From NCBI GenBank assembly GCA_014729775.1, contig WJJJ01000005.1, positions 1 through 58,010 on the forward strand: a DNA stretch of 58,010 nucleotides, written 5' to 3'. The DNA is from Candidatus Omnitrophota bacterium. Its GTDB lineage: Bacteria; Omnitrophota; Gorgyraeia; Duberdicusellales; 4484-171. The position numbers and the translations under genes were made by a program. The first letter of the stretch is position 1. Every line of letters starts with the position of its first letter. Under the pieces are notes generated by a model. The model did no database searches and had not been told where the DNA came from. It saw only the letters and a program-made list of their open reading frames with translations. Shown in pieces: positions 1-58,010 of this stretch.

Positions 1-240
1 AAATACCTTATCCTGGGGCGCGTTAAAAAAGAAATTCCGTTCTTCATTCCTCGAAGCATACACGATATAGCCGATGATCATCGCGATGCCGAAAATACGC
101 GCGATATGAAACTGAGACAAAAACGGATACACTTCCATCGGCCGCAAATACAGGACCCCGATATACGTCACCAGCCCCCAAAACGGCGTCGCAAGACTCA
201 ATCCCAACAGCGCCATCCCGATTGAAATTATCCAGATCAT
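1..240 (-). CDS. O-antigen polymerase/ligase-like membrane protein (5' part only)
   Basis: Only the first 80 codons are in the window; the gene runs off the left edge. The start is ATG at 240 with an AAAGGGGAGCG ribosome site, one base after the stop of the upstream glycosyltransferase, so the two are co-transcribed. The visible part has two hydrophobic stretches (about residues 2-32 and 48-62) separated by a short polar loop containing LRPMEVYPF. This layout resembles the N-terminus of O-antigen ligase/polymerase proteins found in exosortase-type EPS loci. The position at the end of a polysaccharide locus supports that reading, but the diagnostic Wzy_C region is not visible. Confidence 0.55.
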   Translation of the reverse strand, partial: MIWIISIGMALLGLSLATPFWGLVTYIGVLYLRPMEVYPFLSQFHIARIFGIAMIIGYIVYASRNEERNFFFNAPQDKVF

Positions 241-241
241 T

Positions 242-2521
242 TTATGTACGCTCCCCTTTAACCGCTTGGCAGAGCACTTCGGCCAGCCGGCCGGTAAGTA
301 CTCTTCGTTCATATTGCCGAATATACCCTTCGCGCGCGCCATCGAGCACGGTACCCTGCCGAAACGCGGCAAACGCATCCAATATACTCTTTTTCACCGT
401 GGTCTTCTCGCCGTAACCAGCCACCTTTCCCAGTCCGGAAGCACGTACCACTTCCTGTTCTTCTCCTTCGCTCATCTGGCCCAAAATCGGTTTTCGGCAT
501 AACATCGCATCGAATATTTTCGACGGCGTCATCAACCCCGGCATCTCCCGACTCTTCCGAAAAAATACAAGCGCGGCATGCGCGCGGGCCAATATCGTCA
601 GGCATTCTCCGCGCGGCACCCGTTTCCGGTGCCGGGCGATACCCCGGACTTCCAGCGCAGTGAACACTTCCGATTGCGGCTTAGCCCCTAAAAATACAAG
701 CTGCACCGACCGTTGGAACTCGGGATCCTCGCGGCATAATTCGTTGACCACTTCCAAAAACTCGCGGGAATCTTCCTCATGATACAGATGCCCGGCATGT
801 ACCAGCGTAAACTTGGGGAACAGCCCTTCGTGCGAAGGTACGTTGTCAAGATCATACCCGTTCGGGATCACCGTGATCTTTCCCGGCGCGATCGCCGGAT
901 ATGACCGGACAATATCCTGCTTGAGGGCTCTGCTCACGACCACCATCCTCGCGGCATACTCCAGGATCATTTTTTCGAGCCGGCGCGTAAGAGCCTGGAA
1001 AAAAGAAAAATGCTTTCTGGCCCAGTACGAGGAATTCCAGGGATTGCGGTAATCAACGATCAGGGGCAGTCTTCGTATACGGGCAATCACATATCCGGCT
1101 ACCAGCGACGACGGGAACGGAGTGGTGGCGAACACCGCGGCGACCCGGTGCCGGCGGCATATCCTGAGGCCGGTCAGGACCGCCGGAACGATCCAACCCT
1201 GGACGACGTCCGGCACGGAACGCAGATCGCGGTAGAAGTGTTTCATTCTGCTGTACCAGGTCACTCTTTTCGTAATGCCGCCGTTTTTGCCGGTTGCCCC
1301 CGCCCGCGGCTTCACGCGTCGCCGTTTCCAGGAAAAAATATCGCTGGTACGGTACACCCGCGTCGACGGCGGGATATCGCCACAGAGTTCGAGATTGGTC
1401 CCCGAACCGAAATCATAGAACCGTTCGCAGGTCAGCACCACTGGTTTCCATCCGTACGCGGACAGGTATTTGACGAACTTCGCCGGCCGGATCGCGCCGG
1501 TATTCGCGCAGGGAGGGAAGAAATAAGATACACATAATACGGTTTTTACCTTTGATTTTGTAGAAAAAATTGTTGTGCACCACCTACGCGGAGGCAAAAA
1601 AAGATATAAAAGCGACCGCCAATGAGGCCTATATCTAAAACTCTGTAAAAATGATTTTTTGGCGACCAGATACTGATTTTGTCGGTAATGCTCGTACGCG
1701 AGGAAAAAATATTCGCTTCCAATAATCTTCTTTACTTTGCGCAGATCTATCCGGCGACCGACAAGCAACGGCTTAAATGTTTTGATTCGATTACGATGAT
1801 ACCTGATCTTTTCCTGCGTAATTCCTGCTGCGTGGATGTGATATATTGCGGTAACTCGAGGAAGATACCCAACTCGATGATTTTCCAGAACCCTCATCCA
1901 GTAATCCCGATCTTCTCCCACATACACATCCGTACGGAAAAGACCTGTTTTTTCCACTACTGCTCGCCGCATCATTACCGTACCAGTCCAGATCGGATAA
2001 GGAACAAAATCCAAGTATTTTTTATAGAATTGATCGTTAAATACAACCCCAGTATTTCTTTGTTCATGTGTTTCCTTTCCCAGGACAGAGAGCAATCTTT
2101 TTTTCTCGAGTACCGAATCGGTATCTTGCGAAGTATCCGATTGCACCGCGTAGTCGGAAAAAACCAGATCGACATCGGGATTCTCATCAAGGAACCTTAC
2201 TCTGTCTATAAGACTATCGGGCATCAACAGGTCGTCCGCATCTAGAAAGGCGATATATGCGCCCTGTGACGCCAGAATACCTGCATTACGTGCGGCGCCG
2301 GGGCCGGCGTTGTCTTGTTGTATATATTTTATTTTTTTTTCGTACATTTCTTGAACCGACCTGATTTTCTTAGCTGTGTCATCGGATGACCCATCATTGA
2401 TCAAGATTATCTCCATTGAAAGAGCCTCAGCGACACACACACTCCCCATAGTATGCGTTATGGTCTCCGCACAATTATAGGCCGGAATCACAATGCTTAA
2501 TTTCGTATCATATGATCGCAT
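242..2521 (-). CDS. Fused GT2-GT4 glycosyltransferase
   Basis: A 759-residue protein with two complete glycosyltransferase units. Residues 1-250 are a GT2 (GT-A fold) domain: LSIVIPAYN at 8-16, NDGSSDDT at 42-49, the DADD metal/nucleotide motif at 94-97 and EDRDYW near 203. Residues from about 326 to the end are a GT4-type (GT-B fold) transferase: VSYFFPP at 331-337, VDYRNPW at 489-495, VIPNGYD at 551-557. It probably adds two sugars in building the repeat unit on the cytoplasmic membrane face. The start ATG has a GGAG site and overlaps the upstream gene by 25 bases. Base composition drops sharply at about 1545, exactly where the two domains meet, which suggests a recent fusion. Confidence 0.85.
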   Translation of the reverse strand: MRSYDTKLSIVIPAYNCAETITHTMGSVCVAEALSMEIILINDGSSDDTAKKIRSVQEMYEKKIKYIQQDNAGPGAARNAGILASQGAYIAFLDADDLLMPDSLIDRVRFLDENPDVDLVFSDYAVQSDTSQDTDSVLEKKRLLSVLGKETHEQRNTGVVFNDQFYKKYLDFVPYPIWTGTVMMRRAVVEKTGLFRTDVYVGEDRDYWMRVLENHRVGYLPRVTAIYHIHAAGITQEKIRYHRNRIKTFKPLLVGRRIDLRKVKKIIGSEYFFLAYEHYRQNQYLVAKKSFLQSFRYRPHWRSLLYLFLPPRRWCTTIFSTKSKVKTVLCVSYFFPPCANTGAIRPAKFVKYLSAYGWKPVVLTCERFYDFGSGTNLELCGDIPPSTRVYRTSDIFSWKRRRVKPRAGATGKNGGITKRVTWYSRMKHFYRDLRSVPDVVQGWIVPAVLTGLRICRRHRVAAVFATTPFPSSLVAGYVIARIRRLPLIVDYRNPWNSSYWARKHFSFFQALTRRLEKMILEYAARMVVVSRALKQDIVRSYPAIAPGKITVIPNGYDLDNVPSHEGLFPKFTLVHAGHLYHEEDSREFLEVVNELCREDPEFQRSVQLVFLGAKPQSEVFTALEVRGIARHRKRVPRGECLTILARAHAALVFFRKSREMPGLMTPSKIFDAMLCRKPILGQMSEGEEQEVVRASGLGKVAGYGEKTTVKKSILDAFAAFRQGTVLDGAREGYIRQYERRVLTGRLAEVLCQAVKGERT

Positions 2522-3567
2522 ATGCGCTCCGAGAATTGCTTCTGCAATCTCTGGTAATAGAGAACCTTTTCAAAAATTGTCGTCCGATACTTTCCGTAAC
2601 CAGCAAAAAGCTGCTGCACCAACGAATCAACGAGTTCAACATTCACCTCGTCGGTACGCAAGTTAAATTCCGACATGCCCATCGACGCCATATAATCAGC
2701 ACATTTCGGCCGATACCCAAAAGATAGCGCCGGAACATGTGCACAATGAGCCAGAATAACAGAATGGAGTTTCTCGCCGATGAAAATATCGCAATGGTTT
2801 AATGACTGCATCACTTCATCAATTGATTTGTATTCAGGACAAATAGAAAATCCGCCGCCGATCTGTCGCAATAAATCCCTTGCTACTTCCAGATCCTGTT
2901 CACACATAGGATAAAACACAAGCTCATACCTGCTATCTTTCAGAAATTGCAACATGTTACGCAGAAAGTGAAAGAGCCTTGTCTCAGCCCCCCACATCTT
3001 TCCTTTTACTCTCCCGAAATTTATCCCAATGCGACGCCCCGGGTACCGCGGGACAAAATCCCTAATCCCTAGTGTAAGCGCAGGGTCACCGATTACTTCG
3101 GCATCAGAAAACCCATTTTCTTCCAGTATTTTTTGTGAATCGGGGCCCCTCACCCCGACAAACCGACATTTTCGCAAGCAATCATTCCATAAAGGAATGT
3201 CGATCTTCTTTCGATTAAACTCCCAGAACTGAGGGTTACGAACTCCTGCACCGAAAACATATAAATCCGGATATAATTTTTGAGCTCTTTGCAAAATCTT
3301 TCCGTAATTAGTACTGTAGAGCAAAGTGCCGCCGCCAAAAAGGATAGCATCATAGAGTTTTGTATTGAACAACCTCTCAATACACGCAATTTTAGACGTA
3401 TGTCGAAACGGAATCATATTGTGCGTGGGGAAAAGCTTTTGTATTGCATGAAAGATTGCTTCATCTCCTAAATTGCCGAATCCAATCCAACCGATATATC
3501 CTAACTGCCAGCGGAAAGGATGGAAAAAAGCTAAATTAGCCGAAAATCTGGAAAGCATCTTTAGCAT
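2497..3567 (-). CDS. Polysaccharide pyruvyltransferase family protein
   Basis: A 356-residue protein of the CsaB/WcaK pyruvyltransferase family, which transfers pyruvate from PEP as a ketal onto sugars of cell-surface polymers. Supporting motifs are the N-terminal GFGNLGDEAIF, the FGGGTLLY loop, GVRGPDSQKIL, and the C-terminal IGEKLHSVILAHCAHVPAL segment, where the histidine typical of the family is kept. I chose ATG 3567 because an AGGAG site lies four bases upstream; a longer GTG start at 3594 lacks one. It overlaps the upstream PP-loop gene by 7 bases. The gene is AT-rich compared with genes beyond 7 kb, as part of the block described in the findings. Confidence 0.85.
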   Translation of the reverse strand: MLKMLSRFSANLAFFHPFRWQLGYIGWIGFGNLGDEAIFHAIQKLFPTHNMIPFRHTSKIACIERLFNTKLYDAILFGGGTLLYSTNYGKILQRAQKLYPDLYVFGAGVRNPQFWEFNRKKIDIPLWNDCLRKCRFVGVRGPDSQKILEENGFSDAEVIGDPALTLGIRDFVPRYPGRRIGINFGRVKGKMWGAETRLFHFLRNMLQFLKDSRYELVFYPMCEQDLEVARDLLRQIGGGFSICPEYKSIDEVMQSLNHCDIFIGEKLHSVILAHCAHVPALSFGYRPKCADYMASMGMSEFNLRTDEVNVELVDSLVQQLFAGYGKYRTTIFEKVLYYQRLQKQFSERICDHMIRN

Positions 3568-4895
3568 AACTCTCCTGTCACGGTTTGCTGCCACTTAGCC
3601 ATATCCCGAAGAAAATTCCGATACCGTTTGCCTCTGTGCAGCCGTTGCAACTTATGAAGAATTTGCAAACTGTCTTTCGCAAATCCCACACGCTTCTCAT
3701 AATTTCTCAACCGCCCCCCGCACGAATATATGTTCGAAAATGATCCGGGAGCATTCTCAAAATCTTCTATGTAGTCCTGATACGTTTTGCCTAGTTTAAT
3801 TTCCAAAAAAGCGACGAATTCACTTTCTTCACGGCTAAGCTGGTTTCGTTTGTGTAAAAACTCCAATATTTCTGACCAGAACAAAGCACTAGTAATACGC
3901 AACTGGTAATTTTCCAAATACTGCATCGCCGAAAGAAAAGAGAAAGCACTGGACGGCAAGCTCTCTGTACCGGAAACACCGCGCAATTTCAATGCGACCG
4001 CGGTGCGGTAACATTTCTCACACCGTCCACAGTTTACTTGGTGATCAACATCGGAAGCACGTGTACAAACTCTTACCCTCTTCAACAACTGGGGATTTTT
4101 TGAAAGATAGACAATTTTCTCAAAACGTTTCACATCAAAACCATGATGTACTGTTTCGATACCATCACTGCAGATTAACGGATCCAAACGAGGATGCGAC
4201 CCCCAAGGATACCGGTTTCCGAATATCCCACTATAGCTTGACGCGACATATATCCGGTGGACCAGCTGTCTGCACGCAAGAAGAGGTGCAATCATTGCGC
4301 AGACATGAGCCATATATTCCCAGGAAACACGAGACAGGAACCTTACATTCGTTGAAAAAACCCGTAATCTTTTTCCAAATTCCTTCGCGAAATCCTGTGC
4401 CTGTCGTTCAATTTTGCTGAATGTTTCATTGTCGGAAGCAGACACGTCAGCTCCGTGAAAAAGGACCAAGTACGTAATTTCCTCGCTATTTCTCGCAAAA
4501 GTATAGAGTGAATCCACTCCTCCCGAAAAAAGCTGAGCGGCCACGCGCTTGGCATTATAATATGGCTTTGATTCCATGGGAGCCGTTATTCTTATCCGTC
4601 TTTGTCCATCGTACCACTCATTCCATAACGAACAGATGGCATCAACACGAGACTGCAATGATGGACTGACTGTAAGTGTCGGAGCCAATCGAATATCAGT
4701 ATGCTCAAAATATGCCAGGGGAAGGAGCGAAAACGCAACCGCATCGCCCATATTTGAAAGGCTATCCGCAGGGAAAGGAAAGGACAGAACAAGCTTATTG
4801 TCGGCAAGCCATACCCACCTGGAAGTTTTAAGGAAAAAAACCAAAATCGTCCTTTCCTTAAATTCATATTGCTTCACTTTTTCTACGTAAATCAT
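3561..4895 (-). CDS. QueC-like PP-loop protein with a zinc-type cysteine cluster
   Basis: A 444-residue protein of the adenine-nucleotide alpha-hydrolase (PP-loop) superfamily. The ATP-binding SGGVDS motif is at 124-129. A cysteine set C277, C289, C292 and C295 (the last three in NCGRCEKC) matches the zinc site at the C-terminal part of QueC, the 7-cyano-7-deazaguanine synthase. Unlike QueC (about 220-230 residues) it has an extra 120-residue N-terminal part and a 140-residue C-terminal tail. It sits between the flippase and the pyruvyltransferase, with an AGGA site 7 bases before ATG. A role in ATP-dependent modification of a sugar or carrier is inference; the substrate is unknown. Confidence 0.7.
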   Translation of the reverse strand: MIYVEKVKQYEFKERTILVFFLKTSRWVWLADNKLVLSFPFPADSLSNMGDAVAFSLLPLAYFEHTDIRLAPTLTVSPSLQSRVDAICSLWNEWYDGQRRIRITAPMESKPYYNAKRVAAQLFSGGVDSLYTFARNSEEITYLVLFHGADVSASDNETFSKIERQAQDFAKEFGKRLRVFSTNVRFLSRVSWEYMAHVCAMIAPLLACRQLVHRIYVASSYSGIFGNRYPWGSHPRLDPLICSDGIETVHHGFDVKRFEKIVYLSKNPQLLKRVRVCTRASDVDHQVNCGRCEKCYRTAVALKLRGVSGTESLPSSAFSFLSAMQYLENYQLRITSALFWSEILEFLHKRNQLSREESEFVAFLEIKLGKTYQDYIEDFENAPGSFSNIYSCGGRLRNYEKRVGFAKDSLQILHKLQRLHRGKRYRNFLRDMAKWQQTVTGELC

Positions 4896-4897
4896 AG

Positions 4898-6472
4898 CTA
4901 TGTCCTAGAAAATAAAAATTGAGCAGGTTTTTTCAGTACGGGGATCGATTGGAAAAGACCCTCTAAATATTTCCGCTCATCATCCGTAAAACCTATTTTG
5001 TAAATGAAAAAGAAATAACCACAACTACTACCTAGTCCAAAAATAAATAAACGAAAATACGAAGGCTGCAAGAAAGGCGTAGCAACAACCCAAATTAATA
5101 TACCCATCATAAAAGCTTTCAGAAAAGAAAGAGTCAATACCTTGAGATAACTACTGACTTTCATATTAAGCACTTTACATGTATAAACCGGCTGCACAAC
5201 CAATCGCATCACCGCCATCGGTATAGCAGTTCCCAAAGCAACACCATTCAACCCTATGAAATGCACCAACACCAAACTCAATGCGAGATTCAAAATCGCT
5301 TCTACTGAGTTCGTGAGTGCATAGAACCGATGCTTTGATATCCCATACAGAAGCTGAGTAGAAGGTAATTGTCCTGACATAATCGCAAAAGGGACAACAA
5401 AAATAAGGCATAACTGATAAGCGAAACTGTATTTTTCTCCGACCCAGCGAATAATAAAGAACTCCCCCCCAACAAAAATCATCACGCCGAGAAAAACGGA
5501 TATAAAAACCGAAATTTTAATAAAAAACAATAATTTCTTCTTAATGTTTTCATAATCCTGTTTCCCTTCGTACTGACTAAATAATGGGGTGGTAATACCC
5601 GTAATGCAAAACACAAAGCTCTTATAATATTTCATTAACCGTGCAGCGATGGAATATACAGTTACTGATGCCAACCCTAACACACCGGCGATCACGAAAT
5701 TATCAATATTGAACCTGATCTTGTCTGCGACTTGGTTAACAAACGTATAAAAACTGTAGCGGAACATCTGCGTCAGTTTCTTCTTATCCACTAAAAACAA
5801 AGAATATTTTATATACGGCGCCTCACGTACAGATAAAATCAATAATGCAAAATATCCGCTAACCTCTGTTACAAAGGTTAGCACCGCTAGTGCAAGAATT
5901 TTATATCCTAATTTCAGAAAAAACACGATCAAAACGGATCGTACTAGAATTTTGATAATTTCCACAAAAGAAATTAAGTCATACCGAAGATTTGAGGAAA
6001 GAACACCGAAAAATGTCCGGGAAGGAAAGCTTAACGCGATACCTATCCCCAAAATTACAACCACCTGCCGGAACAAGATGTAACTTTTTACATTTGGAAA
6101 AAAAACTTTGGCACCGAAAAATATCGCGAGAGTCACTACTATTGCGAGTAGACCAATAGCGGAAAAGACAACGAACGAAGTGCTCGCATAAGAAGAAGCC
6201 AATTTGTGATCTTTTTTCCCTATCGCCTGCGAAACAAATCGCTGATTCGCCGATGCAAGGCCGAAATTGAACAAATCATAGAAACCAAACAACGTTCCAA
6301 CTAAAATCCATAAACCGTACATTTTATCCCCTAAAGAACCAATCACCAAGGGAGTTAATAATAAAGTCACTGCCAGATTTACAAAAAAGGCACCTCCTCG
6401 CAAGAATGAACTTCTTGCCATGATAAGTGACCTTCCAGTTTTTACAGAATTATTCATTTGACGGTGATTCAT
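4898..6472 (-). CDS. Wzx-type polysaccharide flippase
   Basis: A 524-residue very hydrophobic protein with about 12-14 membrane segments, of the MOP/Polysacc_synt family. It would flip the lipid-linked repeat unit across the inner membrane. The N-terminus has the usual short amphipathic stretch (KTGRSLI) followed by the first membrane segment and LGDKMYGLW, typical of Wzx proteins. ATG 6472 overlaps the upstream truncated glycosyltransferase by 23 bases and lacks a good ribosome site; ATG 6421 has GGAAGG upstream and is an alternative. The gene is strikingly AT-rich (a sample line is about 33% GC against about 57% in the flanking glycosidase gene). Confidence 0.88.
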   Translation of the reverse strand: MNHRQMNNSVKTGRSLIMARSSFLRGGAFFVNLAVTLLLTPLVIGSLGDKMYGLWILVGTLFGFYDLFNFGLASANQRFVSQAIGKKDHKLASSYASTSFVVFSAIGLLAIVVTLAIFFGAKVFFPNVKSYILFRQVVVILGIGIALSFPSRTFFGVLSSNLRYDLISFVEIIKILVRSVLIVFFLKLGYKILALAVLTFVTEVSGYFALLILSVREAPYIKYSLFLVDKKKLTQMFRYSFYTFVNQVADKIRFNIDNFVIAGVLGLASVTVYSIAARLMKYYKSFVFCITGITTPLFSQYEGKQDYENIKKKLLFFIKISVFISVFLGVMIFVGGEFFIIRWVGEKYSFAYQLCLIFVVPFAIMSGQLPSTQLLYGISKHRFYALTNSVEAILNLALSLVLVHFIGLNGVALGTAIPMAVMRLVVQPVYTCKVLNMKVSSYLKVLTLSFLKAFMMGILIWVVATPFLQPSYFRLFIFGLGSSCGYFFFIYKIGFTDDERKYLEGLFQSIPVLKKPAQFLFSRT

Positions 6473-6968
6473 GAATTTTCGGCCCCTGTCCTCTCATCGA
6501 TCCGTACACACTCCTAACCAGTCGTACTACCCCCCATTCATCTTCCCCTTTTTTAAAAACATTCATTATTGTCCGCGTCCTTCCTTTCGCTCTCTCGGAA
6601 TAGACGATTATCTTACTGGATACTGTAAGCAGGAACCGGTGAAACAGAAGCTCGATGCACCGTTCTCTGGACTCATGATTGAATAAATTATGCACCGTCC
6701 ATACGATCTTGCCCCCCCACACGCGCAGGATCACCAATTTCACCAAGAAAACGATAAACTGAACGCAACGTCGTAGCTTCCCGGCCTTGTAGAGGAAGGC
6801 GTATATCCAATGCACGTGCACGATATCAAACTTTTTCTTTCCCAGCACCATCTGCCGGGAAAGGTATTTTTTCACGGTGACGGCAACATACCGCAATCCC
6901 CCTTCAATGAGAAGTCGTTGATACGAATTACCCTGCAGCTGATCGTTCACCCAGACAACCCTGAGCAT
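6450..6968 (-). pseudogene. N-terminal fragment of a glycosyltransferase
   Basis: 172 residues corresponding to only the N-terminal Rossmann half of a GT-B glycosyltransferase: FDIVHVHWIYAF followed by KIVWTVHNLFNHE, a pattern of GT4-type enzymes acting on polysaccharide intermediates. The C-terminal nucleotide-sugar domain is missing: the reading frame ends just inside the start of the flippase gene. ATG 6968 is preferred because AAAGGA lies 6 bases upstream and the conserved fold begins there; an upstream ATG at 7067 adds 33 low-similarity residues. It lies at the right edge of the AT-rich block, so loss of its 3' half during insertion of that block is a reasonable inference. It could still be expressed as a small protein. 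Confidence 0.6.
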
Positions 6969-7079
6969 GCCATATCCTTTATCTAGAGTATCCCGGCGAC
7001 GTTCCGGGCCCGGACGGGCTTTCGGATTCCTCTGTTTTACAGTGATGACCTCGTTCACATATGCCATTTTCTTTTCCTG

Positions 7080-7601
7080 TTACCGCGAGCGACTGACATC
7101 CCTTCTTTTCCGTATGTATCCCGGCGCATGAAGTGCCGCGGTTCGGAATTCCTCGAACAGAACGCATTCCCGGTCCCGATGTACAGAAAGGAATGCCTCA
7201 AGTCCTTTGATCACCTTTGCCGGACTGCCGGCAGCGACCGTATTCGGCGGCACGTCTTTGGCCACCACGCTTCCGGCGCCGACGACCGCGCCGGGGCCGA
7301 TCGTCACTCCCGGCAATATGATGGTTCGCGCGCCGATAAAGCAATTCTCCTTGATCGTCACCGGAGCAAACCGGGCAACGCGTAAAAATTTGTACATGCT
7401 GGCGTCATGGCCGAGAATCAGCACCTCGTTGGACAGCGTACAGTTATCCCCGATCGTAATCAGCCGGCAGTACAGGTCGTCAAAATAACAGCCGGGCATA
7501 ATGTCGACGTTGCGGCCAACCTTCATTCCATTTTGAATGCAGCGGTCGATGTACCGGCGATATTTATATCTCCGCATTTTGGTGAGTATTCTTGACACCA
7601 T
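7080..7601 (-). CDS. Hexapeptide-repeat O-acyltransferase
   Basis: A 173-residue left-handed beta-helix transferase of the WbbJ/LacA type. Hexapeptide turns run from about IGDNCTLSNEV through VTIKENCFIGARTIILPGVTIG and GAVVGAGSVVAKDV, ending in the typical NTVAAGSPAKVIK. Family members O-acetylate sugars using acetyl-CoA in the cytoplasm. ATG 7601 is chosen over a TTG at 7670 because AGGAG lies 8 bases upstream. It sits between a nucleotide-sugar epimerase and the glycosyltransferase fragment, so decoration of a repeat-unit sugar is likely. Composition returns to the GC-rich pattern of the locus. Confidence 0.85.
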   Translation of the reverse strand: MVSRILTKMRRYKYRRYIDRCIQNGMKVGRNVDIMPGCYFDDLYCRLITIGDNCTLSNEVLILGHDASMYKFLRVARFAPVTIKENCFIGARTIILPGVTIGPGAVVGAGSVVAKDVPPNTVAAGSPAKVIKGLEAFLSVHRDRECVLFEEFRTAALHAPGYIRKRRDVSRSR

Positions 7602-7695
7602 GTGATGAGCTCCTGTCTTCGTATCGCGTCGCGCGCATTGCGCATCCAGAATCAGAAACCGTACTTTCAAACCCTCGACGCAATGCGGACGACAA

Positions 7696-8685
7696 TTACC
7701 CCGCCTCTGACCTCTTGTCTTTCATCGACTCGATCGTCCGTTCCAAAATCTCATCCAGCGACACTTTGGGCGCATAGCCGGTGAGGGCGTGAATCTTGGT
7801 CACGTCCGGCACCCGGTAGCGCATGTCCTCAAACCCCTCACCGTAGGCCTGGCTGTAGGGCACATACACCAGTTCCGAAGACGACTTCGTCATTTCCTTG
7901 ATCTTTTTGGCTAAGTCTTCGATGGTGATCCCCTGAGGGTTGCCGATATTGCACACGTCACCGACCGCTTCCCGGGTCGCCATCAGATCGATAATGCCTT
8001 TGACCACGTCCCCAACATAGGTAAAACTGCGGGTCTGCTTGCCGTCGCCGTAGACCGTAATCGGCAGATTATGCAGTGCCTGGCTGATAAACCGCGGGAT
8101 CACCATTCCGTAACGGCCGGTCTGCCTCGGCCCGACGGTATTGAAAAAGCGGACGATCACCGCCGCAAGGCCGGTCTTCCTGCAGTAGGCCAGCGCGAGG
8201 AATTCATCGAGCGCCTTGGCGCAGGCGTAACTCCACCGGGACGTCTTGGTGGAACCGAGAATGCTGTCGGCGTTCTCGGGGAACACCGAGCTGGGGTTTT
8301 TCCCGTAGACTTCCGATGTGGACGCCACCAGCACCTTCTTGTTTCCCTTACTGGCTAAATCAAGCACGATCTCGGTCCCCTGCACGTTGGTATGAATGCT
8401 CTGCAACGGTTTCTCCAGGATGTATTTGACGCCCACGGCCGCGGCCAGATGATAGATCTCATCGCAGCTGTCTACCAGCTTGCGCATGACCATTTCATCC
8501 ATAATCGTATCGCGGGTGAAATGGAAATCGGGATTTTCCATTAAATGCGCAATATTGTCCCGGGTGCCGGTGGAGAGATCATCAATCACCGAAACCCTGC
8601 ACCCCTGCGCCAGCAGCGCTTCGGCCAGGTGCGAGCCGATGAAGCCCGCTCCGCCGGTGATCAGTATTTTTTTCTTGGCATTCAT
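7696..8685 (-). CDS. NAD-dependent nucleotide-sugar epimerase/dehydratase
   Basis: A 329-residue extended short-chain dehydrogenase. It has the N-terminal nucleotide-binding ITGGAGFIGSHLAEALL, STSEVYGK around the catalytic serine, and YACAK as the YxxxK catalytic pair, followed by RFFNTVGPRQTGRYGMV typical of UDP-glucuronate decarboxylase and UDP-glucose 4-epimerase relatives. It would supply a nucleotide sugar for the polysaccharide. ATG 8685 follows AAAGGAGGAGGA. Exact substrate cannot be fixed from sequence; the GPRQ motif and length fit UDP-sugar epimerases or decarboxylases. It is 17 bases downstream of the glycosidase gene. Confidence 0.85.
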   Translation of the reverse strand: MNAKKKILITGGAGFIGSHLAEALLAQGCRVSVIDDLSTGTRDNIAHLMENPDFHFTRDTIMDEMVMRKLVDSCDEIYHLAAAVGVKYILEKPLQSIHTNVQGTEIVLDLASKGNKKVLVASTSEVYGKNPSSVFPENADSILGSTKTSRWSYACAKALDEFLALAYCRKTGLAAVIVRFFNTVGPRQTGRYGMVIPRFISQALHNLPITVYGDGKQTRSFTYVGDVVKGIIDLMATREAVGDVCNIGNPQGITIEDLAKKIKEMTKSSSELVYVPYSQAYGEGFEDMRYRVPDVTKIHALTGYAPKVSLDEILERTIESMKDKRSEAG

Positions 8686-8702
8686 TCCTCCTCCTTTACT
8701 GA

Positions 8703-10844
8703 TTACAATTCAATCTCCAGCGCGGTGACCGACCGGGCCGGCAGAGTATATTCGAACGCGCCCTCGGCGGTAAATTCCGTAACGGCCTCGATCGCGATGC
8801 TGTCCGGACTGTTCTCGTTGGACTCCATCAGCCCCGGCCCGGTAAGCACCCAGGGAGTGCAGGTCATCGTTCCGTTCGTTCCTTTTACCCGCATCTTCAC
8901 TTCGATATCGTCCTTTTCATGTTTATTGACCAGGATCACCCCAAGTTTGTTTCCGGTTTTGAATTTGCTCGCGTAACAGGTCACGTAGGGCACCTCGCCG
9001 GTATAGGAACTGGGCCACCAGTCATTTTCTTTATAGTAGACGGGAGAATTATGCACGTGACTCTCCACCATCACGTCGCCGAAGTGATCGGCGTACAGTT
9101 GTATCGCGTACCCTTTGGGACGGATGATCTTCTGGTCCCAGGGACTGCCGCCCCAGCCCCAGGGTTTATCCCAGCCGCGGATCAGACCGAACATACACTC
9201 CTGAAAGTTATAATGGGCCGACACCGTCACCCCATGCCGGGCGAATTCGCCCAAGGTATCGGCATAAAAAAGTGCATTGGCCAGCGACCACATCGCGTTG
9301 CCTTCGGCAAAGGGCGGACTCGGGTCGCTGGAAGGCGCGTCCCAGGCCCCATCCCACTCAAGGAAGGTTACCTCGATCTCGCCCTCGCGGTAGGGCGCGT
9401 AGGTATCGATGAGCGAATGGACCCGTTCGATCATCCGCGGGATCTGCCTATGATTGGCCATGACTTCCTTGGGGTAAGGGTGCACCCGCCCTTTGTAGGC
9501 GTGCTCCTTATTGATATGATTGGGATACCAGTGAATCGAAACGAAATCGATATACCGTCCGGCCTCCTTTAATATGGTCTGGTCCCACTGGACTTTGTTA
9601 TAATAGGTTTCGCCCCAGTTGGCGCCGATCTTGATCGTCGGGTCCACCGCCTTCATCGCGGTGGAATATTCCCGGACGATCTTCGCATAATTGCCCGCGG
9701 TGGTATGGGCGTTGTCCCAGCCGCCGTAAGCCTCGTTCCCCAATTCCCAGTATTCGACCCGGAAATCCTTCTCCTTATTCAGATACCGGACCAATTCCGC
9801 GGCTTCTTCCGCGGTGCCGGATTCGATGTTGACCTGCATGATCAGCTCAGTTCCGGTATCCCGAAGGAAATCGACCAGATAATCGACATCGGCCAGCATC
9901 ATCCGTTTCATCTTCGGGCTGAAATCCCCCTCGCCGGTCTTCCAGCGCCAGCCCGGCGATCCGCCGCCGGGGAACCGGAAACAGGTCAATCCCAGGTGCC
10001 GGACGAGCTTGCGGATGATGGTATTGCTCTCCATTTTCGCGCACAGGTTTGATCCCCAGAGCAATTCGCTCACCTCATTTCCTTCGCTTGCCGGATCGAT
10101 CACGATCGAGACCGGTCCGGACACCGAGACGGGTACCTTCCGCTTCTTTACAGGCACTGCCGTCGCCTCAGCCCCGGAAGCACTTTCTTCACGCGGCTGC
10201 TCCGCCGCCGGAACGGAAGCTTCCTCGGCGTCCCCGCTGACCAGCCGGATATTGTCGAAATAGAGCACGTGCCGGCCCGGGACTTTCCACAGAAAGATCC
10301 GCATGTGATTGATGTCATTCATGATCAACTTGCGGTCAATCGCCTCGATCGGAATCTCAATATTATTCCAGCCCTTGCGTAACGCAATCCCGTCACGGTT
10401 AAACCGGTCATAGTAAGAAGTATTGCGGGTGTCGGCAATAAACAGCGACAGCGGCACCTCGCCTTCTTCGCTGTAGACGTCAAACTTCAGCGCCTTGTAG
10501 CCGACCCAGTTACGGGGTAACGTCGCCCAGTACCCAACGGCACCGCCCCCATCGGGAAAGGTCACTTTAAGAGAATAAGTTCCCCGGCTGGCGTAGGCGT
10601 CCGAACGCTCAACGGCCGCTTTACTCACTTCGAGTTTCTTTACGTCGCTCTCCTGTTCAAAATCCGAAATCCTCTGCACGCCTTTGACGAACAGGTTGAC
10701 TTCCGTCGCCTCACGTGCCTTGGAGAAGAACCCTTTCACCCGCGGGTTGACGTTGATGTCAACGTCAACCAATTTTTCGGCAAAGAATCCGAGAAAAAAC
10801 ACCCCTAACACCAATATCAGCAACCGGTTGAACGTCAGCTTCAT
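8703..10844 (-). CDS. Membrane-anchored clan GH-A glycoside hydrolase with carbohydrate-binding domain
   Basis: A 713-residue protein. An N-terminal hydrophobic segment (about residues 5-23) is an uncleaved anchor or signal. A beta-sandwich-like domain follows (about 50-220, ending in HVLYFDNIRLVSG), typical of carbohydrate-binding modules. After a Glu/Ala/Pro-rich linker comes a TIM-barrel catalytic domain related to GH39/GH51/GH79 arabinofuranosidases and glucuronidases: WELGNE gives the acid/base glutamate and TFLEWDGAW the likely nucleophile. It probably trims or edits the polymer in the periplasm. ATG 10844 has a perfect AAGGAGGTG site and overlaps the upstream gene stop as ATGA. Confidence 0.8.
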   Translation of the reverse strand: MKLTFNRLLILVLGVFFLGFFAEKLVDVDINVNPRVKGFFSKAREATEVNLFVKGVQRISDFEQESDVKKLEVSKAAVERSDAYASRGTYSLKVTFPDGGGAVGYWATLPRNWVGYKALKFDVYSEEGEVPLSLFIADTRNTSYYDRFNRDGIALRKGWNNIEIPIEAIDRKLIMNDINHMRIFLWKVPGRHVLYFDNIRLVSGDAEEASVPAAEQPREESASGAEATAVPVKKRKVPVSVSGPVSIVIDPASEGNEVSELLWGSNLCAKMESNTIIRKLVRHLGLTCFRFPGGGSPGWRWKTGEGDFSPKMKRMMLADVDYLVDFLRDTGTELIMQVNIESGTAEEAAELVRYLNKEKDFRVEYWELGNEAYGGWDNAHTTAGNYAKIVREYSTAMKAVDPTIKIGANWGETYYNKVQWDQTILKEAGRYIDFVSIHWYPNHINKEHAYKGRVHPYPKEVMANHRQIPRMIERVHSLIDTYAPYREGEIEVTFLEWDGAWDAPSSDPSPPFAEGNAMWSLANALFYADTLGEFARHGVTVSAHYNFQECMFGLIRGWDKPWGWGGSPWDQKIIRPKGYAIQLYADHFGDVMVESHVHNSPVYYKENDWWPSSYTGEVPYVTCYASKFKTGNKLGVILVNKHEKDDIEVKMRVKGTNGTMTCTPWVLTGPGLMESNENSPDSIAIEAVTEFTAEGAFEYTLPARSVTALEIEL

Positions 10845-11548
10845 GCGTTCACCTCCTTCCTTTCTGTTTCGGGATGGAACACCCTCAACACACGGTCTCC
10901 GTTGCCGCGGATCATCCATAGTATTTTCCGCTGTCCGCCTGCCGCGTGCCGGCAGTCGTAGCGGCGCAGGAAAAACGCGCGGGTATACACGCATTTCAAA
11001 TACAGGCGGCTCCCGGCACGTTCCTGCACTTTCAACGACGGCGCGTTTCTGTGATCCACGATCGAATACACCCGGCGGACACCATCTTTGTGCAGGACGC
11101 CGAAAATGTTTTTCTTGGCCGCGGTGGAATATCCCTGCCGCCGGAATTCCGGCACGGTATAGTTGTGTGCCAAATAGGCTTCGTCCCCCTGGAGATGCCA
11201 TTGTCCGTCGATACAGAGACGGTCGGTACAACCCTGTTCGATCCAGATATAATTGATCCGCTGCTCACCGGACCCGGTCACAAATAACCGGCGTCCCCGC
11301 CGCACGCGGGCCAGCGCTCCCTCCTGCCAGTACCAGCCGTCGTGATAGGCAACCTCACCGGCAATCTCCTCGCGGGAAACTTCCCGGGTGAGACACCGCG
11401 CATTCTCTTCGGAAGGAACCGCGTCCAGATCGGCCCGGAACAGAAGCAGGGTATGATGCCTGACCACCAATCCCGTTTTTTCCAGGAAACGAAGAAACGT
11501 TTTCCTTGTGCCGTGCCTGCGGAAATAACGCACAACCTTGCCGAACAT
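10841..11548 (-). CDS. GNAT-type acetyltransferase
   Basis: A 235-residue protein whose C-terminal half carries a GNAT acetyl-CoA fold: YTVPEFRRQGYSTAAKKNIF matches motif A (R/QxxGxG/A), followed by RVYSIVDHRNAPSLKVQERAG, the usual motif B with Asn and Ser/L. The N-terminal half is a beta-rich region with no motif I recognise. ATG 11548 is chosen because GGAGGCAAGGA lies upstream; a longer frame back to 11650 lies inside the preceding gene. It is tightly packed between the CapK-like gene (1-base gap) and the glycosidase (4-base overlap). The acceptor, perhaps an aminosugar of the polymer, is unknown. Confidence 0.72.
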   Translation of the reverse strand: MFGKVVRYFRRHGTRKTFLRFLEKTGLVVRHHTLLLFRADLDAVPSEENARCLTREVSREEIAGEVAYHDGWYWQEGALARVRRGRRLFVTGSGEQRINYIWIEQGCTDRLCIDGQWHLQGDEAYLAHNYTVPEFRRQGYSTAAKKNIFGVLHKDGVRRVYSIVDHRNAPSLKVQERAGSRLYLKCVYTRAFFLRRYDCRHAAGGQRKILWMIRGNGDRVLRVFHPETERKEVNA

Positions 11549-11549
11549 G

Positions 11550-12938
11550 CTATCCTTGCCTCCCGGTATGCGCGCCCGACAAAGACGATACCACCAGCAG
11601 GGTTTTCCCTGAAGCGGTCCGGTCAAGTTCCCGTACCGGTTTAAAATCAAACTCGAAATCCTCTCCGTACCTTTGGAGAAGATGGGCGCGCATCACATTT
11701 TCCTCCCGCGGAGTGATTGTTTTCCTGGGAATGACGCACATAGTCACTTTGCCGGGCACCCGCTGATGGTATTGGTACTGCGCGATATATTCATAATACG
11801 CTTCAAGATAGTCCATGATCCGGTGATACCGCCCTTTTTTATCCATGATGTACATCCTCTTGCGGCCTCCCGACAGGTACATCAGAGGAAACCCGCGGCG
11901 GCAGGGACAGGGTCCCTCCACCGGGAACCCGTAATCTTCGGTTTTATACCGGATAAACGGCATCACGAAATTGCTCAGGCCGGTCGTGATGATCTCCCGC
12001 GCGCCGTCGGAGAACCCGGGATCGGGTTTCCCGAACTCCACGATCCCGTAATCGGAATTCACGTGATATCCCCGGTGACAGCCGCATTGACAGGCGATCA
12101 CGTTACGTTCTTCCATCGAATACCAGTCATGGATCTTGGCGTTGAAATACTCCTCGATGTTCCCCCGCTGGTCCGCGGACAGGACCTCAGCGAAAGTAAA
12201 GATCGCCCGCGGGGAGAACGGACGGGACAAGCCGGCCTCGCGCAGTCCTTTCACCAATTCCGCCAGGGCAGCCGGATACCCTTTGAGAAACCGAAACGGG
12301 AAGTTCCTGAGTGCGGAGTAATAATGAAAGATATTCTTTCCCGTGATGTCATAAATGGAAAAAAACACTTTCTTCTGGACGGGATTATACTGATAGATAT
12401 CTTTCCTCCTGTCGAACTGGGCACGGAACACCGCGCACAGGTCATCCGGATTATATCCCGCCCAGCGGTAAAACCGCCATTCATAGGGATTGCCGATGAC
12501 GTGCTCATTGTGGTAATCGGCATACACCGGAACGACTTTTCCCGTCGTACCGCTGGTCGTGATTGCAAACAAATTACGCCTGTCCAATCCCCGGGTCACA
12601 AAGGCGTCCGGATCGGCCCGTACCGTATCCTTGGACAGAAGCGGGATCTTATGAAGATCCTCCACCGACCGGATATCCCGGGGCGCAAGCTTGCAGTCAC
12701 GAAACAACCGGCGGTAATAAGGGACATGGGCGTAGGCGTGCCGGACGAGTGCCCGCAGGCGCTCGTTCTGATAATCACGCAGCTCCTGCGGAGTCCACCA
12801 CTGCCGCTGTTCCAGATCGTTGAGCTGACGGAAGAACTCCTTGCCTACTCGCAACCGCAGAGGCAGAGCGCCGTAACCGCATTTCAGACCGGTTTTCACG
12901 AATTGCGGCAGTTTCTTATACAGCGTGCGCGGATGCAT
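11550..12938 (-). CDS. CapK/PaaK-like adenylate-forming enzyme
   Basis: A 462-residue protein of the phenylacetate-CoA ligase (PaaK/CapK) family of AMP-forming enzymes. It has the N-terminal HAYAHVPYYRRLF segment, the Ser/Thr/Gly loop TTSGTTGKVVPVY, and YSMEERNVIACQCGCHRGYHV with YKTEDYG in the C-terminal part. CapK-like members sit in capsule and EPS loci and are thought to activate a carboxylate before transfer. The adjacent GNAT-type genes on both sides suggest that an activated acyl or amino acid is moved onto a sugar. ATG 12938 has GGGAGGAG 6 bases upstream and overlaps the preceding gene by 23 bases. Confidence 0.82.
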   Translation of the reverse strand: MHPRTLYKKLPQFVKTGLKCGYGALPLRLRVGKEFFRQLNDLEQRQWWTPQELRDYQNERLRALVRHAYAHVPYYRRLFRDCKLAPRDIRSVEDLHKIPLLSKDTVRADPDAFVTRGLDRRNLFAITTSGTTGKVVPVYADYHNEHVIGNPYEWRFYRWAGYNPDDLCAVFRAQFDRRKDIYQYNPVQKKVFFSIYDITGKNIFHYYSALRNFPFRFLKGYPAALAELVKGLREAGLSRPFSPRAIFTFAEVLSADQRGNIEEYFNAKIHDWYSMEERNVIACQCGCHRGYHVNSDYGIVEFGKPDPGFSDGAREIITTGLSNFVMPFIRYKTEDYGFPVEGPCPCRRGFPLMYLSGGRKRMYIMDKKGRYHRIMDYLEAYYEYIAQYQYHQRVPGKVTMCVIPRKTITPREENVMRAHLLQRYGEDFEFDFKPVRELDRTASGKTLLVVSSLSGAHTGRQG

Positions 12939-14640
12939 GTCCTACTCCTCCCAAATCATCTGCGTGTTCCGTTCCCAGCGCATGAATCTTGAGGCCGGCC
13001 AATCCCCGGTACCGGTAGCCTTTCAGGATATCCTGCCGGTAGTTCTGCCCGGGCTCAATCCATATATGACCGTAAAGCTGTTTCCGGCGAAGACTCATCA
13101 ATGGATTATTCAGCAAAAAGCGTTTCACCGGCGGGGTAAATCTCCTCACGCGGATCGCGAAGACATTCGCCCGGCACGGATCAAAACTGATCACCGCGTC
13201 CCACTTTGCTTTATACTGCAGGATCCCGTCATTGAGGAAGGGGCGGCTTAGACCCAGGTCGATCGTATGAAACCCATGTTCGGCCGCGTACCGGAAATAG
13301 AAATAATACAGCGCGCTTAACGCGTCCCGTTTGACCAGCCCTCTGTCCCCGTTGAGCACGCCTAAAAACATCGGGTGAAAAACCCTCCGAACGCATTCGA
13401 TCACCGCGCCGGAGACATACCGGTTTCCGTCTTTGATCAGAAAGAGACCGCCCCGGCGCATCACCCGCCGCAGTTCGGCGAAAGGTTTGATCACGGTCTC
13501 CTCGCTAAATCTCTGCCGGATATGCGGCAGGTACATATGGTCGTAAAAGAACCGGAGCAATTCTTTATTTTTCACGAACTCGTATCTATAGCCCCGTTTT
13601 TGCACGGATCTGACGTCGTAATAGGCACTGCGGTTTTTGCACTTGCGCACCTTTTTGAACCCCTCATGGGGAAACGGGGCGTGGATCCGCTGAACTACCC
13701 ATTGAGGAATGAACGTAAGACGCGGCACGTTTCCCAACGCGCGGGTAAGCAATGAATACGGAGCATCGGCGATCACCACGTCCGCATCGGCGCAGGCACG
13801 GACGTATTCCTCGCGCAGGGCACGCCGCGGGAATTTTTTCAGTTCTTTGACCGTATATCCGCGCGCATACATCCGCCGGAAGAGAGATACGTCATACACT
13901 CCTTTGGAAAGGAACCGGATACGAGGCGCGTGATCTTCGCCGGAAATTTCATAGACTCCAAGAGCACGGTCCTGCACCCGGGCGTATCCTTTTTTCGCTT
14001 TTTCGACCGCGGGAAAGAAAAGAATCCTGCCGGTCTTCGCGATTCCTTTCAGCGCGCCCAGCCCAGCGCACGCCGCGGATGCAGGAATTCCCCGGAGAAA
14101 ATAAAAACTTTTTTGCAGACGGGCGATCTTCAGCAGATAAAGATCCCCGGCAAACTGCAGGCCGGCCCGTTCGGCGGTTTGCCGGGCGGTAAGTACGGAT
14201 TCATCGACATAGGCATCGATACGGGTATGGGTAGACGCGACGGCGCGGATTACCTGCCGGTACAACGCCGTCCCGATTCCTTTTCCCCGGTAGTGCGGCT
14301 TCACATACAAACCGTGCACGTAGGCCGCCCGGGAAGCACAGATCCGCGTGTAGCGGAACGGATAACGGAGTACCGCCCTGCCTGAAGGATTAAAAAAAAA
14401 GCAGCCGATCAGTTCGTCTCCGGCGTAGGCGAACACCCCGGCGGTACCGGCTTCATGGAGATTATTTTGAAACGGATGACGCAGGTCGACAGGGATGTCC
14501 CGGTAAACCCGGAAGGAAATCCCTTCTGGTGAACGAACGGAAGCGGACACGCCCGACACGGACGCGGTATAATGGTGCACCCTGCGCACGGCAGCCGCGT
14601 GAACCATTCGCCTGAACGCGTTTTTGAGCGGAGCGATCAT
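12916..14640 (-). CDS. Two-domain GNAT protein (GNAT plus FemAB/BioF2-like domain)
   Basis: 574 residues with two acyltransferase units. The N-terminal one (about 1-185) is a classical GNAT: YVHGLYVKPHYRGKGIGTALYRQV carries the RGKGIG acetyl-CoA loop. The C-terminal half (about 300-560) ends in YYFYFRYAAEHGFHTIDLGLSRPFLNDGIL, the pattern of FemAB/BioF2-like GNAT domains associated with EPS loci. ATG 14640 overlaps the cupin stop as ATGA and has GAGG upstream; it avoids 24 residues read in the cupin gene. Likely transfers acyl or aminoacyl groups in polymer assembly; substrate not deducible. A fusion with two active centres is plausible because both motifs look intact. Confidence 0.75.
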   Translation of the reverse strand: MIAPLKNAFRRMVHAAAVRRVHHYTASVSGVSASVRSPEGISFRVYRDIPVDLRHPFQNNLHEAGTAGVFAYAGDELIGCFFFNPSGRAVLRYPFRYTRICASRAAYVHGLYVKPHYRGKGIGTALYRQVIRAVASTHTRIDAYVDESVLTARQTAERAGLQFAGDLYLLKIARLQKSFYFLRGIPASAACAGLGALKGIAKTGRILFFPAVEKAKKGYARVQDRALGVYEISGEDHAPRIRFLSKGVYDVSLFRRMYARGYTVKELKKFPRRALREEYVRACADADVVIADAPYSLLTRALGNVPRLTFIPQWVVQRIHAPFPHEGFKKVRKCKNRSAYYDVRSVQKRGYRYEFVKNKELLRFFYDHMYLPHIRQRFSEETVIKPFAELRRVMRRGGLFLIKDGNRYVSGAVIECVRRVFHPMFLGVLNGDRGLVKRDALSALYYFYFRYAAEHGFHTIDLGLSRPFLNDGILQYKAKWDAVISFDPCRANVFAIRVRRFTPPVKRFLLNNPLMSLRRKQLYGHIWIEPGQNYRQDILKGYRYRGLAGLKIHALGTEHADDLGGVGHASAHAV

Positions 14641-14987
14641 TTTTCCTCGCACGACCTCCCGTGATCGTCGTCGAACCGCTGGATATCGTCTTCCTCCAGG
14701 TACCAGCCGCACTGCACCTCGATCAAGTGCAGAGGCTCGTCCTGAGGATTTTCCAGGCGATGCATGCCCTCCATGGGAATATAGGCGCTCTGGTTGGCGT
14801 GCCGGAAGAATTCTTCCCGGCCAAGGGTGATCTTGGCTTCTCCTTCGATGATCACCCAGTGCTCACTGCGCTGTTTGTGCTTCTGCAGACTCAGACGTTT
14901 ATGCGGGGCGACCTCCACATATTTGATTTTATATCCCCGTCCGGAATTCAGCACTTCATAGAATCCCCAGGGACGCTCTCTTTTCAT
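14637..14987 (-). CDS. Cupin, mannose-6-phosphate isomerase type II-like
   Basis: 116 residues forming a single cupin barrel like the C-terminal domain of type II mannose-6-phosphate isomerase/GDP-mannose pyrophosphorylase. RPWGFYEVL opens the domain and KRLSLQKHKQRSEHWVIIEG carries the metal-binding QxHxxRxEHW motif. The nucleotidyltransferase half found in bifunctional enzymes is absent. It would interconvert fructose-6-P and mannose-6-P or act on a related sugar. ATG 14987 follows AAAGGAG. It lies 37 bases downstream of the epimerase and overlaps the two-domain GNAT gene by 4 bases, so all belong to one transcript. Confidence 0.85.
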   Translation of the reverse strand: MKRERPWGFYEVLNSGRGYKIKYVEVAPHKRLSLQKHKQRSEHWVIIEGEAKITLGREEFFRHANQSAYIPMEGMHRLENPQDEPLHLIEVQCGWYLEEDDIQRFDDDHGRSCEEK

Positions 14988-15024
14988 CTTACGGCTCCTT
15001 TCGTATTCTCTCTCGCGCGCATTC

Positions 15025-15975
15025 TTACTCTGTGCTCCTGAAAAACTCGACTGTTCTTTCCAACCCTTCATCGAACAGCACCGGTTCGGTCAGCCCCAGA
15101 TCGTTACGCAACGCGCTCACGTCGGCCAGCGTCTTGAACACATCCCCGGGCCGGACGGGCAGAAACTGCGGTTCGATATGCGTGCCGATGATTTTATTCA
15201 GTTTTTCCACCAACTCAAGGATTGTGACGTCACTGCCGTTGGCCACGTTGAACACCCGTCCCTGAACTCCGTTCACGGAGGCGGCCAGCAGATTCGCCCG
15301 CACCACGTTAGCCACGTAGGTAAAATCTCTGGATTGTTCCCCGTTGCCGAAAATAGGCGGCTGCTGATCATTGAGAATACAATGGGTGAACTTCGGGATC
15401 ACCACCGCGTATTCATCGTCCAGCGCCTGGCGCGGGCCGAACACGTTAAAATAACGCAAAGCGACGGTTTCCACGCCGAAATTCTCGTTGAAGATCCGGC
15501 AGTAGAATTCTCCGGCGAGTTTGCTCAGCGCGTAGGGCGAAATGAGCAGCGGATACATATCCTCCTTTTCAGGGAACTGATCGGTATCGCCGTAGACCGA
15601 GCTGGACGAAGCGAACACAAACCGCTTCACCTTATGTTCGCGCGCGGCCTTGAGCATGTTCAGCGTACCGTCGATATTGACGGCGTTATACTCCTCGGGG
15701 GTTTCCATTGATTTCGGCACACTGCGCAGGGCGGCCTGGTGAAACACCGCTTCCGCTCCCTCACAGGCGCCGAGACAGGTATCCGGATCACGGATATCAC
15801 CTTCAATCAAGGTATAACGGTCTTCTCCCCCCGCTGAACCGGAAACGAACGATAAGTTCTCTTTTTTTCCGCTGGAAAAATTGTCCAGCACGGTCACCGC
15901 GTGGCCTGAGGCCAACAGTTTTTCCACGATATGCGAACCGATAAACCCCGCGCCCCCTGTAACTACTGCTTTCAT
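15025..15975 (-). CDS. UDP-glucose 4-epimerase-like SDR
   Basis: A 316-residue extended SDR. VTGGAGFIGSHIVEKLL is the NAD-binding loop, ASSSSVYGDT contains the catalytic serine, and SPYALSKLAGE the YxxxK pair. RYFNVFGPRQ is typical of UDP-GlcNAc/UDP-glucose 4-epimerases and of UDP-glucuronate epimerases. ATG 15975 follows AGGAAAGGAGG. A second epimerase of similar type is at 7696-8685, so the locus makes at least two nucleotide sugars. The next gene upstream is a coiled-coil membrane protein 27 bases away. Confidence 0.87.
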   Translation of the reverse strand: MKAVVTGGAGFIGSHIVEKLLASGHAVTVLDNFSSGKKENLSFVSGSAGGEDRYTLIEGDIRDPDTCLGACEGAEAVFHQAALRSVPKSMETPEEYNAVNIDGTLNMLKAAREHKVKRFVFASSSSVYGDTDQFPEKEDMYPLLISPYALSKLAGEFYCRIFNENFGVETVALRYFNVFGPRQALDDEYAVVIPKFTHCILNDQQPPIFGNGEQSRDFTYVANVVRANLLAASVNGVQGRVFNVANGSDVTILELVEKLNKIIGTHIEPQFLPVRPGDVFKTLADVSALRNDLGLTEPVLFDEGLERTVEFFRSTE

Positions 15976-16002
15976 TTTCCTCCTTTCCTGCCGGATTTCC
16001 CC

Positions 16003-16764
16003 TTACCGCCCCCGGGAAATTTCGGCGTTATTCAGCCGGACCTTTTTGTTCAACAATTTCAATTCCATCTCGATTAAACTCAGCTTTCTGTACAGCGTAT
16101 CGGTGTCCTCCCGGATCTCCACGATAACCCCTTCCCGGCCGGCAATCCGCTCTTTGAGCCGGTCGATCGCGGCCTGCAGATCAGCCAGGCTCACGTTCAC
16201 CGCCTCCAGACGCGCAAGACGGGCATCCAGGCCCTTTAACGCTTCAGGGAAAGGACTCGACGGGGCCGCCGGCGCAGCGGACGCGTCCATCTGGGCCGCG
16301 GTACGATGCACCTGCATGCGTAATTGATTGATCTCTTTCATTTGCTGCTGAATTGACGCTTCGATCTGTTTCGTTTTCTTTTGCACAATGCTCATGCCCC
16401 GGTCAATCTCCTCCAGGCCGGCAATACGCGTCCCTAATCCTTCGATATCGGCGCGCATATTGTTGACCAGGGTTCCGTTTTCCTCGATGCCGTCGGCCAG
16501 CTGACGCATTCTTCCCTGCTGGCGCTCCACCAGATCCTTAAATTCCCGGACCTCATCGCGCAGCGCGCTGATCCTTGCTTCCTGAAGAGTATAGACATAA
16601 TACCCATACCCCGCCGCGGCGAACAGCGCAAGAAACAACACAGACAACAGACATCCGGACAGGAATGAACTGCCCTGTTTCACCGGGACCTGACCCTCCG
16701 GCTGCTTCCCATACTCCTTCCGGGACAGTTCTTCACTGTGTTGAGGTATTTCCGGTTGACTCAT
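16003..16764 (-). CDS. Membrane-anchored coiled-coil protein
   Basis: A 253-residue protein I do not recognise by family. About 30 polar residues are followed by one membrane segment (about 34-58, FLSGCLLSVLFLALFAAAGYG) and then long heptad-patterned coiled coils (VREFKDLVERQQGRM, QQMKEINQLRMQV, AAIDRLKERIAG) broken by an Ala/Pro-rich stretch near 160. The topology suggests a single anchor with a periplasmic coiled coil. ATG 16764 with AAGGAG five bases upstream is preferred to ATG 16818, which has a weak site. Its place between the nucleotidyltransferase and the epimerase suggests a scaffold or length-control role in EPS export, but that is inference. Confidence 0.6.
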   Translation of the reverse strand: MSQPEIPQHSEELSRKEYGKQPEGQVPVKQGSSFLSGCLLSVLFLALFAAAGYGYYVYTLQEARISALRDEVREFKDLVERQQGRMRQLADGIEENGTLVNNMRADIEGLGTRIAGLEEIDRGMSIVQKKTKQIEASIQQQMKEINQLRMQVHRTAAQMDASAAPAAPSSPFPEALKGLDARLARLEAVNVSLADLQAAIDRLKERIAGREGVIVEIREDTDTLYRKLSLIEMELKLLNKKVRLNNAEISRGR

Positions 16765-16912
16765 TTCCGCTCCTTTGTTCCGGTCGAGTTTTTTATATAA
16801 TTCCCAACGCTTGCTCATCTTTATCTTTCACTCTTTCAGATCCTTGACGCCCGATCCTCGATATAAGAAATTGCTCCTTGTTTTTCATTTTCATCAATGA
16901 TCCGGGATCGTT

Positions 16913-17644
16913 TCAGAACGAGAATACCGCTTCTTCGTACGCGTCCGGCTTCCCCAAATCAAACCAGGTCCCGCCCAAAGGAAACGCCCGGACGGTCTTC
17001 TCTCTGCTCAGCCATTCGATATATTTACCCAATGTTTCCGGTTCGGGATTCTTGCGCACGTAGACGGATATTTCCCGGAGACTGGCGGCAGGAAAATAAT
17101 ACACGCAGGTCGATACCGTTCGCGACCCGTTCAAATACGACGGTTTCTCGGTAAATTCCGTGATACGCCGCTGGTCGTCATACTTTACGATCCCGTACTG
17201 CCTGGGTTTGAGGTTGCCGTTCATCTCGTATACTCCGACCACCGGATCACCGTGCCTGCGGCCGCACGCGATCAGCGCCTCCAGCGCGCAGGAAAAAATA
17301 TTATCCGCGCCGAGGGCGAGCACCTCTTCCCGGATGTTCTCCTTTTCGACCAGCACGGAAAACGCCCTAAGCGCACCGCGGGAATCGCGGAAACTGCAGG
17401 GACTGTTTTCGATCACGCGAACCGGGACGCGGCTGTGATAGCCGGGCAGCCACTCCCTGAAACGGGCGGCAAAATGAGGATGGGTAAGAATCATGATTTC
17501 CCCGGCACTTTTCAGCAGTTGAAGCTTGTTCAACGTGTGCTCGATCACCGGGATGCCGCGAATCGGCAGAAAAGAGCACGCCGTGGAGCGCGGAAAGGCG
17601 TCCAGACGAACCCCGCGGTCAGTTGCGAATATGACAACTTTCAT
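16913..17644 (-). CDS. Nucleotidyltransferase-like protein (degenerate signature)
   Basis: A 243-residue protein with the overall pattern of sugar-phosphate nucleotidyltransferases (GalU/RmlA/GlmU N-domain): FLPIRGIPVIEHTL, a GADNIF segment at the metal-binding Asp position, YGIVKYDD, ITEFTEKP and GGTWFDLGKPDAYEEA. The normal N-terminal LAAGxGTR signature is altered to FATDRGVRL and the usual PK lysine that follows is not evident, so catalytic activity is uncertain. It lies directly downstream of the detached GlmU acetyltransferase gene and GlmM, so together they may cover UDP-GlcNAc synthesis as split enzymes. Start ATG 17644 with a weak AGGGA site. Confidence 0.72.
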   Translation of the reverse strand: MKVVIFATDRGVRLDAFPRSTACSFLPIRGIPVIEHTLNKLQLLKSAGEIMILTHPHFAARFREWLPGYHSRVPVRVIENSPCSFRDSRGALRAFSVLVEKENIREEVLALGADNIFSCALEALIACGRRHGDPVVGVYEMNGNLKPRQYGIVKYDDQRRITEFTEKPSYLNGSRTVSTCVYYFPAASLREISVYVRKNPEPETLGKYIEWLSREKTVRAFPLGGTWFDLGKPDAYEEAVFSF

Positions 17645-17753
17645 TCCCTGCAGTACCTTCCTTTTCTTTATTTTTCCGTCCCTTGCGAACGGAGGGTGTA
17701 TTCATTTTCGCACCGCGCACGCGCGGTGCGTATCCGGGATCCTGGATCAAGGA

Positions 17754-18335
17754 TTATTTTTTGTGTATTCTCGCCGGAACGCCCACGACGACCGCGTCAT
17801 CAGGCACATCTCTGTTTCTGGTCACCACCGCGCCCGCGCCGGTACAGGCATTCTTCCCGATCACCACCGGCGCCACGAGGATCGAACCGCTCCCGATAAA
17901 CGCGCCCTTTCTCACCGTTGTTTTATGTTTGTGTGTGCCGTCATAGTTCGCGACGATCGTACCGGCGCCGATGTTTACGTCTTCTTCTATTTCGGCATCG
18001 CCAAGATAGGTAAGGTGTTTCGCCTTGCTCCCCGAAGCAACCGTGGAGCGTACGACTTCGACGAAATTCCCGATGCCCGCGCCGTCCTGCAGCCGCGTAC
18101 CGGGCCGAAGACGCGCGAAAGGGCCCACACTGCAGTTTTCGCCGATCCGCACGTCCTTTTCGATCACGGTCAGCGGATAGATCACCGTTCCCTTTCCGAT
18201 GACCACATCCTCGGCGATATAGGTAGTGAACGGATCCTCGATCCGCACTCCCTGATCCATAAAGTTCTGCAGACGGAGAAACCGGTCCCGGTTCATTTCC
18301 GTAATTCGGTCCATGTGAAAATCCTTTCCCGTCAT
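17754..18335 (-). CDS. glmU: GlmU-type acetyltransferase domain, stand-alone
   Basis: 193 residues corresponding closely to the C-terminal left-handed beta-helix of GlmU, which acetylates glucosamine-1-phosphate. The GlmU hallmarks [15 protein letters not shown] and [18 protein letters not shown] are present, and the N-terminus ([16 protein letters not shown]) matches the linker that normally follows the uridylyltransferase domain. So the gene is cut at the domain boundary rather than damaged. ATG 18335 has AAGGGA upstream; ATG 18314, preceded by AAAGGA, is equally possible. It is 9 bases downstream of glmM, and a nucleotidyltransferase-like gene follows, which fits one UDP-GlcNAc module. Confidence 0.85.
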
Positions 18336-18344
18336 AATCTTCCC

Positions 18345-19748
18345 TTATTTCTCGTCCCGCGCGGAAAACTCAACGCCGACCTCTTTTTTTATCTCATTGG
18401 CCAGAGATTCCGCGATCGCCGCGGTAATGACCTTGTCATTCCCTTCCACCATCACCCGCGCGACCTTCTCCGTCCCGGAATAACGCAGGAATATCCGGCC
18501 TTCTCCTTCAAGCTGACGTTCGAAATACGCGATTTTCTCCTGAAGCACTTCCATTTCCGTGAAAGGTTTTCGTTCGCGTACTTCGACGTTCACCAGCACC
18601 TGAGGCACCCGGATAAAACATTTTTTCAGCTGGCTCAACTTTGCGCCGGTTTCACTCATCACTTTGAGCACCTGCAGCGCCGTGAGCATCCCGTCGGACG
18701 TCGGCAGATAATCGAGAAACAAAATGTGTCCCGACGGCTCCCCGCCCAGATTTAATTTCCTTTTGAGCATTTCGGCTAATACATATTTGTCCCCCACGGG
18801 AGTAGTAATCACCTGCGCGCCCTTTTTCTCAAGCAGCTGCGTGACCCCGAGATTCGTCATGCAGGATACCGCGACCGCGTTCCCGGCAAGTTTGCCTTTT
18901 TTCACCATCCACAGCGCGAGGATCGCGAGAATATCATCGCCCTGAAGCAGCTCCCCTGTTTCATCGACAAATACCGCCCGGTCTCCGTCTCCGTCAAAAG
19001 CGATCCCGATATCCGCGCGTTGCTCTTTGACCCGCTGTTGAAGAATTTCAGGATTCAAAGACCCGCCGGTATTGATGTGCTCTCCGTTAGGCTCATCATG
19101 AATCGTATCGGCCTCCACTCCCAAATCATCGAAAAGCTTGTGCGCGAAAGGACAGGCCGCTCCCCAGGCACAGTCAACCACCGCCTTGTATCCGGCGAGA
19201 TCATATCCTTCAGCGGTCGACAGAAGAAAATGTATATATTCTACAAATACCTGATCCAGCTGAATCATCTTGCCCTGATTGGGCACCACATTCCCCTGAG
19301 GACCTTGCAGCAAATTATTGTAAATGATGTCCTCGATCCACTCTTCTTCTTCAGTCGAAAGCTTGTGTCCCTTACGGTTGAAAAATTTGATCCCATTGTC
19401 CTTCGGACGGTTATGCGACGCCGAAATCACAATTCCCATATCCGCCCCCAGTTTGCGTACCAAATAAGACAATCCCGGTGTGGTAATAATACCGGCAGAA
19501 AGCACGTCGATATTCTGATAGGTAATCGCGTTGGCCAGAATTCCTTCCATGCGTTCCCCGGTCGTGCGGGTATCCCTGCCGATGATCACTTTAGGCTTAT
19601 GTCCGTTCTTCCGCTGATACGCAACTAATTTGGCAACCCCGGTGCCTATTTTGAAGATCATTCCGTCGGATAATGGATATACTCCCGGGGTTCCCCGGAT
19701 TCCGTCGGTACCGAACAGCTTATCCTTTTTCGGCAACCCGTCACTCAT
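18345..19748 (-). CDS. glmM: Phosphoglucosamine mutase GlmM
   Basis: A 467-residue alpha-D-phosphohexomutase that converts glucosamine-6-P to glucosamine-1-P in the cytoplasm. KLFGTDGIRG opens the protein, IGRDTRTTGERM follows, the active-site phosphoserine is in VISASHNRPKDNGIKFF, the metal loop is AFDGDGDRAVFVD, and sugar specificity loop GGEPSGHILF fits GlmM. The C-terminal RYSGTEKVARVM phosphate-binding loop is complete. ATG 19748 with GGGAGGGGAG upstream is chosen over a frame extension. Slightly longer than the usual 445 residues. Its position beside the GlmU acetyltransferase gene indicates a UDP-GlcNAc module in the EPS locus. Confidence 0.93.
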   Translation of the reverse strand: MSDGLPKKDKLFGTDGIRGTPGVYPLSDGMIFKIGTGVAKLVAYQRKNGHKPKVIIGRDTRTTGERMEGILANAITYQNIDVLSAGIITTPGLSYLVRKLGADMGIVISASHNRPKDNGIKFFNRKGHKLSTEEEEWIEDIIYNNLLQGPQGNVVPNQGKMIQLDQVFVEYIHFLLSTAEGYDLAGYKAVVDCAWGAACPFAHKLFDDLGVEADTIHDEPNGEHINTGGSLNPEILQQRVKEQRADIGIAFDGDGDRAVFVDETGELLQGDDILAILALWMVKKGKLAGNAVAVSCMTNLGVTQLLEKKGAQVITTPVGDKYVLAEMLKRKLNLGGEPSGHILFLDYLPTSDGMLTALQVLKVMSETGAKLSQLKKCFIRVPQVLVNVEVRERKPFTEMEVLQEKIAYFERQLEGEGRIFLRYSGTEKVARVMVEGNDKVITAAIAESLANEIKKEVGVEFSARDEK

Positions 19749-19884
19749 ACTCCCCTCCTTCCCTGCTGGTAATGAATGTTCGCCCCCGCTGCGCGGCACG
19801 CCGGAGCTTTTCGCAACTCGTTGGAATGTTCCTCCTGTTCATTCTTTCTTCTCTCATGGATATGCCGGGAAAAGAAGGGCATCT

Positions 19885-20916
19885 CTATTTACCGGCTTTA
19901 CGCTTTGCTCCATACCTGTAGTAGTAATAGGCATACATATCCGGAACGTAATAATCGGCCTGGGTCATCACGAAACCCATAATATTCGCCCGGGCGTGTT
20001 CCAGCAATCCTTTTGCCCGGCGCACGACTTTTTCCTGGGTACGGTGGGCCTGGACGACAAAAATCGCTCCTTCGGTCTGCGCGGTCAAGACGCCGGCGTC
20101 GGTAAAAGTCGTCACCGGAGGCGTGTCGATGATCACGTAGGCAAACTGCCCGGCCTTCAGATTATTCAGAAATGTTTTCATTTTTTTTGACCCGAGAAGT
20201 TCGGAAGGATTCTGCGGCGTTTTCCCCCGGGGGATGACCAGCAAATTCGGCAGAGGCGTCGCATGAAAAGTCTGAGTGTACTCGGCTTTGCCGTTGAGCA
20301 CCTCCGCTACCCCCGGCGTCTGGCGCACGTTCATGAACTCATGGACCCCGCCGTTGCGCAAATCGCAATCCACCAGCAGGACTTTATTTTCCAGATCTTT
20401 TGCCAGCGCTACCGCCAGGTTTGCTGCGGTAATGGTTTTGCCTTCGTTATGGAGAGAACTGACGATGGTGAACATCCGCGTATCGTTCACCGGCCGGGTC
20501 GCCAGTTTACGCGACGCGTTCTTTTTCAGAAAGGATTTGACGTTTGTTCTCAAGATCCGGTACTGTTCCGAAATTGCCGAAACAGAATCGGTAAACGCGA
20601 CGACACGGGGGTCGATTCCCATCCGGTTTGAATTGGCTTCGACATGATACGTTTCCCCGCTCACCCGGCTGAGTTTTTCTTTGAGCAGTGCCAGCAAAGG
20701 AAGGTTCTTCAGTAAACTGTCCCGCTTCGCCGGCCGGACGCGCTCGGGAGATCCCGAATGAGAAAACGGAATCGGCTTGATTTCCTCCTGCCGGTACGTC
20801 ACCTGATCCGGAACCGCATTCTGTCCGGAATCAGCCCCTTCATGGTGAGACGCCGACGATCTCTGCCGCTGGCGTTCCTCGTTCACTTTTTTTAACACTT
20901 CGCTTATTTTACCCAT
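19885..20916 (-). CDS. Polysaccharide co-polymerase tyrosine kinase (CpsD/Wzc kinase-like)
   Basis: A 343-residue cytoplasmic BY-kinase-type ATPase. After a polar 100-residue N-terminal part, the P-loop region is at about 149-165 (IVSSLHNEGKTITAANLA), Walker A-prime is VDCDLR at 182-187, and Walker B is YVIIDTPPV near 255. The P-loop reads HNEGKT where PGEGKS/T is usual. The C-terminus is tyrosine-rich (DYYVPDMYAYYYYRYG), the cluster that is autophosphorylated in this family. It would work with the chain-length protein at 22109-23464, which is encoded as a separate polypeptide. ATG 20916 has a TGAGGAGG site. Confidence 0.88.
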   Translation of the reverse strand: MGKISEVLKKVNEERQRQRSSASHHEGADSGQNAVPDQVTYRQEEIKPIPFSHSGSPERVRPAKRDSLLKNLPLLALLKEKLSRVSGETYHVEANSNRMGIDPRVVAFTDSVSAISEQYRILRTNVKSFLKKNASRKLATRPVNDTRMFTIVSSLHNEGKTITAANLAVALAKDLENKVLLVDCDLRNGGVHEFMNVRQTPGVAEVLNGKAEYTQTFHATPLPNLLVIPRGKTPQNPSELLGSKKMKTFLNNLKAGQFAYVIIDTPPVTTFTDAGVLTAQTEGAIFVVQAHRTQEKVVRRAKGLLEHARANIMGFVMTQADYYVPDMYAYYYYRYGAKRKAGK

Positions 20917-21119
20917 GAATCCTCCTCATTTATTTCTGCTTCGCTGAAAATATGTATTTACTTGGGACCGCTTTCTTCGGTTACCCGTATGAGCGCTTCT
21001 CTCAGGAAATCCGCATATCAGGCGCTCAGGAATTATGAAAGTATGTGCTGATATGCCGTTTTTCTGCATCTTCACTTCCTCACCTTTTATCTCTCATCTC
21101 TTACTTCTTGCCTCTCACC

Positions 21120-22073
21120 CTATATATATCTCCACACCCCTTCTTCGCAGTATCCCGACATTGCCATCACCGGATACTGCACCTCGGCCCCGCGGCCGTT
21201 CTTCCTGCGTGAATTCCGTTTTCCCGGTTGAGGATTGTTTTGCACCCGGGGAGCCGGCGCGGGCGCGAGTTCTTCTATTTCCGCGGCGACCTCTTCGACA
21301 ATCCGGCCCGTAACCGGCTTGCGATCCCGCAAAAAACCGGTTAACAACGCCCGGTCGCACAGGGTGTTGATCCGCCGCGGCACGCCGTCGGAATACCGGT
21401 AAATCAGCTCCAGGGCCTCCGCGTCGAATATCGCGCTTCCGTTACTCCCGGATACGCCAAGCCGGTGCGAAATATACTGATCGGTTTCCTGTTTATTCAG
21501 CGGCGTAAGGTGATAATACACCGCGATCCGCTGGCGAAGCTGTTCCAGCGCTTTGGAGGCGAAAATATCTTTGAGCTCGGGCTGGCCCATGAGGATAATC
21601 TGAATGAGCTTCTCTTTTTCCGTTTCTAAATTGGAAAGCATCCGGACTTCCTCCAGGACTTTTCGGCTTAAATTTTGCGCCTCATCCAGGATCAGCACCA
21701 CGTGACAATCGTCCAGAATTTGATCAATGAGATAATTATTGAGGATGTTGAGCAGTTTTACCTTTGACCAGTGCTCTTTGTACGTCACTTCCAATTCGTC
21801 TAAGATCGCCATGAGCATCTGCTTAGCGGTAAGGTGCGTGTTGGTGATCAACGCCACTTTCGTACTGCGCGGCAGTTGATTGATCAACGCGTGCCAGACA
21901 GTCGTCTTGCCGGACCCGATTTCTCCGGTCACGACCACGAAGCCTTTGCGTTCTTCAATCGCATAGCGGAGACTGTTCAGGGCCTCCTCGTGTTTTTCGC
22001 TTGAGAAGAAAAACTTCGTGTCAGGCGTAACGTTAAAAGGTTTTTCCTGGAATCCGTAAAATTGTTCGTACAT
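21120..22073 (-). CDS. ExeA-like AAA ATPase of EPS/exosortase loci
   Basis: A 317-residue AAA ATPase of the GspA/ExeA type. MYEQFYGFQEKPFNVTPD is the classic N-terminus, TGEIGSGKTTVW at about 50-61 the Walker A loop, VVLILDEAQNLS the Walker B and RQRIAVYYHLTPL a sensor region. Proteins with this start are regular members of exosortase-associated EPS loci, where their exact role is not settled. The last 45 residues are a low-complexity Pro/Arg-rich tail. ATG 22073 lacks a strong ribosome site. It lies between the chain-length gene (35 bases) and the tyrosine kinase gene. Confidence 0.85.
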   Translation of the reverse strand: MYEQFYGFQEKPFNVTPDTKFFFSSEKHEEALNSLRYAIEERKGFVVVTGEIGSGKTTVWHALINQLPRSTKVALITNTHLTAKQMLMAILDELEVTYKEHWSKVKLLNILNNYLIDQILDDCHVVLILDEAQNLSRKVLEEVRMLSNLETEKEKLIQIILMGQPELKDIFASKALEQLRQRIAVYYHLTPLNKQETDQYISHRLGVSGSNGSAIFDAEALELIYRYSDGVPRRINTLCDRALLTGFLRDRKPVTGRIVEEVAAEIEELAPAPAPRVQNNPQPGKRNSRRKNGRGAEVQYPVMAMSGYCEEGVWRYI

Positions 22074-22108
22074 AGTGTATTCGTACGCCGGTCAAGACAC
22101 CCGGCCCG

Positions 22109-23464
22109 TTAGGAAAACATCGGTTTTCCGACCGTTGCGATAAGAATAATCAATCCGGCTGTCGCCAGCAAAATCAACGGAATGACTTTCATCACGAATT
22201 TCGTCCTCCGGTTCAGATCATCGTCGGTGACCATTTTGGAAATATTGCCCAGCACGGGATACCCGAACAAATCTTTGAGTTCGTCTTCGTTCTGGAACGA
22301 AGTATCGGTAAAATCAAGAAAATACACGCAGCCGAACCCCATCATGCCGCCCAGGAACAGTCCCATCAACGCGAACTGCCATTTTTTCGGCTCGGTCGGC
22401 ACCAGCGGCAGACGCGCGGGATCGACGATGCGGAATTTCGTTTTGTTCTCGGAATTATCCAGCCGCTCGGTAATCCGGGCGGTTTCAAGCCGTTCCAAAA
22501 GCATACCGTAAATCTTCTCGTTGATCGCCCGGTCACGCGTAAGCCGGGCCAGCTCTTCCTGCTGGCGCGGAAGCGAATCGGCAATGTTCACGTAGGCGTC
22601 GGGATTGACCCCGGCTTCTTCCGCCAGTTCCCCGACATGGAATTTGCGTTTCTCTTTCAACTCCTGTATTTTCCGCTTGAGATTTTTCACCCGCGGATGA
22701 GCTTCGGTACATTCCACCCGGGCCATGACCAAATCCGCTTCCACGTTCGCGATTTCCTGATTAATCAGGTAGAGGGACGTTTTCGGAGATCCGGTTTCGG
22801 ATCCCGTCGTCGCGATCGTATCCCCCCGCGGCGCCTGCTCCTGCCGGAGCATCTGCACCATCTGCATCCCGTAAATTTCACGGAATTCGCGCAGGGCAGA
22901 TTCAGACTCGTTCAGTCTCTCTTTATAAATCTCAAGCTGACGGTTGATAAAATCGATCGCCGACTCGGTATCTTCGACCTGAGAAGACACGTTGCGCTGG
23001 ATAAGGATATCGCAAAGGGTATTGACGACCGTCTGGGTACTTTTCGGATCTTCTCCTTTATAGCTGATAATCACGATCTCGTTCGAGCGCATCTGCAGTC
23101 CGATATTTTTCCGGATCGAAAAAATCAGCCGTTCCAGTTCAAGCGGCGTCTGAATGTTCTTATTCAGCCCGAGCCGCTCCACCAGCTGATAAAGACGCGG
23201 CCACGACACGATTTCGGCGTGTAACGCGTTCAGCCGTTCCCCCACGCTGCGCGACACAGCCAGATTCTGCAGCAGCGGGTTCACCACCTTCTGTTCCTCG
23301 ATAAGGATGACCGCCCGGGCTTCGTACTTTTTCGGAAAAAAGAAACTGGACACGGTAAAAGCAATGAACAATACCGCGCAGGGCACGAGAAAAAACCATT
23401 TTCTCCGCACGAGTATTCTCAAATATTGATACAAATCGAATTTTTTCTTCGGTTCCGATTTCAT
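22109..23464 (-). CDS. Wzz/GumC-like chain-length determinant protein
   Basis: A 451-residue polysaccharide co-polymerase. Basic N-terminal tail, first membrane segment at about 20-42 (WFFLVPCAVLFIAFTVSSFFF), a large periplasmic domain with coiled coils (about 180-320), a proline-rich motif before the second membrane segment (PTEPKKWQFALMGLFLGGMMG at about 373-392), a short loop, and a third C-terminal hydrophobic segment. No kinase domain is attached; the kinase is encoded separately downstream. It controls polymer length and links the inner-membrane machinery to the exporter. ATG 23464 follows AGAGGGGG. It is 22 bases downstream of the exporter gene. Confidence 0.88.
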   Translation of the reverse strand: MKSEPKKKFDLYQYLRILVRRKWFFLVPCAVLFIAFTVSSFFFPKKYEARAVILIEEQKVVNPLLQNLAVSRSVGERLNALHAEIVSWPRLYQLVERLGLNKNIQTPLELERLIFSIRKNIGLQMRSNEIVIISYKGEDPKSTQTVVNTLCDILIQRNVSSQVEDTESAIDFINRQLEIYKERLNESESALREFREIYGMQMVQMLRQEQAPRGDTIATTGSETGSPKTSLYLINQEIANVEADLVMARVECTEAHPRVKNLKRKIQELKEKRKFHVGELAEEAGVNPDAYVNIADSLPRQQEELARLTRDRAINEKIYGMLLERLETARITERLDNSENKTKFRIVDPARLPLVPTEPKKWQFALMGLFLGGMMGFGCVYFLDFTDTSFQNEDELKDLFGYPVLGNISKMVTDDDLNRRTKFVMKVIPLILLATAGLIILIATVGKPMFS

Positions 23465-23485
23465 TCCATACCCCCTCTGAGTCGA

Positions 23486-24199
23486 TTAATTGTATTCGTC
23501 GATGAGATCTTCGATAATCGCGGCTCTGCTGAACGGCGCCAGCAGTCTCATGAGCGCTTTGTTGATCTCACTCGGGATCGTGGACGGGACGACCACCAGA
23601 TCGCCCGGCTTCAACGACAGGTTATGATCCAATTTTCCTTCGTAAAGAAGACGGTAGATGTCTACTTTCTGGAACTCCGGCGTGCTTTCCTTCGGCGTGA
23701 TCACGTGCACCCGGCGCAGCGCCGCCGAATCAGTCGGCAGACCGGCATGCATCAACGCGTCACGCAACGTCACTGAATTGCCCATCATCGGATATTTCCC
23801 GGGCCGGCCGACGGCGCCGAGAATGTAAACGAATTTACTCCGGTACTGGGAGATCGTCACGCTCACCTCGGGAAACTTCACATACTTTTCCAAATCCTTC
23901 GCCAATTTTTCCTGGAGCTCCACTTTCGTTAACCCTTCGGCCCGCAGGTCGCCTACGAACTTGTATTGAATATCTCCGTCGGGACCGACGACGTATTCTC
24001 CCGAAAATTCGGGCTGATTGCGCACTTCGATCTGAATCACATCCCCTTTTCCCAGTTTGTATGATTCGTCCTCGCTCTGTTCGCCGATCGCCGTGTATAC
24101 AGAGGAATCATCCGAGGAATCCTGGGTGGACTGACTTACGCCGACCGCCGGCACGAGAACCATTGCCGCCGCGAGAATGAGAAAGACTGCTTTTCGCAT
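23486..24199 (-). CDS. Wza-like outer-membrane polysaccharide exporter (OPX)
   Basis: A 237-residue exported protein. A signal peptide (about residues 1-22, ending AVGVSQ) precedes a Poly_export/SLBB architecture: YKLGKGDVIQIEVRNQPEFSGEYVVGPDG is the conserved polysaccharide export motif and YILGAVGRPGKYPM starts an SLBB domain. No lipobox cysteine is seen. ATG 24199 follows AGGAGG with a 7-base spacer; a TTG one codon earlier is less likely. It is the first structural gene of the EPS transcript, 15 bases after the small regulator gene. The C-terminal helix is about 20 residues (INKALMRLLAPFSRAAI). Confidence 0.88.
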   Translation of the reverse strand: MRKAVFLILAAAMVLVPAVGVSQSTQDSSDDSSVYTAIGEQSEDESYKLGKGDVIQIEVRNQPEFSGEYVVGPDGDIQYKFVGDLRAEGLTKVELQEKLAKDLEKYVKFPEVSVTISQYRSKFVYILGAVGRPGKYPMMGNSVTLRDALMHAGLPTDSAALRRVHVITPKESTPEFQKVDIYRLLYEGKLDHNLSLKPGDLVVVPSTIPSEINKALMRLLAPFSRAAIIEDLIDEYN

Positions 24200-24213
24200 C
24201 AATTAACCTCCTC

Positions 24214-24402
24214 TTAGGAAAGTGTTTCGTAAAATTCTTTGATCGCCTCGAGATCGTCTTCGGTGTAAGCCCGCCAGTTACGCCAATCCCGGCGCGCCCG
24301 GCGGATTTTTCCCGATTTTTCCCAGCGGATGAGTGTTTTCGGCACCACCCCTATCCGCTGAGCGATATCGGTGATTGTCATATATGGCCGTTGTTCCTTC
24401 AT
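24214..24402 (-). CDS. Small MerR-type helix-turn-helix protein
   Basis: 62 residues forming one winged HTH of the MerR/excisionase kind: YMTITDIAQRIGVVPKTLIRWEKSGKI is the HTH, with RAYTEDDLEAIKEF as the wing and following helix. No effector-binding domain is present. It is the first gene of the EPS transcript, 15 bases before the exporter gene, and lies just downstream of a sigma-54-like promoter, so it may be an autoregulator of the locus. ATG 24402 is used; a GTG two codons earlier is possible. The ribosome site is weak. Confidence 0.75.
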   Translation of the reverse strand: MKEQRPYMTITDIAQRIGVVPKTLIRWEKSGKIRRARRDWRNWRAYTEDDLEAIKEFYETLS

Positions 24403-24810
24403 AATCACAGGTGTTCTTTCTGTCCGGGAGTGTCCGGGTAATTAAAACAAATAAAGCATATTTCATGCCATTTTTTTTAAATTCGCGCGAGATAATCACA
24501 ACCTCATCTCTCTCAATTAGTTATACTGATAAATTTTTTTGCTTATTTCGCGCTCACCACACATCGGACCATTTGGAACCGGTAAATGTTGATTTTATGT
24601 TGCCGAATTGGCGACAGAAGGAAACAGAGAAAAGGTGAAGCGGGGAAATTGACCGGGCGAGTGAGAGACAGAGATGGAATGGGGACTGAAAACGCTTACT
24701 TTTTCAATAAAATGACAGAATCAGCCGCGATTGTTGCGACTTTTCAACATATGTCTAAAAAAATCAACAACAACCTTCGCCCTCGTTTTCTTTCCGAGGC
24801 GCGCATCGGT
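24403..24810. other. Intergenic region upstream of the EPS operon
   Basis: 408 bases between the 3' end of the PAS/GAF gene and the start of the EPS operon. No credible protein-coding frame is seen. The half near 24400-24545 is AT-rich and holds a sigma-54-type promoter (24455-24470). A TATAAC box on the minus strand near 24515 could be a second, housekeeping promoter, but no matching -35 is visible. The 24600-24810 part has no clear terminator for the PAS/GAF gene. Confidence 0.5.
24455..24470 (-). promoter_or_regulatory. Sigma-54-type -24/-12 promoter
   Basis: On the minus strand the sequence reads TGGCATGAAATATGCT. Against the consensus TGGCAYRNNNNTTGCW only one base differs, and the essential GG and GC pairs have the correct 10-base separation. 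A start about 12 bases downstream would leave a leader of roughly 40 bases before the MerR-type gene at 24402. Sigma-54 control of EPS loci with this gene set is known in bacteria using the PrsK/PrsR pair; no such regulator is in this window. Confidence 0.6.
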
Positions 24811-26526
24811 TTATTCCTGATCATCAGCACGGCGGCTGCGCATAATTCCCTGCGCGGCCACCACCTTTCCCTCCGTGCGCATGGGGATCATATTCACTTC
24901 CACGGTAACCACTGTGCCCGCTTTGTTTTTCTGCTTCACCTGTATGCCCCTGATTTCCTCTCCGTTGAAGAGGCGTTGGAACGCTTCCCTGATACGGGGG
25001 ATCTCTTCTTCCGGAGTCGTTACCGTAAAATCCTTCCCGATCAGCTCGTCGGGAGAATATCCGTAAAGCTCGCTCACCTTCGGACTCACGTACTGCACCT
25101 TCCCCGAGGGCGTCAGACGAAAGACCACTGCCGGAATATTCTCGACGAGCGCCTTGAATTTTTGTTCGGAATCCCGCAAAGCCGCTTCGGCCTTTTTGCG
25201 TTCGGTCACATCCTGGATCTGAAACACAAAATACAGGGGCAGCCCTTTGCGGTCTTTGACCAGCGAAGCGCTTAAGAAAATCCATATTTCGTGTCCCTCT
25301 TTATGCATGTAGCGTTTTTCGATATGATAATAAGGGAGTTCGTTATTGAGCACCTTCTCCACACGGGAAACATCCTTGCCCAAATCATCGGGGTGGGTGA
25401 TATCCTGAAACGACATCGACTGCAGTTCGCGCGCGGTATATCCCACAATATCGCAAAAAGCCTTATTCACTTTCAGCCAGCGTCCATCCGGCGCCACCAG
25501 CGCCATCCCCGCCCCGGCGGTTTCAAACGCGTTGCGAAACCGGCTTTCACTTTCGCTGAGCGCCATTTCAATCGCTTCCCGTTCAGCGCGCATTTTCAAA
25601 GAGAAAATCCCGAACTCGAGATCGCTCACCAGCTCAAGCAGTAACTGCACTTCCTCTTCCAGAAACGCGTTTTCATAGGACTGACACACGCACAATACGC
25701 CGAACAACTGATTCTCAACCATGACTGGGATCGCGACACTGGAGATAATTCCCAGTTTCGCCGCTTCAGCATGCCACTTGGCGTACTGTTCGGTCTTCAG
25801 TAAATTCTGCACGATCGTCGGCTTGCCGCTTTGAATAGCCCTGGCCGCCGGGCACACGTCTTCTTCGGCCTCCTGCAGATTTTTGGACAGCACTTTCGCC
25901 TCGTCGTTTTCGCATCCTGCCTGGGCGATCACCCGGATGGATTTCATGGAATCGTATTCCGGCACGCCGATCCAGGCGGCGCGATAACCGCCGATCACCG
26001 TCAAGATACGGCATAGCTGATCAAGCAGCTCGCGCTGATCAGTCGCCCGGGCGACGGCCTGATTGCACTGAGCGATCATCTTCACCTGACGGTTAAGTTC
26101 TTTTAAATGGTGTTCGTGCTCTTTATGCGCGGTGATATCGCGCACGATCGCCTCTACCCTCTTTTTCCCGGTTTCCGGATCTGTAATGATAAATGAGTCG
26201 TGAAGAATATAACGTTCATGCCCTTTGAGTGTCTTGAAATGATACTCAAAATTATGTATCTCCCCGTGTTCGTTCGCGGCTTCACGGATCGTCCCGGGAC
26301 GTTCCAGGTATACCAGTAACTGATCAAGCTTTTTCCCTCTCACGTCCTTGGGTGCTCCGTCGAGTTCAAGTAAATCAATGAATCCCTGATTGGCGAACAA
26401 CAGCTCCCCTTCATCATACGTATAGACGTACACCGCGTCTCCGGTAAACTCAACGAGCCGCTTATACAAATCCAGAAATGCATCCCCGTATTCTTCCAGG
26501 GACCGGGCGGGTTGTTTCTTTTCCAT
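24811..26526 (-). CDS. PAS-GAF-PAS-PAS sensor protein without output domain
   Basis: A 571-residue cytoplasmic sensor. Domains in order: PAS (about 25-135, ending GKKRVEAIVRDIT), a short coiled coil, GAF (about 160-300, with AAWIGVPEYDS and VAIPVMVENQLFGVLCV), PAS (about 320-440, RFRNAFETAGAGMALV to QIQDVTERKKAEA) and PAS (about 445-570). It ends right after the third PAS with no histidine kinase, GGDEF or HTH domain. ATG 26526 follows AGGAGGT by 9 bases. The stop of the FGGY kinase gene lies 17 bases upstream, so both are probably one transcript. It may act by protein contact, or be a truncated kinase. Confidence 0.8.
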   Translation of the reverse strand: MEKKQPARSLEEYGDAFLDLYKRLVEFTGDAVYVYTYDEGELLFANQGFIDLLELDGAPKDVRGKKLDQLLVYLERPGTIREAANEHGEIHNFEYHFKTLKGHERYILHDSFIITDPETGKKRVEAIVRDITAHKEHEHHLKELNRQVKMIAQCNQAVARATDQRELLDQLCRILTVIGGYRAAWIGVPEYDSMKSIRVIAQAGCENDEAKVLSKNLQEAEEDVCPAARAIQSGKPTIVQNLLKTEQYAKWHAEAAKLGIISSVAIPVMVENQLFGVLCVCQSYENAFLEEEVQLLLELVSDLEFGIFSLKMRAEREAIEMALSESESRFRNAFETAGAGMALVAPDGRWLKVNKAFCDIVGYTARELQSMSFQDITHPDDLGKDVSRVEKVLNNELPYYHIEKRYMHKEGHEIWIFLSASLVKDRKGLPLYFVFQIQDVTERKKAEAALRDSEQKFKALVENIPAVVFRLTPSGKVQYVSPKVSELYGYSPDELIGKDFTVTTPEEEIPRIREAFQRLFNGEEIRGIQVKQKNKAGTVVTVEVNMIPMRTEGKVVAAQGIMRSRRADDQE

Positions 26527-26543
26527 TTTGTCTGCACCTCCTG

Positions 26544-28043
26544 TCATAACCTTTTAAACGCTCCTGTAGTTTCCAGATGAGAATAAAAACCGCGATATTT
26601 TTGAAAAATCTTTTTATATTCGCGTACGCGGGAACGCACCGGAGTAAACGCGTTTTTGGCCTGTACCATCGTTCGCGCCCCTTGTTCCACATCCGGATAC
26701 GCGCCGATGCCGTAGGCGGCCAGTACCGCCGCGCCTAACAACGTTGCGTGCGGACAGACCAGCGTTTTCACCTTCTTCCCGCACACGTCGGAATGGATCT
26801 GGTTCCATAATCCGATTGACGCGCATCCGCCGGTCATCCGTATTTCACGCACCGGAAGCGCCAGTTGAGAAAACACTTCAAATATCTGTTTGGTCTCCAT
26901 GGCTACCCCCTCCATCACCGCGCGCACGATCTCCCCAGGACCGTGACTGTGACGGCAGCCGGCGAGCAGCGCCTGCGCCTCCTCGCACCAGTGCGGAGCC
27001 GCCGCCCCGTTCAGGAAAGGATAAAAAAAGAGCCCTCCCGCTCCCGCCGGTACTTGTGCAACCTTTCTGAAATGCCGGGCGGAAAAGGTCTTCCCTCCGT
27101 TTACCGTGTTTTGAGCCCAGCGGAGACTCGCGCCGCCCGAACTCTGCATCCCTTCGGTATTCCATCTCCCGGGCACTACGTGTACCGAAGACATCACCCG
27201 CATCCGCGGATCATACACCGGAGTCGAAGTGCAGGAACACACGTCGGCAACCGTTCCCAGCGTAATCTCTATTATCCCGGAACGCACCGCTCCGGCGCCG
27301 ACTCCGGCGCATTGCTGGTCTCCGCCGCCGGAAATGAGCGGGGTACCGTGTAAAAAACCTGTTTTCCGGGCCGCTCCTTTCGCGAGCGTGCCGACCTTGA
27401 CTCCTGATTCGATCAACCCCGGATACTTGCCGACACTGAGCCGGGCAGCTTTCAGGATATCCCTGTCCCATTTCAGTTTTTTCGCATCCAGCACCCCGGT
27501 CAAAGAGGCGTTGGAATAATCCACCACACATTCTTCACTTCCGAACCGGCTGAGAAAATATTCCTGCAGAGTGACGATCTTGGCCGCCTTCCTGTACAGC
27601 GACGGCATCATCGCCCGAAACCACAAATACTTCGAAAGGGAAAACACCGGATTCAACGGCAGACCGGTACGCCGGTAAAAAGATTCGCCGGACATCCGGT
27701 CGCGGAATTTCGCGAGCAGCTCCTGACCGCGCATATCCTGCCATGAAATCGCGTTGGACAACGCCCGGCCCTGCGCGTCTACACAGAGACAGGTCGCCCG
27801 CTGATTGGTTACCGCCAGCGCGAGCACGTCCGCCGAAGCGATCTTAGACCGGTGCAACGCGCTCTGCAGTACCGCGCAGGCACCGTAAAATAACTCCTGC
27901 GGCCGGTATTCGTATCTGCCGCCGGGGAGCACGCGGGGCGCACATTCCCGGGAAGCGATCCCTTTGAGCCGGCCGCGAAGATCAAATACCCCGGCCTTCA
28001 TTGTAGAAGTACCACAGTCAAGTGCGGCGACATATTTTTTCAT
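26544..28043 (-). CDS. FGGY-family carbohydrate kinase
   Basis: A 499-residue sugar kinase of the xylulokinase/glycerol kinase family, which phosphorylates a sugar or polyol with ATP. VAALDCGTSTMKAGVFD is the N-terminal phosphate-binding loop, AISWQDMRG matches the family's W-x-D/R-R region, LISGGGDQQCAGVGAGAV opens the C-terminal domain, and MTGGCASIGLWNQIHSDV the adenosine site. The substrate cannot be fixed. ATG 28043 is used; a TTG 12 bases earlier is possible and neither has a strong ribosome site. It is followed by the PAS/GAF gene. Confidence 0.85.
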   Translation of the reverse strand: MKKYVAALDCGTSTMKAGVFDLRGRLKGIASRECAPRVLPGGRYEYRPQELFYGACAVLQSALHRSKIASADVLALAVTNQRATCLCVDAQGRALSNAISWQDMRGQELLAKFRDRMSGESFYRRTGLPLNPVFSLSKYLWFRAMMPSLYRKAAKIVTLQEYFLSRFGSEECVVDYSNASLTGVLDAKKLKWDRDILKAARLSVGKYPGLIESGVKVGTLAKGAARKTGFLHGTPLISGGGDQQCAGVGAGAVRSGIIEITLGTVADVCSCTSTPVYDPRMRVMSSVHVVPGRWNTEGMQSSGGASLRWAQNTVNGGKTFSARHFRKVAQVPAGAGGLFFYPFLNGAAAPHWCEEAQALLAGCRHSHGPGEIVRAVMEGVAMETKQIFEVFSQLALPVREIRMTGGCASIGLWNQIHSDVCGKKVKTLVCPHATLLGAAVLAAYGIGAYPDVEQGARTMVQAKNAFTPVRSRVREYKKIFQKYRGFYSHLETTGAFKRL

Positions 28044-28137
28044 ACGGTTCGGCAAGGTGTATCTCTATCTTTCCCGTTCGGGACTGACTTCTTTGGGCAG
28101 GAAACGGCACTTTGGCACACTGCCGGAAAGCAGTATC

Positions 28138-28146
28138 ATTATATCA
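28138..28146 (-). promoter_or_regulatory. Extended -10 promoter for the FGGY kinase gene
   Basis: The minus strand reads TGATATAAT, a perfect TATAAT box with the TGn extension. No good -35 is seen 17 bases upstream, which is tolerated in extended -10 promoters. It would give a leader of about 90 bases before the kinase start at 28043. Confidence 0.45.
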
Positions 28147-28220
28147 AATAGCCGCAGAAAGAAAAGGAAATTCCCTCTTCAGTGCAGGCAACCGATTGCG
28201 CCTTCATCGCTCATCCCCCT

Positions 28221-28260
28221 CCAAGTTCAACCGAAGTTCAACCGCGTAGGTTGAACTTGG
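28221..28260. repeat. Palindromic intergenic repeat, single copy with an extra arm
   Basis: Perfect inverted repeat at 28234-28258: arms AAGTTCAACC and GGTTGAACTT around a GCGTA loop. A second copy of the left arm (CCAAGTTCAACC) lies directly before it. The core matches, in the opposite orientation and with one base changed, the four units at 36822-36951. It sits between the start of the kinase gene and the 3' end of the acyl-ACP synthetase gene, about 65 bases from the latter. Confidence 0.75.
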
Positions 28261-28325
28261 GGTCAAAGCGTTTCCCCTCATGTTGCACAGAAACACATAA
28301 GAAAAAATAAGGAAAATCGGCAAAT

Positions 28326-30941
28326 TCAGGCAAGCTCTTGCACCCGCTGACGGAGTGCGGCGGCAATCCGGACATCACGATCGTCACTCTCTTTCGCCTC
28401 CTCCTCGATCAATTCCTGCCAGCGAACCGGTGCACCGAAAATGACGGTGATCTTTCCCCCGCGGGGGAACTTCCTCTCCCGCGGCCAGGCCTCGTGCGCG
28501 CCCCGAATGCGTACCGGCACCGCAGGCACGTCCAGTTCCCGCATGAGCACCGCGACGCCCTTTTTGAATTCCTGCACTTCACCGCTGACTGAACGCCGGC
28601 CGGAGGGAAATATACACACATTCTTTTCATGCCGCAAAACGTAGGCAACCGCTTTCATCGACGCCATCAGACGCACCCGGGTATCGATCGGGATCAGGTG
28701 CGCCAGGCGGATTCCCCAGCGAAAAGCGGGGAGTTCAAAAATATCCCGGTATCCGAGAAAAAACACGTGCGGCGCGTCCTGGGTACGCAGGGCGCCGAAT
28801 ACCGCAAACCCGTCAAGGTAACTGGCATGATTAGCGCATAACAGATAAGGACCATGCTCCGGTATATGCTCCCGCCCCCGGGCGCCAAGCGACCAAAGAA
28901 CATTGAAAAGCGCGCGCACGCACACCCGGGAGGCTTGCATGAATATCCGGTTCCCTCTCGGTGTCGGGATCGCGATTTTTTTCCTCAAGGACGGCGGCGG
29001 CGGTTCGCGTAATATCTGTTCCCATTGTGTTTTTTGACGGTCAACCCGGCGCGTTCCTCCTCCGCCGGTCATTTTTACAATAAGATCTCGGACCGTTGCC
29101 GGCTCATACACCAGCCGTTCATCGAGTTTCCTCTGCAGCAGTGATTCCAGTCCCGTGCCGATCTCTACTCTTCCCAGTGAATCCACGCCGAGATCGATCT
29201 CCAGATGACTGGAAAGAGACACCGGCTGATCCAGAGTGTCGCGCAAGAATTGAATGATCTTCTTCGCGGTTTTTTTATCCTGAATTTCAGGATCATCCTC
29301 GACCGACTCCTGCGGCGGGGAAACGTCCCGTTTCTCTTTTCCGCCGGCAAGATATTTTTCTCTGACTTCGTAGCGTTTGATCTTGCGCAGCGACGTACGC
29401 GGCAACTCTTCGGTCGTAAGCGTGAAGCCCTTCACTCGCTGATATCCGGGCAGGCGGGTGCCAAACTGTTCCAATTCCCAGCGAATCTTGTTTTCGATGT
29501 TTGATTCATGGTCCTCGCGGAAACGGGCGACATCCGGCACGATCACCGCGAACAGGACCTTCTCTTCCGTGCCCGCGCCGCCTTTGGCCAACACGCAGAT
29601 TTCCTTAATAAAAGGGCTCTGCGCATAGAACTCTTCCAATTCTTCGGGATAAATATTCTTGCCGGAACTCAACACGATCACGTGTTTCTTCCGGCCGGTG
29701 AGGAACAGATACCCCTCCTGATCCCGGCGGCCAAGGTCCCCTGAATAGAGCCATCCGTCTTTGATCGTCTTTTGGGTAAGATCCTGACGGCGGTAGTATC
29801 CGACCATCACATTCGGGCCCCGGATACACACCTCGCCGACCCCGTCCGGACCGGGATCATGAATCCTCACCTCTACTCGGGGAAGAGGGGTTCCCACCGA
29901 ACCGAACTTCACTTTCCCCGGAGGATTAAACGTGACGACCGGAGAGGTTTCCGTCAGACCGTAGCCCTCAATGAACTCATACCCCAGCGAGGAAAAATCG
30001 CGGGCAATCTCCTCGTTCAACCGCGCTCCACCGCTCACCCACATCCGCAGCCGCGAACCGAACGTTTTCTTCACCTTATGCCGGGCAAACAGCGCGGCCG
30101 CGGGACGCAGGAACCGGGGCACCCTGTTGATACGTTCGAAGATCTTTGTATGCAGAACCGAAAATAACTGCGGCACCCCGACAAAGATCGTCACTCCGCC
30201 TTCGCGCAGTACGCGGGTAAGGACTTCCGGATGGAACGTGACCGGGAAATACACCGTCGCGGCCCCGAGAAAGAACGGTACCAGCAAAGTCACCATGCAG
30301 GCATAGGTATGATATAAAGGGAGAAGCGCCAGGAAGACGTCATCAGGCCGGCAAATGCCCAAATCACGCACGCTGAGGAAATTCACGCTCAAATTCCGAT
30401 GAGAGAGTAATACACCTTTGGGCTGACCGGTCGTACCCGAAGTATAAATAAGGACGGCGATGTCTTCGGGACTCACCTCGGGCAGCGTTCCCAAAGGCTG
30501 GGTGTCTTGCACCTCATCGAATCCGGTGCATCCCGACGGCCGGGCGTCAAGCGTCACCACCCGCACCCTGCCGCCGGCCGAATTTACTTTTTTTTCGTAC
30601 AATGCTCCCGAACAGAACAGGATCTTGGCTTCGCTGTCGGCAACCAGGTTGCCTATTTCCTCCGCGCTGAGATCCGGATCAATCGGCACACAGACTCCCT
30701 GTGCGCAGGCGACCGCGAAATATATATACCCCCATTCCGGCCGGTTTTCCAGCACCAGCGCGACCTTCTCTCCCTTCCTTAGTTTCTGCTCATCCAGCCA
30801 GGCCGCGATCCGGCGTACCCGGTCGCTGACCTCGGCATAGGAATAGGTGTGCCAGACTTCCCCACGGAACTCACGCACCGCAGCCCGGTCGTGAAACGAC
30901 TCTTCGGCGTGGCTGAAAAGAGAGACAAGGGTATCTGACAT
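28326..30941 (-). CDS. Acyl-ACP synthetase / acyl carrier / 1-acylglycerol-phosphate acyltransferase fusion
   Basis: An 871-residue three-part enzyme. Residues 1-535 are an ANL-type AMP-forming synthetase (YTSGTTGQPKG at 166-176, GYGLTETSP at 326-334, YSGDLG near 400). Residues 555-625 form an acyl carrier domain with LGVDSLGRVE, phosphopantetheine serine at 588. Residues 660-871 are a PlsC-type acyltransferase with NHASYLD at 704-710 and FPSGRRS at 778-784. The last motif is normally FPEGTRS, so the conserved Glu is replaced. The protein would activate a fatty acid, load it and transfer it to a lysophospholipid. Start ATG 30941, two bases after the MFS gene stop, with a weak ribosome site. 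Confidence 0.88.
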   Translation of the reverse strand: MSDTLVSLFSHAEESFHDRAAVREFRGEVWHTYSYAEVSDRVRRIAAWLDEQKLRKGEKVALVLENRPEWGYIYFAVACAQGVCVPIDPDLSAEEIGNLVADSEAKILFCSGALYEKKVNSAGGRVRVVTLDARPSGCTGFDEVQDTQPLGTLPEVSPEDIAVLIYTSGTTGQPKGVLLSHRNLSVNFLSVRDLGICRPDDVFLALLPLYHTYACMVTLLVPFFLGAATVYFPVTFHPEVLTRVLREGGVTIFVGVPQLFSVLHTKIFERINRVPRFLRPAAALFARHKVKKTFGSRLRMWVSGGARLNEEIARDFSSLGYEFIEGYGLTETSPVVTFNPPGKVKFGSVGTPLPRVEVRIHDPGPDGVGEVCIRGPNVMVGYYRRQDLTQKTIKDGWLYSGDLGRRDQEGYLFLTGRKKHVIVLSSGKNIYPEELEEFYAQSPFIKEICVLAKGGAGTEEKVLFAVIVPDVARFREDHESNIENKIRWELEQFGTRLPGYQRVKGFTLTTEELPRTSLRKIKRYEVREKYLAGGKEKRDVSPPQESVEDDPEIQDKKTAKKIIQFLRDTLDQPVSLSSHLEIDLGVDSLGRVEIGTGLESLLQRKLDERLVYEPATVRDLIVKMTGGGGTRRVDRQKTQWEQILREPPPPSLRKKIAIPTPRGNRIFMQASRVCVRALFNVLWSLGARGREHIPEHGPYLLCANHASYLDGFAVFGALRTQDAPHVFFLGYRDIFELPAFRWGIRLAHLIPIDTRVRLMASMKAVAYVLRHEKNVCIFPSGRRSVSGEVQEFKKGVAVLMRELDVPAVPVRIRGAHEAWPRERKFPRGGKITVIFGAPVRWQELIEEEAKESDDRDVRIAAALRQRVQELA

Positions 30942-30943
30942 GA

Positions 30944-32167
30944 TTATACGTTAATTTTGCGCAGTGATCGCGCGGCCAGGAACAAAAATACCGTCAAACT
31001 CAACAATCCGATCCGATAACGCACCACGCCCAAAGGAGCGCATACCAATAATAGTATACTAAAAAAGACCGGCCCCGCAACCGCGGCGGCATAGCCGATG
31101 AACGCGAACAATCCGAACATCTCTCCCAGCCGCTCCTGCGGCACCAGCCGTGCCGCCAGCGCACGGGAAACCGTCCAGGTTGCCCCCATGGCAAGCCCGA
31201 CTCCCGCGCCGATCACCCAGTACATCCACTCCGCGGCCACAAGTGCGGCGGCGAAAAACACTGCCAGCCACAAAAACAGCACCGTCATGAGCATCCGTTT
31301 ATATCCCATCCGATCGGAAAGCCAGCCTGACACCATGCTCCCGGCCATGGCAAACACGGTTGAAGAAAGCACCAGCCGAAAGATCTGGGGTTCAGTCAGC
31401 CCCAGCACCTGGTCCATATACACCGACATAAACAGGATCAGGGTATTTAACGGACAGAGCACCCAGAACGCCGCGAGAAAAAAATGCCGGATATCCGGAT
31501 TTTCCCGCCAGTATCCGGCAAAGGACTGAAGCATCGAACGTACGGCGCGTGCCGGTTTCGGAGGTGCCGCGGCGCGCTCCTCCTTTTTTCCCGGTTCACG
31601 GACCCCGAACAATGACGGGATCACGCACAGCGCGAATCCCGCCGCGCTGGGCAGAATCGCGGCGTGCTTTCCCTGCTCGGCGGCAATCGGAGTGATCAAG
31701 GCAACCGCGATCAACGAACCCACATACCCCAGTGTCTTCCCGAAACCGGATACAATCCCGTATTTTTCCCTGGGCGCGACCGAGACGATCAACGTGTTAT
31801 AAAACACGACGGCGAACTGCAGAGAAAAATTGGTAAGCGCGAAGAGGATCAGCGCGGCAATAACATTCTTAGTCAACGCCAGCAGAAAAAAGAACCCGGC
31901 GGCAAAAACGGTGGCGCCGACGAAGAATTTCTTTTTGGCCCGTGCCCGGTCGGCAAAAGCCCCTGCCAAGGGAGAAAGAAACGCCACCAATACCATGGAC
32001 GCCCCGAAGGCCGCGCTGTAGAATAACTCCGGGACCTTTTTCTCCATCGTGATCCAGCGCACGAAATACAGAGTCAATACGTTCAGGGTGAAAAATTTCG
32101 CGGCGAGATCGTACAATGCCCAGGAAAACACGCGTAATTTTGAATAAGGAACCGTTTGATCTGACAT
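30944..32167 (-). CDS. MFS transporter, UMF1/Atg22-like
   Basis: A 407-residue inner-membrane protein with about 12 membrane segments. WALYDLAAKFFTLNVLTLYF at the N-terminus and the ADRARAKKKFF loop after segment 2 are typical of the UMF1/Atg22 branch of the major facilitator superfamily; a second loop SDRMGYKRM marks the C-terminal half. The substrate is unknown. It ends two bases before the acyl-ACP synthetase fusion starts, which suggests a linked role, possibly in lipid handling, as lysophospholipid flippases (LplT) are paired with such fusions in other bacteria. ATG 32167 has a weak ribosome site. Confidence 0.82.
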   Translation of the reverse strand: MSDQTVPYSKLRVFSWALYDLAAKFFTLNVLTLYFVRWITMEKKVPELFYSAAFGASMVLVAFLSPLAGAFADRARAKKKFFVGATVFAAGFFFLLALTKNVIAALILFALTNFSLQFAVVFYNTLIVSVAPREKYGIVSGFGKTLGYVGSLIAVALITPIAAEQGKHAAILPSAAGFALCVIPSLFGVREPGKKEERAAAPPKPARAVRSMLQSFAGYWRENPDIRHFFLAAFWVLCPLNTLILFMSVYMDQVLGLTEPQIFRLVLSSTVFAMAGSMVSGWLSDRMGYKRMLMTVLFLWLAVFFAAALVAAEWMYWVIGAGVGLAMGATWTVSRALAARLVPQERLGEMFGLFAFIGYAAAVAGPVFFSILLLVCAPLGVVRYRIGLLSLTVFLFLAARSLRKINV

Positions 32168-32214
32168 ATATTTACCGAATCACGCCGGGCTGTGGACGAT
32201 CTTAGAACAAAACG

Positions 32215-32856
32215 CTACTCATGCCGGCGGCTGCGCCGCCATGAATCAATCAGTTTCTTCACTTCCTCATCATTAAGATCATACCAGTTTTCATAGACTT
32301 GCGCTACCGCGTAAAAATGAGCCGGACTTTCCAGGACCACTACCCGGTCACTTCCAGCCTCCAGCGCATTCCGCACCTCCTCTCCGGCCACCGGCGCGGC
32401 AACCACCACCTTACTCGCGCCCCGCGCCCGGCACATCCGCAGTGACGCCCGCATCGTAGAGCCCATCGCGATACCATCATCAACCAGGATCACTGTACTT
32501 CCCCGGATTTCAGGAAGCGGCCGATTATCGCGCAACACCGAGATTCGCCGCGTAATTTCCTGCTGTTGTTCGGCCTTGATCTCGGCAATTGTATCGGCAG
32601 GCAGCCAGCCTGAGGCCTCCGGGAAGATATAGGCAGACCCGTCTTCGGCGATCGCGCCGAAGCCTGATTCCGGATTGTCGGGAAAGGGAAGTTTACGAGT
32701 CACCAAAAGTGAGAACACCCCGTCCAGCGCCGCGGCGATCTCCAGCCCCACCGGCACGCCGCCCCGCGGTATTGCCAGCACCAGGGGATTGCAGCCGCGG
32801 AATTCTTCCAGCGCCCGGACTAATTGCTGCCCGGCGTCTTTTCGGTCCCGAAACAT
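32215..32856 (-). CDS. Phosphoribosyltransferase family protein
   Basis: A 213-residue type I phosphoribosyltransferase fold of the COG1926 kind. FRDRKDAGQQLVRAL is the usual N-terminus of this group, AIPRGGVPVGLEIA the first loop, and VILVDDGIAMGSTMRA the PRPP-binding motif. The substrate is not known for these proteins. ATG 32856 is chosen by fit to the family start; in-frame GTG 32862 and ATG 32892 lie upstream, the latter overlapping the YbhB gene. No strong ribosome site is seen at any of them. It is translationally close to the preceding gene. Confidence 0.8.
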   Translation of the reverse strand: MFRDRKDAGQQLVRALEEFRGCNPLVLAIPRGGVPVGLEIAAALDGVFSLLVTRKLPFPDNPESGFGAIAEDGSAYIFPEASGWLPADTIAEIKAEQQQEITRRISVLRDNRPLPEIRGSTVILVDDGIAMGSTMRASLRMCRARGASKVVVAAPVAGEEVRNALEAGSDRVVVLESPAHFYAVAQVYENWYDLNDEEVKKLIDSWRRSRRHE

Positions 32857-32872
32857 CTTCACTTGCGTCCAT

Positions 32873-33307
32873 TCATCTCTGCTGACGCGCATAGGTGCAA
32901 ATCAACTCGGCTTCTTCAATGACATGCCCGGTACTGGCTTCCTCCAACGCCTGAGCACCACCTTCAATATCGAAATCAGTGTTCAACGCAAATACCTTAA
33001 ACCGGTAACGATGGATACCGCTCAACGGACACGGGCCGCGGTAACGCCGTTTGCCGAAGTCATTGATCCCCTGTTTTCCCGGAATAGAGTGTTCATCAAT
33101 TCTGGACACCGGCGGGATGTCATAGACCAGCCAGTGTACCCTCTCTCCGGGTGATGCGTCCATATCCTCGAGGATAACCGCCAACGTCTTCGTACCCTCC
33201 GGCACTTCTTCAAATGCCAGCGGCGGATTCACTCCCTCTCCGTCACAGGTGTACTTCAAAGGTAAAGCGGTATTGGCGGTAAACACGGTACTTCTTACAT
33301 TCATCAT
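32873..33307 (-). CDS. YbhB/YbcL family (Raf kinase inhibitor-like) protein
   Basis: A 144-residue PEBP-fold protein. LPLKYTCDGEGVNPPLAFEEVP is the conserved start, DMDASPGERVHWLVYDIPP carries the ligand-site Asp and His, and GPCPLSGIHRYRFKVFAL the GPxPPxGxHRY motif with Leu-Ser in place of Pro-Pro. No signal peptide is present, so it is cytoplasmic. Function of bacterial members is unclear. Two ATG codons (33307 and 33304) follow AAGGAAGGAG. It overlaps or nearly touches the downstream phosphoribosyltransferase gene. Confidence 0.87.
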   Translation of the reverse strand: MMNVRSTVFTANTALPLKYTCDGEGVNPPLAFEEVPEGTKTLAVILEDMDASPGERVHWLVYDIPPVSRIDEHSIPGKQGINDFGKRRYRGPCPLSGIHRYRFKVFALNTDFDIEGGAQALEEASTGHVIEEAELICTYARQQR

Positions 33308-33622
33308 TCTCCTTCCTTTTTCACAAACTATTGTTCCGGGATCCAACATTCGTTATCCAGGATCAATTTTAAAACCCACAGTTCCTCCCCGCGCACCCGT
33401 CGCAGCCGCGTCGGGCGCCGGGCTCTGGTATTACTTTAAAAAAAGACCGGTGGGAACACAATCCGATAATTCTCCTTTTCTTTGACTTTATGCCTTATTC
33501 GGATACCTCGGAGAATCAAGTCAGATGAATCAAGAAACGGTCCATTGAGCACAGCTGGGCATTGGGAGAAACTAAGAAGAAGGATAAGATTTGGAAAAAG
33601 ACGGAAAGAAAGGAGGAATGGA
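33308..33622. other. Divergent intergenic region
   Basis: 315 bases between the YbhB gene (minus) and the BON-domain gene (plus), so it should hold two outward promoters. I see a TTGACT at 33482 on the plus strand but no matching -10, and no clear minus-strand promoter. No small gene with a ribosome site is evident. The AGGAGG at 33611-33616 belongs to the BON gene. Confidence 0.4.
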
Positions 33623-34297
33623 ATGCGCAACCCTCAAGAAACTCTCCAACACGTACGCGAACAACTGCAGTGGGACTCACGAATAGATGCTTCACACATC
33701 ACGGTCGAGCTGGACGACGGCTCGCTCGTGCTGAAGGGCACCGTCCCGACTTTTTCCATGGCCGACGCCGCGGAAACCGCGGCCTGGACGGCGGCGCCGG
33801 ACGCGGAAAACATCGTGAATAAAATTAAAGCAAAACACCTCCCGGCCGAAAACGCGGTAAGCGATGATCAGATACAGAAGACCATAGAGAATATTCTCCG
33901 CTGGAATCCCCGCATTGACCCCTCATTTCTTGAAATAGAATGCGCGAAGGGACAGGTCACACTCAAAGGTACGATCGACTCCTACTGGCAGAAACAGCGG
34001 GCCGAAGAACTCATCGGAGAAGTATCCGGAGTGGTGCAAATTACCAATAATCTGTCCGTTCAACCAAAATCACGAGTGGAAGACAAGCTCATTTACGAAG
34101 ACATCCTCGCGGCATTCCGCCGGGACAGAAGATTGAATTCCAGCCGGATCATCGTAACCGTTGAAGACGCGAAGGTCGCCTTGACGGGGGCGGTTCCCGA
34201 CCGGGACCGGATGAGGATCGCTAAAAATATCGCAGTTTACACCCGCGGAGTGAAAGAAGTAGAGAACAATCTGCGCGTCGAGCATCCGAAAGCATGA
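33623..34297 (+). CDS. Triple BON-domain protein
   Basis: A 224-residue protein made of three BON domains (about 3-70, 78-145, 152-220). Each shows the pattern of a helix with W-D/NxRID followed by a strand containing G-x-V/A-x-L-x-G-x-V: for example DGSLVLKGTVP, KGQVTLKGTID and DAKVALTGAVP. BON domains bind phospholipid or act in osmotic-shock proteins such as OsmY. No signal peptide is seen, so location is uncertain. ATG 33623 follows AGGAGG by 6 bases; the frame is open further upstream but has no comparable start. It converges with the next gene. Confidence 0.85.
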   Translation: MRNPQETLQHVREQLQWDSRIDASHITVELDDGSLVLKGTVPTFSMADAAETAAWTAAPDAENIVNKIKAKHLPAENAVSDDQIQKTIENILRWNPRIDPSFLEIECAKGQVTLKGTIDSYWQKQRAEELIGEVSGVVQITNNLSVQPKSRVEDKLIYEDILAAFRRDRRLNSSRIIVTVEDAKVALTGAVPDRDRMRIAKNIAVYTRGVKEVENNLRVEHPKA

Positions 34298-34317
34298 TCA
34301 GCAAAAGGGAAGAATCA

Positions 34318-35439
34318 TCAAGAAGGAACGGAAGGTGCCGGTGTGTGGTCCAGCGGAAGCGGGGTATATCCGCAATCCAGCGCGCTCAGAAAATACAGCG
34401 AAAATGAACGAAAAAACACGGCAAACGGGAGCTGGATACTTAACATTAAAATATATAAAAGCACGACAAAAGGGATCCCCATGATGACCGCGTATATCCA
34501 GAATCCCGGCATCGCGTTCGTCGCCGAAAAGAGCAAATAGGGCACACCGAACAGCACCAATCCCACCAGCAGAAGGAACAAGAGCACCAGGAGAACGAGC
34601 ACAAACGTAGCCAGCAGCGTGACAATCCCGAACGCGATCATCAACAGGAAAAATAAGAGGAAATTCTTCAGATCCCCCCGCAGAATCTTTAATCCGATCC
34701 CCGCCCCTTCCATGAACCCGCACCGGTCTGCTTCCATGATCGGAATCACGAAATGGTCCGCCAGCGCCTGGATAAGCGCGAAGATGACCGCGCCGATAAT
34801 CAACAGCAGAATTATCGCGCCGATCGATATGATAATCTGCCATAAGGAATATTGAGCGGCGGCATAAAACACTCCGGCGGCGCGCAGCGAAAAAAATCCC
34901 CATACGGCAAGGCCGCCGAAGTATACCAACCATACCGCCATCATCGTCAGTGTAAAGCCAAAAAATGAATTCCCCTGGTGGCGGAACTCCCGCCACGGCA
35001 CCTTGATCGGAGTTTCATTATGCCGAATCGCGTTAAGCCAGATAAACTTAAACCGGGACGAGATCCACGAAAACAGCAATATAAGAATCAGCGCCAGCGT
35101 CAACACAATCGATACGGAAATGATTACCTGCGGAGTGAAGAAATTCCGAAGGAAATTATACGGCTGAGAAAATGCGTCCCGGTGATACGCACCTTGCGTC
35201 AGCACCGCGGCCGGGGCGGCAGACGGCTCGTTCTGCTGATAAAATGTTTTCTTCTTCGCCGGTCCGGAACTTCGGTAATTCGAACTGCTGCCGAAATTTC
35301 CTCCGTAGCTCACCGCACCGGCGAGGAAACCGATGAGAATCAACTTAAGCCACTTTTTGGCGGAAAAGGGACGGAAAAGTATCTCTTTGGTATGGGTAAT
35401 GCTTTTTTTGATGAGGTCGTCAAACGCGACTGTATCCAA
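34318..35439 (-). CDS. Multi-pass membrane protein of unknown function
   Basis: A 373-residue integral membrane protein with about six membrane segments (near 31-50, 105-130, 160-185, 200-230, 260-300 and 320-350). A soluble N-terminal loop rich in Ser, Tyr, Lys and Gly (about 50-100) separates the first two. The pattern RPFSAKKWLKLILIGFLAG and FKFIWLNAIRHNETPIKVPW is seen in uncharacterised DUF4013/DUF7544-like proteins, but I cannot assign a function. The only start in place is TTG 35439, preceded by GAGGG. It converges with the BON gene and diverges from the DJ-1 gene. Confidence 0.65.
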   Translation of the reverse strand: MDTVAFDDLIKKSITHTKEILFRPFSAKKWLKLILIGFLAGAVSYGGNFGSSSNYRSSGPAKKKTFYQQNEPSAAPAAVLTQGAYHRDAFSQPYNFLRNFFTPQVIISVSIVLTLALILILLFSWISSRFKFIWLNAIRHNETPIKVPWREFRHQGNSFFGFTLTMMAVWLVYFGGLAVWGFFSLRAAGVFYAAAQYSLWQIIISIGAIILLLIIGAVIFALIQALADHFVIPIMEADRCGFMEGAGIGLKILRGDLKNFLLFFLLMIAFGIVTLLATFVLVLLVLLFLLLVGLVLFGVPYLLFSATNAMPGFWIYAVIMGIPFVVLLYILMLSIQLPFAVFFRSFSLYFLSALDCGYTPLPLDHTPAPSVPS

Positions 35440-35522
35440 TTCGGCCCTCGGTCTTTGTGGGGGGTATTCCTGTAAAAACAGTATACCCTATTCTCCCGCG
35501 ATTGGCAACCGTTGTTTCGCTA

Positions 35523-35550
35523 TTGAAAGTCGGCGAATTCCGTTTACAAT
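35523..35550 (+). promoter_or_regulatory. Sigma-70-type promoter of the DJ-1 family gene
   Basis: TTGAAA (35523-35528), a 16-base spacer and TACAAT (35545-35550). The start of transcription would fall near 35557, just before the AGGAGG site at 35561-35566, so the leader is only about 15 bases. Confidence 0.6.
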
Positions 35551-35571
35551 AAAATAAAAAAGGAGGATTGC

Positions 35572-36126
35572 ATGAAAAAAGCAATGGTATTACTGGCTCC
35601 GGGATTTGAAGAGATCGAAGCAGCGACCGTAATCGATATCCTCCGCCGGGCGGGAATCGACGTCACGGTCGCAGGAGTGGGAGCAGGGGAGATCACCGGC
35701 TCGCGGAAAGTCCGGATTCTTCCCGACGCCCGGGCTGAGGAGCTCGAACTCACCCAGTATGACGCCTGCGTACTTCCCGGAGGAATGCCGGGCGCGTCGA
35801 ATCTTGCGGCATCGGACCAGGTGAAGAGAATCCTTCTTCATCTGCACCGTCAAGAAAAGCTCATCGGCGCCATTTGCGCAGCTCCGGCGGTAGTGCTGGC
35901 ACCGCTGGGCATCCTGGACGGCAAAGCGGCCACGTGTTATCCGGGTATGGAGGAAAAATTCACCGAAACTACCACTCACCAGGAACAACCGGTAGTCAGA
36001 GACGGCCACCTGATTACCAGCCGGGGCCCCGGCACTGCGCTCGCATTCGCGCTGACCCTGGTGGATGCGCTTGCCGGGAGAGAAACAAAAGAACACATTG
36101 CCGAAGCCACGCTGTTTGGAGGATGA
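35572..36126 (+). CDS. DJ-1/PfpI family protein
   Basis: A 184-residue class I glutamine amidotransferase-like protein of the DJ-1/YajL branch. MVLLAPGFEEIEAATVIDILRR carries the conserved Glu, LIGAICAAPAVVLAPLGIL the nucleophile-elbow cysteine, and PVVRDGHLITSRGPGTALAFAL the C-terminal motif. Members act in protein or glyoxal damage repair or as redox-sensitive chaperones. It is one of two plus-strand genes in the window and has its own promoter at 35523-35550 and an AGGAGG site. Confidence 0.92.
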   Translation: MKKAMVLLAPGFEEIEAATVIDILRRAGIDVTVAGVGAGEITGSRKVRILPDARAEELELTQYDACVLPGGMPGASNLAASDQVKRILLHLHRQEKLIGAICAAPAVVLAPLGILDGKAATCYPGMEEKFTETTTHQEQPVVRDGHLITSRGPGTALAFALTLVDALAGRETKEHIAEATLFGG

Positions 36127-36240
36127 GCGCCCAAGGAAAAGAAGCAGGGATCAGAGAAAAAAAAGAAAATCAAAGAGTTGAATACACACACCGAGACACT
36201 TGGTTGTTGCCAAAAGAAATTGCCGCAACCAACACCACGG

Positions 36241-36627
36241 TTATTCGAGAAAACAGCGGCGGAATTCCTCCGAATCCCACTCGCCCTGCAGACGCCCAGG
36301 TTCTGAATGGTTCCACACGTACGTCCACGCCGGGCGCGGACCATTTTCGCTGAGGACTTTTACCCATTTCCGGGTATATTCCCCACCTTCGTATTGGTCG
36401 ATTTTACGTAATGTAGCCTCATCGATCCCGGACACCAGCAAACCCTGCACTACTCCCTTCTCCTTGACGACGGCCGGATAGGGATCCTCTGTCTGGTCGC
36501 CGCGCACGCGGTAACGGCGGTAACCTTGCAGTCGGGCCGGCCGTGCAGGAAACGTTTTGCCTGTAACGTTCCGCATTATTTCCGGAAATTGCAAAGTACC
36601 GTACACAAAAAGAGAATATGTGTTCAT
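36241..36627 (-). CDS. Gamma-glutamylcyclotransferase-like (AIG2) protein
   Basis: A 128-residue protein of the GGCT/AIG2 fold. SLFVYGTLQFPEIM is the conserved YGTL loop, LQGYRRYRVRG follows, and VVQGLLVSGIDEATLRKIDQYEG contains the conserved acidic residue and DxYEG pattern. Such enzymes release 5-oxoproline from gamma-glutamyl compounds. ATG 36627 lacks a good ribosome site. It converges with the DJ-1 gene, with 114 bases between that include an imperfect TTGGTTG/CAACCAA hairpin near 36200. Confidence 0.85.
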   Translation of the reverse strand: MNTYSLFVYGTLQFPEIMRNVTGKTFPARPARLQGYRRYRVRGDQTEDPYPAVVKEKGVVQGLLVSGIDEATLRKIDQYEGGEYTRKWVKVLSENGPRPAWTYVWNHSEPGRLQGEWDSEEFRRCFLE

Positions 36628-36821
36628 GCTCGGTTGAAAGGGTTATCCCGAAAGGGTAAAGATCTTTCCGATCCGGCACGAATGCCGGTAGGCGCATTCA
36701 AGCAGCACGACCAATAGTTTCATAGGAAATAACACCCGGGTCAATTTCCAGAAACCAGACGCAACCACCGCTGCGCCCCCGCAAAAAGCGCCCCAATTCA
36801 CCCTCCCCCCATCCAACCCAA

Positions 36822-36951
36822 GTTAACCTACGCGGTTGAACTTGTTAACCTACGCGGTTGAACTCGGGATGAGGTGCAATTTTACCAGGTAAATCAAGAA
36901 AACCTCTGAGTTAACCTACGCGGTTGAACTTGTTAACCTACGCGGTTGAAC
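36822..36951. repeat. Two dimers of a 20-base palindromic repeat
   Basis: Four copies of GTTAACCTACGCGGTTGAAC: 36822-36841, 36844-36863, 36910-36929 and 36932-36951. Within each dimer the units are separated by TT; the two dimers are 46 bases apart. Each unit is itself a near-perfect inverted repeat (GTTAACC/GGTTGAAC around TACGC). The last copy supplies the stop codon of the lipoprotein gene at 36938. The rest of 36628-36821 shows no gene. Confidence 0.85.
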
Positions 36952-37357
36952 GCAGGTTATGGGGATGATCCGGAGATGAGCCGGGGATGTTCCGGGGATG
37001 TTCCGGGGATGAGCCGGGAACGGTGCGAATCTGCTCAAGAAAGAAAGGAACCCCCCACATGTATTGTGTAATCACATCCCGTTTTTGATATCCGCGGAAG
37101 CGTATCGAAAGGCCGTCGGTTTCGAACCGCTCCGGAAGATTCAGGGGCAACAGACGCGCTCCCCCGTCTGTCACGATCCCGTAAAACCCGCCCTCCAGGG
37201 ACACATACCTGACGGTGCCCCGCAGGGCAGGGGCCTCTTCAGACAGCCATCGGGGACCCCGCAGCGGGACACACGCGCTCAGCACTGCCGCGCCGCAAAG
37301 CAAAAGTATTCCGATGTTACGCCGATGAACACTGCTGCGGCGGATGATGCCGTTCAT
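36938..37357 (-). CDS. Small lipoprotein with an 11-residue tail repeat
   Basis: A 139-residue exported lipoprotein: basic start, hydrophobic core GILLLCGAAVLSAC with the lipobox LSAC (Cys29). The mature part (about 45-108) contains RGTVRYVSLEGGFYGIVTDGG and LNLPERFETDGLSIRF, a pattern I have seen in uncharacterised small lipoproteins. The tail PGSSPEHPRNI PGSSPDHPHNL is an 11-residue repeat encoded by an 11-base tandem repeat, and the stop codon lies inside a palindromic repeat unit. The start overlaps the membrane-protein gene upstream by 41 bases. Function unknown. Confidence 0.65.
   Translation of the reverse strand: MNGIIRRSSVHRRNIGILLLCGAAVLSACVPLRGPRWLSEEAPALRGTVRYVSLEGGFYGIVTDGGARLLPLNLPERFETDGLSIRFRGYQKRDVITQYMWGVPFFLEQIRTVPGSSPEHPRNIPGSSPDHPHNLRSTA
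36965..37019. repeat. 11-base tandem repeat in a coding region
   Basis: Five consecutive degenerate 11-base units, ATGAKCCGGRG / ATGTTCCGGGG on the plus strand. Because 11 is not a multiple of 3, three units encode 11 residues, producing the repeated tail of the overlapping lipoprotein. Gain or loss of one unit would shift its reading frame. Confidence 0.7.
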
Positions 37358-37841
37358 AATGATATATTCCTCCCTGCACCGCGATCCCGAGTACTGAAAA
37401 CACTATAAATAGGGGTAGCAAGTACGCATCGGCCGCCGGAAAGGATTCGGTACACAGCGCGGCCCCGACGAAAGAACTGATTACAATCAACGCCCAGTCA
37501 AAGACCATCACCATAACGATAAGCCCCGCCAGACCGGCCGCGAGAGACCAGAACAGCTCTCCCCGGCTCACCGTTCCGGTAAGCGCATTCATGGCCGAAA
37601 GAGACAGAGAGACCCCGCCGAAAAACCCGGCCGCGCCCACGGCAAGCCACTGGAAAAATACCGCCAGCAGAATCCCCGCGATCCCCAATATCAGCGCCAA
37701 TACCAGCGTCGGCATAGATCCTTCCGGAAACAAACGAATTCCCCATTGCCATCCGGCAATAAAACCCGTCACTCCGACAAAGAGCCAAAACAGTTTTCGG
37801 CCAAACAGTAAAACAACCGTTCCGGTCAATAGGTTAATCAT
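37317..37841 (-). CDS. Small multi-pass membrane protein
   Basis: A 174-residue membrane protein with about six hydrophobic segments rich in Gly and Ala (LFGRKLFWLFVGVTGFIAGW, LVLALILGIAGILLAVFFQW, LAVGAAGFFGGVSLSLSA, SLAAGLAGLIVMVMVF, WALIVISSFVGAALC, LPLFIVFSVLGIAVQGGIY). The pattern fits DUF4203-like small membrane proteins of unknown role. ATG 37841 follows GAGAGGGAG. It overlaps the downstream lipoprotein gene, indicating one transcript. Confidence 0.7.
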   Translation of the reverse strand: MINLLTGTVVLLFGRKLFWLFVGVTGFIAGWQWGIRLFPEGSMPTLVLALILGIAGILLAVFFQWLAVGAAGFFGGVSLSLSAMNALTGTVSRGELFWSLAAGLAGLIVMVMVFDWALIVISSFVGAALCTESFPAADAYLLPLFIVFSVLGIAVQGGIYHYERHHPPQQCSSA

Positions 37842-37862
37842 CTTTCTCCCTCTCTTTTCCGG

Positions 37863-38408
37863 TTATTTCTCGTAGGGACAGGACTTTTTTCGGTAGTAAT
37901 CCTGGTGATACTCTTCCGCGGGATAAAAGGGAGCAGCAGGAAGGACCTCGGTAACCACCGGACGGGAAAACCTACCCGACGCGTCCAGTTTTTTCTTGGA
38001 CTGCTCCGCCTGATTTCGCTGCTCCTCATTCAAATAAAATATAGCGGTGGTATATTGTGATCCACGGTCCACCGACTGCCCACCGGTATCAGTAGGATCA
38101 ATTTGCCTCCAGTAAATATCCAGCAGACGCGAATAAGGGATCTGTTCCGGATCATATATCACCTTGACCGCTTCCCGGTGACCGGTTGTGCCCGACGATA
38201 CCTGGGCATAGGTCGGGTTCTTCACGCTTCCGCCGGTATACCCGGAAACCGCTTCTTGGACTCCCGGCTCGTTCTGGAACGCTTCCTCTAATCCCCAAAA
38301 ACATCCTCCGGCAAAAATCGCGGTATTCATTTTTTGCTCCTTTTCTTCAACCGCAACGGCACTCGCCGCCCACCCCATGACCGCCAGGACTATCCACAGA
38401 TATTTCAT
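37863..38408 (-). CDS. msrA: Exported peptide methionine sulfoxide reductase MsrA
   Basis: A 181-residue MsrA that reduces methionine-S-sulfoxide. [11 protein letters not shown] carries the nucleophilic cysteine in the GCFWG motif, with [24 protein letters not shown] and [11 protein letters not shown] following, and [10 protein letters not shown] near the end. An N-terminal signal peptide (about 1-20, ending ASAVAVEE) sends it to the periplasm, unlike most cytoplasmic MsrA. ATG 38408 follows GAGGGG; an upstream GTG at 38420 is less likely. The gene is 22 bases upstream of the small membrane protein gene. Confidence 0.92.
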
Positions 38409-38511
38409 TCTACCCCTCACTTTTCAGTATACAATCACGCGGGCATACACCAAGGGACGGTTTCGCCTTATTATTGACTTTTTTCTTATTCCCCTTCGTT
38501 CCAGGAAGGGC

Positions 38512-38904
38512 TCATTCTCCGGAAGCGGGCTTCCGGTGCGCCAGAATCTGCTTGAGGGATTCAATGAGACGGCTGGCGTCTGATTTCGAAAGCTCAGCCG
38601 GACTTTCTTTATGATAATATTTACGGATAAAATTATGCAAATGATCCCGGTCCCATCCCAGACGCCGGATAAGTGAATCAATGTACATTTTCTGCCGGAA
38701 GGTCATCCCAAACCGGTTCACGCGATAGTACTTACTCCTGACGAAATACCGCATCAGCGCGGAGAACTGTTGTTCGGTCAGCTCGCTCGCACTGCGCACA
38801 CCGGCAACCCGTTCGAGGATATTCCTGTATTCCCGGTCGGAAAGACCGACTTCCTTTTTGATGATATGAATAAGGGCGAGTTTTTTATTGCTTATCCGGG
38901 CCAT
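38512..38904 (-). CDS. GemA-like (DUF1018, Mu gp16) protein
   Basis: A 130-residue protein with the pattern of phage regulatory protein GemA: NKKLALIHIIKKEVGLSDREYRNIL, then RSASELTEQQFSALMRYF, then FRQKMYIDSLIRRLGWDRDHLHNFI and SPAELSKSDASRLIESLKQIL. GemA in phage Mu affects host gene expression and DNA topology. No other phage gene is nearby, so this is probably a solitary, domesticated copy. ATG 38904 follows GGAG by 7 bases and overlaps the PrmA-like gene by 20 bases, suggesting shared transcription. Confidence 0.75.
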   Translation of the reverse strand: MARISNKKLALIHIIKKEVGLSDREYRNILERVAGVRSASELTEQQFSALMRYFVRSKYYRVNRFGMTFRQKMYIDSLIRRLGWDRDHLHNFIRKYYHKESPAELSKSDASRLIESLKQILAHRKPASGE

Positions 38905-39778
38905 CCTTCTTCTCCTGCCTCTCGTCCGAATCCCGACGAAACAGGAAGGAGTGCCATCCTTCGTCCTCCCGTACTTCGATCAGCGAGAGGCCGCGCTCGT
39001 CGAACTCCTGCGCGAACCGCCGCGCGCTGACCCGGGAAATTCCGGAAACCGCCAGCAAGCCTCCGGCAGCAACCGCACTTACGATCTTCTCGCGTTCGCG
39101 GATCAGATCATCGGTCAGCAGATTTGCCGCGACAAAATCAAACCGCGGAAGCGACATTCGGGAAAATTCGCCGTGACGCAGAGTACCCTCATAAAGCCCG
39201 TTTCGGGAAAAGTTCTCGGCAGCGGCAGCAACCGCATCCCGGTCACAGTCTATGGCGACAATCGTCCGTGCGCCATAGATCCAGGCCACGAGCGAAAGAA
39301 TCCCGGTGCCGGTGCCGATATCCAAAAATGAGCGATACGCTCCCCCGCACTTACGCAGAAACGCGCACACAGAGCGGGTGGTAGGATGAGTCCCGATCCC
39401 GAAACTGCTCGTGGAATCTATCTTTAATCGATGCGTACTATCCCGGTCGTCTTCACACCCGGACGGAACGACCAGAATATCCGGGGTCAGGAAGAACGGC
39501 ACAAAGAACTGTTTCCAGCGGGTCTGCCATTGGCCGGCATCCAGCCGCCGCACAGTCAACTCACACTCGGCGGGAAACAGGCGCGCACATGCGCTGTGCA
39601 GCCGGTGCGCTTCACCCCCCCGTTCGCAAAACACGCTCAGCACCTTGGTGCCCCTGACGTCGGTTTCCACTACGCGCACAAGATCAATTTCCGCGATGAC
39701 AAACTGGTCCATCAACGAGAGAATCGCCGTGTCTTCAGGCACCGCACACCTTAATTCATAAATCGTTTTGCCGGCCAT
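38885..39778 (-). CDS. prmA: Ribosomal protein L11 methyltransferase PrmA-like
   Basis: A 297-residue SAM methyltransferase. The N-terminal 120 residues include a substrate-recognition-like ferredoxin fold, then RLKIDSTSSFGIGTHPTTRSVCAF matches the PrmA GTHxTT motif, FLDIGTGTGILSLVAWIYG is motif I, AIDCDRDAVAAAAEN motif II and DFVAANLLTDDL the NL motif near the catalytic site. PrmA trimethylates L11 in the ribosome. The family start uses ATG 39778; a GTG precedes it. It overlaps the GemA-like gene downstream. Confidence 0.85.
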   Translation of the reverse strand: MAGKTIYELRCAVPEDTAILSLMDQFVIAEIDLVRVVETDVRGTKVLSVFCERGGEAHRLHSACARLFPAECELTVRRLDAGQWQTRWKQFFVPFFLTPDILVVPSGCEDDRDSTHRLKIDSTSSFGIGTHPTTRSVCAFLRKCGGAYRSFLDIGTGTGILSLVAWIYGARTIVAIDCDRDAVAAAAENFSRNGLYEGTLRHGEFSRMSLPRFDFVAANLLTDDLIREREKIVSAVAAGGLLAVSGISRVSARRFAQEFDERGLSLIEVREDEGWHSFLFRRDSDERQEKKDGPDKQ

Positions 39779-39799
39779 CACACATTTTTGAAGCGCCGT

Positions 39800-40573
39800 T
39801 CAGCGCAAGATCCGAAGCATTGAATCGTGGATATGAGCATTGGAAGCAACGAGGTATGACTTTTTACGCGGATTCGGCAATCCCCCTTCTTTGTTGGTGA
39901 CTTTTCCGCCGGCTTCGTGCACGATACACATCCCGGCGGCATAATCCCAGGGACTGAGTTCGAATTCCCAAAAACCCGATGCCCGCCCGCAGGCGATATA
40001 ACACAGATCGAGCGCTGCCGCGCCGAGCCGGCGCAATCCCCGGATCTTTGATTGGAAAAATTTACGGATATCGTTGAGTGTTTCTTCCATTTCCGGACCG
40101 CGGCTGTAATAAAATCCGGTGATCAGCAGCCCTTCCTGCAGATCCTTCACCGGACTTACCCGGATCGGCTTTCCGTTAAGAAACGCTCCTTGCCCTTTTT
40201 CCGCGGTGAATAATTCGTCGCGACTCACGTCATAAATCACGCCGAGGATCACTTCATCCTGACACATCAACGCGATCGAAACGCAAAAAATCGGCAGACG
40301 ACAGGCAAAATTATTGGTCCCGTCCAGCGGATCGATCACCCAACGGTACGGAGAATCGGTCGCAGGATAATGATTTTCTTCCGCGAGAATATTATAATCG
40401 TGAAAATCACGGCGCAGAACGGATACCACTTCCTTTTCAGCTTCGGTATCCGCGTCCGTCACCAGATCATAGCTGGAACTCTTGGTGCTGATCCGAAAAT
40501 TCGTTTCGAAATGCTTGGCGTGTACCGCTCCGGCTTTCCGCGCCGCCTCGATCGCACATTCTATATGTTTCAT
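39800..40573 (-). CDS. Inositol monophosphatase family protein
   Basis: A 257-residue lithium-sensitive phosphatase fold of the SuhB/IMPase group. DLVTDADTEAEKEVV provides a metal-binding Asp, NILAEENHY the Glu, WVIDPLDGTNNF the WIDPLDGT signature, and WEFELSPWDYAAGMCIVHEAGG the C-terminal WDxAAG motif. Substrates may be inositol phosphate, NADP or a sugar bisphosphate. ATG 40573 has no ribosome site; a consensus promoter ends 8 bases upstream, so the message is probably leaderless. Confidence 0.9.
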   Translation of the reverse strand: MKHIECAIEAARKAGAVHAKHFETNFRISTKSSSYDLVTDADTEAEKEVVSVLRRDFHDYNILAEENHYPATDSPYRWVIDPLDGTNNFACRLPIFCVSIALMCQDEVILGVIYDVSRDELFTAEKGQGAFLNGKPIRVSPVKDLQEGLLITGFYYSRGPEMEETLNDIRKFFQSKIRGLRRLGAAALDLCYIACGRASGFWEFELSPWDYAAGMCIVHEAGGKVTNKEGGLPNPRKKSYLVASNAHIHDSMLRILR

Positions 40574-40581
40574 ATTCAGCA

Positions 40582-40610
40582 ACTATACACATATTTTACT
40601 TCTTTGTCAA
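40582..40610 (-). promoter_or_regulatory. Consensus sigma-70 promoter of the inositol-phosphatase gene
   Basis: Minus strand TTGACA (40605-40610), 17-base spacer, TATAGT (40582-40587). The start of transcription would fall near 40575, two bases from the ATG at 40573, so little or no leader is made. This agrees with the absence of a Shine-Dalgarno sequence. Confidence 0.75.
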
Positions 40611-40754
40611 AACCTTTCCCCCTTACGCAAGCAGCCCGCGCACCTTCGCGCGCGGGCCTCACCCTGCATCTATGTAATATTTAAGCAACATGAGCTTTTC
40701 TCATCCTGCACTCTCAGTTTACCCGTAGGAGCAGTGCAACACCAGTGACAGGAG

Positions 40755-41108
40755 CTACTTTTTATTGACTTTTCTCCGGAATATCCGGCAAAAGAAAGGT
40801 GAGCGCGCACAAAATGTGCGAAGTTTAAGTTCAAGCATGTCCAGACGGCGGGCGAGACGGGGCATGCGCGAGAGCAAAAGAGAAATCCCTAATATCCAAA
40901 ACAGCACCGCGGGCCCCGGCGTGACCGCGAGAATAAGCGCGATCACAAAACACACGCCCGCGCCCACCGCGACCGCGAGATGGACGATCAGGCGCTCTTT
41001 GCGGTGATAGATGCGGTAATACGACTGAAACCTAGCGCCGGGACTGCCGGCACGGATCACCTGCCACCGCCGCCGCGCGGTTGACTTCATCCTGCGAAAC
41101 CAGGACAC
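40755..41108 (-). CDS. Small membrane protein, PGPGW family-like
   Basis: 117 residues with a basic N-terminus, two membrane segments (about 42-62 and 66-82) around TPGPAVLFWILGISLLLSR, then a basic C-terminal tail ending KVNKK. The TPGP-W loop fits the PGPGW transmembrane family of unknown role. The likely start is GTG 41108, with GGAG 8 bases upstream; that site overlaps the stop region of the small gene upstream. It is the last gene of the NfeD-FloA transcript. Confidence 0.7.
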   Translation of the reverse strand: MSWFRRMKSTARRRWQVIRAGSPGARFQSYYRIYHRKERLIVHLAVAVGAGVCFVIALILAVTPGPAVLFWILGISLLLSRMPRLARRLDMLELKLRTFCARSPFFCRIFRRKVNKK

Positions 41109-41120
41109 CGCCGCCGCTCC

Positions 41121-41258
41121 TTACCGGCCCTGTCCCGCAAACATCCGCTCGGATCTGGGCGCATCCAGTATCTCTTTGAGCACTACCGCGTATTTCAGGT
41201 TGTCTTTGCGCAGCAACGCTCGCAGCTTCTTTTTAGTCTTCTTCCTGGTTCTGTCCAC
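41121..41258 (-). CDS. 45-residue basic small protein downstream of floA
   Basis: A short frame overlapping the floA 3' end by 26 bases, starting at GTG 41258 with GGAAG upstream. It reads [16 protein letters not shown], then [18 protein letters not shown] and a short tail ending GQGR. The composition (basic, then amphipathic helices) and the stop overlapping the AAGGAG site of the next gene argue for real translation. I cannot name a family. It fills what would otherwise be a gap in a compact operon. Confidence 0.5.
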
Positions 41259-42234
41259 GGCCTTCTTCCATTTCTGAGATAGATTTACGCATGTCGGTAT
41301 CGGACTGGATATTCTTCATCCGGTAATAATCCATCACGCCTAAATTCCCTCCGCGAAACGCCTCGGCTATCGCTTTCGGAATTTCCGCTTCGGCCAGTAC
41401 CACCTTGGCCCGGTTCTCTTCGATCCGCGCTCTCATCTCCTGTTCTTCGGCCACGGCCATCGCCCGCCGTTCCTCGGCTTTGGCTTGTGCGACCTTTTTA
41501 TCCGCCTCAGCCTGGGCCGCCTGCAGTTCCGAACCGATGTTCCTGCCGACATCGAGATCGGCGATATCAATGGAAAGAATTTCAAACGCTGTCCCGGAAT
41601 CAAGTCCTTTCTCAAGAACCCGTTTCGAGATCAGATCGGGATTCTCCAATACTTCCTGGTGAGTCTTTGCCGAGCCGATCGTCGTCACTATTCCTTCGCC
41701 GACCCGCGCGATAATCGTCTCCTCAGTCGCGCCGCCGATCAGCCGGTCAAGGTTGGCCCGGACCGTCACCCGGGCTTTCGCTTTCAACTGGATACCGTCT
41801 CCGGCAACCGCCTCGATGGTGTTTTTCCCCGAACTGTCCGAAGGGCAGTCGATGACTTTCGGATTTACGCTGGTCTGCACTGCCTCGAGCACGTTACGGC
41901 CGGCTAAGTCGATCGCCGCGGACTTACGGAACGTGAGAGGAATATTCGCTTTGCTCGCGGCGATTAAAGCCAACACCACGCTGTTGACGTTCCCCCCGGC
42001 AAGGAAATGTGCCTCCAACTCGGAGGAAGAGAGTTCCAGCCCGGCTTTAGTCGCCATGATCAACGCCTGGACGATCGTCGCCGGCGATACTTTCCTGAGT
42101 TTCATCCCGATCAGCGCTACAAAGGTAATTTTGACTCCCGACAACCGGGCGCGAAACCATAAACCAAAAAAAGAAATCAACAAGGTCAGCAGAAAAAAAA
42201 GAAACAGCGCGAGAATAAAGATCACAAAGTTCAT
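41233..42234 (-). CDS. floA: Flotillin-like protein FloA
   Basis: A 333-residue flotillin-like SPFH protein. A single N-terminal membrane hairpin (about 3-24), an SPFH domain starting around 30 ([17 protein letters not shown]), then the Ala/Glu-rich coiled coil [20 protein letters not shown] (near 240-280). FloA organises lipid rafts and is usually encoded with NfeD proteins, as here: NfeD ends four bases upstream. ATG 42234 follows AAAAGGGGG. The short C-terminal tail is acidic. Confidence 0.93.
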
Positions 42235-42237
42235 GGA

Positions 42238-43680
42238 TTACCCCCTTTTGACTAAAATTCTGTTTCCGCTTATTTCAATGACTTTTACCCGTAAACCTTT
42301 TTCGATAAATCCTTCCGCGGAAACCGCGTCAAGCACATCATCGCCGAACTGCACCCGGCCCACGGGCCGCAAATCAGTATAAGCGCGTCCTTCTTTTCCA
42401 ATGGTCATCGTTTCCATCGCCGAAGGCGGAACCTGATAGCGCGGCCGTTCCTGTTCGGTAAGCAGAGCGAATTTACGTAAGCCGGGAATCTTATATAAAT
42501 AATTGAGCAGGGCGATCCCCCCGACTACTCCGGCGCACACACTGCCGAGGATCATGAGAACGGTTTTTTGCAGGGTGAAAAAATCCCACGGCTCCCGGGG
42601 AACGACATAAGGCGTGAGCGCGAAATACAACGAAACCAACACGCACACCAGGCCCGCGACCCCGGGCACCCCGAACCCCGGGACCACGAATATTTCAATC
42701 GCGATCAGTCCGACCCCCAGCACGAACAACAGGATGTCCGCCCATTGGGCCAGATCGGCCACGTAACGCCCGAAAAAGAACAGGGCAAAGCATAGTACGC
42801 CCACAGTTCCGGCCCAGCCGATTCCCGGATTCTGGAACTCAACCATCAGCAGCAGGAAACCCAGCGATAACAGCAGAGAACTCACGACCGCTCCGGTAAT
42901 GAAAGAAGCGAGCTGTTCCTGCCAGGTAGGAAATATTTCCTTTACCTGCACGCCGTCTAAACCAAGTTCTTTCGTTAAATCCGCCCGCGTCGCGACCACT
43001 AAAGACGCGATATCGAACTGTTCAGCCTGTTCGGCGGTTAAGTTCAACAATTTCCCTTTTGGTGACACGAGCTCTTTGCGCGTCACTTTCGCTCCCTGCA
43101 CGTTGTCGATCTGTCGGGTAGTCATATAACGGCTTACGCCGTCCACTTCAACCCGGTACACCTCGATATCTTTATCCACCATGGCCATGGCCAGCTGCGG
43201 CGGATAACCGTTCTGTTCGGCCAACGCCTGAAACTTCGCCCGCAAAGCGGACACATACTTCTCGCCAAGCGTTTTCCCTTTCCCGCTCACCGGCGCGGCC
43301 GAACCGATTGAACTCCCCCGGCGCATGATGATCTTGTCGCAGGCCAGCGCGATCAACGCGCCGGCGGACCAGGCGCTGTCCTCCACGTAGGCGCAGGAAG
43401 GAATATCCGACGCTGATTGGATGAGCTGCGCGATCTCGAGCGAGGCGTCGACGCGGCCGCCGAAGGTATCGATACCGAACAAAAGCAGATCGGCATCCCG
43501 GGACGAAGCTTCTTTTACCGCGCGCTGTACAAACCCGGCCATACCGTAGTTGATCTCACCGTGCACGGGAATATACACAACTCTCGATGATGAGGCGTAA
43601 GATGAACAGGCCGCAAAGAAAGGAAGGAGCACGGCACCGAGCCACCATATCAGCAATGTCCGGTATTTTTGATCATTCAT
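42238..43680 (-). CDS. NfeD-family membrane serine protease
   Basis: A 480-residue long-form NfeD protein. An N-terminal signal or lipobox-like region (FFAACSSYASS) is followed by a ClpP-like domain (about 30-230: GIDTFGGRVDASLEIAQLI, EDSAWSAGALIALACDKIIM with the likely nucleophile serine, SSIGSAAPV). Four or five membrane segments lie at about 258-410, and the C-terminal OB-fold NfeD domain at about 425-480 (GKEGRAYTDLRPVGRVQF, RGLRVKVIEISGNRILVKR). These proteins cleave stomatin/flotillin partners in other bacteria. ATG 43680 lacks a clear ribosome site. Confidence 0.88.
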   Translation of the reverse strand: MNDQKYRTLLIWWLGAVLLPFFAACSSYASSSRVVYIPVHGEINYGMAGFVQRAVKEASSRDADLLLFGIDTFGGRVDASLEIAQLIQSASDIPSCAYVEDSAWSAGALIALACDKIIMRRGSSIGSAAPVSGKGKTLGEKYVSALRAKFQALAEQNGYPPQLAMAMVDKDIEVYRVEVDGVSRYMTTRQIDNVQGAKVTRKELVSPKGKLLNLTAEQAEQFDIASLVVATRADLTKELGLDGVQVKEIFPTWQEQLASFITGAVVSSLLLSLGFLLLMVEFQNPGIGWAGTVGVLCFALFFFGRYVADLAQWADILLFVLGVGLIAIEIFVVPGFGVPGVAGLVCVLVSLYFALTPYVVPREPWDFFTLQKTVLMILGSVCAGVVGGIALLNYLYKIPGLRKFALLTEQERPRYQVPPSAMETMTIGKEGRAYTDLRPVGRVQFGDDVLDAVSAEGFIEKGLRVKVIEISGNRILVKRG

Positions 43681-43740
43681 GAATATCACGGTTGTACCGT
43701 CACTGCCGGGATCCTGATACCGGCAGTGCCTATACGCTCT

Positions 43741-44124
43741 TTATAACGACTGTTCAATCCGTTCCATGATCGACCGGGCGGCGTCTTCTCCTCCGGCAAA
43801 ACCAACCCGGACCTCAATTCGTGATGTGGTGTGCGAAACGCGGATCACATCAACCCATACCTGTTTGTCGGCGCCGGTAAGACTGCGAAGCTGAGCGGCA
43901 TTTCGCGTTTCGGTGAACTTTTTGATTTCCATATCCATGTCCCGCAAGCCGGATTTCGCCGCGTCAACCGCTTCGTCAAACGGAACTTCGACTTCGTTGA
44001 CCAATTTGTTCTGGAGCCACATCGCCGTACCGACACCTCCGGCCGCGCCGGCCACTAACGGTACGCACCCCGAAGCCGAAGCAACCAACCACGCGCACAT
44101 GATACATACTGCCAGTGTTCGCAT
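43741..44124 (-). CDS. DUF3568-type lipoprotein
   Basis: A 127-residue lipoprotein: signal sequence with lipobox ASGC (Cys20), then LVAGAAGGVGTAMWLQNKLV, a short Gly-rich segment, and a mature domain with FDEAVDAAKSGLRDMDMEIK and VSHTTSRIEVRVGFAGGEDAARSIMERI. The pattern matches the DUF3568 family of unknown function. ATG 44124 follows AAGGAGGAG; the frame upstream is spurious. It is 60 bases upstream of the NfeD gene. Confidence 0.82.
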   Translation of the reverse strand: MRTLAVCIMCAWLVASASGCVPLVAGAAGGVGTAMWLQNKLVNEVEVPFDEAVDAAKSGLRDMDMEIKKFTETRNAAQLRSLTGADKQVWVDVIRVSHTTSRIEVRVGFAGGEDAARSIMERIEQSL

Positions 44125-44215
44125 GCTCTCCTCCTTTCCTGAGTTTACTCTCGTTCTTTTTCCCGGTTTGTCATCCGGAATATCAAGAAACAGAGAACGC
44201 CTCTCTCTGCCTGAT

Positions 44216-44461
44216 TCACAGCGCATGCCATTGAGACAAAGCCCAGAGATAAAGGCCGAACCCGGCGCACAATACCACCGTGGCAATCATCTTGGCCCAC
44301 ACGAGATAATATTTTCTGCTGACCGGAAACCGCGTGTACCGCTCCAAAAGCGTTTTTTTTTCGCTTTCGCGGTACATCTTTCCCCGAAACACTCCCAAAC
44401 ACAGCCAAATGAGGAGTCCACACGCCGCGTGGAGAATCAAAAAAAGGATTATTTTGCGCAT
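44216..44461 (-). CDS. Small two-segment membrane protein
   Basis: 81 residues with two membrane segments (about 3-24 and 56-76) separated by a charged loop, FRGKMYRESEKKTLLERYTRFPVSRKYY. No family is recognised. ATG 44461 follows GAGAGAG. It lies 91 bases upstream of the lipoprotein gene, and may share its transcript. Confidence 0.6.
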   Translation of the reverse strand: MRKIILFLILHAACGLLIWLCLGVFRGKMYRESEKKTLLERYTRFPVSRKYYLVWAKMIATVVLCAGFGLYLWALSQWHAL

Positions 44462-44562
44462 CTCTCTCTCATACCCGATTGAACGCGGCGGGAAAGCCGC
44501 AGAAACTTATTTTATACGATAATTAACAAAAAGGAAAGGAATTTCAGGAAGACGGCCGGAGT

Positions 44563-44596
44563 GGAAAATGCCTGCCGCGGGACCCCGCGGCAGGCT
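44563..44596 (-). terminator. Rho-independent terminator after the peroxiredoxin gene
   Basis: Perfect GC-rich stem GCCTGCCGCGGG/CCCGCGGCAGGC, followed on the minus strand by ATTTTCC. It starts about 20 bases after the peroxiredoxin stop. Confidence 0.75.
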
Positions 44597-44616
44597 CACG
44601 CAGCACATTGAAGCAA

Positions 44617-45303
44617 TTATTCTATTTTTAAAGGTTTAAAACACATGAACCAGTCCAGGCAGGTAATGCCTTCCTGATCAGCGGTATCCACTCTTTCTTT
44701 CGCCGTGCCGCAGCTTCCCGGCGGCGGCACAATGACCTCTTCTCCGGGCTGCCAATCAGCCGGCGTAGCCACTCCGTGCGCATCGGAATTCTGCATCGCG
44801 ATCAAAATTCGTTTGATTTCCTGAAAATTACGTCCATTGGAAAGCGGATAGTACAGCAGCGCCCGAATAATACCTTTGGGATCGATAAAAAACACGGCCC
44901 GTACCGCCTGAGTGTCACTGGTTGCTTCCTGCAGCATTCCGTATTTCTTCGCGACATCCATCTTCAAGTCGGAAATCACCGGAAAGTCAATTTCGATGTT
45001 TTCCATTCCCTTATATTTGATCTTTTCCTTTATGGTGCGAAGCCAGGCAATGTGACTGTAGGTACTGTCAATGGAAAGTCCGATCAGCTTACAATTGAGC
45101 CGGTCGAATTCTTTCTCCATCGAGGCAAACGTCATGAATTCGGTCGTACACACCGGGGTAAAATCCGCGGGATGACTAAACAAAATTACCCATTTTCCCT
45201 TGTACTCATCGGGAAAATGTATCACTCCTTGAGTAGTTTCGGCGGTGAACGCCGGCGCCTGCTCTCCGATTACCGGAACCCTGCAGTTTACTTGTTGTTC
45301 CAT
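44617..45303 (-). CDS. 1-Cys/Prx6-type peroxiredoxin
   Basis: A 228-residue peroxiredoxin. ILFSHPADFTPVCTTEF carries the peroxidatic cysteine (about Cys52) in the PxxxTxxC motif, and SDLKMDVAKKYGM and AVFFIDPKGIIRAL follow. The long C-terminus with PADWQPGEEVIVPPP is typical of Prx6/AhpC2-like archaeal and anaerobe enzymes; Cys near 203, 217 and 222 may resolve. It detoxifies peroxides. ATG 45303 follows AAAGGAGGAG. A strong promoter with an overlapping palindrome is upstream, and a terminator follows. Confidence 0.92.
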   Translation of the reverse strand: MEQQVNCRVPVIGEQAPAFTAETTQGVIHFPDEYKGKWVILFSHPADFTPVCTTEFMTFASMEKEFDRLNCKLIGLSIDSTYSHIAWLRTIKEKIKYKGMENIEIDFPVISDLKMDVAKKYGMLQEATSDTQAVRAVFFIDPKGIIRALLYYPLSNGRNFQEIKRILIAMQNSDAHGVATPADWQPGEEVIVPPPGSCGTAKERVDTADQEGITCLDWFMCFKPLKIE

Positions 45304-45395
45304 CGCTCCTCCTTTTTCTCTGTAACGAATCCTCTCGATATCCCGCGTATTCAACCCCGCACCTCCCCGTGGCCGGCGGGTTCTTTTTTCGTAAT

Positions 45396-45413
45396 AGTTA
45401 CTATATAGTAACT
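45396..45413. promoter_or_regulatory. 18-base perfect palindrome over the peroxiredoxin -10 box
   Basis: AGTTACTATATAGTAACT. It covers the -10 hexamer and the predicted start region of the promoter at 45400-45428, so a bound dimer would block transcription. It resembles TTACTAT-ATAGTAA sites of HxlR-family redox repressors, but that link is an inference. No such regulator is encoded in the window. Confidence 0.7.
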
Positions 45414-45428
45414 GTTCCTATATGTCAA
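45400..45428 (-). promoter_or_regulatory. Consensus sigma-70 promoter of the peroxiredoxin gene
   Basis: Minus strand TTGACA (45423-45428), 17-base spacer, TATAGT (45400-45405). The leader to ATG 45303 is about 90 bases. Confidence 0.8.
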
Positions 45429-45477
45429 GCAAAAAAATATTCTTTGAAACGGAGAAACACAAGAAACCGCTACTTTC

Positions 45478-45840
45478 TCAGTGGGTAATCCAAAGCAGTA
45501 CCATTGCGCAGACGAACAGGCTGATCAGCCAGAACCACCATCCGCTCCAGCGGCGGGGACCCTCCAAGGATTCCTCGGGAAAAGAATCCTCTTCCTGCTC
45601 GCGCGCCGGCTCCGGTCGCGCGTCTTCGGCGGGCCGTGCGGAAAGAAGCGCGCGGGCCCGCTCCTGATCCTGCGGAGTGACCATCAATCTTACGTAAGGA
45701 CGGGTAAAATGCAAATGAGGGCGATACCCTCCGCAGTCATCGGCCGAAAGGACCGTGCGAATCCCGTTTTGCTCCAGCAGACCCTTCGCCAGCTCCGCTT
45801 GATGACGGTAAAGGAAGGCCCCGGCCTCTACTAATTCCAT
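45478..45840 (-). CDS. DUF2007-domain protein with C-terminal membrane segment
   Basis: 120 residues. The N-terminal 70 match the DUF2007 (putative signal-transducing) fold: EAGAFLYRHQAELAKGLLEQNGIRT and VRLMVTPQDQERARALL. An acidic Pro-rich linker leads to a C-terminal membrane segment (about 98-117, WWFWLISLFVCAMVLLWI), so it is tail-anchored. Function unknown. ATG 45840 follows AGGAGGG. Confidence 0.8.
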   Translation of the reverse strand: MELVEAGAFLYRHQAELAKGLLEQNGIRTVLSADDCGGYRPHLHFTRPYVRLMVTPQDQERARALLSARPAEDARPEPAREQEEDSFPEESLEGPRRWSGWWFWLISLFVCAMVLLWITH

Positions 45841-46019
45841 TTATCCCTCCTGAAAATGAAAAATACGGAAAGGACTCACGCGGCAATGATACCGCACATC
45901 GGAAAAAGATGCTCCCGCGTCCGCCGCAAATCCGCTCAATGAAAAAGGAACAGCACGTAAAGAACGCGGCAAGAGAAAACATCCCTGCGCCGCATCCATT
46001 TCCTTCTTTCTCGAGCTCC

Positions 46020-47396
46020 CTAGCGGCCGGGATCGGTATCATGCGCGGGGATATTACGGGAGCGTTCCCGCTCCACCACCTCTAAAAATATGGTCAGGAT
46101 TTCCGGATCAAACTGGACTCCGCGAAGACGGCTAAGTTCTTTCACCGCTTCTTCATGGGATAACGCCTTGCGGTAAGGCCTCTCGTTGGTCATGGCATCG
46201 TAAGCGTCCACGATCGCCAAAATCCGGCATTCCTGCGGAATTTGCCTGCCTTTGAGCCCGGCAGGATAACCTGATCCGTCCCAGGCCTCATGGTGATGAT
46301 AGATGAACTCGCTGATGTGGGTCAGTTCTTTACTGCGCAGGGCGAAATTACGGCCGATTTCCGGGTGATTTTTAATAATCTGGTGCTCCTTGGAAGACAA
46401 CGGGCCCTTTTTCATCAACACCTGCTCCGGCACGCCTATTTTGCCCACGTCATGCAACCGGGCAAGCAGAATGAGATTCGCTTTTTGTTCAACCGGCAAA
46501 TCCATCCGGTCCGCCAACACCCCACTGAGATAGGCCAGGCGCTCGGCATGCCCCTGGACCACAAAATCACGATAACTTAAAGCGGAAAGCAAAAAATCAA
46601 CGATCTTACTCTTGCGGCTCTTTTTCTGAATCAGCTTGTGTTCATACATATTGTCATCAGCCCTGCGGAACACTTCGAATACGTCCCGGTCCTCCTCATG
46701 CGCGGCGGTCGAGACTCCTATTGACACGCTGATGCAGATCTCCGGATTACGAAGGTTATATTCTTCCACCAGTTGATAAAGACGGCTTCGCTTGTCATTC
46801 ACCGCCTCGAACGGCGTCCCGGGAAGAAGCACGCAGAATTCATCTCCTCCTACCCGGGTAATCATATCCACCTTGCGGAACACCCGGGCGATAATCGCCG
46901 CGGTTTCTTTCAGCAGAAAGTCCCCGCTCTGATGACCCAGTGTATCATTAATGAGCTTGAGCCCGTCCACGTCAATGCACATGATACTTAACGGCCGGTA
47001 ACGCGACAAATCTTTATTCATGAGATTCATCTGCGTTTCGTAATAGAACCGGTTGAAAAACCCGGTCAGAGAATCGTGTACGCTTAAACTCTTGAAATTC
47101 TCTTCGTTTTTTCTGATCGTTGAGGAAAGCATACTTTCGGTAAACGCGAACAGCATGAAGATCCACAGCATCGGCCCGAGGATCATTAGGTGATCTTCAT
47201 AGGCGTCCAGCGCGTCGGTGATCGCGAGCCATTCCAGCAAATTACTGAAATTGTAAAAAACGGTAATGAACAAATACACACACAGCGCGGAATACGCGGC
47301 GGCGGGGATTTTTTTCCGCAGGCGAAGAAGACACAGCAGCAGCGCACTGCCCGCACACACAAACGCAATGAAGTCCAATACCGCAATACCGTTCAT
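46020..47396 (-). CDS. GGDEF plus HD-GYP cyclic-di-GMP protein
   Basis: A 458-residue membrane protein. Three N-terminal membrane segments (about 4-24, 32-55, 70-92), then a GGDEF domain (about 105-270; DSLTGFFNRFYYE, RVGGDEFCVLLPG with an intact GGDEF active site) and an HD-GYP domain (about 280-440; LARLHDVGKIGVPEQVL, HHHEAWDGSGYPAGLKG). Both the synthesis and the breakdown of cyclic-di-GMP are possible, so the net direction is unclear. ATG 47396 overlaps the upstream small membrane gene by ATGA. It may tune EPS production elsewhere in the locus, by inference. Confidence 0.9.
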   Translation of the reverse strand: MNGIAVLDFIAFVCAGSALLLCLLRLRKKIPAAAYSALCVYLFITVFYNFSNLLEWLAITDALDAYEDHLMILGPMLWIFMLFAFTESMLSSTIRKNEENFKSLSVHDSLTGFFNRFYYETQMNLMNKDLSRYRPLSIMCIDVDGLKLINDTLGHQSGDFLLKETAAIIARVFRKVDMITRVGGDEFCVLLPGTPFEAVNDKRSRLYQLVEEYNLRNPEICISVSIGVSTAAHEEDRDVFEVFRRADDNMYEHKLIQKKSRKSKIVDFLLSALSYRDFVVQGHAERLAYLSGVLADRMDLPVEQKANLILLARLHDVGKIGVPEQVLMKKGPLSSKEHQIIKNHPEIGRNFALRSKELTHISEFIYHHHEAWDGSGYPAGLKGRQIPQECRILAIVDAYDAMTNERPYRKALSHEEAVKELSRLRGVQFDPEILTIFLEVVERERSRNIPAHDTDPGR

Positions 47397-47665
47397 TCTT
47401 CCTGTCCGAGAAGCGAAAGCCGGTCACACCACCACAGCAGCAACAGCGCGCTTACCGTATAGCATATATGTTCAAGAATGTTCAGATATACCGGAAAGAA
47501 GAATCCTTCGGCAACAGTACACAGCCAGCCGAGGAACAGGACGAGAAAAGAGCCAATAAACGGCTTTTCATGCGGAATTTTCCGTAAAGAATCCCGGTTG
47601 GCTAAAATAAACACCAGCGCGACCGCACTAATCCCGACCATGATCAGTTCACTTTCGACTATCAT
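47393..47665 (-). CDS. Small three-segment membrane protein coupled to the GGDEF/HD-GYP gene
   Basis: 90 residues with three membrane segments (IMVGISAVALVFILANR, FIGSFLVLFLGWLCTVAEGF, ICYTVSALLLLWWC). It overlaps the next gene by 4 bases (ATGA), suggesting coupled translation. No family is recognised. ATG 47665 follows TGGAG. It may supply extra membrane segments to form one sensor with the downstream protein, which has only three. Confidence 0.6.
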   Translation of the reverse strand: MIVESELIMVGISAVALVFILANRDSLRKIPHEKPFIGSFLVLFLGWLCTVAEGFFFPVYLNILEHICYTVSALLLLWWCDRLSLLGQEE

Positions 47666-47718
47666 ACATGCTCCATGCACGCAGGGATTTCGGATTCAGA
47701 AGATAAATCCGCAGAATT

Positions 47719-47724
47719 ATTATA
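47719..47724 (-). promoter_or_regulatory. -10 box upstream of the small membrane gene
   Basis: Perfect TATAAT on the minus strand; the -35 region is weak (TTTCCC at 17 bases). Leader about 45 bases before ATG 47665. Confidence 0.35.
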
Positions 47725-47784
47725 CCGCGTTCTCTCTCCCGGGGAAAGGGTAAATATGGCAGGGCCGTTGCGCCGAGAACAGAC

Positions 47785-47821
47785 AAAAGGCCTCTCCCTG
47801 GGAAGAAGGGGGAGGCCTTTT
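47785..47821. terminator. Bidirectional terminator after the aldolase gene
   Basis: Stem AAAAGGCCTC-CCC/GGG-GAGGCCTTTT around a GGAAGAA-type loop. It has T runs in both orientations and lies 26 bases after the minus-strand aldolase stop. Confidence 0.7.
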
Positions 47822-47846
47822 ATGTATTTTCGCAGGCAAATTGCCG

Positions 47847-48854
47847 TTAGACCCGGCCGGCGGATCCCAACACGTATTCGTTCTTGTGTTTGTACATGTC
47901 GATGAGCGCCTGCCGCGCCGGACCGAGATACTTGCGGGGATCGAAATCCGCCGGTTTTTCGTTAAAATGCCTTCTGATTGCCGCGGTCATCCAGAGCCGG
48001 CCGTCGGAATCGATGTTCACCTTACACACCGCCGATTTCGTCGCGCGGCGGATCTGCTCCTCGGGAATCCCCACGGAATCTTTCAAGGCGCCGCCGTTCT
48101 CATTAATGATCTTCACCGCTTCAGCCGGCACCGAAGACGACCCGTGCAGTACAATGGAAAATCCGGGAATCTGTTTTTCCACTTCCGCGAGAATATCGAA
48201 CCGCAGTTCGGGAGGCACGTAAATGCCCTCCTCGTTTTTCGTGCACTGTTCCGGTTTAAACTTGTTGGCACCGTGGGACGTTCCGATCGAAATCGCGAGG
48301 GAATCAACGCCGGTCTTTTCCACGAACTCCACTACTTCTTCGGGCTTGGTATAGGTGGTTTTTTCCGCGACGACTTCATCTTCAATGCCGGCGAGCACCC
48401 CAAGTTCGCCTTCCACGGTCACCCCGCGCTCGTGCGCGTACTCCACCACCTTCTTCGTCAATGCGATATTATCTTCGAACGAATGATGCGACCCGTCGAT
48501 CATGACCGAAGAGAATCCCGAATCCACGCAGGATTTACATGTCTCGAACGAATCACCGTGGTCCAGATGCAGCGCGATCGGGATCGGCTTCAATCCTTTT
48601 TCTTTGGCCAGCTCGTTCATCATCGCGACCGCGCCCTGCCCCATGTAGCGCAGGAGGGTCTGATTGGCATACTTCCGAGCGCCTTTCGACACCTGCAGGA
48701 TCACCGGAGACTGCGTTTCCGTGCAGGCCACGATAATCGCCTGGAGCTGCTCCATATTATTGAAGTTATACGCGGGAACCGCGTACTTGCCCTGAAAGGC
48801 ATGTTTGAACATCTCTTTGGTATTGACAAACCCGAGTTCCTTATACGTCGTCAT
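47847..48854 (-). CDS. fba: Class II fructose-bisphosphate aldolase
   Basis: A 335-residue zinc-dependent aldolase. AVPAYNFNNMEQLQAII, HLDHGDSFETCKSCVDSGFSSVMIDGS (zinc His and the catalytic Asp of the HxDHG motif), VEGELGVLAGIED, and IGTSHGANKF plus VLHGSSSVP (phosphate-binding and the GSSG-like loop). Length and order fit class II family A/FbaA-like enzymes. It works in glycolysis and gluconeogenesis. ATG 48854 follows AAGGAGGAGCAGG. A GTG seven codons upstream is not needed. Confidence 0.93.
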   Translation of the reverse strand: MTTYKELGFVNTKEMFKHAFQGKYAVPAYNFNNMEQLQAIIVACTETQSPVILQVSKGARKYANQTLLRYMGQGAVAMMNELAKEKGLKPIPIALHLDHGDSFETCKSCVDSGFSSVMIDGSHHSFEDNIALTKKVVEYAHERGVTVEGELGVLAGIEDEVVAEKTTYTKPEEVVEFVEKTGVDSLAISIGTSHGANKFKPEQCTKNEEGIYVPPELRFDILAEVEKQIPGFSIVLHGSSSVPAEAVKIINENGGALKDSVGIPEEQIRRATKSAVCKVNIDSDGRLWMTAAIRRHFNEKPADFDPRKYLGPARQALIDMYKHKNEYVLGSAGRV

Positions 48855-48990
48855 TCCTGCTCCTCCTTTCCGCACGTCATTTCTTATTTTCCCCTTCAGT
48901 CCTTATAAATTTAAAGGAAAATCAGAAATTTGCAACTGTTTTTTTTAAAAGAGGAGCCGTATTCGTGCGCGCCGGTGAGCCGTGGCACGC

Positions 48991-49659
48991 TTATCTGGGC
49001 ACATCAACGTCACTGCCGGACTCAATCACGTCTGCCTGTTTGATCGTATCCACCACGTAACGGGCAACATGCTCCACCGGCACCCCTTCATATCCCGACA
49101 TGCGGGTTTTGGTTAACGGAGGATTGACGGAGAATATTTTAAGCGCGGTTTCTTTGGCGAGCGCCTGGGTGAATCCCCGCACTCCGAATTTCGTGGCGCA
49201 ATAGGCGGTAAGATTCTCAAAACCGTGTTTTCCCGAGCCGCTGGAAATATTGATCACTGATTCTCTGATCAGCGGCAGGGATAATTTGGTCATCGTGATC
49301 AAACCGGTTAAATTCACCTCGATCTGCTGTCGTATTTCCTGCAGTGACTGATCACGTAAATGTTTCCAGGTAATGACTCCGGCATTATTGACCAGCACGT
49401 CAATGGCGCCGAAACGGTCTTTGACCTGCTCCAGAACCCGCTCAATACTCTCCGGTGAACACACGTCCAGGGGAAAAACCAGCGTGTCCGCCGCGCCCCG
49501 GTCAAGACAACGTCGCGCCGTTTCTTCTCCGTCATGAGCCTGCTGGTGATAAGTGATCACCAGCCGGGCACCTTCATCCGCACACAGAAACGCGGATTCC
49601 CTGCCGATTCCGGTATCCGATCCCGTAATCACCACCACCCGGTCTTTTAAATCTTTCAT
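48991..49659 (-). CDS. Short-chain dehydrogenase/reductase
   Basis: A 222-residue classical SDR. VVVITGSDTGIGRESAFL is the NAD(P) loop (TGxxxGIG), NNAGV the NNAG motif, SVINISSGSG the catalytic Ser and AYCATKFGVRGFTQAL the YxxxK pair. Shorter than the usual 250 residues; the lid region is abbreviated (TKTRMSGYEG). The substrate is unknown. ATG 49659 with AAAGGAG is used; an upstream frame extension is not credible. Confidence 0.87.
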   Translation of the reverse strand: MKDLKDRVVVITGSDTGIGRESAFLCADEGARLVITYHQQAHDGEETARRCLDRGAADTLVFPLDVCSPESIERVLEQVKDRFGAIDVLVNNAGVITWKHLRDQSLQEIRQQIEVNLTGLITMTKLSLPLIRESVINISSGSGKHGFENLTAYCATKFGVRGFTQALAKETALKIFSVNPPLTKTRMSGYEGVPVEHVARYVVDTIKQADVIESGSDVDVPR

Positions 49660-49965
49660 CCGTCTCCTTTCCCGTAGCCCTAATGTGCATATTTTCCTTA
49701 TACAAACCACACGCTCCTTCCCCCTGCTCGCGGAAGAAAAAGGAAGCAAACGATGATCAGCGAAACGGTCTTGTCGGTCGATTTGGCAGGTGTGCGCAGT
49801 AACTCGCGGGAAAATTTTTTCCCTCTACTCAAAAAGTGCCGCACACAATTCTACAATACTCTCCGTTTGCCGCCGGCCGTTCCACAGGACACGGCCTTGA
49901 AAAAAGAGCGGTCCCGCGGCCTGGATCACAAGCCGCAGGGGACCGCTCCCGATCAGCATACGAAA
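49660..49965. other. Intergenic region with terminator
   Basis: 306 bases between the SDR start and the zinc-ribbon gene. A plus-strand open frame (49753-50241) runs through it but crosses the terminator and two minus-strand genes, so I do not call it. The only clear element is the terminator at 49898-49947. Confidence 0.5.
49898..49947 (-). terminator. Rho-independent terminator after the zinc-ribbon gene
   Basis: Stem AGCGGTCCC/GGGACCGCT with inner GCGGC/GCCGC pairing, followed on the minus strand by CTTTTTTC. It closes the 50112-49966 gene. Confidence 0.8.
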
Positions 49966-50112
49966 TTACTCTTCCTTCTTCTTCATCGGCTGACCGCAGC
50001 AACTTTCTACCTGCTGGCCCTCCGGCGCCTGCCGTTGTTCTTCTTTCCCGCAGGCTTCACACACATAAGTTTCTTTCTTTTGGTCATTCGGTCCGCATTC
50101 TCCGCACGCCAT
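49966..50112 (-). CDS. 48-residue Cys-rich zinc-ribbon-like protein
   Basis: A small frame starting ATG 50112 with a perfect AAGGAGGTG site. The protein opens MACGECG, has YVCEACGKEEQ in the middle and ends ESCCGQPMKKKEE. Two CxxC pairs (C3/C6 and C18/C21) and a CCGQPM segment resemble rubredoxin/desulforedoxin-like zinc or iron knuckles, where CCG-PM is the second half. It has its own terminator. Function unknown; metal binding is an inference from the cysteine pattern. Confidence 0.75.
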   Translation of the reverse strand: MACGECGPNDQKKETYVCEACGKEEQRQAPEGQQVESCCGQPMKKKEE

Positions 50113-50151
50113 ACTCCACCTCCTTTTTGCTTTCCGCCAATACTCTCTTGT

Positions 50152-50559
50152 TTATTCACCACTCACCCGGCACCAGCCGGCGGCAACAATTCCCCATATC
50201 GCGTTAAAGAAAAACACCATCACCGGCATCAACGCGCCTAACTGCACCCCCCACATTCCCTGATCCATGCGAAAGGGAAAAATGACTAACAACATCACCA
50301 GTGACGGAAGGATACTGTACACGAACCCTCGAATCACCCAGCGCTCCCGCATCAAGGGTATCAGAAATATCAATCCCCAAATACCTCCCCAGATCAGGCC
50401 GGGATACACGAACGTCACGTTCAACGGCGGAGCGAACTGCACGCCCAGCGCGCCGGTCACCCCGGTAATACCGAATATCCAAATAGCCAGCCGGTTGGCC
50501 AACCCGCCGACAAGCCCGGCGGTGAAGGTAATACTTACTCTTCTGATCACGTCTCCCAT
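50152..50559 (-). CDS. Four-segment membrane protein
   Basis: 135 residues with about four membrane segments (VSITFTAGLVGGLANRLAIW, VYPGLIWGGIWGLIFLIPLM, FVYSILPSLVMLLVIFPF, LGALMPVMVFFFNAIWGIVAAGW). The GLVGGLANRL start and the WGGIWGL motif occur in small uncharacterised membrane proteins; no function is known. ATG 50559 follows AAAGGGGGGG. It is followed by the zinc-ribbon gene. Confidence 0.7.
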   Translation of the reverse strand: MGDVIRRVSITFTAGLVGGLANRLAIWIFGITGVTGALGVQFAPPLNVTFVYPGLIWGGIWGLIFLIPLMRERWVIRGFVYSILPSLVMLLVIFPFRMDQGMWGVQLGALMPVMVFFFNAIWGIVAAGWCRVSGE

Positions 50560-50612
50560 ACACCCCCCCTTTCGCTCACGGATCCCGCATATAAGGATCC
50601 TCAGCCGGTATA

Positions 50613-50631
50613 TATTCTTAAGAATAGTATA
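50613..50631 (-). promoter_or_regulatory. -10 box with adjacent palindrome
   Basis: Minus strand TATACT (50626-50631) is followed directly by a 14-base perfect palindrome TATTCTTAAGAATA (50613-50626). This would be the promoter and possible operator for the membrane protein at 50152-50559; no good -35 is seen. Confidence 0.35.
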
Positions 50632-50756
50632 AGAAAATCACCCCCGTTTCTCCAGTGCGGTTTTCTGCTTTTCCTTAACCTTTTTCCTCTTTGCGCGGCG
50701 CAACGGACCGCATGCTTTGAACGCAAGAGAGAAAGGCTGTCCTGGTTGGTCTGGAT

Positions 50757-51137
50757 TTACGTCGGCAGAGAAAGGAGTCTTTTTATTTCAGATACAAACA
50801 CGTCCAGATCGAACGGTTTATGAATGCAGGTTGCCTCAAGAGATTTGATCTGTTGTTCGAGATCGGGGTCGGCAAAACCGGTAATGAACAATACCGGAAT
50901 AGGAGGCACGTTCCGTTGTCCGCACAGCTCATTGATCTTACCGATCGTCTCTACGCCGTTCAAACCCGGCATCCGCAGATCGGCAACGATCAGGTCGCAC
51001 GGTTCCTCCCGTATCATTGTCAACGCGTCTTCTCCCCGGCTTGCCACGCGTACGGTAAACCCTTGAGACTCAAGAAGCCTTCGAAGAGAATGGGTGATTA
51101 GCTCTTCATCATCGATAATAAGGATCTGTTTCGGCAC
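50757..51137 (-). CDS. Stand-alone response-regulator receiver domain
   Basis: 126 residues forming one CheY-like receiver. ILIIDDEELITHSL holds the acidic pair, CDLIVADLRMPGLNGVE the phosphorylated Asp (about Asp53), VLFITGFAD the Thr, and CIHKPFDLD the Lys. No output domain follows. GTG 51137 is the start, preceded by GGGGAGGAC. It may be a phosphate relay or work with a separate effector. It has its own -10 box upstream. Confidence 0.9.
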   Translation of the reverse strand: MPKQILIIDDEELITHSLRRLLESQGFTVRVASRGEDALTMIREEPCDLIVADLRMPGLNGVETIGKINELCGQRNVPPIPVLFITGFADPDLEQQIKSLEATCIHKPFDLDVFVSEIKRLLSLPT

Positions 51138-51168
51138 GCGTCCTCCCCGGGTTCTTTTCGCTGAGAGT

Positions 51169-51197
51169 ATTATACCGTAAACAGCGCCTCTTTTCTA
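51169..51197 (-). promoter_or_regulatory. Promoter of the receiver gene
   Basis: Minus strand TATAAT (51169-51174) with TAGAAA (4 of 6 matches) 17 bases upstream. Leader about 25-30 bases before GTG 51137. Confidence 0.5.
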
Positions 51198-51273
51198 AAA
51201 TTTTTCTCCTCCCGATACACGCTTCGGGAACGCACCATACACCGTATTCCCGGGGAGTGTATGCCCTCGATTC

Positions 51274-53289
51274 TCATCCATCGAACCGTACCAGCCGCGC
51301 GTTCACTGCGACAATAATCGTACTGAGAGACATGATCAACGCGCCTATTGCCGGAGCCAGCACAATTCCCCATTGATACAACACCCCGGCTGCGAGAGGA
51401 ATCGCGATCACGTTATACCCGGTCGCCCAAGCCAGATTTTGAACGGTTTTGCGATGATTCATTACTGAAAGCCTGATAATATCGACGACATCTCTTGGAT
51501 CATTCTCAATCAACACGACATCGGCGGTTTCCACCGCCACATCCGTGCCCGCTCCAATAGCGATTCCCACATCAGCCTGCGCCAGGGCCGGCGCGTCATT
51601 AACCCCGTCTCCCACCATCGCCACCTTTTTGCCTTCGTGTTGAAGTTTCTTTATCTTCTCGGATTTTTTATCCGGTAAAACTTCGGCAAAATAACTGTCC
51701 AGGCCCAACTGATCGGCCACAAACTTTGCTGTCGCTTCATTATCACCGGTGATCATCGAAACACCGATATTCTGCTCCTTGAGACGCTTGATTGCTTCTT
51801 TTGATTCATCCCTGATGATATCCGAAAGAGCGATAATCCCCTCAACCTTTTGTTCAGCCGCGACAAAGACCAAGGTCTTTCCCTGCGAGGCAATCTCATC
51901 GGCCTTTTTCCGCGCTTCATCTGCAGATGAAACTTCGGCGATCTCGAGAATACCTTTATTACCGACGAATATTTGCACATCCCGGACTCCGGCTTTCGCT
52001 CCCTTGCCCGGCACGGCTGAAAAATTCTCCGCCTTCGGCAATTTGAGTTTCCTTTCTTTTGCCTTCTTCACAATGCCTTTGGCAATCGTATGCTCAGAGT
52101 TTATTTCAACGGCAGCGACTTTCTTTAATAGCTCCTCTTCACTCCAGCCGCCAAACGTAACGATATCCGACACGCCGAATTCTCCCTTGGTTAATGTGCC
52201 GGTCTTATCAAAAACGATCACTTTAAGATTGCGCGCACTCTCAAAAGCACTCCTGTTTCTTATCAGGAGCCCGTTTTTAGCCGAAATAGCGGTAATCACC
52301 GCGATCACCAACGGTATGGCCAAACCTAAAGCGTGCGGACAGGTGATCACCATGACAGTGACCATGCGCTCAAGAGCGAATACGAATTCTTTCCCGAATA
52401 AAAGCCAGCTGATCAGTGTTGCCGCACCAACGGTAATGGCAATCATAGTCAGCCAGAATGCCGCTTTATCCGCGAATCCCTGCGCTCTGGATTTACTTTC
52501 ACTGGCAGTTTTTACTAGTTCTATCACCTGGGAAAGATAAGAATCTTTGCCGGTCTTGGTCACCTCAACGGTAATGGAACCATCGCCGTTCACCGCGCCG
52601 CCGATAACCGTATCGTCTTTCTTTTTGCTTACCGGTTTTGATTCGCCGGTGATGGCCGCTTCATTAACATCCGATTCCCCATCCAGAACTTTGCCGTCAA
52701 CCGGAATTTTCTCCCCCGGCTTAATACGCACGACGTCTCCTGGGGACAACTGTCCGACTGGCACCTCCTCCAGACTCCCGTCCTCTTTTACCCGATGCGC
52801 TTTTGAAGGCATCAGTTTCGCCAGCTCATGGAGCGCGCGTGAGGCTCCCATGACCGAACGCATCTCAATCCAATGCCCCAGCAGCATTACATCAACTAAC
52901 GTAACCAGTTCCCAGAAAAAAACTTTACCCTTTACCCCCAGAACCACTGCCGCGCTGTAGAAATACGCGACCGAAACAGCCAGGGCAATCAGCGTCATCA
53001 TGGCCGGCTGTCGCTGTTTCATTTCCCGCATGAATCCTTTAAGAAAAGGCCAGCCGCCATAAAAATACACAAAGGAAGATAACCCCAGTAATACTGTCAT
53101 ATCTCCGGAGAAATGTACGCGGAATCCGAAAAATGATTGGATAAGCGGGGAAAGAATAAGTACCGGCAAGGTAAGAATCAAGGAAATCCCGAATCGTTTA
53201 CGAAAATCGGCCACCATACGCGCGTGATGAGAACCGTGCGCTTGATGCCTTTTCTGTTTGTTATGGTTGCTCTGTTCGCGGTTTTTCAT
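51274..53289 (-). CDS. CopB-like P-type metal ATPase
   Basis: A 671-residue P1B ATPase, inner membrane. The N-terminus is His-rich (SNHNKQKRHQAHGSHH) and has no CxxC heavy-metal domain. The metal site in the membrane is CPH at 317-319, DKTGTLTKG at 361-369, ITGDNEATA near 510, and VGDGVNDAPALAQ near 560. CPH with a His-rich N-terminus fits the CopB subgroup, associated with Cu(II) or Cu/Ag export. ATG 53289 is 14 bases downstream of the SufE stop. The fold is complete. Confidence 0.92.
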   Translation of the reverse strand: MKNREQSNHNKQKRHQAHGSHHARMVADFRKRFGISLILTLPVLILSPLIQSFFGFRVHFSGDMTVLLGLSSFVYFYGGWPFLKGFMREMKQRQPAMMTLIALAVSVAYFYSAAVVLGVKGKVFFWELVTLVDVMLLGHWIEMRSVMGASRALHELAKLMPSKAHRVKEDGSLEEVPVGQLSPGDVVRIKPGEKIPVDGKVLDGESDVNEAAITGESKPVSKKKDDTVIGGAVNGDGSITVEVTKTGKDSYLSQVIELVKTASESKSRAQGFADKAAFWLTMIAITVGAATLISWLLFGKEFVFALERMVTVMVITCPHALGLAIPLVIAVITAISAKNGLLIRNRSAFESARNLKVIVFDKTGTLTKGEFGVSDIVTFGGWSEEELLKKVAAVEINSEHTIAKGIVKKAKERKLKLPKAENFSAVPGKGAKAGVRDVQIFVGNKGILEIAEVSSADEARKKADEIASQGKTLVFVAAEQKVEGIIALSDIIRDESKEAIKRLKEQNIGVSMITGDNEATAKFVADQLGLDSYFAEVLPDKKSEKIKKLQHEGKKVAMVGDGVNDAPALAQADVGIAIGAGTDVAVETADVVLIENDPRDVVDIIRLSVMNHRKTVQNLAWATGYNVIAIPLAAGVLYQWGIVLAPAIGALIMSLSTIIVAVNARLVRFDG

Positions 53290-53303
53290 CTTCTTTCGGA
53301 AAA

Positions 53304-53738
53304 TCAGGTATTCATTCGCGCTGCCGCCGCGGCCTTCATCTGTTTTACGATCGCGGCCAAGCCGTTCGCCCGGCTGGGCGAAAGATTAGAACGCAGTCCC
53401 GTTCGGTCTAAAAAGTACAATTCCGCGGCGGCAATATCGCGAGGCGGCTGGTTATTCAGCACCCGTAACACAAGAGCGATAATTCCGCGGGTGATCTTCG
53501 CGTCACTGTCGGCAACATAGTTCATCCGGCCGTCTCTCATTCTGGGCATGAGCCATACTTGCGACTGGCAGCCGGCAATGGAGTACTCATCGCGCCTCAG
53601 TGCCGTTTCCATCGGCGGCAGATCCCTGCCGAGATCGATTAAGTATTCATACTTCTCCATCCAGTCGTCAAGCCGGGCCATTTCTCTGATAATCTGCTCC
53701 TGAATCTCATTGATTGAAATACTCGCGTCTTCCCTCAT
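53304..53738 (-). CDS. sufE: SufE-type sulfur acceptor
   Basis: A 144-residue SufE: QEQIIREMARLDDWMEKYEYLIDLG is the N-terminal helix pair and EYSIAGCQSQVWLMPRM the loop with the sulfur-accepting Cys57. SufE takes persulfide from SufS-type desulfurases and passes it on. ATG 53738 overlaps the SufS-type stop as ATGA, so the two are made together. It is downstream of the ergothioneine-type genes in the same transcript rather than beside SufBCD, which are not in this window. Confidence 0.93.
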   Translation of the reverse strand: MREDASISINEIQEQIIREMARLDDWMEKYEYLIDLGRDLPPMETALRRDEYSIAGCQSQVWLMPRMRDGRMNYVADSDAKITRGIIALVLRVLNNQPPRDIAAAELYFLDRTGLRSNLSPSRANGLAAIVKQMKAAAAARMNT

Positions 53739-55024
53739 TGCAGACTCCTCGTGGATTTACACTCCCCGCACAGCTCCTGCACCCGGCGGATACCTTCGAT
53801 CAGCGCGTCCACTTCATCCCGGGTATTGTACAGCGCGAAACTGGCACGGACCATCCCGCCGACCCCGTATTTCCGCATCAGCGGCTCGGCGCAATGCGTA
53901 CCGCTCCGCACGGCAATTCCCAACTTATCCAGGATCAGTCCGGCGTCATAAGGATGCACGCCGTCGATAGTAAACGATACCGCGCCGTATCTGCGGGAGG
54001 GAGAAGCGTACACCGTCACCCCGTCCAGCGCCCGGAGCCTTCCTTCCGCGTAATCCATCAGCCGGCGTTGGTGCGCGCGCACCGAATCAAATCCAAGTTT
54101 GCGGAGATAGTGAATCGCTTCCTCCAGACTCAAGGCTCCGGCGACATGCATTGTGCCCGCCTCAAATTTCAGCGGAAGACCGGCATAGCGCACCCTTTCC
54201 GGACCTACCGACTGGACCATCCCTCCGCCGGTCCGGTAAGGCGGCAGGATCCGAAGCCACTGCTCTTTGCCGTAAAGTACGCCGATGCCCGTATCCGCGT
54301 AGAGCTTGTGTCCGGAAAACGCGAAAAAATCACAGTCAAGCGCCCGCACGTCAACTTCGAAATGCGCCACCGCCTGAGCTCCGTCAAGCAATACCGGCAC
54401 GCCTCTGGCGCGAGCACGGCGGATCACTTCTTCCACGGGATTGCGTACTCCCAGCACGTTGGACACGTAAACCAGCGCGATCAGCTTTGTGTTCTCCGTG
54501 ATAAGCCGGTCCAGATCTTCCACCCGTAACCGGCCGTTATGCTCACAGGGAAGTACCTTCAGAGCGGCCTGCCTGCGCGCGCATATTCTTTGCCAGGGAA
54601 GCACATTGGAATGGTGCTCCATCCCGCTGACGATAATCTCGTCTCCTTTGCTCAAAAAATCGGCCCCGAATGAATCGGCGACCAGATTTATCGCGTCGGT
54701 CGTTCCCTGGGTAAACACAATTTCCCGCGTACTCCGGGCATTGAGAAACTGCCGCACGGTTTCCCGCGCGGCCTCGAACTCGCCGCTGGCCCGCTCGCTT
54801 AATGCGTGCACTCCGCGATGGATATTGCTGTTGTTCCGGGTATAAAAATCAACGATACGCTTCACTACCGCACGGGGTTTCTGGCACGTCGCGGCATTAT
54901 CCAGATAGATCAACGGCCGGCCGTTCACGCGGCGGGCCAGGATAGGAAAATCCTTACGCACCTTGTCCACGTCCAGTACCTGAGCGGTGTTTATCTTTTT
55001 GTAAGTTGTACCAGTGAAAACCAT
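53735..55024 (-). CDS. sufS: SufS/CsdA-type cysteine desulfurase
   Basis: A 429-residue group II PLP enzyme that removes sulfur from cysteine. YLDNAATCQKPRAVV is the start motif, RGVHALSERASGEFE follows, FTQGTTDAINLVA, GAQAVAHF, and SGHKLYADTGIG with the PLP lysine at 240. The catalytic loop VRSGTHCAEPLM has Cys378. ATG 55024 overlaps the EanA/EgtD-like gene by 34 bases, and the stop overlaps SufE by 4. This arrangement points to a dedicated sulfur supply for the neighbouring rhodanese, not a general Fe-S cluster role. Confidence 0.92.
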   Translation of the reverse strand: MVFTGTTYKKINTAQVLDVDKVRKDFPILARRVNGRPLIYLDNAATCQKPRAVVKRIVDFYTRNNSNIHRGVHALSERASGEFEAARETVRQFLNARSTREIVFTQGTTDAINLVADSFGADFLSKGDEIIVSGMEHHSNVLPWQRICARRQAALKVLPCEHNGRLRVEDLDRLITENTKLIALVYVSNVLGVRNPVEEVIRRARARGVPVLLDGAQAVAHFEVDVRALDCDFFAFSGHKLYADTGIGVLYGKEQWLRILPPYRTGGGMVQSVGPERVRYAGLPLKFEAGTMHVAGALSLEEAIHYLRKLGFDSVRAHQRRLMDYAEGRLRALDGVTVYASPSRRYGAVSFTIDGVHPYDAGLILDKLGIAVRSGTHCAEPLMRKYGVGGMVRASFALYNTRDEVDALIEGIRRVQELCGECKSTRSLQ

Positions 55025-55989
55025 CGGTTCTCGTCCGTATACATCCGTCGTATCATCAACCCCGCGTCAGCCGCCATCCGGGCAATCTGTTTAGGGGTGA
55101 ACTTATGCGAATTTTCGGTATGGATCGTTTCTCCTTCGGTAAGTTTGAGTTTCCCTTTCACGTGCGGACAGCGCACTTCCATATCGCCAAGTGCCTGCAG
55201 ATGCATTTCAATGCGGCATAACGTTTCGTCATAGAACGCAAGATGCGCAAAACGGTCCGGATCGAAATCGGTCCCGGCGATACAGTTGACCACCCTGAGA
55301 ATATTCCGGTTGAATTCCGCTGTTACCCCCTGACTGTCGTTATAGGCCCGTTCAAGAACATCCTTCTGCTTGGTCATGTCCAATCCCAGCAGCAAGGCAT
55401 CTCCCTGCCGCATTACCCGGCATAAAGAGCTCAGATACTCCACTGCTTCATCACGGGATAAATTACCCAGCGTACTGCCGAAAAAACAAAACAGCCGGTC
55501 CTGCCGGCTGGGAAGCAGTTCAAATTGACCAAAGTCGGCCACCAACCCCTGCACCGCAATTCCGGGAAACCTCTTCACCACCGCGTGGGCCGATTCCCGC
55601 AAAGCCGCGCCACTGACGTCCACGGGAATATATCGAATCCGCTGCCGCCGCGGTGCAGGTACCGCTTCCAGCAACAGCGAGATCTTCGAACAGTCGCCGC
55701 TGCCGAATTCTATTACGTCACCTTGCTGAAGAAACCCGACTATATCTTGGCGCATCTGCTTCAACAAGTTTTTTTCGGTACGATTCGGATAATATTCCGG
55801 CAGGCGGGTGATGTGTTCGAACAGTTTCGAACCGGTATCGTCATAAAAATACACGCTGGGAATCTTTTTCTGCGGGGCACTCAGCCCGTGAAGGATCGAC
55901 CACAGCGTACGGTTCTCGTTTTTTTCGCGAAGACAGTGACGTATCTCCACTGCCGAAGCCGGGCATGAAATATGAGATGAACTGCTCAT
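54991..55989 (-). CDS. eanA: EgtD/EanA-type histidine N-alpha-methyltransferase
   Basis: A 332-residue SAM methyltransferase of the EgtD family, which makes hercynine from histidine. FYDDTGSKLFEHITRLPEYYPNRTE is the family's hallmark substrate loop (about 48-72), VIEFGSGDCSKISLLLEA is the SAM site (about 92-109), CFFGSTLGNL follows, and TENSHKFTPKQ near 290 matches the substrate-binding Glu/Ser segment of EgtD. No EgtB-type sulfoxide synthase is nearby. ATG 55989 overlaps the rhodanese gene as ATGA. Together they form an EanA-EanB pair. Confidence 0.92.
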   Translation of the reverse strand: MSSSSHISCPASAVEIRHCLREKNENRTLWSILHGLSAPQKKIPSVYFYDDTGSKLFEHITRLPEYYPNRTEKNLLKQMRQDIVGFLQQGDVIEFGSGDCSKISLLLEAVPAPRRQRIRYIPVDVSGAALRESAHAVVKRFPGIAVQGLVADFGQFELLPSRQDRLFCFFGSTLGNLSRDEAVEYLSSLCRVMRQGDALLLGLDMTKQKDVLERAYNDSQGVTAEFNRNILRVVNCIAGTDFDPDRFAHLAFYDETLCRIEMHLQALGDMEVRCPHVKGKLKLTEGETIHTENSHKFTPKQIARMAADAGLMIRRMYTDENRWFSLVQLTKR

Positions 55990-57323
55990 GCGACAGCGCG
56001 GTCTTGCTCCTCGAAGGTTCGCTCCGGGATCCCGGTTTCAAAAGGGTTCTTCTCGTCGTTGCTCCATTCAAACCACCCGCCGTCGAATACCGAAATCCGC
56101 GGCCAGCCCATCAGCCAGGCATGAAAAAAGGCCTCGCTTCCTCTCCAGCCGGTGCCGCAATAAAAGGCGTTCCGTTTCTCCGGTGTGATCCCGGCGTTCG
56201 ACCACATCTTTTCTATTTCTTGATATTCCCGGGCGGTATGATCAAGATTCCGGTAATTCTCCATATGATAGGCGTCACTGCCGCAATTTCCGAACACTGC
56301 CCCGGGGATACGGCCTTTTTTCTCGATATAGTGGTACCCGCTCACCTCTCCCGTGAACTCCCGCCAGCTGCGCACACTCACCAGGTTCTGATCTTTTTCC
56401 CGCAAGATCCGTTTCGCTTCCGCTATATCCACCGCCAATTCGGGCCGCGCCGGAATCGCGCCGCCGAAATCAGCGGCCGGACGCGGTTCAACCGCCTCCC
56501 GGACGATCGAAAAACCCGCATCCCGCCATGACTGCAGACCGCCGTTCAATATCCGCACGTCCCTGACCCCTGCATACATCATCAGGAACGCGCAGCGCAT
56601 CGCCGCCAACTGACCGGCGCTGCTGCCCGGGAACGGATCACGGTTATCCGGGAAAGAAAACCGTCCATACAGGATCACCGTGGTATCACGGGTAATCCCT
56701 AAATGCGCGAATGCCTGTTTCAATTCCTCAGGAGAACGGCGATTCCAGGTCTGAGGTGATTCCAGCATATTGGTATCAAGAGGAATCGCTCCGGCAATAT
56801 GTCCCTGGGTATAGGCATCGGGATTGCGGTAATGGGCATGGGCCAAAACGAACCGCTGATTGTCGTATTCCGGCGCGTGTCCGTCCTTGAGCAATTGTGC
56901 CAGCCATTGCGCGGGCACTAACTGCCGGTACCGTGCCAACCTCTCTAGCGGTAACTGCCTGTCCGCGGACCATCCGGGAACGAAGTCATGATACACCGCG
57001 ATATTCTCATACCCGGCCCGAAGGAACTGCCGGCCGACTGCCTCTGCTTCTCCGGGATGATACCCGTAGAGTACGAGCGGCTGTGCAGGCCGGATGCCTT
57101 TCGCCCGGACGATCTCGATCCAGTCGATATAATCACGCCATTTCGCGGGAAGACTTCGCGCGCCCGGGATATGGCCGCCACGCGCCTCCCCCCGGAGTTT
57201 CCAGCCGTTGTAGGCATCCACCGGACGCACATCGATTATCTGCGTGCGCTTATCGTTGAGCCGGTCACGAAGCTGACGGGTAGATATCTTTTTCCAGGGA
57301 GTCGTAATGCCTTCTTTGTTCAT
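55986..57323 (-). CDS. eanB: Multi-rhodanese sulfurtransferase, EanB-like ergothioneine synthase
   Basis: A 445-residue protein made of tandem rhodanese domains (about 13-125, 137-275 and 297-430): DVRPVDAYNG, GHIAGAIPLDTNML, and a C-terminal active loop CGTGWRGSEA with Cys389. Tyr330 (EVSGYHYIEKKG) lies 59 residues before it, matching the spacing I recall between Tyr353 and Cys412 of Chlorobium EanB, which puts sulfur directly onto hercynine. Length is also close. Other cysteines are at 244 and 347. ATG 57323 is chosen as the start that fits the domain; AGG upstream is weak. Coupled to EanA by a 4-base overlap. Confidence 0.82.
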   Translation of the reverse strand: MNKEGITTPWKKISTRQLRDRLNDKRTQIIDVRPVDAYNGWKLRGEARGGHIPGARSLPAKWRDYIDWIEIVRAKGIRPAQPLVLYGYHPGEAEAVGRQFLRAGYENIAVYHDFVPGWSADRQLPLERLARYRQLVPAQWLAQLLKDGHAPEYDNQRFVLAHAHYRNPDAYTQGHIAGAIPLDTNMLESPQTWNRRSPEELKQAFAHLGITRDTTVILYGRFSFPDNRDPFPGSSAGQLAAMRCAFLMMYAGVRDVRILNGGLQSWRDAGFSIVREAVEPRPAADFGGAIPARPELAVDIAEAKRILREKDQNLVSVRSWREFTGEVSGYHYIEKKGRIPGAVFGNCGSDAYHMENYRNLDHTAREYQEIEKMWSNAGITPEKRNAFYCGTGWRGSEAFFHAWLMGWPRISVFDGGWFEWSNDEKNPFETGIPERTFEEQDRAVA

Positions 57324-57357
57324 TGTGCCTGAGAATAAAATTTGTTTTTTGTAAATG

Positions 57358-57363
57358 ATTATA
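57358..57363 (-). promoter_or_regulatory. -10 box of the ergothioneine-type operon
   Basis: Perfect TATAAT on the minus strand, about 35 bases before ATG 57323. The -35 region is weak at 17 bases, so the promoter may need an activator or be only approximate. Confidence 0.4.
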
Positions 57364-57500
57364 CTGACCTCTCTTGGGAAATACAGATGCTGAAACCTGA
57401 TTCTTCTGACTTTATTCCGCCCTGCCCGCGCCTGGCACACATCCGGATACCGGCGGGAAACAAATCAAAACTTCATACTTCCCGCACATATACCCTCTCC

Positions 57501-57528
57501 CCTCTTACTTCTTCCCTCTTACTTCTTT
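57501..57528. repeat. 14-base direct tandem repeat, pyrimidine-rich on the plus strand
   Basis: CCTCTTACTTCTTC and CCTCTTACTTCTTT in tandem. The core CTCTTACTTCTT recurs at 21098-21109, just past the stop of the ExeA-like ATPase gene. Both sites lie between minus-strand genes in low-complexity pyrimidine-rich stretches. Confidence 0.5.
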
Positions 57529-57542
57529 CTTCTCCCCCTCCC

Positions 57543-57932
57543 TCAGCAGGTCAGATGAAACGCCCCTGCGACCCGTTTCCCGTTCTGTACATACCGGTTG
57601 AACATCGGGCACATATCATCCGTCGTACCGGAAATGAGTTCGATATTTCGTTTTTTGAGTTCCGAACCGGTTTCGGGAGGGATCCGCAACCGCCCGAACG
57701 CGCCCTGCCCGACAACAAGTATGTCCGGTTTAAACTGAAACACGGTTCGCAAATCGTTCGCCGACAACGCGTGGCCCTGCTCCCGCCACCAGTTCGGTTC
57801 AATCTTGTCCGGATAGAGGATGAGATCTTTCTCAAAGGTATTCCCGCCGACCTTCATCCTGCCGAAAGAATACCCTTCAATTTTCACCTGTTTTTTTGGG
57901 GACCTCATTTGGTAAAAACGCCGGGCAGACAT
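57543..57932 (-). CDS. Mth938-domain (NDUFAF3/AAMDC-like) protein
   Basis: A 129-residue protein of the Mth938/DUF498 fold: IEGYSFGRMKVGGNTFEKDLILYP, then WWREQGHALSANDL, and the conserved PDILVVGQGAFGRLRIPPE and FNRYVQNGKRVAGAFHLTC. Its role in bacteria is unsettled; eukaryotic relatives help assemble respiratory complex I. ATG 57932 follows GAAGGAGG at short spacing; ATG 57908 is an alternative without a ribosome site. A preceding gene ends 10 bases upstream. Confidence 0.88.
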   Translation of the reverse strand: MSARRFYQMRSPKKQVKIEGYSFGRMKVGGNTFEKDLILYPDKIEPNWWREQGHALSANDLRTVFQFKPDILVVGQGAFGRLRIPPETGSELKKRNIELISGTTDDMCPMFNRYVQNGKRVAGAFHLTC

Positions 57933-57942
57933 TCCTCCTTCT

Positions 57943-58010
57943 TTATCTGCCGCGGTCGAAATTCGTCAGGACGGCACTCTTTTGGAAACCGATTGGAAGG
58001 GGTTCACTTA
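57943..58010 (-). CDS. 3' end of an upstream gene (partial)
   Basis: An open frame from the right edge to TAA at 57943-57945 reads SEPLPIGFQKSAV and then LTNFDRGR before the stop. The frame is plausible protein and the stop sits directly before the ribosome site of the Mth938 gene, as expected in an operon. Twenty-odd residues are too few to name a family. Confidence 0.45.
   Translation of the reverse strand, partial: SEPLPIGFQKSAVLTNFDRGR

Follow-up and report, generated by a model that had tools for sequence, protein, structure and literature searches.

A gene in an exopolysaccharide locus of a Candidatus Omnitrophota bacterium encodes a PP-loop protein, P0001, whose membership of the QueC-type, four-cysteine class of these enzymes is well supported and whose family has polysaccharide pyruvyltransferase (PPT), and not the flippase, as its recurrent partner. 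We propose with moderate confidence that P0001 is a PP-loop ligase that works together with the PPT, activating a carboxylate on what we infer to be a pyruvylated or to-be-pyruvylated substrate and forming a C–N bond.

The window, by which we mean the entire 58,010-nucleotide stretch of contig WJJJ01000005.1 that was analysed, belongs to an assembly of 1.65 Mb. P0001 (444 aa; 3561..4895, minus strand) is defined by its open reading frame and translation, an AlphaFold2 model and a fold match. An earlier note, made from the DNA letters, gave these boundaries exactly and left the strand unstated; the motifs it listed, FSGGVDS (S124–S129) and the cysteines C277, C289, C292 and C295, are all present in the translation, and its remark that the protein is twice as long as QueC-type enzymes agrees with the approximately 222 aa of canonical QueC (PMC13329287). 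The glycan-locus setting and the two neighbours it named, a flippase on one side and a PPT on the other, are likewise borne out by Pfam. The Wzx-type flippase lies upstream in the operon (4898..6472, minus; PF13440, PF01554 (MatE) and PF01943), the PPT follows with a start that overlaps the P0001 stop codon (PS_pyruv_trans; 2497..3567, minus; PF04230, E 1.8e-27), and a GT2–GT4 double glycosyltransferase lies further downstream (242..2521, minus; PF00535, PF13439). Only 2 nt separate the flippase stop codon (4900–4898) from the P0001 ATG (4895), and the probable PPT start ATG (3567–3565), preceded by AGGAG, overlaps the P0001 stop TAA (3563–3561) as ATGCTAA; given this gap and this overlap, the genes for the flippase, P0001 and the PPT have the look of a single, translationally tight operon. 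Further glycan genes annotated by Pfam (GT4-like, hexapeptide acyltransferase, NAD sugar epimerase/dehydratase) occupy 6450..8685 on the minus strand, and the same-strand genes of the window also include a Wzz/GNVR chain-length protein, a nucleotidyltransferase and a phosphomannomutase-type enzyme. The locus is a Wzx/Wzz-type exopolysaccharide locus. It also contains an 842-aa frame (8703–11231, minus; start position assigned mechanically) with a weak alpha-L-arabinofuranosidase/GH39/GH79-like region, its ArfA-like score of 94.6 bits being below cut-off, and a gene at 11550–12938 (minus) whose product resembles AMP-dependent CoA ligases of the DVU_1553/PaaK type, with scores below the cut-offs and no Pfam match.

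P0001 has no significant match in Pfam, NCBIfam or PADLOC. The QueC model PF06508 does not match it at E 1 or, in a separate search, at E 0.1, and matches 25 of 91 relatives weakly (best E 2.6e-4). TIGR03573, the model for NASAT, matches neither P0001 nor any protein of the window's genome, and PADLOC returns nothing for P0001 or the neighbouring PPT, its QatC model missing P0001. With DUF6395 (PF19932), P0001 scores only E 0.17 and 25 of the 91 relatives reach E ≤0.1; since no match exceeded its cut-off in a search of 147 genomes, P0001 was not assigned to it. Searching the PDB by sequence with P0001 alone gave only chance matches to ankyrin/DARPin proteins, and the profile of the family alignment (A2, 91 rows) gave only weak PP-loop matches, including QatC at E 0.16–0.19. 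Profile comparison with hhalign yielded single-pair probabilities of 92% for QueC, 63% for QatC, 43% for AsnB and 16% for NASAT, and 92–95% for the P0001 family against QueC. The genome's canonical QueC was located on another contig by a profile search (E 3.9e-74), and P0001 is not the genome's QueC. Two more PP-loop-type proteins of the same genome match the QueC model weakly (G000:C16:22838-23023, 22.5 bits; G000:C13:4653-4835, 20.6 bits).

The AlphaFold2 model of P0001, built on the 91-row alignment, has a pLDDT of 90.3 and a pTM of 0.89. In VIA-align its best row is QatC (9y01_B; Z 12.3, rmsd 4.9 over 294 residues, with model residues 1–363 aligned), followed by QueC (3bl5; Z 11.7, rmsd 3.2 over 176 residues) and Cap9 (9nto; Z 10.2, rmsd 3.2 over 166 residues), below which come LarE at 8.0 and then many PP-loop enzymes at or under 8. 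As the QatC and QueC scores differ by less than 1 we regard them as tied, with the greater chain coverage going to QatC. Z scores of 11–12 to QatC and QueC for the predicted structure support the QueC-type PP-loop and four-cysteine identity first read from the motifs. A Foldseek search of the PDB with the whole model found nothing at E 0.001 or better, and one against a viral library placed a phage QueC on top (E 6.5e-6). The model carries an N-terminal extension (residues 1–115; 4551..4895, minus) that is absent from QueC, predicted to comprise three long strands and two helices and covered by the QatC alignment, which starts at residue 1, and a C-terminal helical extension (residues 309–444; 3561..3971, minus). 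QatC is described as a QueC core plus N- and C-terminal extensions (PMC13279940); P0001 appears to have the same core-plus-two-extensions layout, although its N-domain folded alone returned only RNase H-like arrangements, with a best Z of 5.1 that is not significant and with QatC unlisted.

The conserved motifs comprise the ATP PP-loop SGGVDS (residues 124–129; 4509..4526, minus), recognised by sequence and family conservation; the family motif GSHP (residues 232–235; 4191..4202, minus), which profile alignment places close to YPDC, the substrate motif in QueC; and the predicted zinc site C277-x11-C289-x2-C292-x2-C295 (4011..4067, minus), recognised in the same way as the loop. G126, D128 and C277 never vary in A2, all 91 rows have S or T at position 124, and S129 is kept in 77 rows and replaced by A or G in 14. 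Other positions that are well kept among the 91 rows are G148 (90), D150 (86), N183 (76), R185 (71), P230 (78), G232 (83), H234 (78), P235 (80), D238 (88), H250 (80), D at position 251 (74), G252 (85), R257 (90), K260 (90), R275 (83) and R297 (85). Conservation across N288–C295 is in part a matter of construction, since most A2 rows were retrieved by the pattern NCGxC[ED]KCx[RFQ]; among 13 phylum loci from a pattern-free profile search, 12 carry the four-cysteine motif and 12 the (relaxed) PP-loop motif, and the two loci that each miss one motif are truncated ORFs. Homologs in both sets retain the ATP loop, the loss of which had been envisaged as a count against the initial idea. That the conserved positions are polar and well kept indicates an active site rather than a relic. 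Within the family, the QueC-type four are the only conserved cysteines.

Substrate choice appears to have departed from that of QueC. In QueC and Cap9 a tyrosine and an aspartate read 7-deazaguanine (PMC13279940); hhalign pairs H234-P235-R236-L237 of P0001 with QueC YPDC, and the R236 column is variable over the 91 rows. Because the reader positions of QueC and Cap9 are unconserved, in a register set by sequence profile and not by superposition, a QueC substrate is unlikely for P0001. Beyond this lost reader, P0001 differs from QueC, the 7-cyano-7-deazaguanine synthase of tRNA modification, in its double length, its glycan context in place of queD/queE, and an x11 cysteine spacing against the x8 of the QueC zinc motif C(x)8CxxCxxC, while sharing the core fold, the SGGxDS loop and a C-terminal C..CxxCxxC site with four cysteines in both. 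QatC, which belongs to the anti-phage system qatABCD, resembles P0001 in the SGGxDS loop, the four-cysteine site and the best structural score (Z 12.3), but the two are only 11% identical, C-x11-CGRCEKCYRT of P0001 contrasts with C(x)19CGxCxxRR of QatC (PMC13329287), and the qatA, qatB and qatD neighbours of QatC are absent beside P0001, where flippase, PPT and glycosyltransferases stand instead. Cap9 of type IV CBASS has the core fold in common but is a minimal protein of about 185 aa with a CD-NTase partner (PMC13329287). NASAT/WbpG is, like P0001, a PP-loop protein of glycan loci with a zinc tetracysteine site, predicted in the case of P0001 (PMC10607449); its layout CXXCXn[GN]XCXXC is absent from P0001, in which only C277/C289/C292/C295 are conserved. 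WbpG/NASAT, placed in the QueC superfamily by a 2026 survey (PMC13329287), is a zinc-binding PP-loop enzyme to which ATP-dependent amidation in O-antigen loci has been attributed (PMC10607449; PMC13329287), and the earlier note's expectation of chemistry new to such loci was therefore overstated.

The association with PPT reaches far beyond the window. In a pattern-free sample of Omnitrophota a PF04230 PPT occurs in 13 of the 14 carriers of a P0001-type gene against 68 of 370 non-carriers (81/384 overall; Fisher p 8e-9, not corrected for relatedness). Since most genomes with a PPT lack it, the PP-loop gene looks accessory to pyruvylation and not required for it. The PPT directly adjoins the PP-loop gene in 11/14 carriers; elsewhere it lies approximately 2 kb off (G136) or, still on one contig with the gene, at a distance of approximately 7 kb (G262), and it is absent from G240, a genome that is 72% complete. 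In the broad sample the immediate downstream same-strand ORF is a PPT in 22/63 cases and the immediate upstream one in 5/71, compared with at most 2/95 control ORFs 4–6.5 kb away, where PPT falls outside the 25 commonest families. The PPT ORFs found in loci (n = 39) lie within 250 bp in 25 cases, at 250–3000 bp in 13 and further away in 1. A scan of GTDB species genomes gave at least 566 relatives among 589 pattern-matched stretches, the best 80 of which were taken; the 78 non-redundant loci among these comprise 17 with an adjacent same-strand PPT, 2 with a fused one, 12 with one otherwise within 3 kb, 1 with one further off, 2 with a weak match and 44 without PPT, some flanks being short. In both fusions the PP-loop domain precedes the PPT, which occupies residues 401–608 of a 753-aa protein in Thiomargarita (L077; Pfam E 1.1e-12) and 453–643 of a 724-aa protein in Dehalococcoidia (L024; E 3.9e-7). 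Co-occurrence with both neighbours had been put forward as a check: the PPT half holds widely, whereas the flippase is an occasional companion (PF13440 in 5/71 upstream ORFs). By crude, window-seeded profiles that underestimate the numbers, glycosyltransferase/Wzx genes accompany 20/34 loci with PPT and 15/51 without. On a tree of 96 rows the PPT label, from which two weak rows (L029 and L091, E approximately 7e-4) were removed, sits on 40 rows with 27 changes, at least 15 of them forced by supported branches, and 48/500 shuffles gave a count as low; the label is thus hardly clustered, which implies frequent gain or loss of the PPT linkage.

The partner itself has the family features of a PPT. 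The window PPT scores 97.4 bits against PF04230 (cut-off 25.3) and 89 bits, under cut-off, against TIGR03609 (CsaB), for which R148, H308 and K328 are reported to bind PEP (PMC10435577). Its H277 and K297, numbered from the GTG at 3594 (2704..2766, minus), match H308 and K328 with a spacing of 20 in both proteins, and R149 of an RGP motif was matched by eye to R148, where profile alignment puts N. All of 40 partner PPTs have a match to H308, 33 have one to K328 and 30 to R148 (7 gaps). CsaB thus shares PF04230 and the PEP-binding residues with the partner PPT, and a PP-loop partner goes unmentioned in the excerpts of the CsaB study (PMC10435577).

The family is broad and patchily distributed. 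Relatives in the 96 tree rows span at least 22 named bacterial phyla, and in Omnitrophota the gene is sporadic, occurring in 14/384 genomes and in 0/20 other listed members of the window genome's own family. Relatives account for 12 of 183 pattern-matched stretches on viral contigs and occur in 27 plasmid records, including those of haloarchaea, Azospirillum, Priestia and Gloeothece, where they are annotated 'hypothetical protein'; phage records held no P0001 relative. Duplicate loci (L006, L020, L056 and L097) were excluded from counts, and the phylum and genome-contig samples overlap, to go by the lengths of the contigs, in four pairs (L028/L190, L039/L187, L057/L189 and L059/L191). Two or more family members occur in 16/97 loci, with 22–70% identity where aligned, as if for different acceptors. 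Tandem or clustered PP-loop paralogues, two to four per locus, are found at L015:7321-11257, L060:5904-12148 and L014:7647-10251. On a viral-metagenome contig (L104:9857-12403, plus) a distant member is fused to an aspartyl/asparaginyl beta-hydroxylase (PF05118, E 1.2e-10), and the fusion protein also has a weak hydrolase-like region.

Not every locus is a glycan locus. Three Azospirillum plasmid records (L160, L161 and L013) carry the PPT and PP-loop pair with no other glycan genes, with a gene for a multicopper oxidase on one side and genes for molybdate transport on the other, and efflux genes also near. Two actinobacterial loci without PPT, one with wax-ester synthase/DGAT, hydrolase and asparagine-synthetase genes (L060) and one with hydrolase, ABC permease and luciferase-like genes (L047), indicate that the family is broader than glycans. 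Asparagine-synthetase-like genes (PF00733, often with GATase; e.g. L060, L022 and L058) are the commonest upstream neighbours, and their products are PP-loop enzymes too; at 7/71 upstream positions for Asn_synthase/GATase, no ammonia-supplying partner gene recurs often.

PP-loop enzymes convert ATP to AMP and PPi as they adenylate a carboxylate or carbonyl, and QueC, Cap9 and NASAT form C–N bonds (PMC13329287; PMC13279940; PMC10607449); zinc is held by four cysteines in QueC, QatC and NASAT (same sources). In the ligase reading that we prefer, the PPT, to judge by PF04230 and its kept PEP residues, would move a pyruvyl group from PEP to a sugar. P0001 would bind ATP at SGGVDS and adenylate a carboxylate, or an equivalent carbonyl, on the PPT's substrate with release of PPi, whereupon ammonia or an amine could attack to give an amide-type C–N bond, as is thought for QueC, Cap9 and NASAT; its four cysteines would hold a structural zinc. 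The carboxylate would most likely be that of the pyruvyl ketal or else an acidic group on the sugar that serves as acceptor. In a tentative and somewhat unlikely elaboration, the pair would first add a pyruvyl ketal to the sugar and then use ammonia or an amine to turn the carboxylate of the ketal into an amide, so that the negative charge brought in by pyruvylation is lost.

P0001 might instead act on the PPT's acceptor before pyruvylation, or make an activated precursor, and the product might be a nitrile, an ester or another acyl-adenylate derivative. The order of PP-loop first and PPT second, which recurs in genes and fusions, would fit, as would the continuation of QueC to a nitrile (PMC13329287), but nothing points to a particular product and gene order is no sure guide to reaction order; we consider this unlikely. 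That P0001 is a second NASAT/WbpG-like enzyme, forming an acetamidino group on an N-acetyl sugar independently of the pyruvyl group, in loci where the PPT merely marks acidic polysaccharides, seems quite unlikely: NASAT is indeed a zinc-binding PP-loop enzyme of glycans (PMC10607449) and many glycan genes are close by, yet P0001 has no TIGR03573 match, a profile probability of 16% and another cysteine layout, while fusions exist and PPT adjacency in 11/14 carriers is tighter than mere co-location. We hold it improbable that P0001, as has been proposed for QatC, attaches a carboxylate-bearing small molecule to the N-terminus of a partner protein, here the PPT or another operon protein. The closest fold, QatC, forms a complex with QatB (PMC13279940), and Cap9 modifies a protein N-terminus (PMC13329287); against these precedents, the predicted N-termini of partner PPTs, whose starts were called mechanically, share no Met-Gly start, the PPT has no free N-terminus in the two fusions, no qat-like genes neighbour the window gene, and the Tyr/Asp reader positions are unconserved. 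Sulfur transfer to a glycan precursor in the manner of LarE and TtuA, the thiolation that the earlier note also entertained, is highly improbable: both share the fold at Z 7–8 but are outscored structurally by QueC, QatC and Cap9, the family conserves no cysteines other than those of its C-x(n)-C-x2-C-x2-C site, which is of the QueC type, and no sulfur-carrier family is among the listed neighbour families.

The fold and the class of chemistry are already known; the P0001 family, together with its PPT partner and the fusions, seems not to have been described before. A review devoted to pyruvylated glycoconjugates contains none of the terms 'amidat', 'PP-loop' or 'ATP-dependent', and 'amide' in other senses only (PMC6801904); the words polysaccharide, pyruvyl, glycosyl and glycan never occur in the 2026 survey of the QueC superfamily (PMC13329287), and the open-licence literature held nothing relevant tying PP-loop or QueC enzymes to polysaccharide, pyruvyl transferase or exopolysaccharide. 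QueC-fold enzymes serve nucleobase synthesis and, as lately shown or proposed, protein modification in anti-phage defence; the P0001 family adds a wider use tied to pyruvylation. The pairing with PPT suggests an undescribed ATP-driven step in the making of pyruvylated molecules. If the proposed amidation of the ketal is true, decorations of the pyruvamide type would form a class of glycan modification that has so far gone unrecognised, and the same two-enzyme module would make a small molecule outside glycan loci, as in Azospirillum. The PP-loop/PPT pair and its natural fusions offer a role for hundreds of genes, at least 566 related stretches having been found.

Follow-up and report, generated by a model that had tools for sequence, protein, structure and literature searches.

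Where does the sulfur of ergothioneine come from when it is made without oxygen? This question is raised by a gene cluster of an Omnitrophota bacterium, in which genes for a rhodanese-like ergothioneine synthase (EanB) and a predicted histidine N-alpha-trimethyltransferase (EanA) are followed by genes for a SufS-type cysteine desulfurase and SufE. The chemistry of EanA and EanB is established in Chlorobium limicola, and the transfer of sulfur from SufS to SufE is established in Escherichia coli. In the first report on EanB, cysteine and E. coli IscS served as the sulfur supply in vitro (PMC9103826; PMC11767532). In a later re-interpretation, IscS merely made S8 and polysulfide, and polysulfide was taken as the direct donor of EanB; Cys412 of C. 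limicola EanB sits at the bottom of a tunnel of 13 Å and was argued to be beyond the reach of IscS or of a protein persulfide (PMC9103826). The enzyme used in the tunnel and polysulfide work belongs to a branch without linked sufE, and IscS was used instead of SufE. The synteny of eanA and eanB is already known in Methanococcoides (PMC7278568). In this study, we analyzed the four genes, their conservation, and the co-occurrence of EanB and SufE across genomes.

Materials and methods

The window is the whole stretch of DNA that was analyzed (58,010 nucleotides). It is contig C33 of a 1.65-Mb, 34-contig Omnitrophota assembly (94% complete, 1.3% contamination). Protein families were assigned using NCBIfam and Pfam models with their cut-offs. 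For the EanB survey, 84,980 species genomes (GTDB) were scanned, yielding 307 encoded relatives of EanB. The best 80 of the 307 were fetched; this sample leans towards EanB close to that of the window. Linkage was tabulated in 80 EanB rows, comprising 79 loci and the window. A branch support of 95 was the threshold in the SufS tree. Co-occurrence was evaluated in 200 Methanosarcinia and 384 Omnitrophota genomes using Fisher tests.

Results

Organization of the gene cluster

The genes are arranged in the order eanB-eanA-sufS-sufE from base 57323 to base 53304, with overlaps of 4, 34, and 4 bases (Table 1). These open reading frames and overlaps agree with the initial annotation, as do the residue numbers of the EanB and SufE cysteines. 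We infer that the four genes lie on a common transcript. The length of EanB was counted from an ATG; upstream of it, the frame stays open as far as a GTG at 57440. The second overlap is 34 bases if sufS starts at its ATG, and it would vanish if translation began instead at a GTG 18 codons later (V19, base 54970). SufS homology starts near residue 16-20. The Rfam scan of the window returned no match, and the promoter and terminator scan gave the same counts as in shuffles.

Table 1. Features of the ean-suf gene cluster, with positions counted from the first base of the window.
Gene	Product	Position	Strand	Length and key residues	Match
eanB	Rhodanese-like ergothioneine synthase	55986..57323	-	445 aa; predicted catalytic Cys389, Tyr330, Arg394	616 bits to C. 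limicola EanB
eanA	Predicted SAM-dependent histidine N-alpha-trimethyltransferase	54991..55989	-	332 aa	TIGR03438, 356.8 bits (cut-off 290.9)
sufS	SufS-type cysteine desulfurase	53735..55024	-	429 aa; catalytic Cys378	TIGR01979, 548.5 bits (cut-off 475.1)
sufE	Sulfur-accepting carrier and SufS activator	53304..53738	-	144 aa; acceptor Cys57	PF02657, 150.1 bits (cut-off 27)

The GC and GC3 of the operon were like those of the rest of the contig and of the other contigs, and contaminating or very recently acquired DNA was rejected on this basis. SufE was absent from all 38 relatives of the window's class, which suggests that the operon was acquired by an older gene transfer.

Identity of the encoded proteins

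The rhodanese was compared with the structures of C. limicola EanB (PDB 6ktv), which it matched over the whole chain; the next family, that of E. coli YnjE, scored 300 bits. Identity to C. limicola EanB was 60% (254/423, gap-free), compared with 43% to E. coli YnjE. The three catalytic residues listed in Table 1 align with Cys412, Tyr353, and Arg417, respectively, of the C. limicola protein. This trio is also found in YnjE and thus does not discriminate between the two families. Of the 35 positions at which EanB is invariant and YnjE differs, the window protein has the EanB residue at 34. When YnjE served as the outgroup of a tree, the root of which is unsure because of the distance of YnjE, the window protein fell within the EanB family, which includes C. 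limicola EanB. A YnjE-like molybdopterin sulfurtransferase was rejected by the identity, the EanB-specific residues, and the tree. The assignment of the rhodanese gene as eanB was confirmed at the level of sequence, and sulfuration of trimethylhistidine is its predicted function.

Asn408, four residues before Cys412, occurred in 41 of 41 sufE-linked or methanogen EanB sequences. The position is Leu in 42 of the 52 unlinked EanB; unlinked sequences with Asn also exist. Asn408 was rejected as a residue signature of SufE-linked EanB and may reflect shared descent.

The methyltransferase passed the cut-off of the equivalog for L-histidine N-alpha-methyltransferase (TIGR03438), scored 352 bits with PF10017, and matched Mycobacterium smegmatis EgtD with 208 bits, sharing the motifs STxGNL, AYxDxxGVTAxFNRN, and TExS. 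The SufS protein keeps the equivalents of E. coli SufS His123, Asp200, Gln203, Lys226, Arg359, Cys364, and Arg379. SufE carries Cys57 and an Arg at the positions of E. coli Cys51 and Arg119. It scored below the cut-offs of two NCBIfam equivalogs that are based on E. coli (NF006792 and TIGR03391), as did two SufE proteins from suf operons of EanB genomes. With the family cut-offs of Table 1 passed and all tested catalytic residues kept, SufS and SufE stand as initially annotated; the EanB-like rhodanese and the predicted EanA/EgtD-like methyltransferase were likewise borne out.

Conservation and phylogeny of the cluster

The complete order eanB-eanA-sufS-sufE was present in 16 of the 80 EanB rows, namely in the window and in 15 other loci, which excludes chance neighbors. 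The 15 loci belong to Planctomycetota, Thermoplasmatota, Aminicenantes, Elusimicrobiota, Bacillota (Syntrophomonadaceae), Fibrobacterota, Omnitrophota, and Methanosarcinaceae and span eight phyla of bacteria and archaea. Most of the genomes with a full cluster are metagenome-assembled; according to their record titles, Methanosalsum natronophilum, Methanolobus halotolerans, and Methanohalophilus sp. are isolates. Two further rows ended at a contig end after eanB-eanA-sufS, two had eanB-sufS-sufE without adjacent eanA, and eight had eanB-sufE without sufS. Neither sufS nor sufE was found by eanB in 52 of the 80 rows, in 18 of which the contig ends within 2.5 kb downstream. Among the best 80 of 307 loci, the commonest neighbor of EanB was EanA, followed by SufE and SufS.

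In the SufS tree, 26 ean-linked SufS proteins from many phyla, including that of the window, lay on one side of a branch from 17 other SufS/CsdA proteins, with a support of 92/92, which is near but under the threshold of 95. Among the 17 others are SufS proteins from the suf operons of other EanB genomes, as well as two from the window's class. The ean-linked SufE proteins fell together with SufE from suf operons of Bacteroidota and Chlorobiota and were separate from SufE/CsdE of E. coli and from the lone SufE proteins of six other Omnitrophota (support 99). These sequence relationships fit one old SufS-SufE-EanB unit that may have moved between phyla and that, in the Bacteroidota/Chlorobi branch, may have lost its linked SufE or exchanged it for another.

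Co-occurrence of EanB and SufE

SufE was encoded in all 26 EanB genomes searched, with exactly one copy in 25 of them. Where sufE adjoins eanB in these genomes, the adjoining copy is the sole or main (strong) SufE. No SufE was found in four archaeal control genomes. In two EanB genomes, sufE lies on another contig, and both clusters break at a contig end. Among the Methanosarcinia (n = 200), SufE was present in 29/29 genomes with EanB and in 3/171 without it. One of these three (G180) has a contig that breaks inside the eanA of an eanA-sufS-sufE cluster; the matches in the other two were partial (G129, 75 bits) or a fragment (G081, 22.6 bits). The corresponding counts in Omnitrophota (n = 384) were 3/3 and 6/381. 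The Fisher values of 7e-32 (Methanosarcinia) and 9e-6 (Omnitrophota) ignore shared descent and overstate the evidence, because linked genes inherited as a block, as in the methanogens, are not independent events.

The position of sufE was then read against the SUF system of the host. In five genomes with eanB-sufE and no ean-linked sufS (one each of Gemmatimonadota, Calditrichota, Bacteroidota, and Ignavibacteriota, and one unclassified), the housekeeping SufS gene adjoins a SufU gene. SufU scored 151-158 bits with TIGR01994 (cut-off 92.5) in four of the five, and that of the Gemmatimonadota genome was recognized by its sequence only. Four genomes in which eanB is unlinked were read as well (G062, G063, G064, and G066); in these, SufE is encoded beside or close to SufS in a suf operon. 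Across these nine genomes, sufE seems to sit by eanB where the SUF system would not supply SufE. This reciprocal SufU/SufE pattern suggests that EanB needs SufE in particular and not the product of any desulfurase.

The eanB-sufE and unlinked-eanB arrangements are not inherited as one block, which makes them more telling than co-occurrence counts.

The SUF locus and desulfurases of the window organism

The initial annotation had left room for SufBCD just outside the cluster. No SufB, SufC, or SufD gene was found by the ean cluster; in the whole assembly, SufC and a SufBD-core protein are encoded only on contig C28, together with a Fur-like regulator, a reductase, and rubrerythrin. No SufS, SufE, or SufU gene was found in the C28 locus. 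Membership of SufS-SufE in a SUF operon for Fe-S assembly was rejected, as the SufBD-core gene is on another contig. The SufE of the cluster is the only one in the genome. No second SufS or NifS/IscS-type desulfurase was detected in this 94% complete genome, and its other class-V aminotransferase matches were weak and not desulfurase-like. The desulfurase had been described as the cluster's own. It is so by position, since sufS-sufE adjoin eanBA, but it need not be dedicated: as the only SufS/IscS-type desulfurase detected in the genome, SufS with SufE may also serve other pathways here. Among the 38 class relatives, SufS exceeded the cut-off in two, both of other families and both pairing SufS with SufU.

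Discussion

The four products could make up a cysteine-fed route to ergothioneine. EanA would convert histidine and SAM to trimethylhistidine (hercynine). SufS would take sulfur from cysteine onto Cys378 and pass it to Cys57 of SufE, which would deliver it to Cys389 of EanB by direct contact. Without using oxygen, EanB would introduce the sulfur at C2-H of the imidazole ring. The SufE would come either from the gene beside eanB or from a SUF operon that itself pairs SufS with SufE. We consider it probable that the cluster is an oxygen-free ergothioneine operon in which cysteine sulfur reaches EanB through the SufS-SufE persulfide relay, with direct contact between SufE and EanB. The initial proposal that SufS-SufE feeds EanB is supported by the conservation of the cluster and by the co-occurrence of EanB and SufE; we infer the direct transfer from SufE to EanB. 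The relay may also, as initially proposed, make environmental polysulfide dispensable. The link of EanB seems to be with SufE specifically, and not with cysteine desulfurases as a group. Contacts of related proteins have been reported. The SufE-like protein Rv3284 binds the rhodanese SseA, its gene neighbor, and activates it, and models place the Rv3284 Cys at the entrance of the cleft (PMC12375888). IscS interacts with YnjE (PMC8931425).

A broader proposal is offered tentatively, with doubt slightly outweighing confidence. SufE would be the obligate natural partner of EanB, docking to it and either delivering sulfur or opening the way for it; anaerobic ergothioneine would normally be cysteine-derived through the SufS-SufE-EanB relay; the SufE of methanogens would serve this pathway solely; and the C. 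limicola branch would have lost its linked SufE because a SUF operon supplies one.

Alternatively, SufS-SufE could act as a local generator of polysulfide, and soluble per- or polysulfide would enter the tunnel to Cys389. In vitro, C. limicola EanB works best with polysulfide, S8 and polysulfides precipitate in reactions with IscS, and the tunnel of 13 Å is said to keep a protein donor out (PMC9103826). However, any desulfurase would do for this purpose, yet genomes with SufS-SufU or NifS/IscS-type enzymes still keep SufE by eanB. SufE is also reported to carry out protected persulfide transfer (Gogar 2024). We regard local polysulfide supply as unlikely.

It is very improbable that SufE mainly activates EanB allosterically by opening its active site, with sulfur coming from polysulfide, from thiosulfate, or from a different desulfurase. 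Such activation has been proposed for SseA by Rv3284 in Mycobacterium tuberculosis. Rv3284 binds SseA 1:1 and raises its activity 4-fold with thiosulfate as the donor (PMC12375888), and eanB-sufE pairs without sufS occur in several phyla. Against this, the persulfide Cys is kept in 44 of 44 distinct ean-linked SufE sequences, and sufS is in the same cluster at most linked loci.

Very little credence is given to SufS-SufE as a housekeeping sulfur supply (for Fe-S clusters and thiolated tRNA) that merely shares a transcript with eanBA. The lack of another detected desulfurase and of SufS, SufE, and SufU at the C28 locus would favor it, but the cluster is also conserved in phyla where the genomes encode several further desulfurases, and NifS-like enzymes accompany the operon in two other Omnitrophota. 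The 38 class relatives do without SufE and those of the same family without SufS over the cut-off. No good desulfurase match was obtained in several members of the family that lack the operon, so that none seems obligatory.

The SufS-SufE-EanB relay bears on a dispute over whether IscS or polysulfide supplies EanB, in which the linkage and the SufU/SufE pattern point to SufE as the specific physiological donor. The conserved clusters are ready-made enzyme sets for testing SufE as the donor. If the relay is true, SufE, which is otherwise rare in archaea, would serve there in something other than Fe-S assembly, and cysteine-fed, oxygen-free modules for ergothioneine production would become available.

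Comparison with known systems

The chemistry of EanA and EanB, an IscS-fed EanB in vitro, and the fusion of a desulfurase to the metallopterin-dependent ergothioneine synthase (MES) are already known. Within the open-access literature, of which the original EanB papers are not part, no description of SufE with EanB or of the four-gene cluster was found. The initial remark that no described operon of this make-up was known stands within this literature, but the coupling of a desulfurase to EanB is not new, having been published in vitro with E. coli IscS (PMC11767532; PMC9103826).

The SUF operon (sufABCDSE) has SufS and SufE of the same families, likewise encoded side by side. Unlike it, the window cluster has no SufB, SufC, or SufD, and the ean-linked SufS is separate from suf-operon SufS in the tree. 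MES of Caldithrix abyssi is likewise anaerobic and uses cysteine sulfur through a desulfurase and a persulfide relay; there, the desulfurase forms a fusion with a bis-MGD metallopterin enzyme that has no relationship to rhodaneses, whereas the window encodes EanB with separate SufS and SufE (PMC9516567). The SufS of the window is a stand-alone protein whose sole strong Pfam match is Aminotran_5, and a MES was ruled out because no molybdopterin oxidoreductase module is fused to it. In M. tuberculosis, as in the window, a rhodanese gene (sseA) lies beside a SufE-like gene (Rv3284), the product of which binds and activates the rhodanese; SseA belongs to another rhodanese family, and the pair has no methyltransferase, ergothioneine, or named desulfurase partner (PMC12375888). 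Another close system is EanA-EanB of C. limicola (Clim_1148/Clim_1149), which consists of the same two enzymes; the catalytic Cys, Tyr, and Arg of EanB are shared. C. limicola EanB lies in a Bacteroidota/Chlorobi subtree in which none of the sampled loci has sufE or sufS by eanB. Its pathway has been described as a two-gene pathway with polysulfide as the donor, to which the window adds sufS and sufE.

EanB Residue Near the Catalytic Cysteine

Position 408 of EanB (Chlorobium limicola numbering) lies four residues N-terminal of the catalytic Cys. Asn occupied this position in all SufE-linked or methanogen sequences (41/41), and Leu was found in 42 of the 52 sequences from loci without a neighboring sufE. 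The Asn/Leu difference could reflect shared descent or a partner-related change.

SufE and SUF Genes in Omnitrophota

The minimal SUF locus of the window genome encodes, in order, a Fur-like regulator, SufC, a single SufBD-core protein, a ferredoxin-reductase-like protein, and then rubrerythrin; SufS, SufE, and SufU were all absent from this locus. Six other Omnitrophota genomes (loci L202, L203, L204, L205, L206, and L208) carry a lone SufE with no adjoining SufS, and these proteins formed a separate branch in the SufE tree. In several of the six loci, the lone sufE adjoins dCTP-deaminase-like and MoaB/MogA-like genes.

Neighbors and Fusion of the ean Genes

The P1B-type ATPase gene has the same orientation as sufE and is separated from the sufE stop codon by 14 bases, so it may share a transcript with sufE; it is not conserved as a neighbor in the other ean loci. 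Approximately 220 bases separate the DUF498 gene from eanB. Relatives of the pyridine-nucleotide disulfide oxidoreductase, a candidate ergothioneine-disulfide reductase, occur near eanB in L044, L048, and L057. A small DUF427 protein (~93 aa) is encoded close to the ean genes in 12 bacterial and archaeal loci. In the Bacteroidales genome (L068), the synthase EanB and the methyltransferase EanA are naturally fused in a single frame.

Features of the window and of other loci (L numbers)
Feature	Location	Strand	Remark
Heavy-metal P1B-type ATPase, CPH motif	window 51274-53289	-	downstream of sufE
DUF498 (PF04430) protein	window 57543-57932	-	upstream of eanB, same strand
Minimal SUF locus	L093 4220-7146		window genome (G000), contig C28
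Pyridine-nucleotide disulfide oxidoreductase	L009 11953-13386	+	directly abuts sufE end, Aminicenantes
DUF427 (PF04248) protein	L007, L008, L025, L034, L047, L048, L052, L054, L057, L065, L066, L073		
EanB and EanA in one open frame, 749 aa	L068 6922-9171	+	Bacteroidales genome
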